Assembly (NCBI GenBank): GCA_902806095.1 | Contig: CADCVF010000025.1 | Location: 1-41,848 of the forward strand | Origin: an uncultured Rubrobacteraceae bacterium | GTDB taxonomy: Bacteria; Actinomycetota; Rubrobacteria; Rubrobacterales; Rubrobacteraceae | Direction of reading: 5' to 3' | Length of the DNA: 41,848 nucleotides | Part shown: positions 1 through 41,848 of the stretch, piece after piece | How positions within the stretch are numbered: the stretch's first letter is position 1 | Layout of the letters: the number at the start of each line of letters is the position of its first letter | Program-made: the position numbers and the translations under genes | Notes under the pieces: generated by a model | What the model was told of the DNA's origin: nothing | The model's database searches: none | The model's input: the letters and a program-made list of their open reading frames with translations, nothing else

Positions 1-8
1 GTGGATGT

Positions 9-446
9 ATGGCTACTGCTGATCGTCGTGCGGAAGTTGTTTGGAAGGGTGATCTGTCAAGCGGTTCGGGAACCTTCGATCTGGTGAGCAGCGAGGCAGT
101 GAAGGATCTGCCGGTAACCTGGGCCTCGCGTACGGAGCGTCCCAACGGCAAGACCAGTCCCGAGGAATTAATCGCAGCGGCTCACGCGAGTTGCTACGCG
201 ATGGCTTTCTCGGGCGTGCTCGCCGGGATGGGCAACGAGCCTGAGGAGCTCAATATCAGTGCCGTATGCACCTTCGACGTCGACCAGGTGAAGATCACTA
301 CGATGGTCCTTGACGTCCGCGGGCGAGTCCCTGGCCTCGACGCCGAAGGTTTCCAGAACGCCGCAGAGCAGGCCGATCAGGGGTGCCCCGTCTCCAACGC
401 CCTGCGTGGCAACGTGGACATACAATTGAACGCGACCCTGGCGTAA
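9..446 (+). CDS. osmC: OsmC/Ohr-family peroxiredoxin
   Basis: The 145-residue protein has the full OsmC layout. The two redox cysteines are C62, in the helix AHASCYAMAF, and C126, in the GCPVSNAL motif; a third cysteine, C87, is not part of the family pair. Proteins of this family reduce organic hydroperoxides in the cytoplasm with a thiol partner. The N-terminus aligns with E. coli OsmC from the first residues (VVWKGDLSSGSGT versus AHWEGDIKRGKGT), which supports the ATG at 9. Only eight bases precede it, so the ribosome site is outside the window and a start further upstream cannot be excluded. The gene converges on the acetyltransferase next door with a four-base gap. The OsmC subgroup is favoured over Ohr because of the GCPVS motif spacing. 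Confidence 0.9.
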   Translation: MATADRRAEVVWKGDLSSGSGTFDLVSSEAVKDLPVTWASRTERPNGKTSPEELIAAAHASCYAMAFSGVLAGMGNEPEELNISAVCTFDVDQVKITTMVLDVRGRVPGLDAEGFQNAAEQADQGCPVSNALRGNVDIQLNATLA

Positions 447-450
447 CGCT

Positions 451-945
451 CTACCCGCGGACGCGGGCCATCGAGTGAGCATCCACGAACTCACCGTCGC
501 GGAAAGCGTAGCGGCTGTGGGTTCCTTCTATCTCGAACCCGAACTTCTCGTACAGGGCGATGGCGGCGGAGTTGTCCGTGTGGACTTTGAGTTCGATCCT
601 GGTGATGTTCAGCCAGTTGTCCGCCAGGTCTAGGGCGGCGCGCATGAGTTCCGCCCCGACTCCTTTGCCCTGCCATTCGCCCATCACGGATATGCCGATT
701 TCTCCAACGTGCCGCCTGCGCCACCTCGAGAGCTGGGTATGGATGCCCACGTTCCCGACCGCCTCTCCCTCCACGATGGCTAGCAAGAGGTGAAAGCCCT
801 CCGGCGGTTCGGCCAGGCGTCTGCGCCATCTCTCGGCAGATTGAAGCGGTAGCTGCATGGTCCCCGCGACGACGCCGGGATCGGTCATGATGCGGTGCAT
901 GGCTTCGTAATCGTCCGGCTCGGCGTGGCGGATGGTTATCTCCAC
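451..945 (-). CDS. GNAT N-acetyltransferase, AaaT/YhhY-like
   Basis: This 164-residue protein is a complete GNAT fold. The acetyl-CoA pyrophosphate loop is W91-Q-G-K-G-V-G, followed by the helix AELMRAALDLADNW. From memory it resembles E. coli YhhY (AaaT), an L-amino-acid N-acetyltransferase, along most of its length: IRHAEPDDYEA at the N-terminus, NWLNITRIEL in the middle, and YEKFGFEIEGT and FVDAHSMARV at the end. It probably acetylates the amino group of an amino acid or a related small toxic amine in the cytoplasm, but the substrate is inferred. The start is a GTG preceded by GAAGGAG seven bases upstream. It is a single-gene unit convergent with osmC. Confidence 0.85.
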   Translation of the reverse strand: MEITIRHAEPDDYEAMHRIMTDPGVVAGTMQLPLQSAERWRRRLAEPPEGFHLLLAIVEGEAVGNVGIHTQLSRWRRRHVGEIGISVMGEWQGKGVGAELMRAALDLADNWLNITRIELKVHTDNSAAIALYEKFGFEIEGTHSRYAFRDGEFVDAHSMARVRG

Positions 946-994
946 GGGCGGTCTCCTTCAGATCCGCTGACGAAAACAGGATAACGCAAGGCCG

Positions 995-1026
995 CAAGAG
1001 AAGAGCCCCCGTCGAAACGGAGGCTC
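995..1026 (-). terminator. Rho-independent terminator of the symporter operon
   Basis: On the minus strand a GC-rich stem (GAGCCTCCGT pairing with ACGGGGGCTC, one mismatch, arms 1003-1026) is followed by TTCTCTT. It lies 24 bases after the actP stop codon. Confidence 0.7.
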
Positions 1027-1049
1027 GGGCGCCACGATGTTTCCATTCG

Positions 1050-2678
1050 CTACGTCGTGCGGGGTTCCTGTTCGGGGGCGCCTTCCTGGATCTCGTGCTC
1101 TATGTTGGAGATACCGGTGATGGAGCGGACGTAGATCTCATCGTAGGAAACCTGGAGGCCCTGCTCGCGCTCGCGCTCGGCGCCGCGCCCGCCCAGAAGA
1201 GTGCCCAGATAGCAGCCCAGGAAGCCCAGCGGCACCGAGAACAGCGCCGGGTACACGAACGGGAAGATGGGATCTATGGGGATGATCGGGGTCAGCGGAG
1301 GCTCCGGGTTCGGGCCGGTCATCACGTTCGGGCTGAGTATGATCAGGACGACGCAGGAGATCAACCCCACCAGGATACCCGTCACCGCCCCGGTAGTGTT
1401 GAACCGCTTCCAGAAGATGGTCAGCAGGATCACCGGCACGTTCGCGCTTGCGGCGACCGCGAAGGCGAGGGCGACCAGGAACGCCACGTTGAGGCTCGCC
1501 GCCGGTATGGCCAGGATTATCGCGAGGATGGAGATGCCGACCGCCGTGAAGCGGGCCGCGCGAAGCTGCTCTTGCTCGGATGCTTCGCCGCCTCGGATGA
1601 CGTTGGAGTAAAAGTCGTGGGCGAAAGCGCTCGAAGCCGCCACGACGAGCCCGGCGACCACGGCGACGATGGTGGCGAAGGCGACCGCCGAGATGAAGGC
1701 GAAGAAGATGGGACCGCCGAGCGCCTCGGCGAGCTGCGGAGCGGCCGTGTTCCCCGCCGGGTTCTGCGCCGCGATGGCGTCCTGGCCGACGAAGAGCGCC
1801 GCGCCGTAGCCCAGAACCGGCGTCAGCAGGTAGAACAGGCCGATGATCCAGGTCGCCGTGACGATCGAGGACCGGGCCGTTTTGGCGTCGGGGACGGTGA
1901 GGAACCGGATCAAGATGTGCGGCAGCCCCGCCGTACCGAGCACGAGGGCGATGTTGAGCGAGATCACGTCGAGCCCGGCGACGAGCCCTGCCGGCGGCGG
2001 CGGCACCACCATCTCGGAACCTATCTGTGATTCGACCTCGTTGAAGAGGTTGACCGGGTTGAAGCCGATGCTCGGCTGGGCGAGCACGAAGAGGGACAGG
2101 GCCAGGGTGCCGGCGATGAGGAGACCGGCCTTGACTATCTGGATCCAGGTCGTCGCCACCATGCCGCCGGCCACGATGTAGACCGTCATCAGGATGCCGA
2201 TGAGTATGACCGAGAGGACGTAGTCAAGGCCGAGCAGCAGCTCGATAAGCGCCCCCGCGCCGTTGAGCTGGGCGATCATGTAGAACATGCTGATCGCTAT
2301 GGTCGAGAGCGCGGCCGCCGAACGAACGCTCGGCTTGTTGAACCGGCTCGCCAGCATATCTGCGAACGTGTACTTGCCCAGATTTCTCAAGGGCTCGGCC
2401 ACCAGCAGCAGCACCACCAGGTAAGCCACGAGGAAGCCTATGGAGAGGTAGAAACCCGAGAAGCCGGTGAGCGAGATGGCACCCGCGATCCCCAGGAAAG
2501 ACGCCGCCGAGAGGTAGTCACCGGAGATGGCGAGGCCGTTCTGCCAGCCCTTGATACCGCCGCCAGCCACGTAGTGGTCGCTGGTGGACTTGTTCTGCCG
2601 CGACGCCCAGGCGGTGATACCGAGCGTCAGCGCGATGATCAGGACGAAGAAGATGATGGATATTACTCGGTCGCTCAC
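1050..2678 (-). CDS. actP: Cation/acetate symporter, SSS family (ActP)
   Basis: The 542-residue protein is a sodium:solute symporter with about 13 predicted membrane helices and the usual ActP length. Family landmarks are the N-terminal YVAGGGIKGWQNGLAISGDY segment, the GGMVATTWIQIVKA region and the HILIRFLTVPD loop. ActP proteins import acetate and related short carboxylates such as propionate with sodium across the inner membrane. Its start ATG overlaps the stop of the upstream DUF485 gene (ATGA), the standard yjcH-actP arrangement. The C-terminal tail (about 60 residues, with EREREQGLQ) is charged and cytoplasmic. The acetyl-CoA synthetase gene acs, often linked elsewhere, is not in this window. 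Confidence 0.9.
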   Translation of the reverse strand: MSDRVISIIFFVLIIALTLGITAWASRQNKSTSDHYVAGGGIKGWQNGLAISGDYLSAASFLGIAGAISLTGFSGFYLSIGFLVAYLVVLLLVAEPLRNLGKYTFADMLASRFNKPSVRSAAALSTIAISMFYMIAQLNGAGALIELLLGLDYVLSVILIGILMTVYIVAGGMVATTWIQIVKAGLLIAGTLALSLFVLAQPSIGFNPVNLFNEVESQIGSEMVVPPPPAGLVAGLDVISLNIALVLGTAGLPHILIRFLTVPDAKTARSSIVTATWIIGLFYLLTPVLGYGAALFVGQDAIAAQNPAGNTAAPQLAEALGGPIFFAFISAVAFATIVAVVAGLVVAASSAFAHDFYSNVIRGGEASEQEQLRAARFTAVGISILAIILAIPAASLNVAFLVALAFAVAASANVPVILLTIFWKRFNTTGAVTGILVGLISCVVLIILSPNVMTGPNPEPPLTPIIPIDPIFPFVYPALFSVPLGFLGCYLGTLLGGRGAEREREQGLQVSYDEIYVRSITGISNIEHEIQEGAPEQEPRTT

Positions 2679-3019
2679 TCCGACCCTCCCGTTCCGCTGG
2701 TCCTACCGGCCTCATCGCCCTCCGTGGCCTCGTGCCTGGCCTGGTCCACCAGATCGTCCCACCTGTTGGCCCGGCTGACGTAGATATGCATGAGTATCCA
2801 GGTCATCGCGAACTGTGCGAAAGCGTAGACGTAGGCCAGGTTTATCGCCCCGATGACGTTCACGTCCAACACCGTGGTGAACGCCGTCAGAAATGGCAAA
2901 CCGAAGTAGAAGACCAGGAAAAAGATCGTCGCCGGTATGATGAATGCTTTTCGCTTCTGCGTGAGCTCCCTGAACGCCGATGTCCGCTCGACGCGAACCC
3001 ATTCTTCGTGCTTCTCCAC
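2675..3019 (-). CDS. DUF485 membrane protein, YjcH-like partner of ActP
   Basis: This 114-residue protein belongs to the DUF485 family. It has a short cytoplasmic head (EEWVRVERTSAFRELTQKRKAF) and two membrane helices, at about residues 27-49 and 60-82, followed by a charged tail. DUF485 genes nearly always precede actP and may assist or stabilise the symporter, but their biochemical role is not established. The GTG start is chosen because AAGGAG lies a few bases upstream; the stop overlaps the actP start by four bases. A consensus promoter is found about 40 bases upstream. Confidence 0.85.
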   Translation of the reverse strand: MEKHEEWVRVERTSAFRELTQKRKAFIIPATIFFLVFYFGLPFLTAFTTVLDVNVIGAINLAYVYAFAQFAMTWILMHIYVSRANRWDDLVDQARHEATEGDEAGRTSGTGGSE

Positions 3020-3060
3020 GAAACTCCTTTCACCAGATTTCCCCTGCCTTCTTGCGGCGC

Positions 3061-3089
3061 ACTATATTGCATGCCTTATACAAGGTCAA
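3061..3089 (-). promoter_or_regulatory. Sigma-70-type promoter of the DUF485-actP operon
   Basis: The minus strand reads TTGACC, a 17-base spacer, then TATAGT. It is one of the closest matches to a vegetative promoter in the window and lies 42 bases before the DUF485 start. Confidence 0.65.
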
Positions 3090-3171
3090 ACATGCATGAA
3101 CGATAAGTTGCAAAATCCACTCGGGACGGATCTTTGGCCGTGTTCAGGGGCGCGGATTCAGATCTCCGCTG

Positions 3172-3210
3172 GGCGCGGCACAACCCTCTCGAAAAGAGTC
3201 ATGCCGCGCC
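3172..3210 (-). terminator. Hairpin after the selenoprotein formate dehydrogenase gene
   Basis: A perfect 9-bp stem (GGCGCGGCA with TGCCGCGCC) encloses a smaller TCTC-GAAA-AGAG hairpin. It begins 13 bases after the FDH-1 stop. No T-run follows, so it may act as an mRNA 3'-end stabiliser as much as a terminator. Confidence 0.5.
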
Positions 3211-3222
3211 AGAGAAGATTGC

Positions 3223-5415
3223 TTAAGCTTTCTCTATCGTCACCGCGCAGGCTTTTAGCTCGGCCGTTCCTGACTGTGGGTCTACGGCGTTGATGGTAAG
3301 GACGTTGGTCGGTACCTGATCCGGGAAGGAGTAACCCATGAACAGTAGTCCCGGTCTCACCCTGTCGGTGACGCGGGCTTTGACCGCCTCGACGGTCCCG
3401 CGACGGGAACTTACCTGAACGAAGTCGCCTTCTTCGATGCCGTACTCGGCGGCGTCATCCTCGCAGATCTCGAGCAGCTCCTCGTTGTCTTTGACCTTCT
3501 TGTAGTCCTGGGTCATCGTGCCCGTGTTGTGGAAGGCGAGGCGACGTCCGGTCGTCAACTGGAACGGGTACTCCTCGTCGGGCATCTCTACCGGTCCTTC
3601 GTGGTCAACGGGGGTGAAAGGAACCCGGTTGTCGACCTCTTCGGCCCACAATTCCTCGTGCAGGAACATGGTTCCCGGTCCCTCCTTCTCGACCACGTCG
3701 GCCGTGAGGGACCCACCCTCGGCGTTCTCGGCGCCCTTCGTGCTCGCCATGAGCTGCTCTTTGGGGGTGTTGTCGGAGATCTCCTCGAAGCTCCCGTCCA
3801 GGCAGGGCCACTGGATGCCGCCGTACCTCTCGAGCCGCTCGTAGCTGATGCCGCTGAACTTGGGCGCGAGGCGGCGTACCTCGTCCCAGACCTCCTCGGC
3901 AGTCTCGAAGTCCCAGTCGTGCCCCATGCGATTGGCGATGTCGCGCAGGATCATGATGTCGTCCCGCGCCTCGCCGGGAGGGTCGACCGCCCTCCGGACC
4001 CGCTGCACGCGCCGTTCGCTGTTGATGACCGTGCCGTCGGTCTCGGCCCAACTCGCCGCCGCCGGGAGCACCACGTCGGCCATGCGAGCTGTCTTGGTCA
4101 TGAGGATGTCCTGCACGACCAAGAAATCCAGGCTCCCGAAGAGCTTCTCGTGCTTGTGCTCGTCGGCGTCGGACTGGACCGGGTTCTCCCCGATCACGTA
4201 CATGCACCGGATCTCGCCGTTCGAAACGGCGTCCATCATCTCGGGCTGGTTCAAGCCCTCGTGTGCCGGCAGAGGAGTGCCCCATACATCCTCAAAGAGC
4301 GTGTGCGCCTCTGGGTCGTCCCACCTCCAGCCGCCGACATTCTTGTCCGGCAGGGCGCCCATGTCCCCGCCGCCCTGCACGTTGTTCTGCCCGCGCAGCG
4401 GGTTGAGGCCGCTTCCGTACTTGCCTACGTGCCCGGTCAAGAGCCCCAGGTCGATGAGCGCGAACACGCCGTCGGCGCCGTTGTGGTGTTCGGTGATGCC
4501 CAGCGTCCAGTTCAGGGTCGCTTTGTCGGCGGTGGCGTACATGCGGGCCACCTCGCGGATCTCGTCCGCCGGGATGCCGGTTATCTGCTCGGCATACTCA
4601 GGCGTGTATCCGGCGACCTTCTCCTTGTAAGCCTCGAAGCCCTTTGTGGCGCGTTCGACGAACTCCTTGTTGTACAGGTCTTCCTCGATGATGACGTGGC
4701 CCATCGCGTTCGCCAGGCAGATGTCGGTGCCGACGTTGAGGCCGAGCCATTTGTCGGCCTTCTTGACCTGATCGATCTTGCGCGGGTCTATGACGACCAT
4801 CTTGGCGCCGTTCTTGATCCCACGGCGCATGTGGTTGTAGATGATGGGGTGGCACTCCATCGTGTTGCTACCCCAGCAGATTATGAGGTCGGTGTTCTCG
4901 AACTCCTCGTAAGAGGTGGTCGCCCCGCCCGCTCCGAACGTTGCCACCAGACCGGTGACGCTGGCGGCGTGTCAAGCACGGTTGCACGAGTCTATGTTGC
5001 TGTTCCCGAGCACCTGCCTGACGAACTTCCCGGCGAGGTAGTTGAGCTCGTTGGTCGAGCGCGAGGAACTGAAGGTTCCGAAGGCGTACGGGCCGTGCTC
5101 TTCTTTGATCTCGCCCATCTTGCTCGCCACGAGGTCGAGGGCCTCGTCCCACGATGCCGGGACCAGCTCGCCGTCCTTGCGGACGAGGGGCGTAGTCAGC
5201 CGCTTCTCGCTGTACAGGTGGCGCCAGCCTTCGCGGCCCTTGATGCACGCTTCGCCCTTGCTGGACGGGTTCTCCTTCTCGCCCGTTACCTTCTGGATGA
5301 CGCCGTCATCGACCTTCAGGGTCAGGCCGCAGCCCACCCCGCAGAAGCCGCAGATCGTGGCCACTTCCCGTGCGCCGTTTGCCTGGCCGTTCTCCGAAAC
5401 CGTCTCCGTCGCCAT
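3223..5415 (-). CDS. fdhF: Formate dehydrogenase catalytic subunit, selenoprotein (FDH-1)
   Basis: This molybdopterin oxidoreductase has about 730 residues. It oxidises formate to CO2 using a bis-MGD cofactor and one [4Fe-4S] cluster. The cluster motif is C-x2-C-x3-C with a fourth cysteine 28 residues on (ICGFCGVGCG...EACIKG), followed by the conserved lysine. An in-frame TGA at 4974-4972 (residue 148) sits in CNRA-U-HAASVTGL, exactly where FdhF carries selenocysteine, and a SECIS hairpin follows. A conventional gene caller would split it in two. The ATG at 5415 is preferred over the GTG three codons upstream because AGGGG then lies eight bases before the start. No signal peptide is present, so it is cytoplasmic. 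The electron partner is not adjacent. The gene is divergent from the OFA transporter. Confidence 0.92.
4943..4974 (-). promoter_or_regulatory. SECIS element and selenocysteine codon of FDH-1
   Basis: Counting the U of UGA as 1, a GGUCU loop occupies nucleotides 22-26, closed by a 6-bp stem (GUCACC with GGUGGC, one G-U pair). From memory, E. coli fdhF carries the same GGUCU loop at the same distance, where SelB binds. This supports decoding of TGA as selenocysteine and not as a nonsense mutation. Confidence 0.85.
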
Positions 5416-5456
5416 GCGGCTCACCCCTTCTCAAACATACTTCCCTGTATCTGCTG

Positions 5457-5485
5457 ATTCTAACGTCGATTGCCTGGATTGCCTA
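5457..5485 (-). promoter_or_regulatory. Candidate promoter of FDH-1
   Basis: The minus strand has TAGGCA, 17 bases, then TAGAAT. The -35 box matches the consensus at four of six positions. The expected transcript start lies about 35 bases before the ATG. Confidence 0.4.
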
Positions 5486-5521
5486 GCAAGGCGGCTTCCG
5501 GAGCGGGGAGCTGTCGGACTG

Positions 5522-5551
5522 TTGACACACGCCTGGTATCCAAACTAACAT
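5522..5551 (+). promoter_or_regulatory. Candidate promoter of the OFA transporter
   Basis: A perfect TTGACA is followed by 18 bases and TAACAT. It sits in the divergent region between FDH-1 and the transporter, 29 bases before the GTG start. Confidence 0.45.
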
Positions 5552-5579
5552 TCGGCCTGTCGTATCGGTGAGGTAGAGG

Positions 5580-6968
5580 GTGGCCACTATCGGATTCTTG
5601 TCGAGTGAGAGGAGCATCGCCGGGCCCGGCTTCAACCGCTGGCTTATACCGCCGGCGGCGCTGATGGTGCACTTGAGCATAGGCGAGGTCTACGCATTCA
5701 GCGTGTTCAAGAACCCGCTGGTGGAGCGATTCGGAACTGGCCTGACGCCGATCGCGATCATCTTCAGCATCAGCATCGTGATGCTCGGCCTGTCGGCGGC
5801 TGTGTTCGGCACCTGGGTGGAGCGTGCCGGGCCGCGGGCTGCGATGTTTACCGCCGCCCTGTGCTGGTCGGGCGGGTTTGTCGTCTCGGCGCTCGGTGTC
5901 GCCACCACGCAGTTGTGGCTCGTGTATCTGGGTTATGGAGTGCTTGGCGGCATCGGGCTCGGCATCGGCTACATCTCGCCGGTCTCCACCCTGATCAAAT
6001 GGTTCCCCGACCGGCCCGGGTTGGCGACGGGGCTGGCGATCATGGGCTTCGGTGGCGGCGCGCTTATCGCCTCGCCGCTCTCGAGCACGCTGCTCGGGGC
6101 TTACGCCAGCAACCCGGTGGATGCGATCGTGCCCTCGTTCTTGACGCTTGGAGCGGTGTACCTGGTCTCGATGATGATCGGCGCGTTCGTGGTGCGCCTG
6201 CCCGCCGAGGGTTGGCAACCCGAAGGCTGGACTCCCCCCACCGAGGAGGAGACCAGCGACCTGCAGACCACCGCCGACGTGTCGGCGAGCAGTTCGATCC
6301 GCACGCCGCAGTTCTGGATGTTGTGGACGGTGCTGTTCTGCAACGTGACGGCGGGTATCGGCGTCCTGGAGCAGGCTTCGCCGATGATCCAGGACTACTT
6401 CTCCGGTATCACGGCCGCCGCTGCGGCGGGCTTCGTCGGGCTGTTGTCACTCGCCAACATGGCCGGACGGATAACCTGGTCTTCGACCTCGGACTACATC
6501 GGGCGCAAGCCCATCTACATGGTTTACCTGGGCGTGGGCCTGGTCCTTTACTTCGTTCTGGCCGCCTTCGGGGCTTCGTCGCTGGTGTTGTTCTTGCTGG
6601 TAACCGTCGTGATCCTGAGTTTCTACGGCGGCGGGTTCGCCACGATACCGGCCTACCTCAAAGACATGTTCGGTGTCGCTGAGGTGGGGGCCATCCACGG
6701 GAGACTACTGACGGCCTGGTCGTGCGCCGGCGTCGCGGGGCCGCTCATCATCAACGCCATCGCCGACTACCAGATTGCCGCCGGACGCACCGGGGCTGAC
6801 CTGTACACGCTCTCCCTGTACATAATGGTCGGCGTGCTGGCGGTTGGCTTCGTCGCCAACCTGCTTGTCAGACCCGTAGATCCGAGATTCCACATGGAAT
6901 CTGGATCGGAACGTGAGCCCGAGAAGGAATCCACCGCCTCCGGTCAGGCCGCCGGCAGCGAATCGTAG
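5580..6968 (+). CDS. OFA-family MFS transporter (oxalate/formate antiporter-like)
   Basis: The 462-residue protein is a 12-helix major facilitator of the oxalate:formate antiporter family. The N-terminal NRWLIPPAALMVHLSIGEVY segment, the GIGLGIGYISPVSTLIKWFPDRPG loop and the GRITWSSTSDYIGRKP segment fit OFA members. OFA proteins move small carboxylates such as oxalate, formate or lactate; the substrate here is inferred from the neighbouring formate dehydrogenases and fdhD. The GTG start is preceded by GAGG about seven bases upstream. A hydrophilic linker at about residues 205-240 separates the two six-helix halves, and the C-terminal tail is polar. It is followed by a small partner gene 10 bases downstream. 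Confidence 0.88.
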   Translation: MATIGFLSSERSIAGPGFNRWLIPPAALMVHLSIGEVYAFSVFKNPLVERFGTGLTPIAIIFSISIVMLGLSAAVFGTWVERAGPRAAMFTAALCWSGGFVVSALGVATTQLWLVYLGYGVLGGIGLGIGYISPVSTLIKWFPDRPGLATGLAIMGFGGGALIASPLSSTLLGAYASNPVDAIVPSFLTLGAVYLVSMMIGAFVVRLPAEGWQPEGWTPPTEEETSDLQTTADVSASSSIRTPQFWMLWTVLFCNVTAGIGVLEQASPMIQDYFSGITAAAAAGFVGLLSLANMAGRITWSSTSDYIGRKPIYMVYLGVGLVLYFVLAAFGASSLVLFLLVTVVILSFYGGGFATIPAYLKDMFGVAEVGAIHGRLLTAWSCAGVAGPLIINAIADYQIAAGRTGADLYTLSLYIMVGVLAVGFVANLLVRPVDPRFHMESGSEREPEKESTASGQAAGSES

Positions 6969-6978
6969 GAGGAACGCC

Positions 6979-7128
6979 ATGAGCGAAGAAGCGCGGCAGG
7001 AGAGCGGAGGACAAACCTCCTCTAGCACGGGCCTTGTCGTCGTGCTGTGGGCCTTGGTCCTGATACCGCTTGCGTGGGGCGTCTACCAGACGCTTTTAGG
7101 TGTCGTCGCCCTGTTCGCGGGGGGATAA
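6979..7128 (+). CDS. Small membrane protein, MFS (OFA) transporter small subunit
   Basis: This 49-residue protein has a polar N-terminus (about 17 residues) and one membrane helix, roughly TGLVVVLWALVLIPLAWGVY. Its ATG is preceded by AGGAGG with good spacing, ten bases after the OFA stop. Short one-helix proteins of this size and position are annotated elsewhere as small subunits of OFA-type transporters; that family assignment is from memory. It presumably binds or stabilises the transporter. Confidence 0.8.
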   Translation: MSEEARQESGGQTSSSTGLVVVLWALVLIPLAWGVYQTLLGVVALFAGG

Positions 7129-7139
7129 CTGGTCAACTA

Positions 7140-7168
7140 GCCGGGCGTTTCTTGCGCCCGGCTTTTCT
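7140..7168 (+). terminator. Rho-independent terminator of the OFA operon
   Basis: A perfect 8-bp stem GCCGGGCG/CGCCCGGC with a 7-base loop is followed by TTTTCT. It sits between the convergent OFA operon and fdhD, slightly overlapping the fdhD stop. Confidence 0.85.
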
Positions 7169-8027
7169 ACGACTTTATCCTCTCGTTTCCGGCATAGACG
7201 TTGAACCTGCCTCCGCGCAGGAAGCCCACGAGCGTCATACCGAATTCCCTGGCCACATCGACGGCGAGACTGCTGGGGGCTGAGATGGCGCACACGACGG
7301 GGACCCCGGCGGCCAGGGACTTCTGCAGGATCTCGAAGCTGCTCCTGCCGCTGACCATGACGATGTGATCCGTGAGCGGCAACCTGCGTTCGAGGAGCGC
7401 CCACCCGATGAGCTTGTCCGTCGCGTTGTGCCGACCCACGTCTTCCCGCAGCGCGAGAAGCTCCCCTTCTTTATCGAAGAGGGCCGCCGCGTGCAACCCA
7501 CCCGTCGCGTCGAAGAGCCCTTGTGCCTCCCTTAGCTTCTCCGGCAGCGAGTAGATGGTCTCCGCCGCTATCTCGGGCCCGGCCGTCATGACCGGGCAGC
7601 CGCGCAGTTCCAACTGCTCCAGGCTGGCCTTGCCGCACACGCCGCAGGCGCTCGTTGTGTAGAAGTGCCTCTCCAACGGGCGCAGGTCGAACTCGCGCCC
7701 GCCGCGCAACTCGACGTTCACGATGTTGTAGCGCTGCTCGGCGTCGAGGTCGGAGTCGATGCAGTAGCTGATCTTCAGAACGTCCTCTGGAGATTCGATG
7801 ATGCCTTCTCCATACAGGAAACCCGCAGCGAGCTCGAAGTCAGCCCCGGGGGTGCGCATCGTGACGGCGACGGTCTGTGTCTTCTGCCCGGCGAAGAGCC
7901 TTATCTCCATCGGCTCCTCGGTCGCGAGCGTGTCGGGCCGCACTCGCACCCGACCGTCTTCGACGACCCTTACCCGCGTCTTCGTCTTGCTCGTGCGCCT
8001 GGGCTTGCCCGAGGTCTTCTCCAGCAT
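7167..8027 (-). CDS. fdhD: FdhD sulfurtransferase for formate dehydrogenase maturation
   Basis: The 286-residue protein is FdhD, which passes sulfur from a cysteine desulfurase to the molybdenum cofactor of formate dehydrogenases and is required for their activity. The two functional cysteines are in SACGVCGKAS (C128 and C131), and the EDVGRHNATDKLIG and VSGRSSFEI motifs are intact. The ATG at 8027 is chosen because AGGAG lies six bases upstream; a TTG nine codons earlier would extend the protein without a ribosome site. It presumably serves both selenoprotein dehydrogenases of this window. It converges with the OFA operon and is divergent from a small unknown gene. Confidence 0.93.
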   Translation of the reverse strand: MLEKTSGKPRRTSKTKTRVRVVEDGRVRVRPDTLATEEPMEIRLFAGQKTQTVAVTMRTPGADFELAAGFLYGEGIIESPEDVLKISYCIDSDLDAEQRYNIVNVELRGGREFDLRPLERHFYTTSACGVCGKASLEQLELRGCPVMTAGPEIAAETIYSLPEKLREAQGLFDATGGLHAAALFDKEGELLALREDVGRHNATDKLIGWALLERRLPLTDHIVMVSGRSSFEILQKSLAAGVPVVCAISAPSSLAVDVAREFGMTLVGFLRGGRFNVYAGNERIKS

Positions 8028-8126
8028 CGGCCTCTCCTGGTCCTCTCTTCCCAAGAGTGTATCAGCGGCGGCGTGTTAGCATGCATGGACGATGCACGAT
8101 GAAATCGGGCAACCACATTGAGACTG

Positions 8127-8330
8127 ATGGGCCTCCCGAACGTGACCCGCTACCCCGAGGCGACCGTTCTCAGGGATGAGACGAGCATCCTCATCCTCTT
8201 CGGTGGCCCATACGGGGAACAGAAGATGAACGTCCCGCTTCAGTACGTCGGCGGGGACGCAGAGGCGGCCGAACTGCGACTGCTCGCGCAGCTACAGCAG
8301 ATCGGCTACAGCGTCAGGCGTGGTGAGTAG
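8127..8330 (+). CDS. Hypothetical small protein
   Basis: I do not recognise this 67-residue protein. It has a predicted beta-rich start (SILILFGGPYGEQKMNVPLQYVGG) and an amphipathic C-terminal helix (AEAAELRLLAQLQQIGYSVRR). There is no signal peptide or membrane segment. The ATG at 8127 is used, but no strong ribosome site is visible; a TTG three codons upstream is the alternative start. It is divergent from fdhD and converges on the first Uma2 gene with a two-base gap. Confidence 0.5.
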   Translation: MGLPNVTRYPEATVLRDETSILILFGGPYGEQKMNVPLQYVGGDAEAAELRLLAQLQQIGYSVRRGE

Positions 8331-8332
8331 GG

Positions 8333-8965
8333 TCATCTCGAATGTCCCCGCGCCCACTCCCGTACCCTCTTGAGCCAGGCCGTGCGCCTGGTGGCCTTGC
8401 TCTTCTCGACGAAGTCGGTAAGAACGTCGCTCGTGACGGGTGGGAGGACGATGCTCTCGGCCGTCTCGGCGTAGTCGGTACCTTCGAGAGTCAGGATCTT
8501 CATCCGTGCTTCATCGTAGCGCCAGATCTCGGGGACGCCTATCTGGGCGTAGATGGGGAGCTTGCTGAAGGAAGGACTGGTGATGTCTATCTCGATCACC
8601 AGATCCGGTGGCGGGTCCACCGCCAAGTCTATGCGGGCCTTGCCACGAACCTGTTCCTCGCTCTGGATGTAGAAGCAGGAGTCGGGCTCGAAGCCGCGCT
8701 CCAGGTCTTCACGCCTGAAGGTCGTGGAGCCGAGATCTTCGGCTTCGATGTCTAGCTCCTCGGCCACGGCCAACACGAGTTGTGCTATGCGTCGATTGAA
8801 CTTCTCGTGCTCGGGTGACGGGCTCATTATCTCCAGCTCTCCCCGGTCGTAAGTAAGACGCGGCGCGCTGTTGTTCTCGTGGTCGGCGAGCAGACGTTCG
8901 TAGGTATTCCAACTGATGTTATGAAGAACCACCCTCTGCTCCGCCGGACTCTTGACCGTCTCCAT
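8333..8965 (-). CDS. Uma2-family (DUF820) putative endonuclease, copy 1
   Basis: This 210-residue protein belongs to the Uma2 family, a PD-(D/E)xK restriction-endonuclease-like fold common in cyanobacteria and actinobacteria. Visible landmarks are the LEIMSPSPEHE segment, the acidic residue in GFEPDSCFYI, and the PDLVIEIDITSPS core with the catalytic-type D and E. Activity and target are unknown for nearly all members. The start is the ATG at 8965: a TATAAT hexamer ends six bases before it, leaving no room for a ribosome site, so translation is probably leaderless. The next gene is a close paralogue in the same direction. Confidence 0.8.
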   Translation of the reverse strand: METVKSPAEQRVVLHNISWNTYERLLADHENNSAPRLTYDRGELEIMSPSPEHEKFNRRIAQLVLAVAEELDIEAEDLGSTTFRREDLERGFEPDSCFYIQSEEQVRGKARIDLAVDPPPDLVIEIDITSPSFSKLPIYAQIGVPEIWRYDEARMKILTLEGTDYAETAESIVLPPVTSDVLTDFVEKSKATRRTAWLKRVREWARGHSR

Positions 8966-8971
8966 GTTGCG

Positions 8972-8977
8972 ATTATA
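8972..8977 (-). promoter_or_regulatory. -10 box for a leaderless Uma2 transcript
   Basis: TATAAT on the minus strand, six bases (CGCAAC) before the ATG. No convincing -35 box was found. Confidence 0.5.
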
Positions 8978-9094
8978 GTCCTCAAGGCGGTAGTCGACTC
9001 TACACATGTGATCGAGTATAAGCGGAGGCGAATCTCAACAGTAAATGACTATATAGTGAATGCATCATACACTGTGGTGGAGGATCGGGCTGCT

Positions 9095-9730
9095 TCAGCC
9101 GGTGATGTTGCCCCGCGCCCACTCCCGTACCCTGCGAAGCCAGTCCGTGCTTCCTAGCGACGTGCTCTCTTCGACGAAGTGAGTAAGAACGTCGCTTGTG
9201 AGCGACGGCAAAGCTACGCTCTCCCCGGCTTCAACGTATTCTCCCTCTTCCAGCAAGAAGATCGTGGCACGGGTTCCATCGTAGCGCCAGACCTCGTGGA
9301 CGCCTAGACGGGCGTAGATCGGGAACTTGTCGAGAGAGGGGCTCGTTATGTCCACTTCGACGACCAGGTCTGGTGGTGGGTCCATAGTCAGGTCTATCCT
9401 GGGCTTGCCGCGGATGCGCTCCTCGTTCCTGATGTAGAAGCTGGCGTCGGGCTCGAAACCTCGCCCGATATCGCCGCGCCTGTAGGTCGTAGAGCCTACG
9501 CCATACGCGTTGACGCGCATCTCTTCGGCGAGCACCGCGACGAGCAGCCCGACGAAGTAAGCCACACTCTCGTGCTCCGAAGAAGGGCTCATGATCTCCA
9601 GGTCTCCCCGATCGTAGGCTAACCGCGGTGCCCTGCTGTCTCCCCGCTCATCGAGCAGCCGCTCATAGGTTTCCCAACTTATGTTGTGAAGGAGAACCCT
9701 CTGTTCTGCCCGACTCTCGACCGTTTCCAT
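9095..9730 (-). CDS. Uma2-family (DUF820) putative endonuclease, copy 2
   Basis: A 211-residue paralogue of the preceding Uma2 gene. The two share the N-terminal METV-S-AEQRV-LHNISW-TYERLL block, the LEIMSPS motif, the PPPDLV-E-DITSPS nuclease core and the C-terminal W-RRVREWARG tail, so they arose by tandem duplication. The central helix diverges (SVAYFVGLLVAVLAEEMRVNA here). The ATG is preceded by AAAAGG seven bases upstream, unlike copy 1. A TATACT hexamer lies about 30 bases further up. The 129 bases between the copies are AT-rich for this genome and hold no other gene. Confidence 0.8.
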   Translation of the reverse strand: METVESRAEQRVLLHNISWETYERLLDERGDSRAPRLAYDRGDLEIMSPSSEHESVAYFVGLLVAVLAEEMRVNAYGVGSTTYRRGDIGRGFEPDASFYIRNEERIRGKPRIDLTMDPPPDLVVEVDITSPSLDKFPIYARLGVHEVWRYDGTRATIFLLEEGEYVEAGESVALPSLTSDVLTHFVEESTSLGSTDWLRRVREWARGNITG

Positions 9731-9783
9731 CCCACAACCTTTTCGGATCGTTCGCGATGAAAGTATAGCGTCGCGTTCTGCCG

Positions 9784-9820
9784 AAAATAGAAAGAGAAGC
9801 CGGATTTCTCCGGCTCCTCT
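9784..9820 (-). terminator. Rho-independent terminator of formaldehyde dehydrogenase
   Basis: On the minus strand a 12-bp stem (AGAGGAGCCGGA with TCCGGCTTCTCT, one mismatch) with a GAAA tetraloop is followed by TTCTATTTT. Confidence 0.85.
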
Positions 9821-9846
9821 TAGAATCGCCCCCGTTGACAGAGCTG

Positions 9847-11061
9847 CTAGGCGTTGATGTAGCCGTTCGGGTCGAGGACGTACTTCTTGGCCGCGCCCTT
9901 GTCGAAGTCCTGGTAGCCTTGAGGGGCCTCATCCAGGGTGACGACCGTGGCGTTGACGGCGTCGGCGATGTGGGCCTTGTCGTGCAGGATGCTCATCATC
10001 AGGCCGCGGTTATACTTCTTGACCGGGCACTGGCCGGTGAAGAAAGCGTGGCTCTTGGCCCAGCCGAGGCCGAAGCTGATCTTGAGCGTTCCCTGCTGGG
10101 CCTCAGGGTCAGCCGCGCCAGGGTCGCCGGTCACGTATAGGCCAGGAATGCCGAGTGAGCCGCCAGCCCGCGTGACGGCCTGCACGGCGTTTAGCACGGT
10201 GGCCGGAGCCTCTTGGGCGTCCGGACCGTGTGCCGTTGCCTCGAAGCCGACGGCGTCAACGGCGCAGTCGACCTCGGGCTCGCCGACGATCTCGGCGATC
10301 TGGTCAGCCAGCTCCGCGTCCTCGCCGACGTTGACGGTCTCGCACCCGAAGGAACGGGCCTGCGCCAGACGGTCGTCGTTGAGGTCGCCGACGATGACGA
10401 CCGCAGCGCCGAGTAGCTGCGCCGAGTAGGCAGCAGCAAGTCCGACGGGTCCTGCGCCTGCGACGTAGACCGTCGAGCCGGTCGTGACCTGGGCCGTGTA
10501 AGCACCGTGATAGCCGGTGGGGAAGATGTCCGATAGCATGGTGAGGTCAAGGATCTTCTCCAGCGCCTGATCCCTGTCAGGGAACTTGAGCAGGTTGAAG
10601 TCGGCGAAAGGCACCAAAACGTACTCGGCCTGCCCGCCGACCCAGCCGCCCATGTCCACGTAACCGTATGCCGAACCCGCACGAGCCGGATTCACGTTCA
10701 GGCAGACGCCGGTCTTGCCCTCGTTGCAGTTGCGGCAGCGTCCGCAGGCGATGTTGAAGGGCACCGAGCAGATGTCCCCCTCGTTGATGAACTGGACGTC
10801 GTTGCCCTTCTCGACGACCTCGCCCGTGATCTCGTGCCCCAGGGTCTGCCCGACTGGTGCTGTCGTCCGTCCGCGCACCATGTGCTGGTCGGAGCCACAG
10901 ATGTTGGTGGCGACGATCTTGAGGATAACGGCGTGAGGTGCGTCGACGGTCATGCCCATCGCACCAGCGACTTCTTCCGGAACCTCTAGCTTCGGGTACT
11001 CGATATCCTCTACCGCTACCTCGCCGGGCCCCTTGTAGACCACTACCCTGTTGTCAGCCAT
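9847..11061 (-). CDS. fdhA: Glutathione-independent formaldehyde dehydrogenase
   Basis: The 404-residue protein matches the zinc-containing, NAD-dependent formaldehyde dehydrogenase of Pseudomonas putida (EC 1.2.1.46, 398 residues), which turns formaldehyde into formate. Catalytic zinc ligands are C55 (NICGSDQH) and H76 (GHEITGE). The structural zinc site is C106, C109, C112 and C120. The Rossmann motif is GAGPVGLAAA. The family-specific ARAGSAYGYVDMGGW and GLGWAKSH segments are present. The ATG at 11061 gives the family N-terminus (MADNRVVVYKGPG) and has AAGGAG upstream; an upstream TTG with its own GGAGG would add 26 residues not seen in relatives. Formate made here can be used by the flanking formate dehydrogenases. 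Confidence 0.93.
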   Translation of the reverse strand: MADNRVVVYKGPGEVAVEDIEYPKLEVPEEVAGAMGMTVDAPHAVILKIVATNICGSDQHMVRGRTTAPVGQTLGHEITGEVVEKGNDVQFINEGDICSVPFNIACGRCRNCNEGKTGVCLNVNPARAGSAYGYVDMGGWVGGQAEYVLVPFADFNLLKFPDRDQALEKILDLTMLSDIFPTGYHGAYTAQVTTGSTVYVAGAGPVGLAAAYSAQLLGAAVVIVGDLNDDRLAQARSFGCETVNVGEDAELADQIAEIVGEPEVDCAVDAVGFEATAHGPDAQEAPATVLNAVQAVTRAGGSLGIPGLYVTGDPGAADPEAQQGTLKISFGLGWAKSHAFFTGQCPVKKYNRGLMMSILHDKAHIADAVNATVVTLDEAPQGYQDFDKGAAKKYVLDPNGYINA

Positions 11062-11214
11062 TAGCTGAAACTCTCCTTTCCCTCTAGCCGGAGACGTTCG
11101 GTTGCAACGATTCCTATTCCCGCTCGACCGCGCCGCCAAACTTACCTCCGCCGGTGTGCGGGAAATCTTTCAGATCTCCAGGCAAGCTCCTTTCCCCTAA
11201 AACTCACTCCCGCT

Positions 11215-11243
11215 AAAGTACCAGATGTTGCGTATTGGTGCAA
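11215..11243 (-). promoter_or_regulatory. Promoter of formaldehyde dehydrogenase
   Basis: TTGCAC, a 17-base spacer and TACTTT on the minus strand. It implies a long untranslated leader of about 150 bases. Confidence 0.55.
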
Positions 11244-11322
11244 GAACGAGCCTACATGTAAGGTTGGCCGGCGGACCTGCACGAAGGGTCGGGTCGTGGT
11301 TTCGTGACCGGGTGAATAAGGT

Positions 11323-11328
11323 TAGAAT
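11323..11328 (+). promoter_or_regulatory. Candidate -10 box of the FDH-2 operon
   Basis: TAGAAT, about 50 bases before the FDH-2 start. The -35 region (TTTCGT or TTCGTG) is poor, which would fit an activator-dependent or alternative-sigma promoter. Confidence 0.3.
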
Positions 11329-11378
11329 CAGGAAGGACAACCCGGACAAACACATTCTTGGCGTAGAAGGGGTCGGGC

Positions 11379-14300
11379 ATGCTCTTCAAGCTCACGGAGA
11401 AAGACGGTCTCTGGAAGAAGATCCGGAACCACGTAGGCACTACGGTCAAACACCCCGTAAGCCCTGCGACCCGCGAGATCCGCTCGCGGCTCTCCGACGA
11501 TGGCGTAGAGAAGACCACAAGCGTCTGCCCCTACTGCGCCGTGGGCTGCTCGACGTTGGTCTACCACCGGGACGGGCGCATCATAGACATAGAGGGCAAC
11601 CCTGATAGCCCCATAAACGCAGGCACGCTCTGCCCGAAGGGCTCGGCCACCTACGGGCTGCACGTCTCGCCTTATCGCTGGACGAAGGTCCGCTACCGCA
11701 GGCCGTATTCGGGAGAATGGGAGACTCTCTCGCTGGATCGGGCGATGGGCATGATCGCCGACCGTCTCGAGAAGACCCGCGAGGAGACCTGGGAAGCGAA
11801 GGACTCAGGTGGCAAGAAGCTCAACCGCTCGATGGCCGTAGCCTCCATCGGCGGGGCCACGATAGATAACGAGGAGAACTACCTCATTACCAAGCTCTTC
11901 CACACTTTGGGGTTCGTGCGAATTACGAACCAGGCGCGAATATGACACAGTTCCACGGTGCCCGGTCTGGGCATCACGTACGGTAGGGGTGGCGCCACCT
12001 CCAACCTCCAGGATCTGCAGAACGCTGACTGCATCCTGATCGAAGGTTCCAACATGGCAGAGGCCCACCCTGTCGGCTTCAGGCACCCCATGATCGCCAA
12101 GAAGAAGGGCGCGAAGCTCATCCACGTCGACCCGCGCTTCACGCGCACCTCGGCGATGTGCGACATCTACGCCCCCATCCGGCCAGGCACCGACATCGCG
12201 TTTTTGGGCGGCCTCATAAACTACGTCCTGGAGAACGAGCGGTACTTCGAGGAGTACGTAAAGGTCTACACCAACGCGGCGACGATCATCACCGAGGAAT
12301 TCGAGGACGCTGGCGCCTCTGGCCTGTTCTCCGGCTGGGACGGGGAAAGTAGGCAGTACGACCCTTCGAGCTGGCGCTATGAGGGAATGCCGATAGACTA
12401 CGCCTCCGTCGGGGGAAGCCAGGGCAGGGTCGTCGGCGAGGCGGGTGAGGGCGAGAGTGGGGAGATGCACCCTGGCATGCCTCGTCCGACCGACATGACG
12501 CTACAGGACCCGCGCTGCGTGTTCCAGATCCTCAAGCGACACTTCGCCAAATACACGCCTGAGATGGTCGAGCGAGTAACCGGTTGCCCGAAGGAGGCGT
12601 TCCTCGAGGTAGCCAAGACCCTGGCAGATAACTCGGGGCGCGAGAAGACCTCATCGCTCTGCTACGCCGTTGGCTGGACGCAGCATTCCAAGGGCGTGCA
12701 GGTCATCCGCGCGGCATCGATTCTGTGGCTCCTTCTAGGGAACATCGGGCGTCCCGGCGGCGGTATCATGGCGCTGCGGGGCCACGCGACCATCCAGGGC
12801 TCCACCGACATCGCCACCCTCTACGACGTTCTTCCCGGATACCTGCCTATGCCTGACGTGGCCAAGAACCACGATACGTGGCGCGACTACGTGGAGGACG
12901 AGACCGCCGAGACAGGCTGGTGGAGCAACTTTCCCAGATACGCGACGAGCCTGATGAAGGCCTGGTACGGCGAAAAGTTCGAGACCGAGAACGGACGCCT
13001 GTTCGACCACTTTCCGCGTATCTCGGGCGACCATTCCTACTACCCTACGATCATGGATATGAAAGATGGCAACGTCAAGGGAGCCTTCGTCTTCGGGCAG
13101 AACTTCGCGGTCGGAGGGCCGCACGTCAAGATGGCCCGCGACGGCCTCCGCAATCTCGACTGGCTCGTGGTCCTCGACGCCTACCCGGTGGAGACCGCGG
13201 AGGCCTGGAAGCTCGACGGGACTGATCCAGGAGAGTGTGCTACCGAAGTCTTCTTCGTTCCGGCGGCGCTCGTCGCCGAGAAGGAAGGCTCCTTCACCCA
13301 GACCCAGCGAATGCTCCAGTGGCACGACAAGGCCGTTGACCCACCAGGGGACGCGAGGAGCGACGCCTGGTTCGTCTTCCACCTGGGACGCCGTATGAAG
13401 GAGCTCTACAAGAGCTCGAGGAAGCATCGCGACAGGCCCATAAAGGCGCTGACCTGGGACTATCCGACAGAGGGCGACCACGATGAGCCGCAAATCGAGA
13501 GCATCCTCAAGGAGATCAGCGGCTACGAGGTCGAGACGGGCGAACCCGTAGGCGGGTTCGCCGAGCTCGAGGACGACGGTTCGACGGCTTGTGGGGGTTG
13601 GATCTACTCCGGCGTCTACGCCGGTGGTGAGAACAAGGCCCGCGACCGCAGGCCGGGCGGCAACCCGAACCCCGAGTGGGGCTGGGCGTGGCCGATGAAC
13701 CGCCGAATCCTCTACAACCGTGCCTCGGCCGATCCTGAAGGAAAACCCTGGAGCGAACGCAAGAAGTACATCTGGTGGGACGAGGAGCGGGGCGAGTGGA
13801 CCGGCGACGACGTACCTGACTTCCAGGCGGACAAGTCGCCCTCGTACCGCCCGGACGAGGATGCAGGCGGGGTGGACGCCATCCCCGGCGACGGGCCATT
13901 CATCATGAACGGTGACGGGAAAGGCTGGTTGTTCGCCCCAGTAGGGCTCGCCGACGGGCCTCTGCCGGTGCATTACGAGCCGGTCGAGTCTCCGGTCCCG
14001 AACCTGCTCTACGACAATGTCCAGTACGATCCCCTCGTCACCACCCCAGATCGGCCTGACAACCCGTACAACCCGCCGCAGGACCCCAGGTTTCCGTACG
14101 TGGTGACGACCTACCGGCTCACCGAGCACCACACCAGCGGGGCGATGAGTCGTTGGATCCCCTGGCTCTCCGAGCTTCAGCCCGAGTTGTTCTGCGAGAT
14201 CAGCCCCGAGCTGGCCGCCGAGAAGGGCGTCGAGAACACCGGCTGGGTGACTATCTGGACGAGCCGCGGCAAGATCCACTGCAAGGCCCTCGTCTCCGAG

Positions 14301-14486
14301 CGCATCCCGGTCCACAAGTTCGAAGGGAAGGACCTGCACACCATCGGCCTGCCCTACCACTGGGGGCCGAACGGGCTCGTAAAAGGCGACCTGGTGAACG
14401 ACCTGATCCCTGTCTCCCTCGAACCCAACGTCGCCATCCACGAGGCGAAGGCCTTCACCGCCAACCTCGCAGCAGGAAGGGTGTAG
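11379..14486 (+). CDS. fdnG: Membrane-bound formate dehydrogenase catalytic subunit, selenoprotein (FDH-2)
   Basis: This molybdopterin subunit has 1035 residues including selenocysteine, close to FdnG/FdoG. The [4Fe-4S] motif is C50, C53, C57 and C85 with K87. An in-frame TGA at 11943-11945 (residue 189) lies in NQARI-U-HSSTVPGLG, the active-site position, and is followed by a SECIS hairpin. Downstream the bis-MGD core is continuous (GRGGATSNLQDLQNADCILI, LGNIGRPGGGIMALRGHA). The enzyme oxidises formate and passes electrons to the Fe-S and membrane subunits encoded downstream. The N-terminus (MLFKLTEKDGLWKKIRN) carries no twin-arginine signal, and a TAG in frame four codons upstream rules out an extension. 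The active site should therefore face the cytoplasm, unlike E. coli FdnG. Residues 480-700 include long hydrophilic insertions. Confidence 0.92.
11943..11976 (+). promoter_or_regulatory. SECIS element and selenocysteine codon of FDH-2
   Basis: A GGUCU loop begins at nucleotide 22 from the U of UGA, closed by a 7-bp stem (GGUGCCC with GGGCAUC). Loop and distance are identical to those in FDH-1, although the surrounding codons differ, which argues for selection on the element. Confidence 0.85.
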
Positions 14487-14490
14487 AGGG

Positions 14491-14958
14491 GTGGGCGCGA
14501 AGGAGAGGGCCCTGGTGGGGGCCATTGGCGGACTGGGGGCCACGCTCGTCTTGTCTGGTCTGCGCGAGGCCTGGTCGAAGATCGGACTTGTCTTCGAGAC
14601 CGCCCCGATGCAGGTCGTCGACCGCGTAGAGGAACTCGGACTGGTCGGGGATCTCTCGCCGCGGGGCCGGCGCCTTCTGACCGCCTTCGCACACTTCGCC
14701 TACGGCGCCGGGACGGGTACGGCCTTCGGCCTCCTGCGCAGGGAGAGGGGTGGTACTGGGGAGGAGGCCTCCGTGGGTTCGGCCCTGGGGGTGCTGGCCT
14801 GGGGCGTGGGATGGGCCAGCTGGCTGCCGCTTACCGGCGTCCACCGGGCGCCCTGGACCCAGAAGACACCGAAGGTCCTGCTGCCGGTAATAGACCACGC
14901 GGTGTTCGGCGCGGCCTGGGGACTCCTCTACTGGGCGCTCCGCGGGCGCCGCGCGTGA
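14491..14958 (+). CDS. Unknown four-helix membrane protein in the FDH-2 operon
   Basis: I do not recognise a firm family for this 155-residue protein; it loosely resembles small YagU/DUF1440-type membrane proteins. Four hydrophobic segments are visible: residues about 6-24, 60-82, 92-115 and 128-150. Glycines are frequent in each helix (AYGAGTGTAFGLL, AVFGAAWGLLYWAL). The GTG start follows the fdnG stop by four bases and the end overlaps the next start by GTGA, so it is translated with the operon. A role in assembly or anchoring of the complex is a guess from position only. Confidence 0.75.
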   Translation: MGAKERALVGAIGGLGATLVLSGLREAWSKIGLVFETAPMQVVDRVEELGLVGDLSPRGRRLLTAFAHFAYGAGTGTAFGLLRRERGGTGEEASVGSALGVLAWGVGWASWLPLTGVHRAPWTQKTPKVLLPVIDHAVFGAAWGLLYWALRGRRA

Positions 14959-15257
14959 GCGTCGGGGAGCGACGCAGCAGAGAGATGATGCAGCAGGACC
15001 TCATGGACATCGGGGTCTGGCTCGTCGAGCATCCTGCGGCGGCTACTAAGAACCTCGAGCCTATAAGGAGCGCGAAGTCCCTCCAGCCTGGGGTCTACTA
15101 CAACATGGGCACGGGGATGGTCGACAGGATCTTCACCCCCCAGCGCGTCGCCCTCGGGCACAAGATGTTCCGCATAAGCACAGATCCGGCAACGCCGGCG
15201 GAGGAGATCCGGCGCACGGCGCTAGAAGGGAAGACCAAGTGGCGACAGGGTTCCTGA
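14955..15257 (+). CDS. Unknown 100-residue protein in the FDH-2 operon
   Basis: This is a soluble-looking protein of unknown family. It starts at GTG 14955, overlapping the preceding stop (GTGA), and its end overlaps the Fe-S subunit gene by 19 bases, so it is tightly coupled to the operon. Visible features are an N-terminal helix (REMMQQDLMDIGVWLVEHPA), a central GVYYNMGTGMVDRIF segment and a basic C-terminus (EGKTKWRQGS). It has no cysteine and no signal or membrane segment. Position suggests an accessory or assembly factor between catalytic and electron-transfer subunits; an ATG ten codons in is an alternative start. Confidence 0.7.
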   Translation: MSVGERRSREMMQQDLMDIGVWLVEHPAAATKNLEPIRSAKSLQPGVYYNMGTGMVDRIFTPQRVALGHKMFRISTDPATPAEEIRRTALEGKTKWRQGS

Positions 15258-16084
15258 CCGATACGACAGTCTGTATAGGGTGCAAGGCCTGCGAGGTCGC
15301 CTGCAAGCAGTGGAACCAGCTCCCTGCCGACGGCTACGAGCTGACGGGCGACTCCTACGACAACACGAAGCAGCTCTCGGGTACCACCTGGCGCCACGTC
15401 GCGTTTATAGAGAACCCGAAGAAGCGGCGTCTGACCGGCGATGTGGACCTCGTGGCGCTCGCCGAAGGCGTGACGGAACCGCTGCCAGGCGGGGCCGAGC
15501 TCGACGCCCTCGGACGCTGGGCTTTTATGAGCGACGTGTGCAAGCACTGCGTCGAGGCGCCTTGCCAGCAGGCGTGCCCTACGGGCGCCATCATCCGCAA
15601 CGAGTTCGACAACGTCTACATCCAACCCGATGTCTGCAACGGCTGCGGCTACTGCGTTCCCGCCTGTCCCTACGGCGTCATAACCCAGGTCCCACACGAC
15701 GGCCGCGCCTTCAAGTGTACGCTCTGCTACGACCGCCAGAAGGATGGCCTCGAACCGGCCTGCGCCAAAGCCTGCCCGACCGACTCCATAATGTTCGGCG
15801 AGGTCGAGGATCTGAAGGTTATCGCCGCGGAGCGGGTACAGGAGCTCCACGACAAAGGCTACAGCCGGGCCTACGTCTACGGCACGCCGGAGGTAGGGGG
15901 GACTGGCGGTATCGGGGGTAACCACTCGAAGTTCATCCTCATGGACGAGCCAGAGACCTACAACCTTCCCCGCCATCCCTTCTTACCACAGGAGAAGGTC
16001 AAGGGAGGAACCATAGCCAGCATGGTCGCAGGGGCGGTGCTCGGCGCGGTCGTGGCGTTGGCGTTCAGGGACCAGGGGAGATAG
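15239..16084 (+). CDS. fdnH: Formate dehydrogenase iron-sulfur (beta) subunit
   Basis: This 281-residue ferredoxin-type subunit carries sixteen cysteines in four groups (CIGCKACEVAC; CKHCVEAPCQQAC; CNGCGYCVPAC; CTLCYDRQ...CAKAC), enough for four [4Fe-4S] clusters. It relays electrons from the catalytic subunit to the membrane subunit. The C-terminus has one membrane helix (GGTIASMVAGAVLGAVVALAF), as in FdnH, which anchors it. There is no signal peptide. The GTG start overlaps the preceding gene by 19 bases and has GAAGGGAAG upstream. The next gene begins immediately after the stop codon. Confidence 0.93.
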   Translation: MATGFLTDTTVCIGCKACEVACKQWNQLPADGYELTGDSYDNTKQLSGTTWRHVAFIENPKKRRLTGDVDLVALAEGVTEPLPGGAELDALGRWAFMSDVCKHCVEAPCQQACPTGAIIRNEFDNVYIQPDVCNGCGYCVPACPYGVITQVPHDGRAFKCTLCYDRQKDGLEPACAKACPTDSIMFGEVEDLKVIAAERVQELHDKGYSRAYVYGTPEVGGTGGIGGNHSKFILMDEPETYNLPRHPFLPQEKVKGGTIASMVAGAVLGAVVALAFRDQGR

Positions 16085-17122
16085 GTGAGCGAGAGGACGC
16101 GGGATCAGGCCCAGCAGAGCAACGGGAGCGTCGAGACTTCGCACCATCCCGCTACGGACCCTGAGCGCAAGGACAAAGGCTACTATGGCATCCCGCCCAT
16201 AAAGCACGCCCACTGGACGTGGCAGATCCCGGTCTACTTCTGGATCGGCGGGATCGGCGCAGGGGTACATTTGTTCTCAACCATCGCCCAGATCCTCGGC
16301 CATAAAGATGAGGATCTCATCCGCGCGAGCCGCTACACGGTACTCGGCACCATGATCCTTAGCCCTGTGCTCTTGATCTGGGACCTCGGAAGGCCGGAGC
16401 GCTTCTACAACATGCTGCGCGTCCTCAAGCTCCGCTCCCCGATGTCGACCCAGAGCTGGTCGGTCTTCGCTTTCGGCACCCTGAGCGGCCTGATCTCCGC
16501 CCGGCAGGCGGCCGATGACGGTCTGCTGGGAGACGACAACCTCCTGGTCAGGCTTGTAAAGCTCGTCCCAGCACGCTTCCTCTCTATCCTGTCCCTGCCA
16601 GTAGGGCTCAACGTCGGCTCGAACACGGGGAACCTGATCTCCGCCACCTCCGTCCCGCTCTGGGCTCGCAACTGGCTGTTCATGGGCCCGACGTTTCTGG
16701 CCTCAGGACTCTCCACAGCCCTCTCGTGGCTCTCGCTCGTCCTCCACCTGACGCATTCTGGGGAGAAGAAGACCATGCATACCCTCCACCGCGCCGAAAA
16801 GGCCACGATCCTGATAGAAGCCGGGCTCATAGCCGCGTCCCTGATCCGGATGAGCAAGTGGAGCAAACCCCTCTTCTCAAGAGAGGTCGCCCCGCTCTTC
16901 GTCGGCGGCACCCTCATCGGCGGCATACTCGCGCCTTTCGCCCTTCTCTTCGGCAAGGAGAGTCGTCCAAAAAGCATCCTCGCCTCCGTGCTCGCGCTAG
17001 CGGGCGGCCTCGCCTTCCGCTTCGCCATAATAAAGGGAGGCCGCATCAGCGCCGACGATCCCGAAGCCTACTTCACCTTCGCCAGCGGCGACAGCGCCCC
17101 GCAGCCCGAGGACAAGGTCTAG
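16085..17122 (+). CDS. NrfD/PsrC-family membrane subunit of formate dehydrogenase
   Basis: The 345-residue protein has about eight to nine membrane helices and NrfD/PsrC features (YFWIGGIGAGVHLFS near the first helix, DLGRPERFYNMLRVLKLRSPMSTQSW in the second loop). NrfD subunits bind quinone and contain no haem, so this complex differs from FdnI/FdoI, which are cytochromes b. It is expected to pass formate electrons to the quinone pool or to draw electrons from it. The GTG start abuts the TAG of the Fe-S subunit gene. The stop overlaps the convergent cupin stop by four bases. The N-terminal 40 residues are hydrophilic. Confidence 0.9.
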   Translation: MSERTRDQAQQSNGSVETSHHPATDPERKDKGYYGIPPIKHAHWTWQIPVYFWIGGIGAGVHLFSTIAQILGHKDEDLIRASRYTVLGTMILSPVLLIWDLGRPERFYNMLRVLKLRSPMSTQSWSVFAFGTLSGLISARQAADDGLLGDDNLLVRLVKLVPARFLSILSLPVGLNVGSNTGNLISATSVPLWARNWLFMGPTFLASGLSTALSWLSLVLHLTHSGEKKTMHTLHRAEKATILIEAGLIAASLIRMSKWSKPLFSREVAPLFVGGTLIGGILAPFALLFGKESRPKSILASVLALAGGLAFRFAIIKGGRISADDPEAYFTFASGDSAPQPEDKV

Positions 17123-17523
17123 CGGAGTCTCGAGCCGTACTCCTCGTCGGTAACGGGCTCAAGCCAATCGGTGCCGCCGTCTGTCGTGGTGGCGATGTTG
17201 ATGGCCATGTGGACCATGTACGTTTCGGGGGTGGCGCCGTGCCAGTGCTTCTCGTCGGGCGCGAAGTAGACGACGCCTCCGGCTTCCACCTCTACGGGTG
17301 GCTCGCCCTCTCTCGCGGCGCGGCAGGTGCCCGTGATTATGTAGAGGATCTGACCCTCAGGATGGGTGTGCCAGTGCGTGCGGGCGCCAGGCTCGAAGAG
17401 GACGCGGTTGACGGCCACGTCGGGTGAGGCACCGACGGGAGCGGCGTCTCTCCATACCGTGCCAGTGAACCAATCCTCGGGTCCAGGCCCGGTCTGCATG
17501 TCTTTCACTGTGACGACTTTCAT
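17119..17523 (-). CDS. Cupin-domain protein
   Basis: This 134-residue single cupin has the two metal-binding motifs: HWHTHPEGQILYIITG (two or three histidines and a glutamate) and KHWHGATP for the second. Proteins of this shape are small metal-dependent enzymes or binding proteins, often annotated as cupin or quercetin-type; the substrate cannot be told. There is no signal peptide. ATG has GGGAGGAAC upstream. Its gene follows the PhoD-like gene in the same direction, separated by a 200-base repeat cluster, and converges on the FDH-2 operon. Confidence 0.85.
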   Translation of the reverse strand: MKVVTVKDMQTGPGPEDWFTGTVWRDAAPVGASPDVAVNRVLFEPGARTHWHTHPEGQILYIITGTCRAAREGEPPVEVEAGGVVYFAPDEKHWHGATPETYMVHMAINIATTTDGGTDWLEPVTDEEYGSRLR

Positions 17524-17545
17524 GGGTTCCTCCCTGCGGTCGGAA

Positions 17546-17721
17546 GCATTTCAGCACGCCTGCTTCGCAGGCTTGTCAGCACGCTCCAGCCTCCGGCTGT
17601 CGCTTGTCAGTACTTCAGCTTATCAGGCTGGGTTTCTTGCTGACCAGCTGACAAGGCGCCAAAGGCGGCGTGCTGACAAGCGAAGCCCGAAGGGCGCAGC
17701 GTGCTGAAGTGCTGAAATGCT
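17546..17721. repeat. Modular palindromic intergenic repeat, locus A
   Basis: The block starts GCATTTCAGCACGCCTGC and ends GTGCTGAAATGC, forming a long imperfect inverted repeat. TCAGCA or TGCTGA words alternate with short hairpins. The first 39 bases are identical to those of locus J 20 kb away. The block fills the space between the PhoD-like stop and the cupin start. Confidence 0.85.
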
Positions 17722-17723
17722 AT

Positions 17724-19373
17724 TCATGCCAGACGATATTCGAGGGTCCCGTACAGGTACGGTTCGTCGTTGTTTTCGGGGGTGGTTCTATCCACCTTCA
17801 GCAGGGCCTCGCGGCCACGAATCTCGAGGCTCGAGATGTGGTTGTGGAACCAGGGTGCTTCGTGTACGAGATGCCAGCGGACGTCTGGTTCCTCGACGCC
17901 GGCCAGCCGGGAGAGCGCCTCGCCGAAGCGCCTGCCCCGTTCGGTCCAGCCGAAGCGCATGATGAGGCGTTCGGGTAGGCCCAGCGGGTTCCGCAGGGGG
18001 GAGCTCGCTGACTGGTAGACGGGGGTTTTGACGCTGTCGCCGAAGTCTATCTTCGCCAGGTAGCCGTGGTGCACGTCTCCCGAGAGGACCGCTACCGAGG
18101 CGGGAGGGTCGCCGTTCGAGATCTCGCCCGAGGCGACGGAGCGTAGCAGGTGCGTGAGGGCAGTGAAGGAGTCGTTGAAGGCGGACCAGTGCTCGAGGTC
18201 GACGAACTGGCGGACCGACTCCCCGATCCTGGCTGCGGGCCGGCCCCAGGCGCCGGCGCAGACGGCTTCGCTGGCCGCTTCCAGGTGGTGGAGTCCAGGG
18301 CCAAGGAGGAAAGGGAGCGAGGTGCCGAAGAGGAGGTGGTCGAAATCGCCCGTGGCCATCTCGACGATCCAGGCCCACTCCTCCTCGTCGAGCATGGAGC
18401 GGTGGCCCTCCTTCAGTACGCGTCCTGCCCGCGAGTCCATCATGATGAGACGGACCCTGCCGAAGTCGCGGTGGTAGCTCCAGCGCGTACCGGAGATCTC
18501 GCGGTCAGCCCTGTAGGCAAACTCACGCAGGATGCGCGTCGGGTTCTCGGCTCCTTGCACCCTCTCGAAGAGCCCATCCTCCTCCAGCTCTCGCGGGGAG
18601 AGGTTGCCGAGGTGCTGGTAGACCCAGTAGGACATGAAAGCCCCTATGATGCGCTCCTCCCACCACGGCATGCCGCGCATCTGGCGGACCCAGACCTCCG
18701 AGATGTTCCAGTCGTCGTTGACGTCGTGGTCGTCGAAGATCATCGCCGTCGGCACGGTCGAGAGGAGCCACCTGATGACGGGGTCCTTCCAAGCGTCCCA
18801 GTACAGGCGCGTGTACTCCTCGAAGTCGGCGACCTGCTCACCCGGCGGCTCGTTCGTGTCGCGCCGCGAGCGGATTAAATCCAGGGCGCCCTCGGAGACC
18901 TCGTCGGCGTAGATCTGATCCCCCAGGAGTAGCAGCGCATCCGGCCATCTCTCGTGGGGCTCGCGCATCATGCGCAGGGCCAGAGCCTGGAGGGCATCCC
19001 GCTCGTGGCCCTCTCCATGCGCGTCGGCGGCGAGCGTGTACGGGGATTCGTGCGGCACCGAGACGCGACAAGACCCGTAGGAGAGGTTCAACTCCCCATC
19101 GGACGAGATCGTCCTGATCACAGACGGCGGGAAGTCGTGTTCGTCGTCGGGCCAGACCTTCGCGCCGTCGAGGGAGACCTCGTACTCGTAGGTCTTCCCC
19201 GGTTCGAGGTCCTTGAGCCTGACCAGGGCATAATGGTGGCCCTCGATCTCGAAGGTGGGTGCCGTGTGGCCGAGCACCTCGACCTCACAGGCCCCGTCGG
19301 TCTCGACCCAGATGGTGGCATCCGTCTCCCCGGCGTAGCGCAGCAGCGGGCCGAGGGTCAGTTCGGGAGCCAT
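17724..19373 (-). CDS. PhoD-like metallophosphatase (alkaline phosphatase D family)
   Basis: The 549-residue protein has an N-terminal fibronectin-like domain (about residues 1-90) and a PhoD-type metallophosphatase domain. Metal-site motifs are GSCR at 101, GDQIYAD at about 150, FDDHDVNDDWN at about 215 and SGDVHHGYL at about 430. PhoD enzymes hydrolyse phosphodiesters and monoesters with calcium and iron. Unlike classical PhoD, no twin-arginine signal is present, so it is probably cytoplasmic. A TAGAAT hexamer ends six bases before the ATG, suggesting a leaderless transcript. The stop codon is directly followed by the repeat block. Confidence 0.85.
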   Translation of the reverse strand: MAPELTLGPLLRYAGETDATIWVETDGACEVEVLGHTAPTFEIEGHHYALVRLKDLEPGKTYEYEVSLDGAKVWPDDEHDFPPSVIRTISSDGELNLSYGSCRVSVPHESPYTLAADAHGEGHERDALQALALRMMREPHERWPDALLLLGDQIYADEVSEGALDLIRSRRDTNEPPGEQVADFEEYTRLYWDAWKDPVIRWLLSTVPTAMIFDDHDVNDDWNISEVWVRQMRGMPWWEERIIGAFMSYWVYQHLGNLSPRELEEDGLFERVQGAENPTRILREFAYRADREISGTRWSYHRDFGRVRLIMMDSRAGRVLKEGHRSMLDEEEWAWIVEMATGDFDHLLFGTSLPFLLGPGLHHLEAASEAVCAGAWGRPAARIGESVRQFVDLEHWSAFNDSFTALTHLLRSVASGEISNGDPPASVAVLSGDVHHGYLAKIDFGDSVKTPVYQSASSPLRNPLGLPERLIMRFGWTERGRRFGEALSRLAGVEEPDVRWHLVHEAPWFHNHISSLEIRGREALLKVDRTTPENNDEPYLYGTLEYRLA

Positions 19374-19379
19374 GTCAGG

Positions 19380-19385
19380 ATTCTA
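19380..19385 (-). promoter_or_regulatory. -10 box for a leaderless PhoD-like transcript
   Basis: TAGAAT on the minus strand, with six bases (CCTGAC) before the ATG and no ribosome site. It overlaps the short gap after the DASS gene stop. Confidence 0.45.
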
Positions 19386-19401
19386 CCCGCAGCCGGCTCT
19401 C

Positions 19402-20994
19402 TTACGCCAGGGTCAGGCCTGCCATAACGGGGATCAGAAGCACGATCAGGATCAGACCGAGCACGTCGAAGACTATGCCAGAGCGGACCATCTTGGTTAT
19501 GGGGATCATCCCGGAGCCGTAGACGACGGCGTTCTGCGGCGTGCTGACAGGCATCATAAAGCCGAAAGAGGCCCCGAAGACAGCGGCGAGCGCGGGTACC
19601 AGGGGGTCCAGACCAGCGGCCGAGGCTATCGGGATCACGATGGGCACGACGATAGTGGCGCTCGCCGTGTTGGAGGTGGTCTCGGAGATGAGGATGGCGA
19701 TAATCGCAGAGACCGCGGAGACCGCGAGCAGGCTAGTGAAGCCGAGGGTATCGGCTATGCCGGTGCCGAGGGTCTCTGCGAGGCCCGTGTCCGCGAGCAG
19801 TATCCCGAGCGCGATGCCGCACCCGAAGAGGATTATCGTCCCCCAGTCTATCTTCGCCGCGTCGTTCCAGTTCATGGTGAAGCGCCGCTCGGACCAGTTG
19901 ATCGGAAGGAGGAACAGGAGCGCCGCGCCGATGATCGCGACCGTCCCTTCGTCGAGCCTGCTGTAGAGCACGCTGTAGACGAGTGACTCGTCGCCGAAGA
20001 TCACCGCCGAGAGACCTGGCAGGATCCAGAGGCTGACGGCGACAGCGAAGGCTATAAGGGTGTTTCGCTCGCCGGTCGAGAAGGAGCCGAGCTTGCTCCG
20101 CTCTTCCGCTATGTACTCTTCGGCGCCGGTGATCCTGCGCACCTCGGGCCGGTTGAGCAGGATCAGGATGGTGCAGAGCGCGATGAACATGAGCAAACAG
20201 ATCGGGAAAGCGGTCACGACCCAGCTGAAGAAGGTAATCCTGACGTCGGTCGCCTCCTCGATAAAGGCGATCCCGATAAGGTTGGGAGGGGACCCGATGG
20301 GCGTGAGAAGTCCTCCGACGCCGGCGCCGTAGGAGATCATGAGCATGAGCGCCGTGCCGAAGCGAAGGCGGCTTACGTCCCTGTCTGTATCTGACTGATC
20401 GCTCACCATGCCGCCGAGGGCGCCCATCATTCCGAGCCCTATCGGCAGGAGCATGGCAGCGGTCGTGGTGTTGGAGATGAAGGCGCTTATGCTGGCCGCG
20501 ATGACGCCGAAGGCGATGATTACACCATAGGTCGAGCGCCCCACCCCTGGCAGCGAGAGCACGAGGAACGCGAACCTCCTGTCGAGGCCGTGGGTGATCA
20601 TGGCCTGGGCCAGGACGAAGGCCCCTATGAACAGGAAAATAACGGGGTCGGCGAAGCCGGCGAAGACGATGTCGCCAGGGGCGTCCTCAGCGTTGGGGCC
20701 TACGCCTGGGACGTTGAAGAGCACGCAGAGGGCGAGCGCCAGGACCGCCGTGACCGGGATGGGGATGGCCTCTGAGAGCCAGTAGACGATGGCGAAGGTG
20801 AGCACGGCGGCGAGCGTGTGCTGTTCCCTTGGCAGGGGCAGCGGCAAGAAGTACATGATCAGGAAAGCGACGGGCCCGAGTACGAGCCCTGTGGTCTGAC
20901 GTATCCGCTCGAATCTCTCTTCGGCCGGGGTGAGCACCTCACGCTGCTCTGCGAGCGTCTGGTAGGTGCCGCTCGGCCTTACGTCCTCGCTCAA
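19402..20994 (-). CDS. DASS/SLC13-family anion:sodium symporter
   Basis: This 530-residue transporter has about 12-13 membrane helices. The two SNT motifs that bind substrate and sodium are present: ISNTTTAAMLLPIG at about residue 173 and SETTSNTASATI at about 445. The family imports di- and tricarboxylates (succinate, malate, citrate) or sulfate with sodium. The helix-rich core and the VSTPQNAVVYGSG segment fit bacterial dicarboxylate members such as SdcS, but the substrate is not determined by sequence alone. The start is a TTG with AGGAGG four bases upstream, clearer than any ATG or GTG nearby. The N-terminal 35 residues are hydrophilic. Confidence 0.88.
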   Translation of the reverse strand: MSEDVRPSGTYQTLAEQREVLTPAEERFERIRQTTGLVLGPVAFLIMYFLPLPLPREQHTLAAVLTFAIVYWLSEAIPIPVTAVLALALCVLFNVPGVGPNAEDAPGDIVFAGFADPVIFLFIGAFVLAQAMITHGLDRRFAFLVLSLPGVGRSTYGVIIAFGVIAASISAFISNTTTAAMLLPIGLGMMGALGGMVSDQSDTDRDVSRLRFGTALMLMISYGAGVGGLLTPIGSPPNLIGIAFIEEATDVRITFFSWVVTAFPICLLMFIALCTILILLNRPEVRRITGAEEYIAEERSKLGSFSTGERNTLIAFAVAVSLWILPGLSAVIFGDESLVYSVLYSRLDEGTVAIIGAALLFLLPINWSERRFTMNWNDAAKIDWGTIILFGCGIALGILLADTGLAETLGTGIADTLGFTSLLAVSAVSAIIAILISETTSNTASATIVVPIVIPIASAAGLDPLVPALAAVFGASFGFMMPVSTPQNAVVYGSGMIPITKMVRSGIVFDVLGLILIVLLIPVMAGLTLA

Positions 20995-21060
20995 GATTCC
21001 TCCTTTAATCCTACTCCTGGCCGGCAGTATAGCGACTGATGTAACGTCTTACCCGCACGC

Positions 21061-22155
21061 TTAGCCCGGCGCTGTGCCCTTGGTCAGGTAGTCCATCATA
21101 CCCACTAGCGAGCCGCTCCTCTCTAGTGCGGCCCGCTGCAACTCAGCCCCTGTGCCTAGCTCCACGATCTCGAGCACACCGCCCAGTTCTTCCTCGCAGC
21201 CGAGGTCCCTGGCGACGGGCCGCAGCTCCTCGACCAGCCCACGGGCCATCGAACGGGCCGATATCATCCTGCCTGCTGCGAAGGCGTAGAAATCGGCGTC
21301 CATCCCGTAGCGCACGGCGCGCCACTTGTTCTCCGCGTTGTACAGAGCGTCCTCAGGAGGCTGCTCGTCCATACCGACCCTCGCAACGAGGCACTGGACG
21401 AGCGCGGCGAGGGCTACCGTGTAGGATGCGTCCGTCTGTACGTCCGGCGCGCGCAGCTCCACAGTGCCGAACTTCTGGTGCGGACGCGCATCCCACCAGC
21501 ACCAGGAGTAGTCGGGAATGCTCCCCGAGACGACGAGTGCCTCGATGTGGTCCTCGAAGTCCTCCCAATTCTGGAAGACCGGCGGTAGGCCAGAGCGGGG
21601 GAACATCTCGAAGATCTTGATCCGCGTCGAGGCGAGGCTGGTGTCTGACCCGCGCCAGAAAGGTGAGTTGGCCGAGAGCGCAACGAGAAGCGGCACGTGC
21701 CTGGCGAGCGCGTTTACGGCCAGAATAGCCGTATCTCCGTCGGGGACGGCGACGTGGACGTGCAGGCCGTAGATCCCCTGTGTCCTCGCAACCCAGCCCA
21801 TCTCCTCCACGACCCGGAGGTTGTGATCCCCACCCGTGAGCGGCTGCTCCGTCGGCTCGGAGAAAGGGTGGGCGCCAGCCGCGACGATCTCGATCCCACG
21901 GCTGCGTGCGAGGTCACGCACCTCCCTGCGCAACCCCGGCAACTCGCGCGCGAGGTCTGCAACCGTCGCGAAGATCGGGGAGAGCATCTCGACACAAGAC
22001 CGCGAGAGCTCCGAGGTGATCAGCCGCGAGCCATCCCCCGCGGCGAGCACCTCCTCGACCGCCGGGGTCAGCCCACGCGAGACGGGATCGACGAGCTGAA
22101 ATTCCTCCTCGACCCCGACCGTATAAGGTGCCGTCGCACCGAATCCACTCTGCAT
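21061..22155 (-). CDS. Carboxylate-amine ligase, YbdK/GCS2 family
   Basis: The 364-residue protein belongs to the glutamate-cysteine ligase type 2 family. Visible marks are the VGVEEEFQLVD start, the HNLRVVEEMGWVARTQGIYGLHVHVAVPD core, FGTVELRAPDVQTD and the ENKWRAVRYGMDA segment. YbdK-type enzymes form amide bonds between glutamate and an amine, with weak gamma-glutamylcysteine ligase activity; relatives act in glutathione-like or mycothiol-independent thiol and peptide pathways. The true product is unknown here. A TAGAGT hexamer ends six bases before the ATG, and no ribosome site fits between. Confidence 0.87.
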   Translation of the reverse strand: MQSGFGATAPYTVGVEEEFQLVDPVSRGLTPAVEEVLAAGDGSRLITSELSRSCVEMLSPIFATVADLARELPGLRREVRDLARSRGIEIVAAGAHPFSEPTEQPLTGGDHNLRVVEEMGWVARTQGIYGLHVHVAVPDGDTAILAVNALARHVPLLVALSANSPFWRGSDTSLASTRIKIFEMFPRSGLPPVFQNWEDFEDHIEALVVSGSIPDYSWCWWDARPHQKFGTVELRAPDVQTDASYTVALAALVQCLVARVGMDEQPPEDALYNAENKWRAVRYGMDADFYAFAAGRMISARSMARGLVEELRPVARDLGCEEELGGVLEIVELGTGAELQRAALERSGSLVGMMDYLTKGTAPG

Positions 22156-22161
22156 CCGCGT

Positions 22162-22167
22162 ACTCTA
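22162..22167 (-). promoter_or_regulatory. -10 box for a leaderless carboxylate-amine ligase transcript
   Basis: TAGAGT on the minus strand, six bases (ACGCGG) before the ATG. It directly abuts the repeat of locus B. Confidence 0.4.
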
Positions 22168-22350
22168 GCATTTCAGCCAGTCAGCACGCTCAGGCCTTGC
22201 GGCCTTCGCTTGTCAGCATGTCAGCTTTGTTGGGATCTGTTTGCGTTGGTCGTGCTCACTCTGTGGTGTAAAGGGCTCCGCAGTAAATGATGCGGAGCCT
22301 GGCACAGCGTGTGGGAGCCTCGCTGGTAGCTACTTGCTGAAATGCTGACA
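22168..22350. repeat. Modular palindromic intergenic repeat, locus B
   Basis: Two repeat clusters (22168-22229 and 22333-22354) contain GCATTTCAGC, GTCAGCACGC, a GGCCTTGCGGCC hairpin and GCTTGTCAGC words. They flank about 100 bases of unrelated sequence that holds the hairpin at 22274-22299. Confidence 0.75.
22274..22299 (-). terminator. Hairpin downstream of the two-helix membrane protein gene
   Basis: A perfect 9-bp stem GGCTCCGCA/TGCGGAGCC with an 8-base loop, followed on the minus strand by CTTTACACC. Confidence 0.5.
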
Positions 22351-22356
22351 AGCGTA

Positions 22357-22385
22357 GGTTTAGGAAGGGTGGCCCTTTCTAAACC
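22357..22385 (-). terminator. Hairpin spanning the stop codon of the two-helix membrane protein gene
   Basis: Arms of 13 bases (GGTTTAGGAAGGG and CCCTTTCTAAACC) pair with one mismatch around a 3-base loop. The TAA stop lies in the downstream arm on the minus strand, so the last codons form half the stem. Confidence 0.5.
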
Positions 22386-23205
22386 CACTACGGCTGAGGG
22401 CCATTTGGATGCGGTGGGAGCTTTCGAGGTCGCGGACGGCATCGAAGAGCTTGCCCTCTGGGACGGTGGCGTGCCAGCGCTCGGTCCTGTAGCCGTAGCG
22501 GCGCTTTAGCTCGCGCACCGAGTCTCCCGTGTAGCGGAGGGCGTAGACGAGCTTGTGGGCCTCGTCGGGCTTGCGCGGCAAGAGGTTGTGACGTCCCTCG
22601 GTCCACCAGGAAATCCCAAGCATAGGCTCGCCGGAGCGTAGGATCAACCGCGTCTCCCACTCAACCCTAAGAGCGCCCATCTCGAATGTACCTGGGAGCA
22701 CACTAAGCGGTCCCAAAGCGAACTCGTCGTCACCGTAGAATCCGAAGGTGCGGCCGAGACGTTCTCTAAGTTTCCCTTTATGCAGCCGCTCGTAGCGGGA
22801 ACGCAGGGCGAGCAACTGCTCGTCCGAGTATGCCCTGAGTCCTCCTGCCGTCGGGCGATGGGGGTCCAGACCACCCCTGCTGAGTACCGCAGAGAAGGCC
22901 CTGTACGACCTCAGGCTCTTGAGGAGCCAGACCAGATAGCCTCCGATGGCGACAGCGACGCCGAGGAGCATCGTCGCGTCGAACGCGCCCCACGGTATCG
23001 TCACGCTTGCACCAGCAGGTGTACCGTTACGCAGGAAGAATTGATAGAACACGATGACGGCGCCCGTAACGGCGATAAAGAAGGCAAATCCGACCAGAAC
23101 AAAAGCCGCGAACCTTCGGATGGGCGCGGCGCAAGACGAGGCCAGGCCCTCCCACGCCACCCGCTCTTCGTCGATCCCAAACGACGCTGTCCCCAGCTTC
23201 TCCAC
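22360..23205 (-). CDS. Hypothetical two-helix membrane protein
   Basis: I do not recognise this 281-residue protein. It has two membrane helices, at about residues 33-56 (FAAFVLVGFAFFIAVTGAVIVF) and 76-97 (MLLGVAVAIGGYLVWLL), joined by a short outer loop, and a C-terminal cytoplasmic domain of about 180 residues. This domain is rich in arginine and tyrosine and may be a beta-type PH-like fold (RVEWETRLILRSGEPMLGISWW), but that is a weak impression. The GTG start has a TATACT hexamer seven bases before it and GGAG only three bases away, so a leaderless start is likely. It is divergent from the LCP gene across a repeat cluster. Confidence 0.7.
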   Translation of the reverse strand: MEKLGTASFGIDEERVAWEGLASSCAAPIRRFAAFVLVGFAFFIAVTGAVIVFYQFFLRNGTPAGASVTIPWGAFDATMLLGVAVAIGGYLVWLLKSLRSYRAFSAVLSRGGLDPHRPTAGGLRAYSDEQLLALRSRYERLHKGKLRERLGRTFGFYGDDEFALGPLSVLPGTFEMGALRVEWETRLILRSGEPMLGISWWTEGRHNLLPRKPDEAHKLVYALRYTGDSVRELKRRYGYRTERWHATVPEGKLFDAVRDLESSHRIQMALSRSGFRKGHPS

Positions 23206-23265
23206 ATTCTCCAGTATACTCGCATCCCACCGGTCGAGAATGGGTTAGAGATCACGCGTGAAAGT

Positions 23266-23425
23266 GATTCAGCACTTCAGCACGCTCCGGCTTCGCCCTC
23301 GCTTGTCAGCACGGCGGCTGCGCCGCCTCTCAGCCAGGACTCGCGCTCACGAAAGCTGAAGTGCTGAGAGTCGTCGAAGACGGCGTGCTGAAGTGCTGAC
23401 AAGCCGTCGCAGGCGGCGTGCTGCA
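23266..23425. repeat. Modular palindromic intergenic repeat, locus C
   Basis: The left part reads TTCAGCACTTCAGCACGC and the right part GTGCTGAAGTGCTGACAAGC. Internal GC-rich hairpins include GGCGGCTGCGCCGCC. It fills the divergent space between the membrane protein gene and the LCP gene; its right edge abuts the LCP -10 box. Confidence 0.8.
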
Positions 23426-23426
23426 T

Positions 23427-23432
23427 TACAAT
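23427..23432 (+). promoter_or_regulatory. -10 box for a leaderless LCP transcript
   Basis: TACAAT, six bases (GGTGCG) before the ATG at 23439. No -35 box is evident, because the repeat occupies that region. Confidence 0.45.
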
Positions 23433-23438
23433 GGTGCG

Positions 23439-24275
23439 ATGGGCATGAAGGTCTACAAGGCGGGACGTCAGAGTCCGGACGGTAAGGGGCGGGGTAGAGT
23501 CCTCAGGCCCTTACTCCTGCTACTGCTTGTACTCCTCGCCCTCATACTCGTATACCTGATCTTACCGTTCGGAGGGCAGCGGGTGGTCTTGCTCGGGAGT
23601 GACGCGCGAGCCGGGGAGGCCTCTCGCTCGGACACCATCGTGGTGACCAAGGCGGGAGGCGGTATGCTCGCCGTGCCTCGCGACACCCTCGTCTACATCC
23701 CCGGTGTCGGGGAGGATAAGATCAACGCCGCCTTCGCCAGCGGGGGCCCTGATCTTACCGTCGAGACGCTCGAGGACCTTACCGGCGTCCGGATGAACGA
23801 CTACATCGTAGTACACTTCGGCGGGGTTGAGGAGATGGTCGACGCTCTGGGTGGGATCACCCTCGAAGTAGACCATCCGATAAGGGTCGGAATCGACGGA
23901 CGCCGGGTCTACATACCGGCAGGCACCCAGACCCTAAACGGGCCGCAGGCGCTTGCATACGTCCGCTACAGAGGTGGCCCGACGGCGGATATCGGGAGGA
24001 TAGGCCGCCAGCAGAAATTCCTGCGGGAGCTGGCCAGCGAATCCACCTCACTCACCAAACTGCCACGCCTACCCGCCACAATCAGGGCTACCTGGCGCAA
24101 CATCGACACGAACATGAACCCTCTCGAAGCTGCCCGGTTCGCCGTCCGCACCCGACTCTCCGGCATCGGGGACGCCGAACTCTACCCAGGCACCCCACAG
24201 TACATAGGCGGCATCTCCTACTGGGTCCCGGACAAAGAGGCCGGGGATAAGGTCGTCGCACAGACGATCGAATAG
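23439..24275 (+). CDS. LytR-CpsA-Psr (LCP) family cell-wall ligase
   Basis: This 278-residue protein has a basic cytoplasmic start, one membrane helix at residues 24-43 (PLLLLLLVLLALILVYLILP) and an extracellular LCP domain. LCP landmarks are LLGSDAR, RSDTIVV, the arginine in AVPRDTLV, and the later ALAYVRYRGGPTADIGRIGRQQ block with its conserved arginines. LCP enzymes transfer polyprenyl-linked glycopolymers onto peptidoglycan or onto protein at the outer face of the membrane. The ATG at 23439 is used because TACAAT lies six bases upstream; an earlier GTG would start inside the repeat. The GT39-type gene at 28.6 kb could belong to the same cell-envelope work, but is not linked. Confidence 0.9.
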   Translation: MGMKVYKAGRQSPDGKGRGRVLRPLLLLLLVLLALILVYLILPFGGQRVVLLGSDARAGEASRSDTIVVTKAGGGMLAVPRDTLVYIPGVGEDKINAAFASGGPDLTVETLEDLTGVRMNDYIVVHFGGVEEMVDALGGITLEVDHPIRVGIDGRRVYIPAGTQTLNGPQALAYVRYRGGPTADIGRIGRQQKFLRELASESTSLTKLPRLPATIRATWRNIDTNMNPLEAARFAVRTRLSGIGDAELYPGTPQYIGGISYWVPDKEAGDKVVAQTIE

Positions 24276-24287
24276 TAGGTTTTCGGC

Positions 24288-24444
24288 CTCAGCTAGTCAG
24301 CATTTCAGCACGCCGCTTCGCGGCTCTCAGCATTTCAGCGGGTTATTGGCGGGCCACCCTGAGCATCACCTGCGAGGCCACTATTACAAGCGCGCTTTCC
24401 GCAAGTCGCACGTAATGCGCGACAAGCCGAGGTCTGAAGTGCTA
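24288..24444. repeat. Modular palindromic intergenic repeat, locus D
   Basis: Between the convergent LCP and DUF2225 stops. The left cluster (24288-24343) has GTCAGCATTTCAGCACGCC, a GCCGCTTCGCGGC hairpin and CTCAGCATTTCAGC. On the other strand TAGCACTTCAG directly follows the DUF2225 stop. Confidence 0.75.
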
Positions 24445-25119
24445 CTACGCGGCTTGCTCCCTGGCGAGCTTGCTCTGTCTATCTATGAGGCGGTCGAGCC
24501 AGGCTATGCGGGGGTCGCCATCGGTCGTGCGGCCAGCGTTTACGTACCAGTTGAGGGCTTCGCGGTGGTTGCCGAGGCGGCGATTGAGCTCCCCGACGAG
24601 GTAGGTGGTGACGGAGAGTTCGCGCCCGATGAGGTCGTCCTCCTGCAGGGAGCGCATAAAGTGGCGCAGGGCCCTCAGCTGGAACGTGCTCTCGAAGGGA
24701 CGCTCCTTCTCCTTGCGGCAGACCCAGGAGGCGCGCAGGCACAGGTCGCCAAGCTCACGGGACTTGAGGCTCCGCTCCTTGCCACAGACCTCGGCCGCGT
24801 GGAAGCCGAGCCACGGTGGTTGGCCCTTGCGGAAGACCTTCAGCAGGCCGTCCTCCTTGAGGCGCTCCTCTATGCCGTAGCGTTCGTCGAAGGTCAGGTC
24901 GAGGTCGTCGAAAGCCTCGCCTGCCGCGAACGAGCACACCGGGCACATGGTCACGGCGTTCCGGATCAAACGCGCCCCGTCCGAGGGACGGCCGGGGATC
25001 TTGGGACAGAGGTCTGCCTCCCTGCCGACGGTGACGTAGGTGCTCGCGTAGACGGCCCTGAACACGTGGCCGCAGACGGGACAGACGACGTAAGGTCTGC
25101 TCGACTCACCCACAGGCAT
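24445..25119 (-). CDS. DUF2225 family zinc-ribbon/TPR-like protein
   Basis: The 224-residue protein fits the DUF2225 family. Two CxxC pairs near the N-terminus (VVCPVCGHVF at about residue 12 and TMCPVCSFAA at about 57) would bind zinc, and a further CxxC-like site is absent. The C-terminal half is helical with repeat character (LCLRASWVCRKEKERPFE, YLVGELNRRLGNHREALNWYVNA), similar to a TPR. Function of the family is unknown. The ATG has GAGGTGAGGG upstream. An extended -10 promoter is visible about 80 bases upstream. Confidence 0.8.
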   Translation of the reverse strand: MPVGESSRPYVVCPVCGHVFRAVYASTYVTVGREADLCPKIPGRPSDGARLIRNAVTMCPVCSFAAGEAFDDLDLTFDERYGIEERLKEDGLLKVFRKGQPPWLGFHAAEVCGKERSLKSRELGDLCLRASWVCRKEKERPFESTFQLRALRHFMRSLQEDDLIGRELSVTTYLVGELNRRLGNHREALNWYVNAGRTTDGDPRIAWLDRLIDRQSKLAREQAA

Positions 25120-25196
25120 CCCTCACCTCTCGCGTGCCACAGTGCCTCGTTTCTGAGTCCCTCTTGGGGCTTGGATTGGGGATCAAAGCGCCCCCG

Positions 25197-25205
25197 ATTC
25201 TACCA
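25197..25205 (-). promoter_or_regulatory. Extended -10 promoter of the DUF2225 gene
   Basis: TGGTAGAAT on the minus strand fits an extended -10 element (TGn plus TAGAAT). No -35 match is seen. The leader would be about 70 bases. Confidence 0.35.
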
Positions 25206-25263
25206 TATCCTCTTGCTCCAGCCCTTAGCTCCGGCCCCTTGCTCTAGCCGTGTGCTGCGCCGG

Positions 25264-25269
25264 TATACT
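25264..25269 (+). promoter_or_regulatory. Candidate -10 box of the 65-residue protein gene
   Basis: TATACT, 34 bases before the ATG at 25304. A TTGCTC lies 19 bases upstream as a weak -35 box. Confidence 0.3.
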
Positions 25270-25303
25270 TCTCTGCAAGGTACTACCAAGTGGGAGGCAC
25301 CGT

Positions 25304-25501
25304 ATGGAGCAGCGCAAGAGCGAGGCCGAGGTTGCCCTGGAACTGATGCGGCTCGTTCTGGAGCATGCCGGGAGCAGGCGGCTCTCCCCGACCCGTACTC
25401 TGGCCCTCTACCACCTGTGCAAAGAGGCCGTCGCCTACTCCCCGGAAGACCGCGTAACTGCGGATTACCTCGAAGACAACCTGAAGAAGTTGCTTCAATA
25501 G
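25304..25501 (+). CDS. Hypothetical small helical protein
   Basis: This 65-residue protein is predicted to be fully helical and charged (EAEVALELMRLVLEHAGS, TRTLALYHLCKEAVAYSPED, ADYLEDNLKKLLQ). It has no membrane or signal segment, and I do not recognise a family. The ATG is supported by GGGAGG seven bases upstream, and the upstream TATACT supports independent transcription. Its TAG stop codon overlaps the first bases of a repeat unit. Confidence 0.65.
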   Translation: MEQRKSEAEVALELMRLVLEHAGSRRLSPTRTLALYHLCKEAVAYSPEDRVTADYLEDNLKKLLQ

Positions 25502-25530
25502 CATTTCAGCACTTCAGCTTGTCAGCTTCT
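25500..25530 (+). repeat. Short intergenic repeat, locus E
   Basis: AGCATTTCAGCACTTCAGC followed by TTGTCAGC begins inside the stop codon of the preceding gene. It is a minimal copy without GC hairpins. Confidence 0.7.
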
Positions 25531-25616
25531 TGATCTCACTCGTAGCTATATGCGCTTTTCGCGGCAGGTCGATTCCTTGGCTATCCGGGTAGGCTCGGGG
25601 GCGCACGCCCCCGACT

Positions 25617-26395
25617 GTGTCGGATCGAGAGTTCTCTTACAAGAGGAAGCCATGCTCTGAGGCGAAGCGTGTGGCCTCGGCGCGGGAGTGGGCGCCTATC
25701 TTGTGGTACATCGAGCCGAGGTGTGCATTTACAGTGCGGGGGCCTTATGTAAAGCTCTCTTGCTATCTGGGCGTTGGTCATGCCTTGTGCAACGAGCCTC
25801 AAGACCTCGACCTCGCGGTCTGACTGCCTCCGCGTCCGCCGAAGCCTCGAGTTTTTTCGTCCGTACTGGCGGACCGTCTCGAGCAGCCGGTACCGCGTCC
25901 CGCCGTCCCTTGCGGATACGATCACCAGCGACGCGAGCAGGTCAAGTACCTCGCCCTCCCCGATCCCTTCTCCTGCCCCCACCGACTCGGCGGCACCGAG
26001 CGTGAAGCCCCCGGCAAACACGGAGAGCCTTCCGAGGTGGGTCTGCTCCTCTTCCGTCAGTAGCTCGTAACTCCAGTCCATGGTCGCCCTGAGCGTCCTC
26101 TGGCGTGCAAGCACCGACCTTACGCTCCCCGCGAGCAACCGGAACGAGTCGTCAAGTCGGGAGGAGATCTGCTCCGCAGAGAGCACCCTCACCCTCGCCG
26201 CCGCGAGCTCTATGGCCAGCGGTATCCCGTCGAGGCGGTAGCAGATCTGGGCTACCGCCAGCGCGTTTTCCTCGCCCAGTGAGAAGTCCTGCCTGACCGC
26301 CCGACCCCGCTCGACGAAGAGCCTGGACGCTTCGTAGCTCGGCAGGCCCTCGACGGCCGGCAGACGGTGCGGGTCTGGCTGGCCGCCCTGGGCGG
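25617..26395 (-). pseudogene. Remnant of an NB-ARC/LuxR-type transcriptional regulator
   Basis: Translation of the minus strand gives the end of an NB-ARC-like segment (LPSYEASRLFVERGRAV, ICYRLDGIPLAIELAAARVRVL), a winged segment (RTLRATMDWSYELLTEEEQ) and then a LuxR helix-turn-helix (REVEVLRLVAQGMTNAQIA). The nucleotide-binding N-terminus is missing. The TPR-like middle is deleted, since RYRLLETVRQYGR runs almost straight into the HTH. In the HTH a +1 shift in the C-run near 25745 moves the ending SPRTVNAHLGSMYHKIG to another frame. The open reading frame at 25581-26192 is therefore only part of a decayed gene. Confidence 0.75.
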
Positions 26396-26490
26396 CGTCT
26401 ACCTCTCGATGGGCCTCCTCTCCGCCTTTACGGAGAACATGACGGGAGGGCGCGGCTTTATCGCGCTGGCCGCGCTATCGCCCCCGCCGC
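26370..26490 (+). pseudogene. Fragment of a BMP-family ABC transporter permease
   Basis: About 37 codons read VRVWLAALGGVYLSMGLLSAF and then TENMTGGRGFIALAAL. This matches the helix pair near the C-terminus of nucleoside/sugar ABC permeases of the BMP class (usual form GGAYLSLG...NMTAGRGFIALAALIFG). The frame then runs into unrelated sequence (SPPPPSVSLTG). Both ends are missing, and the left end collides with the regulator remnant on the opposite strand. Confidence 0.6.
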
Positions 26491-26522
26491 CATCGGTAAG
26501 CCTTACCGGAAAGAGTAGTTGC

Positions 26523-26801
26523 CTAGAACCCGATCCTTCTGTCCTGTACTGGCTTCTCTTCAGGTTCCTTCTCGGACGTGTCTTCCCCGGCCGGCTCATC
26601 CAGATACTCGACGCCGCCCATGAGCATCTGTGGGCGCACCTCGAGACCGGCGGCGAGCTTGCGGATGGTGGAAGGATAGGCCCCCCTTCGCCCCGTCTCC
26701 AACTTGGAGATGGTGTCCCGAGCCACCCCACTCCTCTCGGCCAGCTCCTCCTGGCTCATCACAGCCCCCTGCCGAATGCGCCGCAAACGCGGAAGGTCCA
26801 T
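26523..26801 (-). CDS. XRE-family helix-turn-helix regulator
   Basis: This 92-residue protein has an XRE (Cro/CI-type) DNA-binding domain at residues about 3-60 (MSQEELAERSGVARDTISKLETGRRG) followed by a short acidic tail (EPAGEDTSEKEPEEKPVQD). The ATG at 26801 has GGAGG eight bases upstream; an earlier ATG would add 12 residues with no ribosome site. It is divergent from clpP with about 100 bases between them. Actinobacterial clp genes are often controlled by the XRE-type activator ClgR, so control of clpP is plausible, but this protein is shorter and I saw no ClgR box. Confidence 0.85.
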   Translation of the reverse strand: MDLPRLRRIRQGAVMSQEELAERSGVARDTISKLETGRRGAYPSTIRKLAAGLEVRPQMLMGGVEYLDEPAGEDTSEKEPEEKPVQDRRIGF

Positions 26802-26821
26802 GCTCCTTACCTCCAAAACAC

Positions 26822-26836
26822 TGCAAAAAACTTGCA
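26822..26836. promoter_or_regulatory. Candidate operator between the XRE regulator and clpP
   Basis: A perfect inverted repeat TGCAA-N5-TTGCA. Its right arm overlaps the -35 box of the clpP promoter, and the site lies 21 bases before the start of the divergent regulator gene. Confidence 0.5.
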
Positions 26837-26860
26837 CAAAACCTACGGCAATGTTACGCT
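26832..26860 (+). promoter_or_regulatory. Candidate clpP promoter
   Basis: TTGCAC, a 17-base spacer and TACGCT. The leader would be about 37 bases. The -35 box is shared with the inverted repeat at 26822-26836. Confidence 0.45.
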
Positions 26861-26903
26861 AGTTGGAGTATAGCGTGTTAGCGAAAGTAGAGGGAGTTTG
26901 GTG

Positions 26904-27530
26904 ATGAGTTCGGACCCTAGGCTAGTCGTTCCCTACGTTACGGAGCAGAGTCCGCGTGGAGAGCGGACGATGGACATCTACTCGCGGCTTTTGGCGGACA
27001 GGATCGTCTTCCTTGGCACGCCGGTCGACGACCAGGTGGCGAACGTGATCATGGCGCAGCTCCTTCACCTCGATGCCGAAGACCCTGAGCAGGACATCCA
27101 CCTGTATATAAACTCGCCCGGCGGTAGCGGCTCGGCGATGCTGGCGATGTATGACACCATGCGGTTCGTCAACGCCGACGTTGCGACGACCGCTCTAGGT
27201 ATGGCAGCGTCGGCGGGTGCCTTCCTGCTTGCGGCTGGTGCGAAGGGCAAGAGGAGCGCGCTACCCAACACGCGTATCCTGATACATCAGCCATCCATAC
27301 AGGGGCTCGGCGGGCAGGCTTCGGACGTGGAGATACACGCCAGGGAGATCATGAACCAGAAGCGGCGCGTAAACGAGATACTCTCCGAGCGTACCGGCCA
27401 GGACTACAAGAAGATAGAGCGCGACACCGACCGCGACTACATACTCAGTTCCGAGGCAGCCGTGGAGTACGGCGTCATCGACAGGGTCATAAGCCGTCCG
27501 GAAGAGCGCGTTATGGCGGCAGACAAGTAG
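26904..27530 (+). CDS. clpP: ATP-dependent Clp protease proteolytic subunit ClpP
   Basis: This 208-residue ClpP has the complete serine-protease triad: S103 in [10 protein letters not shown]128 in RILIHQPS, and the aspartate of ERDTDRD at about 178. The oligomerisation segment [20 protein letters not shown] is typical. ClpP forms a tetradecameric chamber that degrades proteins delivered by ClpX or ClpC. ATG at 26904 has AGGGAG seven bases upstream; GTG or TTG codons directly before it are less likely starts. It stands alone, without clpX or a second clpP next to it, and is divergent from an XRE regulator. Confidence 0.95.
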
Positions 27531-27695
27531 GGGAGTACGGGACGAGGAGCCCCTGGTCTTCGACCTGACCCCGAAAGGCCCGGATGGACTTACTGATCCT
27601 GGGCGGCACCTCGTCGGGCCGGCTGCGGGCCTTCTAGCCCGGCGGGAGCATGAGTTACTCTCGGCCTGGCGCGGTGCCACCCTGTAGAATGCGGG
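27531..27695. other. Structured intergenic segment with a T-box-like motif
   Basis: The region downstream of clpP can fold extensively. On the minus strand 27683-27670 reads AGGGTGGCACCGCG, a full match to the T-box antiterminator consensus. Its arm pairs with 27601-27610 (GGGCGGCACC with GGTGCCACCC, one mismatch). A second hairpin pairs GCCCGGAT with ATCCTGGGC. No minus-strand gene follows and no T-box stem I was recognised, so function is uncertain. Confidence 0.4.
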
Positions 27696-27707
27696 TTGCG
27701 AGATGAG

Positions 27708-28115
27708 ATGAACCTCACGCACGAGTACATGCATCACAGGACGGGCTACAGGCTCGGTGCCGGATGCTGCTGGATCAGGATCTACAAAGGCGCCGAGTGC
27801 GACGCTCCCGTTGTCGTATGCGAAGAACTCCCCAGGGTCGGAGGCGTCGCTACCGAAGAGGTGTCAGGATATCTGGCCGCCGAGGTGGTCAGGGAGCACT
27901 TCTCTGGTGGTCTGCCCGATCTGCCCCGTCCACTGCTCTGGGTCGAACACCGCCCGGCCCGCAGGCGCGGCCCAGGCAAGTACTTCCTGCACACCTTCCC
28001 TTCTTACCGTCCCAAAACCGTGGGCGCGGGCTTCGTGCGGCGCGTCACCCTAGGGGCTTCGCATCGCGAGCCCCTGGACCCGGCAGAGGTGGCCATCCTC
28101 ATACGCGAGGTCTAG
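27708..28115 (+). CDS. Hypothetical protein
   Basis: I do not recognise this 135-residue protein. It begins MNLTHEYMHHRTGYRLGAGC and contains a conserved-looking CCWIRIYKGAECDAPVVVCEE segment, an acidic helix (EVSGYLAAEVVREHF) and an arginine-rich middle (WVEHRPARRRGPGKYFL). Cysteines are clustered near residues 20-37. There is no membrane or signal segment. ATG 27708 is used here; a TTG at 27696 lies just after a TAGAAT hexamer and could be a leaderless start four codons earlier. Confidence 0.6.
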   Translation: MNLTHEYMHHRTGYRLGAGCCWIRIYKGAECDAPVVVCEELPRVGGVATEEVSGYLAAEVVREHFSGGLPDLPRPLLWVEHRPARRRGPGKYFLHTFPSYRPKTVGAGFVRRVTLGASHREPLDPAEVAILIREV

Positions 28116-28171
28116 AGCGACGAGAAGAGAAATTGACCTACCGCGAATTGCACATTAGGCTGTATGCGAAA

Positions 28172-28207
28172 GTGAGGCGCTGAAATGCTGACTAGCTGAC
28201 AAGCTGC
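28172..28207 (-). repeat. Short intergenic repeat, locus F
   Basis: GCGCTGAAATGCTGACTAGC followed by TGACAAGC, in the orientation opposite to the flanking plus-strand genes. It is a minimal copy without a GC hairpin. Confidence 0.65.
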
Positions 28208-28220
28208 TCTTGGAGACGAG

Positions 28221-28412
28221 TTGGGCGAAGAGAAGGGCACGACCGAGTACGCCATAAAGCAGGTCGGAGACCGCTACTATCCCGTCATCATCGACAGGGA
28301 GGCAGGCGGTCACTTCGAGATAAACAACCCTCTGACCGGCGGCATCCTGAGCTACAACAACCCCGAAGCCGCGGAGAAATACGTACAGCGCGCCCGCACG
28401 AAACAAACGTAG
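28221..28412 (+). CDS. Hypothetical 63-residue protein
   Basis: A small soluble protein (TTEYAIKQVGDRYYPVIIDR, then a NPLTGGILSYNNPEAAEKYV stretch) of unknown family, with the look of a single beta-beta-alpha unit. The TTG start is supported by GGAG about six bases upstream. No membrane or signal segment. It follows a short repeat copy and precedes a 187-base gap. Confidence 0.6.
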   Translation: MGEEKGTTEYAIKQVGDRYYPVIIDREAGGHFEINNPLTGGILSYNNPEAAEKYVQRARTKQT

Positions 28413-28599
28413 GGGCAATTCTCCAACCTCCCCAGCGCGAACCGCCTCTTACGAACCGTCCCCTACATCTCGTGCCGACCCACGCACTCCCTACCATGGT
28501 TTGTCCCGGAGCAGGAAGATGTTGATGTACCTCGAGAACCTGTTTAACATTCCATAACATCTACTACCGGCGACAGTGCGTGAAAGGGGAGCGCGTACA

Positions 28600-30198
28600 G
28601 TGTCAGGATCGAGGACGAGCGAGAAGAAACCGGTGCGCGCCTACCGCCGCGGGAAGACCTCTGGGGCAGAGGCCGTTGGCCGACGGCCTCTGCCTCCTTT
28701 GTCGGAGAACAGGGTGCTCCTTGCCCTGCTGGCGATCATGCTCCTCGGTGCGGTGCTGCGGTTCTACGGCCTGGGCTTCCAGTCGTTCTGGGGCGAGGAG
28801 CTGGCGGGCTGGGACTTCAGTACCAAGGAGACGATCTCTCAGGTCATCGGGAGCGTGCGAAGTGAAATCAATCCTCCCCTTTACTTCCTGATCCTCCGCT
28901 TCGCGCAGTGGATCTTCGGCGATTCGGAATGGGCTTTGAGGCTCCCTTCTGCCTTTGCGGGGTGGCTGTGCATACCGGCGATCTACCTCCTCGGCAAGAG
29001 GATCTACTCGGAGCGTGAAGGGCTCATAGCGGCGCTCTTCCTCGCGGTGCTCTGGGCCCCTATCTACTACAGTCAGGAGGCCCGCTCTTACTCGATGCTG
29101 ATCCTGTTCTCCATCCTCACCACCTACTTCTGGTGGGGCGTTATGCTCGGCCTGCGCTACCGTCGGGAACTGCCGGCGAGAGAGGCTGCCCTGTACGTCA
29201 TCTGCGCTGTGCTCTGCGCTTACCTGCACTATTTCGGGCTGCTCCTGGTCGTGTTGCAAGGCGCCGCACTGGCGGCGCTCGCTCGCGGCACGCTGCGAAA
29301 TGTGATGCTCCTTTACGTTCCTGTGATCCTCGCCTACCTGCCCTGGCTGCCGAGCATGGTGCACCAGTCTCGTTCAGGCACACAGGGTGGGGAGCCGACG
29401 CTCCAGGTCCTGCCCGATTACTTCCAGTTCCTCTTCGGCCGCTCGGGGTTGCTCTCGCTCGCCGCGTGGACGCTGCTCTGCTTCCTACTTATCCGGGGCT
29501 GGGACGATCTGCGGTCCCGCAGGAAGGGACGCGGAATTCCACCGGGCTTGCTGGTCGCAGCGTGGGCCATTGGACCGTTCATCGTAGCCTACTTGGCGTC
29601 GCGGTCTATGCTCACGGACGAGAACCTGATGGTCTCGCTATCCGCCGTCTACCTCCTGCTGGCACGCTCCGTAACCCGCACGTTCTCGGGCAGGGCGGCG
29701 GCCATATTCCAGGGAACCGTGGCCGTGGGACTGGCCGCCGTTGGCCTGGCGTACCTGCTCTTCTCGATGGACTACTACACCACCCCGGCCAAGGAACAGA
29801 TCCGCGAGGCCGCCCTCTACGTCACAGGCCACGAAGACAAGGACACCCTGGTAGTCCGCTGCGACACTGGCGACAGGCTCGACTTCTACCTGAAGACCAG
29901 CGAGACTGTGGAGCGTAAAGACGTGGAAGCCTGCGAGGCCGGGGACTTCCCGAAGATAGAAAACAGGGTGAAAGAGGGCGACTACGGAGAGGTTTTCCAC
30001 TTTATCTCCGGCAAAGATTCAGACCCGCAGATGGTCTCGATGTTCCAGAGGAACTTCCAGCCGGTCGACTACGAGCGGTTCGACGGCGCCTCTGTGGTCG
30101 TCTATAAGGTGAGGCCGTCCGTACCCGAAGGCCTCCCGCAAACCAAGCCTCCCGACGTGCCGCAACCCGAGCCTCCCAATAGTCTCCCGAGGCAATAG
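28600..30198 (+). CDS. GT39/PMT-like membrane glycosyltransferase
   Basis: The 532-residue protein has a polar N-terminus, about 11-13 membrane helices and a C-terminal extracytoplasmic domain ending in a proline-rich tail (PPDVPQPEPPNSLPRQ). The first outer loop FQSFWGEELAGWDF takes the place of the catalytic acidic motif of GT39/ArnT-type enzymes, and EINPPLYFLILRF and YYSQEARSYSML are family motifs. Such enzymes use polyprenyl-linked sugars to modify envelope lipids, polymers or proteins; the substrate is unknown. GTG 28600 has AAGGGGAG upstream, while a GTG eight codons earlier lacks one. A 12-codon frame just upstream could be a leader peptide. Confidence 0.82.
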   Translation: MSGSRTSEKKPVRAYRRGKTSGAEAVGRRPLPPLSENRVLLALLAIMLLGAVLRFYGLGFQSFWGEELAGWDFSTKETISQVIGSVRSEINPPLYFLILRFAQWIFGDSEWALRLPSAFAGWLCIPAIYLLGKRIYSEREGLIAALFLAVLWAPIYYSQEARSYSMLILFSILTTYFWWGVMLGLRYRRELPAREAALYVICAVLCAYLHYFGLLLVVLQGAALAALARGTLRNVMLLYVPVILAYLPWLPSMVHQSRSGTQGGEPTLQVLPDYFQFLFGRSGLLSLAAWTLLCFLLIRGWDDLRSRRKGRGIPPGLLVAAWAIGPFIVAYLASRSMLTDENLMVSLSAVYLLLARSVTRTFSGRAAAIFQGTVAVGLAAVGLAYLLFSMDYYTTPAKEQIREAALYVTGHEDKDTLVVRCDTGDRLDFYLKTSETVERKDVEACEAGDFPKIENRVKEGDYGEVFHFISGKDSDPQMVSMFQRNFQPVDYERFDGASVVVYKVRPSVPEGLPQTKPPDVPQPEPPNSLPRQ

Positions 30199-30261
30199 TT
30201 ATCCCGGCCTACGTATAGACTGGGTTACCCACCGTTGGCCTGACCGGGCCGAGAGGGGATC

Positions 30262-31182
30262 ATGGATCGTAGAGTGAGATCTAGCGTAGCTGGCCCGAAG
30301 GGCATCCTGGCGGCCGTCCTCACCCCGATGGACGAGGATCTGAAGCCCAACCATCATGCCTTCGCCGCCCACTGCCACAGGCTGCTCGCGGCGGGATGCC
30401 ACGGACTTTCGGTCTTCGGCACTACGGGTGAGGCAAACTCCCTCTCCGTGAACGAGCGGCTCGCGGCCCTCGAAGGACTGGTCGACAACGGTGTGCCCGT
30501 AGAGACGTTGCTTCCAGGAACCGGGTCCTGCGCCCTTACAGATACAGTACGCCTGAGCCGCGCGGCGCTCGGGGCCGCGGGTGTGCTCGTGCTGCCGCCG
30601 TTCTATTACAAGGGCGTCGGGGATGATGGTCTGTTCCGCTTCTTCGCCGAGGTCGTCGAGCGCGTCGGCGACGACCGTCTGCGCCTTTACCTCTACCACA
30701 TCCCACAGATGACAGGCATCGACCTCGGGCTGCCCCTGATCTCACGCCTCGTCGACGCCTATCCCGGAGTCGTAGTCGGTACGAAGGACAGCTCCGGCGA
30801 CAGGGAGCGCATCATGACCCTATGCCGGGAGTTCCCGGACTTCTCCGTCCTCGCCGGCACGGAGACTCTCCTGCTCGATACGCTGCGTGGCGGCGGCGAA
30901 GGCTGCATCTCCGCCACCGTCAACGTCACCTCCCGTCTGGCCCGCCGCGTCCACGACGCGCACGCCTCGGGCAAAGACGACGAGGCGGAAGCCCTGCAAG
31001 AGCGATTGACGCAGGTACGCATGTCCATCGAAGCGTATCCTGTAATACCGGCACTCAAGCAGCTTATGACCAGACTGACCGGCGACGAGGAATGGCGCAA
31101 CATCCGACCGCCACTCTCCGGACTGGACGAAAGACGCACGAAGGATCTCCTCACCAACGTGCCCCTAGCCGAACTGCTCTAA
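30262..31182 (+). CDS. DapA/N-acetylneuraminate lyase-family aldolase
   Basis: This 306-residue class I aldolase of the dihydrodipicolinate-synthase family has the Schiff-base lysine K175 (VVGTKDSSGD), the catalytic tyrosine Y145 (LYLYHIPQMTG) and the substrate loop FGTTGEANSLS. The third helix TVRLSRAALGAAGVLVLPPFYYKG is typical. Members include lysine biosynthetic DapA, but also lyases for sialic, keto-deoxy or hydroxy acids; the neighbourhood has no lysine genes, so a catabolic or other aldolase role is as likely. ATG follows AGAGGGGATC. It converges with ligA. Confidence 0.85.
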   Translation: MDRRVRSSVAGPKGILAAVLTPMDEDLKPNHHAFAAHCHRLLAAGCHGLSVFGTTGEANSLSVNERLAALEGLVDNGVPVETLLPGTGSCALTDTVRLSRAALGAAGVLVLPPFYYKGVGDDGLFRFFAEVVERVGDDRLRLYLYHIPQMTGIDLGLPLISRLVDAYPGVVVGTKDSSGDRERIMTLCREFPDFSVLAGTETLLLDTLRGGGEGCISATVNVTSRLARRVHDAHASGKDDEAEALQERLTQVRMSIEAYPVIPALKQLMTRLTGDEEWRNIRPPLSGLDERRTKDLLTNVPLAELL

Positions 31183-31254
31183 GGCGTCGTGCATGAATCT
31201 CAAAACCTCATGCGCGCATGAGCCCTGACCGGCCAACCGTCGGCGCGTCCACCA

Positions 31255-31272
31255 AGCTGAAGTGCTGACCCG
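31255..31272 (-). repeat. Short intergenic repeat, locus G
   Basis: The minus strand reads GGGTCAGCACTTCAGC directly after the ligA stop codon, a single minimal copy. Confidence 0.65.
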
Positions 31273-33375
<2,103 letters not shown>

Positions 33376-33478
33376 TTATCTGTCAGCCAGTCGGCTTTTT
33401 GGTTCCACCTTGGTTCAAAGAGATCCGCAAAGGTACCGGCCTACCGCGAACCGTGTATTCGGCTAAGGGCGAGAACAA

Positions 33479-33541
33479 CAAGCTGAAGTGCTGACCAGCC
33501 GCCTTCAGGCGGCGTGCTGAAATGCTTTCTAGCTGAAGTGC
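33479..33541. repeat. Modular palindromic intergenic repeat, locus H
   Basis: AAGCTGAAGTGCTGACCAGC, a GCCGCCTTCAGGCGGC hairpin, then GTGCTGAAATGC and AGCTGAAGTGCT. The last word overlaps the final codons of the PRC-barrel gene. Confidence 0.8.
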
Positions 33542-33825
33542 TCCCGGACGGCTTCGTCGAAAGCTCCCGAAGGCTCCTCCATCTTTGGTGCTGACTCCAG
33601 GGTCGACGAGTCGTAGGGGACCGAGGCGTTTTGCTTTTCGGCGTCTACCTCTATCCGCTCGGCCGGGATGGGACGTCCCCTGACGACCACGTACTTGAGC
33701 ACGTCGCTCGGTGCGTCGTAGACCGTGTCTTCGATCTCTCCGACCTCCTCCCCCGAGGCGTCCAGGACCAGGTAGCCCTCCATCTTCGTGTATGGATTAT
33801 CCGAGCGGTGGTTCACTTCCTCCAT
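33529..33825 (-). CDS. PRC-barrel domain protein
   Basis: A 98-residue protein with one PRC-barrel domain (MEGYLVLDASGEEVGEIEDTVYDAPSD, then VLKYVVVRG) followed by a polar acidic tail. PRC barrels occur in RimM and photosynthetic reaction-centre H subunits and often bind RNA or proteins; the role here is unknown. ATG 33825 has GGAGG seven bases upstream, while a longer frame would read through a promoter region. The last residues EHFS are encoded by the first bases of the intergenic repeat. It is divergent from the GGDEF-like gene. Confidence 0.8.
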   Translation of the reverse strand: MEEVNHRSDNPYTKMEGYLVLDASGEEVGEIEDTVYDAPSDVLKYVVVRGRPIPAERIEVDAEKQNASVPYDSSTLESAPKMEEPSGAFDEAVREHFS

Positions 33826-33862
33826 GATTCGTCCTCCGGTGGCAGGCATAAGCGCATGTGCG

Positions 33863-33868
33863 TATGAT
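33863..33868 (+). promoter_or_regulatory. -10 box for a leaderless GGDEF-like transcript
   Basis: TATGAT, eight bases before the GTG start at 33877. Confidence 0.35.
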
Positions 33869-33876
33869 ACTTCGCC

Positions 33877-34863
33877 GTGGGCGGCAGAACAGACCAAGGT
33901 CGAAACGCCCGGAGCCTGAAGGCTTTCTCGTTCCTGCTGTTGGCTATTATGGTTGCCTCGCTACTGCTCGTGCACACGACCTCGTACGAGCCTGCGGTCT
34001 CCTACATTCTGCTCTATCTCGTCTCCTCCGTAGGCATTATCACGGCTACGGCCGTGGTCCCGTTGCTGCCGAACGAACACTTCACCACCGGTTTCTGCGG
34101 CTCGATCTACGCCCTGTACGCGGCCATCGTCGCCATGATGGTCTTCTTCTCGGGCGGGATATCGAGCGAGCTTTACGTTTTGTTATTCCCGCTGCTTCTT
34201 GCCTCGGCGCTGCACGGCTCGTGGCGGGTGGTGCTCGCGGTCCTAGTCGCCGTCCTTTTCTGCTACGGCCTGGCGATGCTGCCTGGTCTCCTCGAGGAAG
34301 GGACAGGGCAGGAGATAGCCTCCCTTGTCTTCTACAGGCTCACCGCTGTTGGCCTGACCGGCCTGTTCTTGATCTACGTAGCAAGGAGCGTGCTCCCTGC
34401 CGCGCTTGCCGAGGACTACGCGACTGACGCGGACCACTCATTGCTGCTCGAGCGGATCCAGGAGGAGCTCACGGCGCGCAGGGGGGTACCTGTCGCCGTA
34501 GTACTCGTCGACCCTGGAGGGGATATGGAGACCATGGATCTCCTTCTGAAGAGGGTGTACTCGCGCATCGGGGAACCTGTATTGCTCGGAGAAGGCAACC
34601 TCTTCGGGGTGGTCGTGAGCGGGGTAGACGATGGGGGGGTAGAGAGCGCGGCGCGGCGCGCCCTGGCCGCCGCGAGCTCGCTCGGTGCGAGGGATACCAG
34701 GGCGGGGGCGGCCGTCTACCCGCGCGACGCCCGTTCCGCGGAAGACCTCCTTATCGCCGCCGGGCGGGCGCTCGAGGCCGCTTTTGAGGTCGAGTCATCA
34801 AGCGTCATAGTCCTCGCCGGCAGAGGCGCTAGCCGGAGCGGCTTGTCAGCACGCTCCGGCTAG
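33877..34863 (+). CDS. Membrane protein with degenerate GGDEF-like domain
   Basis: This 328-residue protein has five to six membrane helices (residues about 16-180) and a C-terminal domain with the outline of a diguanylate cyclase: VAVVLVDPGGDMETMDLLLKR, then GEPVLLGEGNLFGVVVSG, and RAGAAVYPRDARSAEDLLIAAGRALE. The GG(D/E)EF signature is replaced by LGEGNLF, so catalysis is unlikely; it may bind a nucleotide or act as a signalling scaffold. The C-terminal 12 residues (ASRSGLSARSG) are encoded by an intergenic repeat that also supplies the stop codon. GTG follows a TATGAT hexamer and lacks a ribosome site. Confidence 0.75.
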   Translation: MGGRTDQGRNARSLKAFSFLLLAIMVASLLLVHTTSYEPAVSYILLYLVSSVGIITATAVVPLLPNEHFTTGFCGSIYALYAAIVAMMVFFSGGISSELYVLLFPLLLASALHGSWRVVLAVLVAVLFCYGLAMLPGLLEEGTGQEIASLVFYRLTAVGLTGLFLIYVARSVLPAALAEDYATDADHSLLLERIQEELTARRGVPVAVVLVDPGGDMETMDLLLKRVYSRIGEPVLLGEGNLFGVVVSGVDDGGVESAARRALAAASSLGARDTRAGAAVYPRDARSAEDLLIAAGRALEAAFEVESSSVIVLAGRGASRSGLSARSG

Positions 34864-35103
34864 CGCCAGCGCGCTTCGGCCTGCGGCCTTCGCTGGTCAG
34901 CATTTCAGCACGCTCCAGCCTTCGGCTTCCGCTTGTCAGCATTTCAGCAAGTCGTCCCGGAGCACCGCACCGGGCGTCGGACCCGACCACCGCCGGAAAC
35001 GGTTCCTCACGCGCCGCGAAGGGAGGCCGGAGCGGGAAAAGCTGACCAGCGAAGGCCGCAGGCCGAAGCGTGCTGACAAGCCTGCGAAGCAGGCGTGCTG
35101 AAA
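34838..35103. repeat. Modular palindromic intergenic repeat, locus I
   Basis: The longest copy. It runs from the end of the GGDEF-like gene almost to the pspA promoter. A 29-base segment (34872-34900, beginning GCTTCGGCCTGCGGCC) is repeated exactly inverted at 35041-35069, about 140 bases apart, enclosing GTCAGCATTTCAGCACGC-type words and a unique GC-rich stretch (34950-35040). The right end contains the same GCCTGCTTCGCAGGC hairpin as loci A and J. The 324 bases between genes here hold no other gene. Confidence 0.85.
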
Positions 35104-35120
35104 CCCCCGCCGGGGGTTTC
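35100..35120 (+). terminator. Perfect hairpin upstream of the pspA operon
   Basis: GAAACCCCC pairs with GGGGGTTTC around a 3-base loop. It closes the repeat block and ends 12 bases before the TATAAT of the pspA promoter. Confidence 0.55.
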
Positions 35121-35132
35121 ACGTACCGATGA

Positions 35133-35138
35133 TATAAT
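35133..35138 (+). promoter_or_regulatory. -10 box of the pspA/J-domain operon
   Basis: A perfect TATAAT, 49 bases before the pspA ATG. No -35 match is visible, because the terminator hairpin occupies that position; activator or alternative-sigma control is possible. Confidence 0.45.
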
Positions 35139-35187
35139 CCACGACGTAGTTTACAGGCGTGACGACTGCCGGGGGTGGGCGGCGCAG

Positions 35188-35940
35188 ATGGGAAGATTTA
35201 CAAGGGCTATTCGCGGTTTCTTCGGGAGGTTCCTCTCCGGGGTCGAGCAGCGCAACCCGGAGATACTGCTCGAGAACGCTGTCCAGGATGAACTCGAGAA
35301 CCTGAAGAAGCTGCAGGTCGCTGCGGCCCGCACGATGGCCTACGAGAAGATGCTCGCCAACGACGCTGTCACAAAGCAGAAGACCCTGGCCGTCAAGGAA
35401 CGTCAAGCCCGCGAGCTCGCGAGCAGGGGCCAGCGGGAGGCCGCTATCGAGGTCGTCCAGCAGAAGCAGGAGGCCCAGACGAGCCTCATCGATATCGAGA
35501 TGCGTCTCGAAGAAGCCCGCAAGAACTCCCAGGAGCTGGAGCAGGCCTTCCGCGACCAGGAGCGCCGTTACAACAACGTGGTGCGCGAACGTGCCGCGCT
35601 GATGGAGGAGCACCAGCGCTCCCGCGCCCTCAGGACGGCCAACGAGGCCCGCTCCAACATCTCCCTCTCCGACTCCTCCCGCGACCTCGAGAAGGCGCGG
35701 CAGTCGATCCGCCAGTCCTCGTATGAGGCGGAGGCCATCGGCGATCTCGGCACCAGCGATACCGAGCGCCAGATAGCGGCTGCCGAGATCGACATAAAGC
35801 GGCTCGATGCCGAACAGGAACTCGAGATGATGGAGGTCCAGATGGGCTTGCGGGAACCCGAACCTATCGAGGCCGCGCCGAACGAGGAAACGGTCGAGCC
35901 TCTGGCCGAAGAGACCGAAGAGGGCTCGCGTGGACAGTAG
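35188..35940 (+). CDS. pspA: PspA/Vipp1-like membrane-remodelling protein
   Basis: The 250-residue protein has the PspA/IM30 pattern: a short basic amphipathic helix (MGRFTRAIRGFFGRFL), then a long coiled coil from residue 27 to about 220 with PspA-type segments (NPEILLENAVQDELENLK, ARELASRGQREAAIEVVQQK), and an acidic disordered tail. PspA/Vipp1 proteins are bacterial relatives of ESCRT-III that polymerise on stressed membranes. ATG 35188 gives the amphipathic helix at the true N-terminus; the longer frame would start in the repeat. The ribosome site is a weak GGGGGTGG. It is the first gene of a four-gene operon, overlapping the next by 11 bases. Confidence 0.75.
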   Translation: MGRFTRAIRGFFGRFLSGVEQRNPEILLENAVQDELENLKKLQVAAARTMAYEKMLANDAVTKQKTLAVKERQARELASRGQREAAIEVVQQKQEAQTSLIDIEMRLEEARKNSQELEQAFRDQERRYNNVVRERAALMEEHQRSRALRTANEARSNISLSDSSRDLEKARQSIRQSSYEAEAIGDLGTSDTERQIAAAEIDIKRLDAEQELEMMEVQMGLREPEPIEAAPNEETVEPLAEETEEGSRGQ

Positions 35941-36721
35941 AAGGAACCTCTCGCGGCGGCTGATGGTGCGCCTCGCGCCTTTCGCTACCTTCGCAAGTCT
36001 CGGAACCTTCGCGGCCCTCGAAGCATCTTACCTCCTCGCTGGTCTGCTAGGCATCGGGGCCTTCGCCACAGGCAGACGACTCCTCGACAGGCGCGAGAAC
36101 GCGCGCAAAGAGCTTCTGAGCCAGGTTCGGCAGAACAGGGGAGAGCTCGGCCGGGTGGCGAGGGAGGATCGCATCGCGGCGTCGCAGATGAAGCGGCTCG
36201 TGGCCTTGCAGGACGGTCTACTGGAGAGTTGGGAGCTTCTGCCCGAGGAGTGCAGGCCGCTTCTAGGCGAAGACATCTTCACCATCGTCGGCGAGGTCGA
36301 GGGCGCCGCACGGCTGGCGCGGCGGAGGGCGGCGTTGAGGAGGCATCTGGAGAGCGTGGACCGGCGTGCGATCTCCGGACGCATAAAGGAATTGCAGAGG
36401 GATCTCGCGCGTTTGGAGCCCGACTCGCCTATGCGGGCGCCGTTCGAGAGCGCGCTCCAGGGCCGTCGCGGAGAGCTCGCGGGCTACGACGACGTGCTCG
36501 GCGGTATCAGCATGATCAATGCCCAGCTAGAGAGCGCCGAGAGCCTGCTTGGTAATCTGCGCGGAGAGCTACTGGCCCTTGATGGCAGCCTCGTCTCGGG
36601 GCCGCAAGACCCCGGCCTCGCGCGGCTCAAAGAGCGGATTGTTCTGTTCCGCCGCGGGCTCGATGAGGTGACGCGACGCGTCGAGACCCTACCCGCTACG
36701 GAAAGGATGTCGGCGAGATGA
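35930..36721 (+). CDS. Membrane-hairpin coiled-coil protein of the pspA operon
   Basis: This 263-residue protein of unknown family starts with a basic stretch, then a hydrophobic region at residues 12-48 that can form two membrane helices (APFATFASLGTFAALEASYL, LAGLLGIGAFATGRRLL), followed by about 215 cytoplasmic residues with strong coiled-coil character (NARKELLSQVRQNRGELGRV, ERIVLFRRGLDEVTRRVETL). It could anchor or receive the PspA-like polymer at the membrane, by analogy with PspB/PspC or Snf7-interacting proteins, but that is inference. It overlaps pspA by 11 bases and the next gene by ATGA. Confidence 0.75.
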   Translation: MDSRRNLSRRLMVRLAPFATFASLGTFAALEASYLLAGLLGIGAFATGRRLLDRRENARKELLSQVRQNRGELGRVAREDRIAASQMKRLVALQDGLLESWELLPEECRPLLGEDIFTIVGEVEGAARLARRRAALRRHLESVDRRAISGRIKELQRDLARLEPDSPMRAPFESALQGRRGELAGYDDVLGGISMINAQLESAESLLGNLRGELLALDGSLVSGPQDPGLARLKERIVLFRRGLDEVTRRVETLPATERMSAR

Positions 36722-37392
36722 ACGAGGAACATAGCACGACGCGGCAGAGCTTCTTCTCCAGGGTGTTCGCGGGGAGCACTGAGGGCGAGGGGACCGCTAT
36801 CTACTCCTCCGAGGAGGTCGGGGCAGGCACGCCGGGGATCGACGAGTCGGAGGGCCTGGCGGCGCACGGATTCACCGTCGAGCGGGCGGCCGAGGTCATC
36901 AGGAATCTCCCGCCAGAGGTGCCAAGACCGGCCGCCGTGCGCATCGTGCGTGGGACCCTCGAGGCCGCGGGTATAGACATAGCCGAGCTGGAGTCCTCGA
37001 CGAGGACCAGGGAGTCCAGGCTCAACTCCGAGATAGACCTCAGCGAGAATCGTATACAGCAACTCAAGGATGAGACCGAAGAGGTGATCCGGAGTCTCGA
37101 AGACGAGATACGCAAGGCACGCGAGGCCAGAGACTTCGGCGTCTCCGAAGAGGAGAGGAAGATCTCGTCCGCCGAGACGGGCCTCGACAATATAGATTTG
37201 GTGCGCGACTTCTTCGGCCTACCACAGGAAGACGCGGACGAGCCGCCCGCCGACCCCGCAGCCGGTGAAGAGACGCAGGTCATGGAGAGTGTGGAAGACG
37301 AGGGGGAAGACGACACCCAGGTTCTCCGCCGTCCAGGCCCGCTCTCGGACTCTGAGGACTACTGGGAAACCGGGGATAAAAAGGAACAGTGA
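36718..37392 (+). CDS. Acidic coiled-coil protein of the pspA operon
   Basis: A 224-residue protein of unknown family. Residues 51-90 form a small helical domain (FTVERAAEVIRNLPPEVPRP, then AAVRIVRGTLEAAG) and 95-140 a coiled coil (LSENRIQQLKDETEEVIRSL). The C-terminal 60 residues are acidic and disordered and contain two similar threonine sites, EETQVMES (T186) and DDTQVLRRPG (T200), that resemble phosphothreonine sites read by FHA domains. It overlaps its neighbours on both sides (ATGA and GTGA), so all four proteins are co-translated. Confidence 0.75.
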   Translation: MNEEHSTTRQSFFSRVFAGSTEGEGTAIYSSEEVGAGTPGIDESEGLAAHGFTVERAAEVIRNLPPEVPRPAAVRIVRGTLEAAGIDIAELESSTRTRESRLNSEIDLSENRIQQLKDETEEVIRSLEDEIRKAREARDFGVSEEERKISSAETGLDNIDLVRDFFGLPQEDADEPPADPAAGEETQVMESVEDEGEDDTQVLRRPGPLSDSEDYWETGDKKEQ

Positions 37393-37847
37393 GCATCCCG
37401 CGCCGCCTGGGGCGCCTCGCCCAGGGTTTCGTCTCGAGCCTGCAGGAAGACGAGCGCTTCCGCGAAAGAGTCCGTACCAGCCGCGAGCGTAGCGAGGCCC
37501 TCAGAGGAGCCTTCGAGGCAGCCTGGAAAGGCGCCTCCCAGGAGTGGCGTAGGGCGGAGGAGCGCCGCGCCGCGGAAGAGGCGGCCGCACAACGGACCTC
37601 GGGGTGGCGGTCTGCAACCACCACTTTCGTTCCCAGGAAATACCCGCCAAACGTCCTGGCCGCCTACGACAGGCTCGGCCTAGCCCCCGGTGCTTCCATG
37701 GAAGAGGCTGACAGGAAACGCAGGGACCTGGTCAAGCGCTTCCACCCGGATCGTTTCTCCGATCCCGAAAAGCGGGTCCGTGCCGAGCGCGTCACCGCAG
37801 AGATCAACGCCGCCCACGACGCCATAGAGCGGTTTGAGGAAGGCTAG
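37389..37847 (+). CDS. J-domain (DnaJ-like) co-chaperone of the pspA operon
   Basis: This 152-residue protein has a charged helical N-terminal half (residues 15-70) and a C-terminal J domain at about 93-148 (YDRLGLAPGASMEEADRKRR, then DLVKRFHPDRF) with the HPD motif at 119-121 that stimulates Hsp70. Zinc-finger and G/F regions of full DnaJ are absent, so it is a type III J protein whose N-terminus probably chooses the client. The GTG start overlaps the previous stop (GTGA), with AAGGA upstream. In chloroplasts the J protein CDJ2 with Hsp70 assembles and disassembles Vipp1, so the operon suggests an equivalent bacterial arrangement. Confidence 0.88.
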   Translation: MSIPRRLGRLAQGFVSSLQEDERFRERVRTSRERSEALRGAFEAAWKGASQEWRRAEERRAAEEAAAQRTSGWRSATTTFVPRKYPPNVLAAYDRLGLAPGASMEEADRKRRDLVKRFHPDRFSDPEKRVRAERVTAEINAAHDAIERFEEG

Positions 37848-37862
37848 CCTTCCTCAAACCGC
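37829..37862 (+). terminator. 34-bp perfect palindrome over the stop codon of the J-domain gene
   Basis: Seventeen bases beginning GCGGTTTGAGGAAGG are followed by their exact complement ending CCTTCCTCAAACCGC. The TAG stop lies at the centre. It can form a hairpin with half its stem in the coding region; no T-run follows, and a repeat block begins at once. Confidence 0.6.
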
Positions 37863-37986
37863 GCATTTCAGCACGCCTGCTTCGCAGGCTTGTCAGCACG
37901 CGCCCTGACGGGCGCTTGTCAGCATTTCAGCTTTCGTGTGCACAAGCCCTGGTTGACAAGGCGGCGCAGCCGCCGTGCTGACTTGC
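37863..37986. repeat. Modular palindromic intergenic repeat, locus J
   Basis: It lies between the convergent J-domain and sortase genes. The first 39 bases equal the start of locus A. A CGCCCTGACGGGCG hairpin, GCTTGTCAGCATTTCAGC and a GGCGGCGCAGCCGCC hairpin follow, and the right end reads GTGCTGACTTGC, three bases before the sortase stop. Confidence 0.85.
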
Positions 37987-37988
37987 TC

Positions 37989-38615
37989 TTAAACCAGTTC
38001 GCCGCGAACCACGATGCGGTTCTCGAACGTAGGGATGGGAGTGCAGCTCTGGAGCGAGACGACGGTCCTGCCCTCTACGGGGTAGGTCGTCCAGTAGTCG
38101 TTGGGCTCGACGGTCATGAGGTCGTAGACCCTGAAGGTGTACCTCCTTCCTTCCTTGTCTTCGACGAAGATCTCATCACCGGGTTTCATCTTGCCGAGTT
38201 TGTAGAAGGCGTAGGGTACCCTGGTCCGCGGGAAGCCGAGGGCGTGCCCCGAGATAAACGTGTTCGATCCTGCTATCCAGGGCAGGCCGCTGCCGCGCAC
38301 GCGGAGTATGCCCTCCCTGTCGAGCTCGGCCTGCTTGGATCCCGTCGGCACGGCCACGTCCTTCAGGCCAAGCCTCGGCACCGTGAGCTTCATGGCCGCC
38401 GATATGTTCTCCTCGCCTGAGGTAACCGGAGGAGCTTTCCGGGGAACCTCGAGCCCAGGGGAGTTCTCTCCGAGCAGCGTGCCTGTGTTCTCGACCTCGG
38501 TCGTGCGGAGCTCCGCCGAGGCCGTCTCCTTCTGCGGCAGGATGGGAAAGGCCAGGAGGCATAACAAGACCGCCAGCGAGACCAGCAAGACCGACGCTTT
38601 TGGAGTACTCATCAC
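37989..38615 (-). CDS. Class E-like sortase
   Basis: The 208-residue protein has an N-terminal signal/anchor helix (KASVLLVSLAVLLCLLAFPI) and a sortase beta-barrel. The catalytic triad is visible: histidine in FISGHALG, cysteine in VSLQSCTPIPTFENRI and the arginine of that segment. The linker between helix and barrel is about 45 residues. Sortases attach proteins with a C-terminal sorting motif to the cell wall; class E enzymes of actinobacteria prefer LAxTG-like signals. No substrate protein with such a signal is visible in this window. The GTG start follows a TATACT hexamer by eight bases; ATG at 38612 is equally possible. Confidence 0.88.
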   Translation of the reverse strand: MMSTPKASVLLVSLAVLLCLLAFPILPQKETASAELRTTEVENTGTLLGENSPGLEVPRKAPPVTSGEENISAAMKLTVPRLGLKDVAVPTGSKQAELDREGILRVRGSGLPWIAGSNTFISGHALGFPRTRVPYAFYKLGKMKPGDEIFVEDKEGRRYTFRVYDLMTVEPNDYWTTYPVEGRTVVSLQSCTPIPTFENRIVVRGELV

Positions 38616-38655
38616 CCTAGGTCAGTATACCAAGCAGCACTGATTTGCCGTTAGA

Positions 38656-39498
38656 ATGATACGCGTGAAGATAGATGACCTGATCGAAGCCTTCGCAGCC
38701 CATCTCGCAGACGACCCCGGCACGAGCCCACGCACCTCCGAGTTCTACGTGGCCGACCTTCGCGAGTTCGCCCGTTTCCTCGAAGAGAGGGACGTAAGCA
38801 GGGTCGAGGACGTGGGCGTCGGCGCCGTGATGGAGTTCCGCAACTATCTCCTCGAAGGCAACCGCAAGCGCTTCACCGTGTACCGTAAGGACGCCGCCGT
38901 AAGAAGGTTCCTCGATTGGGCCCGTACCTCCACAGATGCCGACATAGACTTCGACCCCATCGAACCGATGCACCAGCCACTCGACCAGCGGATAGTCTTT
39001 CTTGAAGAAGATGAGGTTGACCAGCTCCTCTCCTTCCCCCTGAACACCCGCGACGACGCCCGTGACGCTGCGGTCGTAAGGCTCATGCTCGACACGGGGG
39101 TGACGGTGAGCGAGATCCGCGCACTCCTCGAGAGCGACGTCGACCTCGAAGCCGCCCAGGCACACCTCGGCGGTCCCGGCTCCCACCTCGCCCCTCGCGT
39201 GCGGCGCCTCTCTAGTGCGACGGTAGAGGTTGTCCACCACTACCTAAGCATGCGCGAGGACAAGACACCGGAGCTGATCGTGGCCCGCGCCGCCCGTCCC
39301 GTTACGACCTCGAAGACGTTGCAAAACGCCATCTGGAAACGCTGTGACCAGGTCGGAATGTGGCGTGTCTCCCCGATGAACCTCCGCCACACCTTCGCCA
39401 TAAGGTTGCTGCGCAGCGGTGCAAGCCTGGGCGAGCTCAGAGAAGCCCTCGGCGTCCGCGATACCTCTAACATAGGGGTGTACAAGAAGTTCGTTTGA
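38656..39498 (+). CDS. Tyrosine-recombinase-fold protein, catalytically degenerate
   Basis: This 280-residue protein has a SAM-like N-terminal core-binding domain (residues 8-95) and a C-terminal XerC/XerD-like catalytic fold (MLDTGVTVSEIRALLESDVD, LRHTFAIRLLRSGASLGELR, then YKKF). Of the usual R-K-H-R-H/W-Y set, only R244 (LRH) and Y276 are clear. The first arginine is replaced by T150 in TGVTVSE, the histidine before LR by methionine or asparagine, and the LGH histidine by valine. It probably binds DNA without recombining it. ATG 38656 overlaps a TAGAAT hexamer; GTG at 38665, seven bases after it, is the alternative start. Confidence 0.75.
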   Translation: MIRVKIDDLIEAFAAHLADDPGTSPRTSEFYVADLREFARFLEERDVSRVEDVGVGAVMEFRNYLLEGNRKRFTVYRKDAAVRRFLDWARTSTDADIDFDPIEPMHQPLDQRIVFLEEDEVDQLLSFPLNTRDDARDAAVVRLMLDTGVTVSEIRALLESDVDLEAAQAHLGGPGSHLAPRVRRLSSATVEVVHHYLSMREDKTPELIVARAARPVTTSKTLQNAIWKRCDQVGMWRVSPMNLRHTFAIRLLRSGASLGELREALGVRDTSNIGVYKKFV

Positions 39499-39616
39499 TC
39501 CTGCCGCGTGTCCGGTGTAACCGCTGGCGGTGCTCCTGTATCTAACGTGGTGTGGTGGTGAAGACGACAAACCATAAGACTACGTTGCCGGACCGGAGGT
39601 TGGATCACAGGAAGGT

Positions 39617-39645
39617 TTGCACCGGTCTGCAGGGTGGCATATAAG
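39617..39645 (+). promoter_or_regulatory. Promoter of the repeat-protein gene
   Basis: TTGCAC, a 17-base spacer and TATAAG. The leader would be about 35 bases with GGGGAG and GAGG before the ATG. The rest of the 39499-39686 gap holds no gene that I can support. Confidence 0.6.
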
Positions 39646-39686
39646 CAGTATCACGAAGCACTTCTATTTGCGGGGAGATACGAGGA

Positions 39687-41549
39687 ATGGCATCCGAGGG
39701 TTCGAGCACGCAACAGGCCCAGCAGGGGGCACAGCCGTCCGAGTCTCAGCAAGACGCCCGGCATGAGCAGAACCTGACGGAACAGGAGAGTGCGGAAATG
39801 CGCCAGGAAATGGCGGAAGTAGAGGACAACGCCCCTGTTCGGAAGAACGACCCCCGCACCTCCGTCCAGAAGACCGAAGAATACCGCTTCGCGAGCAACA
39901 TACCCGGCGGCCAGACGATCCCCGAGAAGGAGTACGCGGATTACACCCTCGAGTACGACGAGGACGACGCCGTGATGAACGGTAAGATCCCCGACGTGCT
40001 TCTCGACGTGCCCGTGGTCAAGGTGGATGAGATCAACTTCGAGCTCAACGACTTGCGGGCGAAGGTAAACCTCTACGCAAAAGTGCTCGACCTGGTCGAA
40101 CTGTCAGTGGGGGTCGACGCTTACCTCGGCAGGGTCAAGCTCGTGATAAAGGGCGTCGAAGCCCAGGCGCTCCTGAAAGTCAGGCTCGACAACGTGACTG
40201 CCATCATCGACAGGGTACTTACGACCATAGACCGCAACCCGCAGATCGTCGAGAAGCTGGTCGAGAGTGTCGGCTCCGCCGTAGAAGACGTAGGCTCCGG
40301 CGCTGGCTCGGCCCTGGAGGACGTTGGCGAGGGCGCCGGCGAGCTTGTAGGCGACGGCCTCAACTCCGCTGTCGAGGACATCGGCTCCGGTGCGGGAGAC
40401 CTAGTCGGTGAGGGAGCTAACCAGGCAGTCGCGGATATCGGCTCGGGCACCGGATCTGCCGTAGAGGATGTCGGCGAGGGCACGGGCCAGCTGGTGGGCG
40501 AAGGGGCCAACCAGGCCGTCGCGGATATCGGCTCGGGTGCCGGCTCCGCCGTGGAAGACGTTGGTTCGGGCGCGGGTTCCGCAGTCGAAGACGTAGGTCA
40601 GGGAGCTGGCTCGGCTGTCGAAGACGTCGGCTCAGGCGCCGGTTCTGCTGTCGAGGACGTGGGTGAAGGCGCTGGAGAGGCTGTCGAGAGTACAGGTTCC
40701 GCAGTCGAAGACGTAGGTCAGGGCGCGGGATCTGCGGTCGAGGATGTTGGTTCTGGTGCCGGTGAAGCCGTCGAAAGCACGGGTGAAGCCGTGGAAGACG
40801 TAGGCTCAGGCGCCGGTGAAGCCGTAGAGAGTACGGGCGAGGCTGTGGAGGATGTGGGCTCTGGGGCTCAATCAGCGGTGGAAGATGTCGGTGAGGGCGC
40901 CGGTCAGGCTACCCAACAAGTCGGCGAAGGGGCCGGGCAGGCCGCGGGCGAAGTCGGGCATGGAGCCGGACAAGCAGCGGGTGAAGTGGGTGAAGGTGCT
41001 GGCCAGGCGGCCCAGGAAGCCGGCAAGGGTGCAGGGCAGGCCACCGGAGCCGTTGGCGAAGGCGCAGGCCAGGCAGCTCAGGAGGTTGGCGAGGGCGCGA
41101 GCGAGGCAGCCCAGGGAGTCGGAGATACGGCAGGCCAGGCAGCCGAAGGCGTGGGTGATGTTGCCGGGCAGGCCACGGAACGAGCGGGCGAAGCAGCGCA
41201 GGGAGCCCAAGATGCAGGAGATGCCGCGGGCCAGCCCTCCGACGAAGCCGCGAGTGACGACGGAGATCAGGCCCAACCCGACGGTGTGATCGCCGAGAAC
41301 GCCAACGGAGATAGCCGGACCATACAGCGCATGGTCGACGAGTTGGGGGACATCATCGAGACCACCATGAACGAGAACGGCGAGATAGTGGGAGAAGAAC
41401 TCGTCGGCAACGTTGGCAGCCTGCCGGCGGAGGAAGAATACGTGGACGAAGAGGGTCGGGTCGTAAGCCGGGTGAGAGACGAGTTGGGGAGTGCCTTCGA
41501 GCGGCTAGTCGACGACGAAGGTAACATGGTCGGCGTGAGGGCTGTTTGA
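39687..41549 (+). CDS. Long 11-residue-repeat (LEA-like) protein
   Basis: The 620-residue protein has four parts. Residues 1-95 are polar and disordered. Residues 100-195 form a conserved-looking domain (VPVVKVDEINFELNDLRAKV, VEAQALLKVRLDNVTAIIDR) also remembered in other actinobacteria without known function. Residues 196-520 hold about thirty 11-residue units of the type SAVEDVGSGAG or QAAQEVGEGAG, which as 11/3 helices would be amphipathic like group 3 LEA proteins, apolipoproteins or synuclein. Residues 530-620 carry DELG/DEEG units. No signal peptide. A role in membrane coating or desiccation tolerance is inferred. It has its own promoter and precedes a partner gene. Confidence 0.7.
   Translation: MASEGSSTQQAQQGAQPSESQQDARHEQNLTEQESAEMRQEMAEVEDNAPVRKNDPRTSVQKTEEYRFASNIPGGQTIPEKEYADYTLEYDEDDAVMNGKIPDVLLDVPVVKVDEINFELNDLRAKVNLYAKVLDLVELSVGVDAYLGRVKLVIKGVEAQALLKVRLDNVTAIIDRVLTTIDRNPQIVEKLVESVGSAVEDVGSGAGSALEDVGEGAGELVGDGLNSAVEDIGSGAGDLVGEGANQAVADIGSGTGSAVEDVGEGTGQLVGEGANQAVADIGSGAGSAVEDVGSGAGSAVEDVGQGAGSAVEDVGSGAGSAVEDVGEGAGEAVESTGSAVEDVGQGAGSAVEDVGSGAGEAVESTGEAVEDVGSGAGEAVESTGEAVEDVGSGAQSAVEDVGEGAGQATQQVGEGAGQAAGEVGHGAGQAAGEVGEGAGQAAQEAGKGAGQATGAVGEGAGQAAQEVGEGASEAAQGVGDTAGQAAEGVGDVAGQATERAGEAAQGAQDAGDAAGQPSDEAASDDGDQAQPDGVIAENANGDSRTIQRMVDELGDIIETTMNENGEIVGEELVGNVGSLPAEEEYVDEEGRVVSRVRDELGSAFERLVDDEGNMVGVRAV
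40264..41230 (+). repeat. Tandem 33-base coding repeats
   Basis: About thirty degenerate copies of a 33-base unit encode the 11-residue repeats of the preceding protein. Codon third positions vary between copies, so selection acts on the protein pattern. Units lacking residues (EAVESTG) show slippage in steps of codons. Confidence 0.8.
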
Positions 41550-41600
41550 GAGCCACGCAGGGATGAAGGTCAAGAATAGTGGAGTAAGGGAGGAGAGCTA

Positions 41601-41848
41601 GTGACCGAGAGGCAGACGGAGGCTTTGGAGAGACTAAACCAGGGCATTCAGGAGTCCAGACGCGAGGTCCAGCAACGGACGATGAACCTGGCTCAGGAGT
41701 ACTTCGGTGATTCGGCCGAGGTGCTCAAACAGAACATAAGTGAGAACCGTACCACGCTGGAGGGCCTGCCGGACCAGATCCCTGGGGGCCGAGAGGAAGC
41801 CTTCCAGGCATTTTTTCAGGAGTTGATGGACAACTACTCGTCCATGGA
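41601..41848 (+). CDS. Unknown helical protein, cut by the window edge
   Basis: The reading frame starts at GTG 41601, preceded by AGGGAGGAG, and runs off the right edge after 82 codons. The visible part is fully helical and polar (ALERLNQGIQESRREVQQRT, NISENRTTLEGLPDQ, then EEAFQAFFQELMDNY). It resembles short phasin-like or four-helix proteins but has no family I can name. It follows the repeat protein by 51 bases and is probably in its operon. Confidence 0.6.
   Translation, partial: MTERQTEALERLNQGIQESRREVQQRTMNLAQEYFGDSAEVLKQNISENRTTLEGLPDQIPGGREEAFQAFFQELMDNYSSM

Follow-up and report, generated by a model that had tools for sequence, protein, structure and literature searches.

A family-specific pspA operon with a proposed dedicated J-domain co-chaperone in Rubrobacteraceae

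Analysis of a window of 41,848 nucleotides (contig CADCVF010000025.1, the whole stretch of DNA considered here) identified the locus at positions 35188-37847 as a Psp operon for envelope stress that is specific to its family and encodes a J co-chaperone of its own. The source genome belongs to the Rubrobacteraceae (Actinomycetota) and its close relatives in reference collections are Rubrobacter genomes. The full explanation, namely a Psp envelope-stress operon of this family with a built-in dedicated Hsp70 co-chaperone that would remodel PspA via DnaK, is judged to be evenly poised between right and wrong. The features of the locus are collected in Table 1.

Table 1. Coordinates of genes, protein segments and upstream elements in the window
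Feature	Position	Strand	Basis or remark
ECF-sigma-like element TGAAACC-N16-CGTA	35099..35125	+	pattern in 21/26 orthologous upstream regions
Extended -10 TGATATAAT, housekeeping-type promoter	35130..35138	+	TATAAT in 26/26 orthologous regions
Gene 1 (PspA/IM30 family, 250 aa, bacterial ESCRT-III relative)	35188..35940	+	PF04012, solved-structure profile matches
PspA alpha-0 amphipathic helix, aa 3-20, RFTRAIRGFFGRFLSGVE	35194..35247	+	moment 0.63, all 22 orthologues
Gene 2 (263 aa; N-terminal two-segment hydrophobic hairpin, then alpha-helical bundle)	35930..36721	+	hydropathy, AlphaFold2
Putative gene 2 membrane hairpin, aa 11-50	35960..36079	+	hydropathy; low-confidence model region
Gene 3 (224-aa acidic; N-terminal part small and helical, then a 79-residue helix and a disordered tail)	36718..37392	+	AlphaFold2
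Gene 3 acidic-tail D-D-T (of DDTQVLR)	37309..37317	+	D198, T200 invariant; possible phospho-threonine/FHA-type motif, putative function
Gene 4 (152-aa J-domain protein, J domain C-terminal, class III type)	37389..37847	+	PF00226
J protein N-terminal amphipathic helix, aa 3-20, IPRRLGRLAQGFVSSLQE	37395..37448	+	moment 0.61, net +2
J domain, aa 92-147	37662..37829	+	Pfam PF00226; HPD at 37743-37751

Gene order and its conservation

The locus consists of four open reading frames, each overlapping the next, by 11 nt at the gene 1/gene 2 junction and by 4 nt at both the gene 2/gene 3 and gene 3/gene 4 junctions. A first-pass annotation of the window had described this layout, and its coordinates and overlaps were borne out. 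Genes 1-2-3-4 were found in the same order and on the same strand in 20 of 20 relative loci that had been fetched by tblastn and had long enough contigs; wherever a gene was absent from a fetched locus, the contig ended there. The same order was observed by coordinates in eight more genomes (G010, G011, G012, G014, G015, G016, G025 and G027), and it was present without exception in at least 29 Rubrobacteraceae genomes including the source genome. The annotation had named relatives in which the four genes are never linked as evidence that would speak against it; what was found in these genomes is a fixed order. As the order recurs in every Rubrobacteraceae locus with a contig reaching far enough, the arrangement is well beyond chance. 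Across relatives the gene 2-3 and gene 3-4 junctions are nearly always 4-nt overlaps, which are a signature of coupled translation of genes 2-4.

Family profiles were also run against genomes of other Actinomycetota. The gene 2 profile returned nothing convincing outside Rubrobacteraceae in 346 Actinomycetota genomes, the one match there being weak and partial (E=7.6e-5 over 69 residues), and nothing convincing outside the family was returned by the gene 3 profile in 296 Actinomycetota genomes. Outside the family, the gene 4 profile met J domains only. A J-domain HMM, used with positive controls, detected no J domain near 70 pspA genes of other actinobacterial families in flanking stretches that ranged from 1.5 kb to about 5 kb per side, and no independent lineage with a pspA-J pairing was seen among the sampled Actinomycetota. 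A plasmid search for genes 1 and 4 gave no match. The linkage is fixed within one family and none was seen elsewhere in Actinomycetota, the phylum sampled; within one family, gene order can persist by descent.

The encoded proteins

Gene 1 scored 47.6 bits against PF04012 (PspA_IM30, curated cut-off 33.9 bits), with aa 4-216 of the protein covering profile positions 6-215 of 220, and it is the only PF04012 member in the source genome. The gene 1 family profile matched the solved cyanobacterial PspA sll0617 (7o3w) at E=2.8e-5 and Vipp1 at E=2e-4, and aligned with both across about 200 residues. Judged by these profile matches gene 1 is a true PspA/Vipp1 family member, in agreement with its initial description as PspA-like, and it is predicted to share the alpha1-alpha2/3 hairpin core of the ESCRT-III superfamily with the solved PspA and Vipp1. 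The N-terminal amphipathic helix that had been noticed alongside was likewise recovered. Its 18-mer has a hydrophobic moment of 0.63 and a net charge of +3, is matched by 0.07% of shuffles of the same 18-mer and is kept in 22 of 22 orthologues. The Rubrobacteraceae gene 1 profile reached no other PspA at E <= 1e-5 among 296 sampled Actinomycetota genomes even though PF04012 is present in 105 of 246 Actinomycetota genomes, and on this account the Rubrobacteraceae PspA is, by profile reach, divergent from other Actinomycetota PspA.

The protein encoded by gene 4 carries the C-terminal J domain with an intact HPD motif that had been read from its translation. The HPD (aa 119-121) is invariant in 21 of 21 orthologues and the residues around it are invariant or nearly so. 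The domain scored 25.1 bits against PF00226, just below the cut-off of 27.8; the same Pfam model was matched by 20 of the 21 orthologues at E <= 0.01, and the gene 4 family profile matched solved J domains at E = 3e-4. On sequence criteria the J domain looks functional. The layout of an N-terminal part, a variable linker and a terminal J domain is of the class III type. The start of the protein, MSIPRRLGRLARGF, is nearly invariant among orthologues and the N-terminal stretch is among its most conserved parts. Only 0.02% of shuffles of the 18-mer at aa 3-20 attain its moment of 0.61 (net +2), a value practically equal to the 0.63 of PspA alpha-0. Because this amphipathic helix, which the first-pass annotation does not mention, is as strong as PspA alpha-0, the J protein is probably membrane-bound via its N-terminus, and the helix together with its conservation points to binding of the same membrane surface as PspA. 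Because it has an amphipathic helix of its own, the J protein may need neither gene 2 nor gene 3 as adaptors, which weakens the earlier suggestion that the two proteins serve as membrane receptor and adaptor. The source genome holds one full-length Hsp70 gene (DnaK) and five J-domain proteins, that is, gene 4 and four others.

The description of gene 2 as a membrane-hairpin protein and of gene 3 as an acidic coiled-coil protein agreed with the present results. Two hydrophobic stretches of moderate strength lie within about aa 11-50 of gene 2 (mean Kyte-Doolittle over 17 aa of 1.57 and 1.33) and are followed by helices; in the AlphaFold2 model the body is helical with a pLDDT of 78 and the hairpin region is of low confidence. 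Comparison of this model to the PDB using Foldseek gave no significant fold match. A BAR-like fold was considered and rejected, as the best Foldseek matches, to BAR/eisosome proteins, had E>=0.03 and TM-scores near 0.25 and were not significant. Gene 3, which is conserved family A2, was modelled with a 79-residue helix spanning aa 88-166 and a tail that is acidic and disordered, and the model had no significant structural neighbour in the PDB. The tail holds a conserved DETQV / DDTQVL pair, in which D198 and T200 are invariant in 19 sequences while the rest of the tail is variable; this pair may resemble kinase/FHA phospho-threonine sites. A gene 2-gene 3 fusion without the end of one gene and the start of the other was found in a single metagenome bin (locus L043) and was set aside as evidence, as an artefact of assembly or a deletion could explain it.

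Upstream elements and regulation

Conserved promoter elements, one of them ECF-like, precede pspA and are absent from the first-pass annotation. All 26 orthologous regions contain TATAAT 46-60 nt upstream of the pspA start codon, against an expectation of 1.2%, and across loci it is present mostly as an extended -10 (TGnTATAAT). The pattern GAA(A/C)C-N14..19-CGTA was found in 21 of 26 upstream regions, which are related to one another, at an expectation of 1.2% from Markov shuffles. It corresponds to a bipartite element of -35 GAAAC and -10 CGT(A) at N16/17 spacing. Apart from these two elements, the pspA upstream region shows little conservation. GAAAC-N16/17-CGTA has the form of an ECF-sigma promoter, consistent with ECF control of the operon. 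The element before pspA differs little from the general ECF consensus. By analogy such an element fits PspA biology, as in the SigE-clgR-psp arrangement of M. tuberculosis, where clgR is a member of the regulon of the ECF sigma factor SigE and is cotranscribed with the psp genes (PMC10027907).

One ECF sigma gene (locus L238) carries the element immediately ahead of its start; a zinc-finger anti-sigma gene and a gene for a membrane-anchored bactofilin-like protein come after it. The sigma factor is a candidate for control of the operon, the assignment being a weak one with element hits at 1 of 18 sigma loci, about chance level. The same bipartite element precedes a DUF697 gene in 25 of 30 relatives. 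This was rejected as independent support because it is confounded: the promoter of a divergent rpoD-like, primary-type sigma gene, which lies on the strand opposite to the DUF697 gene, appears to overlap the CGTAATATA block. No HAIR or CIRCE heat-shock operators were found upstream of pspA. The membrane-protein gene at 33877-34863 is a constant upstream neighbour of pspA and is probably a separate unit, given that its distance is variable (41-668 nt) and that the pspA promoter elements lie in between.

Proposed function, related systems and alternatives

From these features we infer a course of events; control by an ECF sigma factor, binding to the membrane, all contacts between the proteins and the remodelling itself belong to the inferred part. 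The operon would be transcribed from the housekeeping-type promoter and, under envelope stress, probably from the ECF-sigma promoter as well. PspA would bind damaged membrane via its alpha-0 helix and then polymerise, while the gene 2 protein with its hairpin would be an integral-membrane anchor or sensor in the PspM position, and the acidic gene 3 protein would serve as adaptor or as regulator. The J protein, placed on the same membrane by its amphipathic helix, would hand PspA, or PspA bound to the gene 2 or gene 3 protein, to DnaK. With ATP, DnaK would then assemble or dismantle the PspA polymer and so fill the place of Vps4 for ESCRT-III and of CDJ2-HSP70B for VIPP1. By this analogy, remodelling of the PspA polymer by the J protein with DnaK, like that of VIPP1 by CDJ2-HSP70B, is given roughly even chances. 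The wider reading falls slightly short of even: in a bacterial ESCRT-III (PspA) system, a membrane-bound J protein encoded in the same operon would guide DnaK to the PspA polymer for remodelling, as a second, Hsp70-based answer to the Vps4 role carried in an inherited four-gene unit.

Remodelling is favoured by the PspA membership of gene 1, the fixed gene order with its mostly 4-nt overlaps, the invariant HPD, the full-length DnaK and the amphipathic N-terminus of the J protein, as well as by operon promoter elements that are conserved although the surrounding DNA is not. The operon contains no AAA+ partner gene, and for PspA homologues without an associated AAA ATPase a survey states that how assembly is regulated is unknown (PMC11237479). 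Against remodelling, the conservation is confined to one family, the majority of PspA-containing bacteria do without a J protein linked to it, and PspA could be served by any of the four other J proteins of the genome; neither linkage nor domain content is proof that the J protein has PspA as its client.

The closest functional precedent is found in Chlamydomonas, where CDJ2 supplies VIPP1 to HSP70B, where HSP70B, CDJ2 and CGE1 catalyse VIPP1 assembly as well as disassembly, and where E. coli DnaK can stand in for HSP70B on VIPP1 (PMC10602608, PMC6882379). The chloroplast precedent that the first-pass annotation had invoked is real, and it covers ATP-dependent assembly beyond the disassembly proposed there (PMC10602608, PMC6882379). 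Vipp1 also co-purifies with two DnaK proteins of Synechocystis, DnaK2 and DnaK3 (PMC4297356). The VIPP1-CDJ2-HSP70B-CGE1 system and the present locus have in common a polymer of the PspA/ESCRT-III family and a specialised Hsp70-recruiting J protein. They differ in that the Chlamydomonas system is not an operon and that the interaction is proven there, whereas for Rubrobacteraceae it is postulated; the relation between CDJ2 and gene 4 is shown for the J domain only. We know of no counterpart of genes 2 and 3 in the Chlamydomonas VIPP1 system.

In gene order the locus is comparable to the mycobacterial clgR-pspA-pspM(Rv2743c)-pspN operon, in which the gene immediately after pspA encodes a helical two-TM protein of roughly 270 aa. 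Such a gene, of a length similar to gene 2, lies right after pspA in mycobacteria and related genera, and one survey identifies the two-TM, coiled-coil gene after pspA in actinobacteria as pspM/Rv2743c (PMC11237479). In M. tuberculosis, PspA under surface stress releases ClgR and binds surface-associated Rv2743c and Rv2742c (PMC10027907). Unlike the present locus, the mycobacterial operon has no J protein and no gene 3 counterpart, and ClgR is absent from the Rubrobacteraceae operon. Gene 2 resembles PspM in its place downstream of pspA, its two hydrophobic segments, which are N-terminal in both proteins and weaker in gene 2, its helical remainder and its size of about 270 aa. Homology of the two was not supported, as a PspM profile built from seven actinobacterial loci gave hhalign probabilities of 2.6-3.6%, on a par with unrelated helical controls (2.1% for gene 4). 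On profile evidence, gene 2 is a positional analogue of PspM and not a member of that family. The B. subtilis pspA-ydjGHI operon and the pspA operons linked to band-7, CesT-Tir or AAA+ genes also combine pspA with membrane or chaperone-like partners, and differ in that these partners are YdjGHI, band-7, CesT/Tir, TPM or AAA+ proteins.

The main rival is a co-regulated general membrane J protein. A DjlA-like co-chaperone would bring DnaK to damaged membrane proteins at PspA-marked sites with PspA not being a client, and the genes would lie in one operon since both products are needed under the same stress. DjlA and class III (DNAJC) proteins are similar to gene 4 in having a membrane-associated N-terminus, a probable one in gene 4, and a C-terminal J domain and in lacking G/F and zinc-finger parts. 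DjlA differs in possessing a TM helix and a TerB domain; in gene 4 there are only an amphipathic helix and a helical linker. The C-terminal J domain behind a probably membrane-binding N-terminus and the ECF-like promoter element agree with this rival, as do DjlA and TopJ among the best NCBIfam matches of gene 4, though far below cut-off. Co-regulation, however, would not require four overlapping genes in so strict an arrangement in all relatives and DnaK is known to act on VIPP1 polymers, and a role of this kind is regarded as possible but unlikely.

It is improbable that the locus is an ordinary actinobacterial Psp operon of PspA and a PspM-like protein in which genes 3 and 4 are family-specific passengers with no direct PspA role. 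A fixed order, translational coupling and an invariant catalytic motif in at least 29 genomes would be unexpected for passengers and gene 2 is without detectable relation to PspM, despite the confinement of genes 2-4 to one family and the pspA followed by a two-TM, coiled-coil gene that occurs in mycobacteria and related genera (PMC11237479). We consider it very improbable that the J protein and DnaK are feedback regulators whose target is gene 2, gene 3 or a sigma factor with its anti-sigma factor, PspA being the signal that is titrated, and which switch the operon on or off in a manner comparable to PspA-held ClgR in M. tuberculosis. The ECF-like element both before the operon and before an ECF sigma gene with a zinc-finger anti-sigma gene next to it would suit such a circuit, and so would the conserved DxTQV in the disordered tail of gene 3, which may be of the kind seen in kinase/FHA substrates; the operon, however, is without a transcription factor, and the element is near the general ECF consensus with its one hit in 18 sigma loci about chance.

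The preferred reading, in which DnaK remodels PspA, concerns a combination of genes for which no description as a pspA-dnaJ operon was found in the open literature. Partners named in two wide surveys of Psp neighbourhoods are band-7, CesT/Tir, AAA+, Toastrack, PspC and others, and the words 'DnaJ' and 'Rubrobacter' are absent from the main text of both (PMC11237479, PMC9239133). One of two papers that name both Rubrobacter and PspA mentions PspA only as a Thermoleophilia sequence marker. The claim that the composition was undescribed is upheld for the J protein and gene 3 and has to be given up for pspA followed by a two-TM coiled-coil gene, already known as pspM. The Psp operon as a kind is known, while the composition of pspA with a J protein, and with gene 3, is new.

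The operon suggests how PspA polymers could be taken apart in bacteria without a dedicated motor. A family-wide J protein in a pspA operon is a concrete candidate for PspA recycling without a linked AAA+ ATPase, and the locus offers defined parts for a direct test in the form of PspA, two helper proteins, the J protein, DnaK and GrpE. If true, the chloroplast VIPP1-HSP70 findings would be tied to a bacterial membrane-repair system.

Promoter-like elements at other loci

The Yersinia psp operon includes the ycjXF genes (PMC3467454). At loci L193 and L233, a DUF697 (YcjF-like) gene and a primary-type sigma gene are transcribed away from each other, and the intergenic region between them carried GAAACC-N16-CGTA in 25 of 30 relatives. 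This occurrence of the element is confounded by the promoter that belongs to the primary-type sigma gene itself. The element, in the form GGAAACT-N16-CGTA, was found directly 5' of an ECF sigma gene in a further locus, where a zinc-finger anti-sigma gene and then a membrane-anchored bactofilin-like gene follow.

Features discussed, with coordinates
Feature	Location	Remark
Membrane-protein gene	window 33877-34863	upstream neighbour of pspA
DUF697 (YcjF-like) gene	L193:664-1416; also L233	(-) in L193
REP-like intergenic repeats	window 34840-35110 and 37863-37935	core TGTCAGCAYG, 8 copies observed in the window vs 0.18 expected
ECF sigma/zinc-finger anti-sigma/bactofilin-like row	L238 (G000:C11, about 33.4-35.3 kb)	
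Single ORF spanning operon genes 2 and 3	L043:6786-8210	one metagenome bin
Tyrosine recombinase gene	window 38656-39498	
Repeat-rich 620-aa protein gene	window 39687-41549	

Gene fusion and repeats

The ORF that joins the membrane-hairpin and acidic coiled-coil genes lacks the end of the former and the start of the latter, and is perhaps an assembly or deletion artefact. Both operon flanks carry the REP-like repeats, which have inverted arms of 26-46 nt. Further downstream, the 620-aa protein contains a long series of near-repeats (GSAVEDVGSGAG / GEGAGQAAGEVG) and resembles LEA or phasin-type desiccation proteins; in several relatives its gene is likewise linked with a tyrosine recombinase gene.

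The upstream membrane protein

The gene upstream of pspA is constantly the same membrane-protein gene throughout the family. The N-terminal half of its product is hydrophobic and the C-terminal part soluble, the latter looking by eye like a degenerate GGDEF domain; the protein had no match in Pfam. It is a possible sensor.
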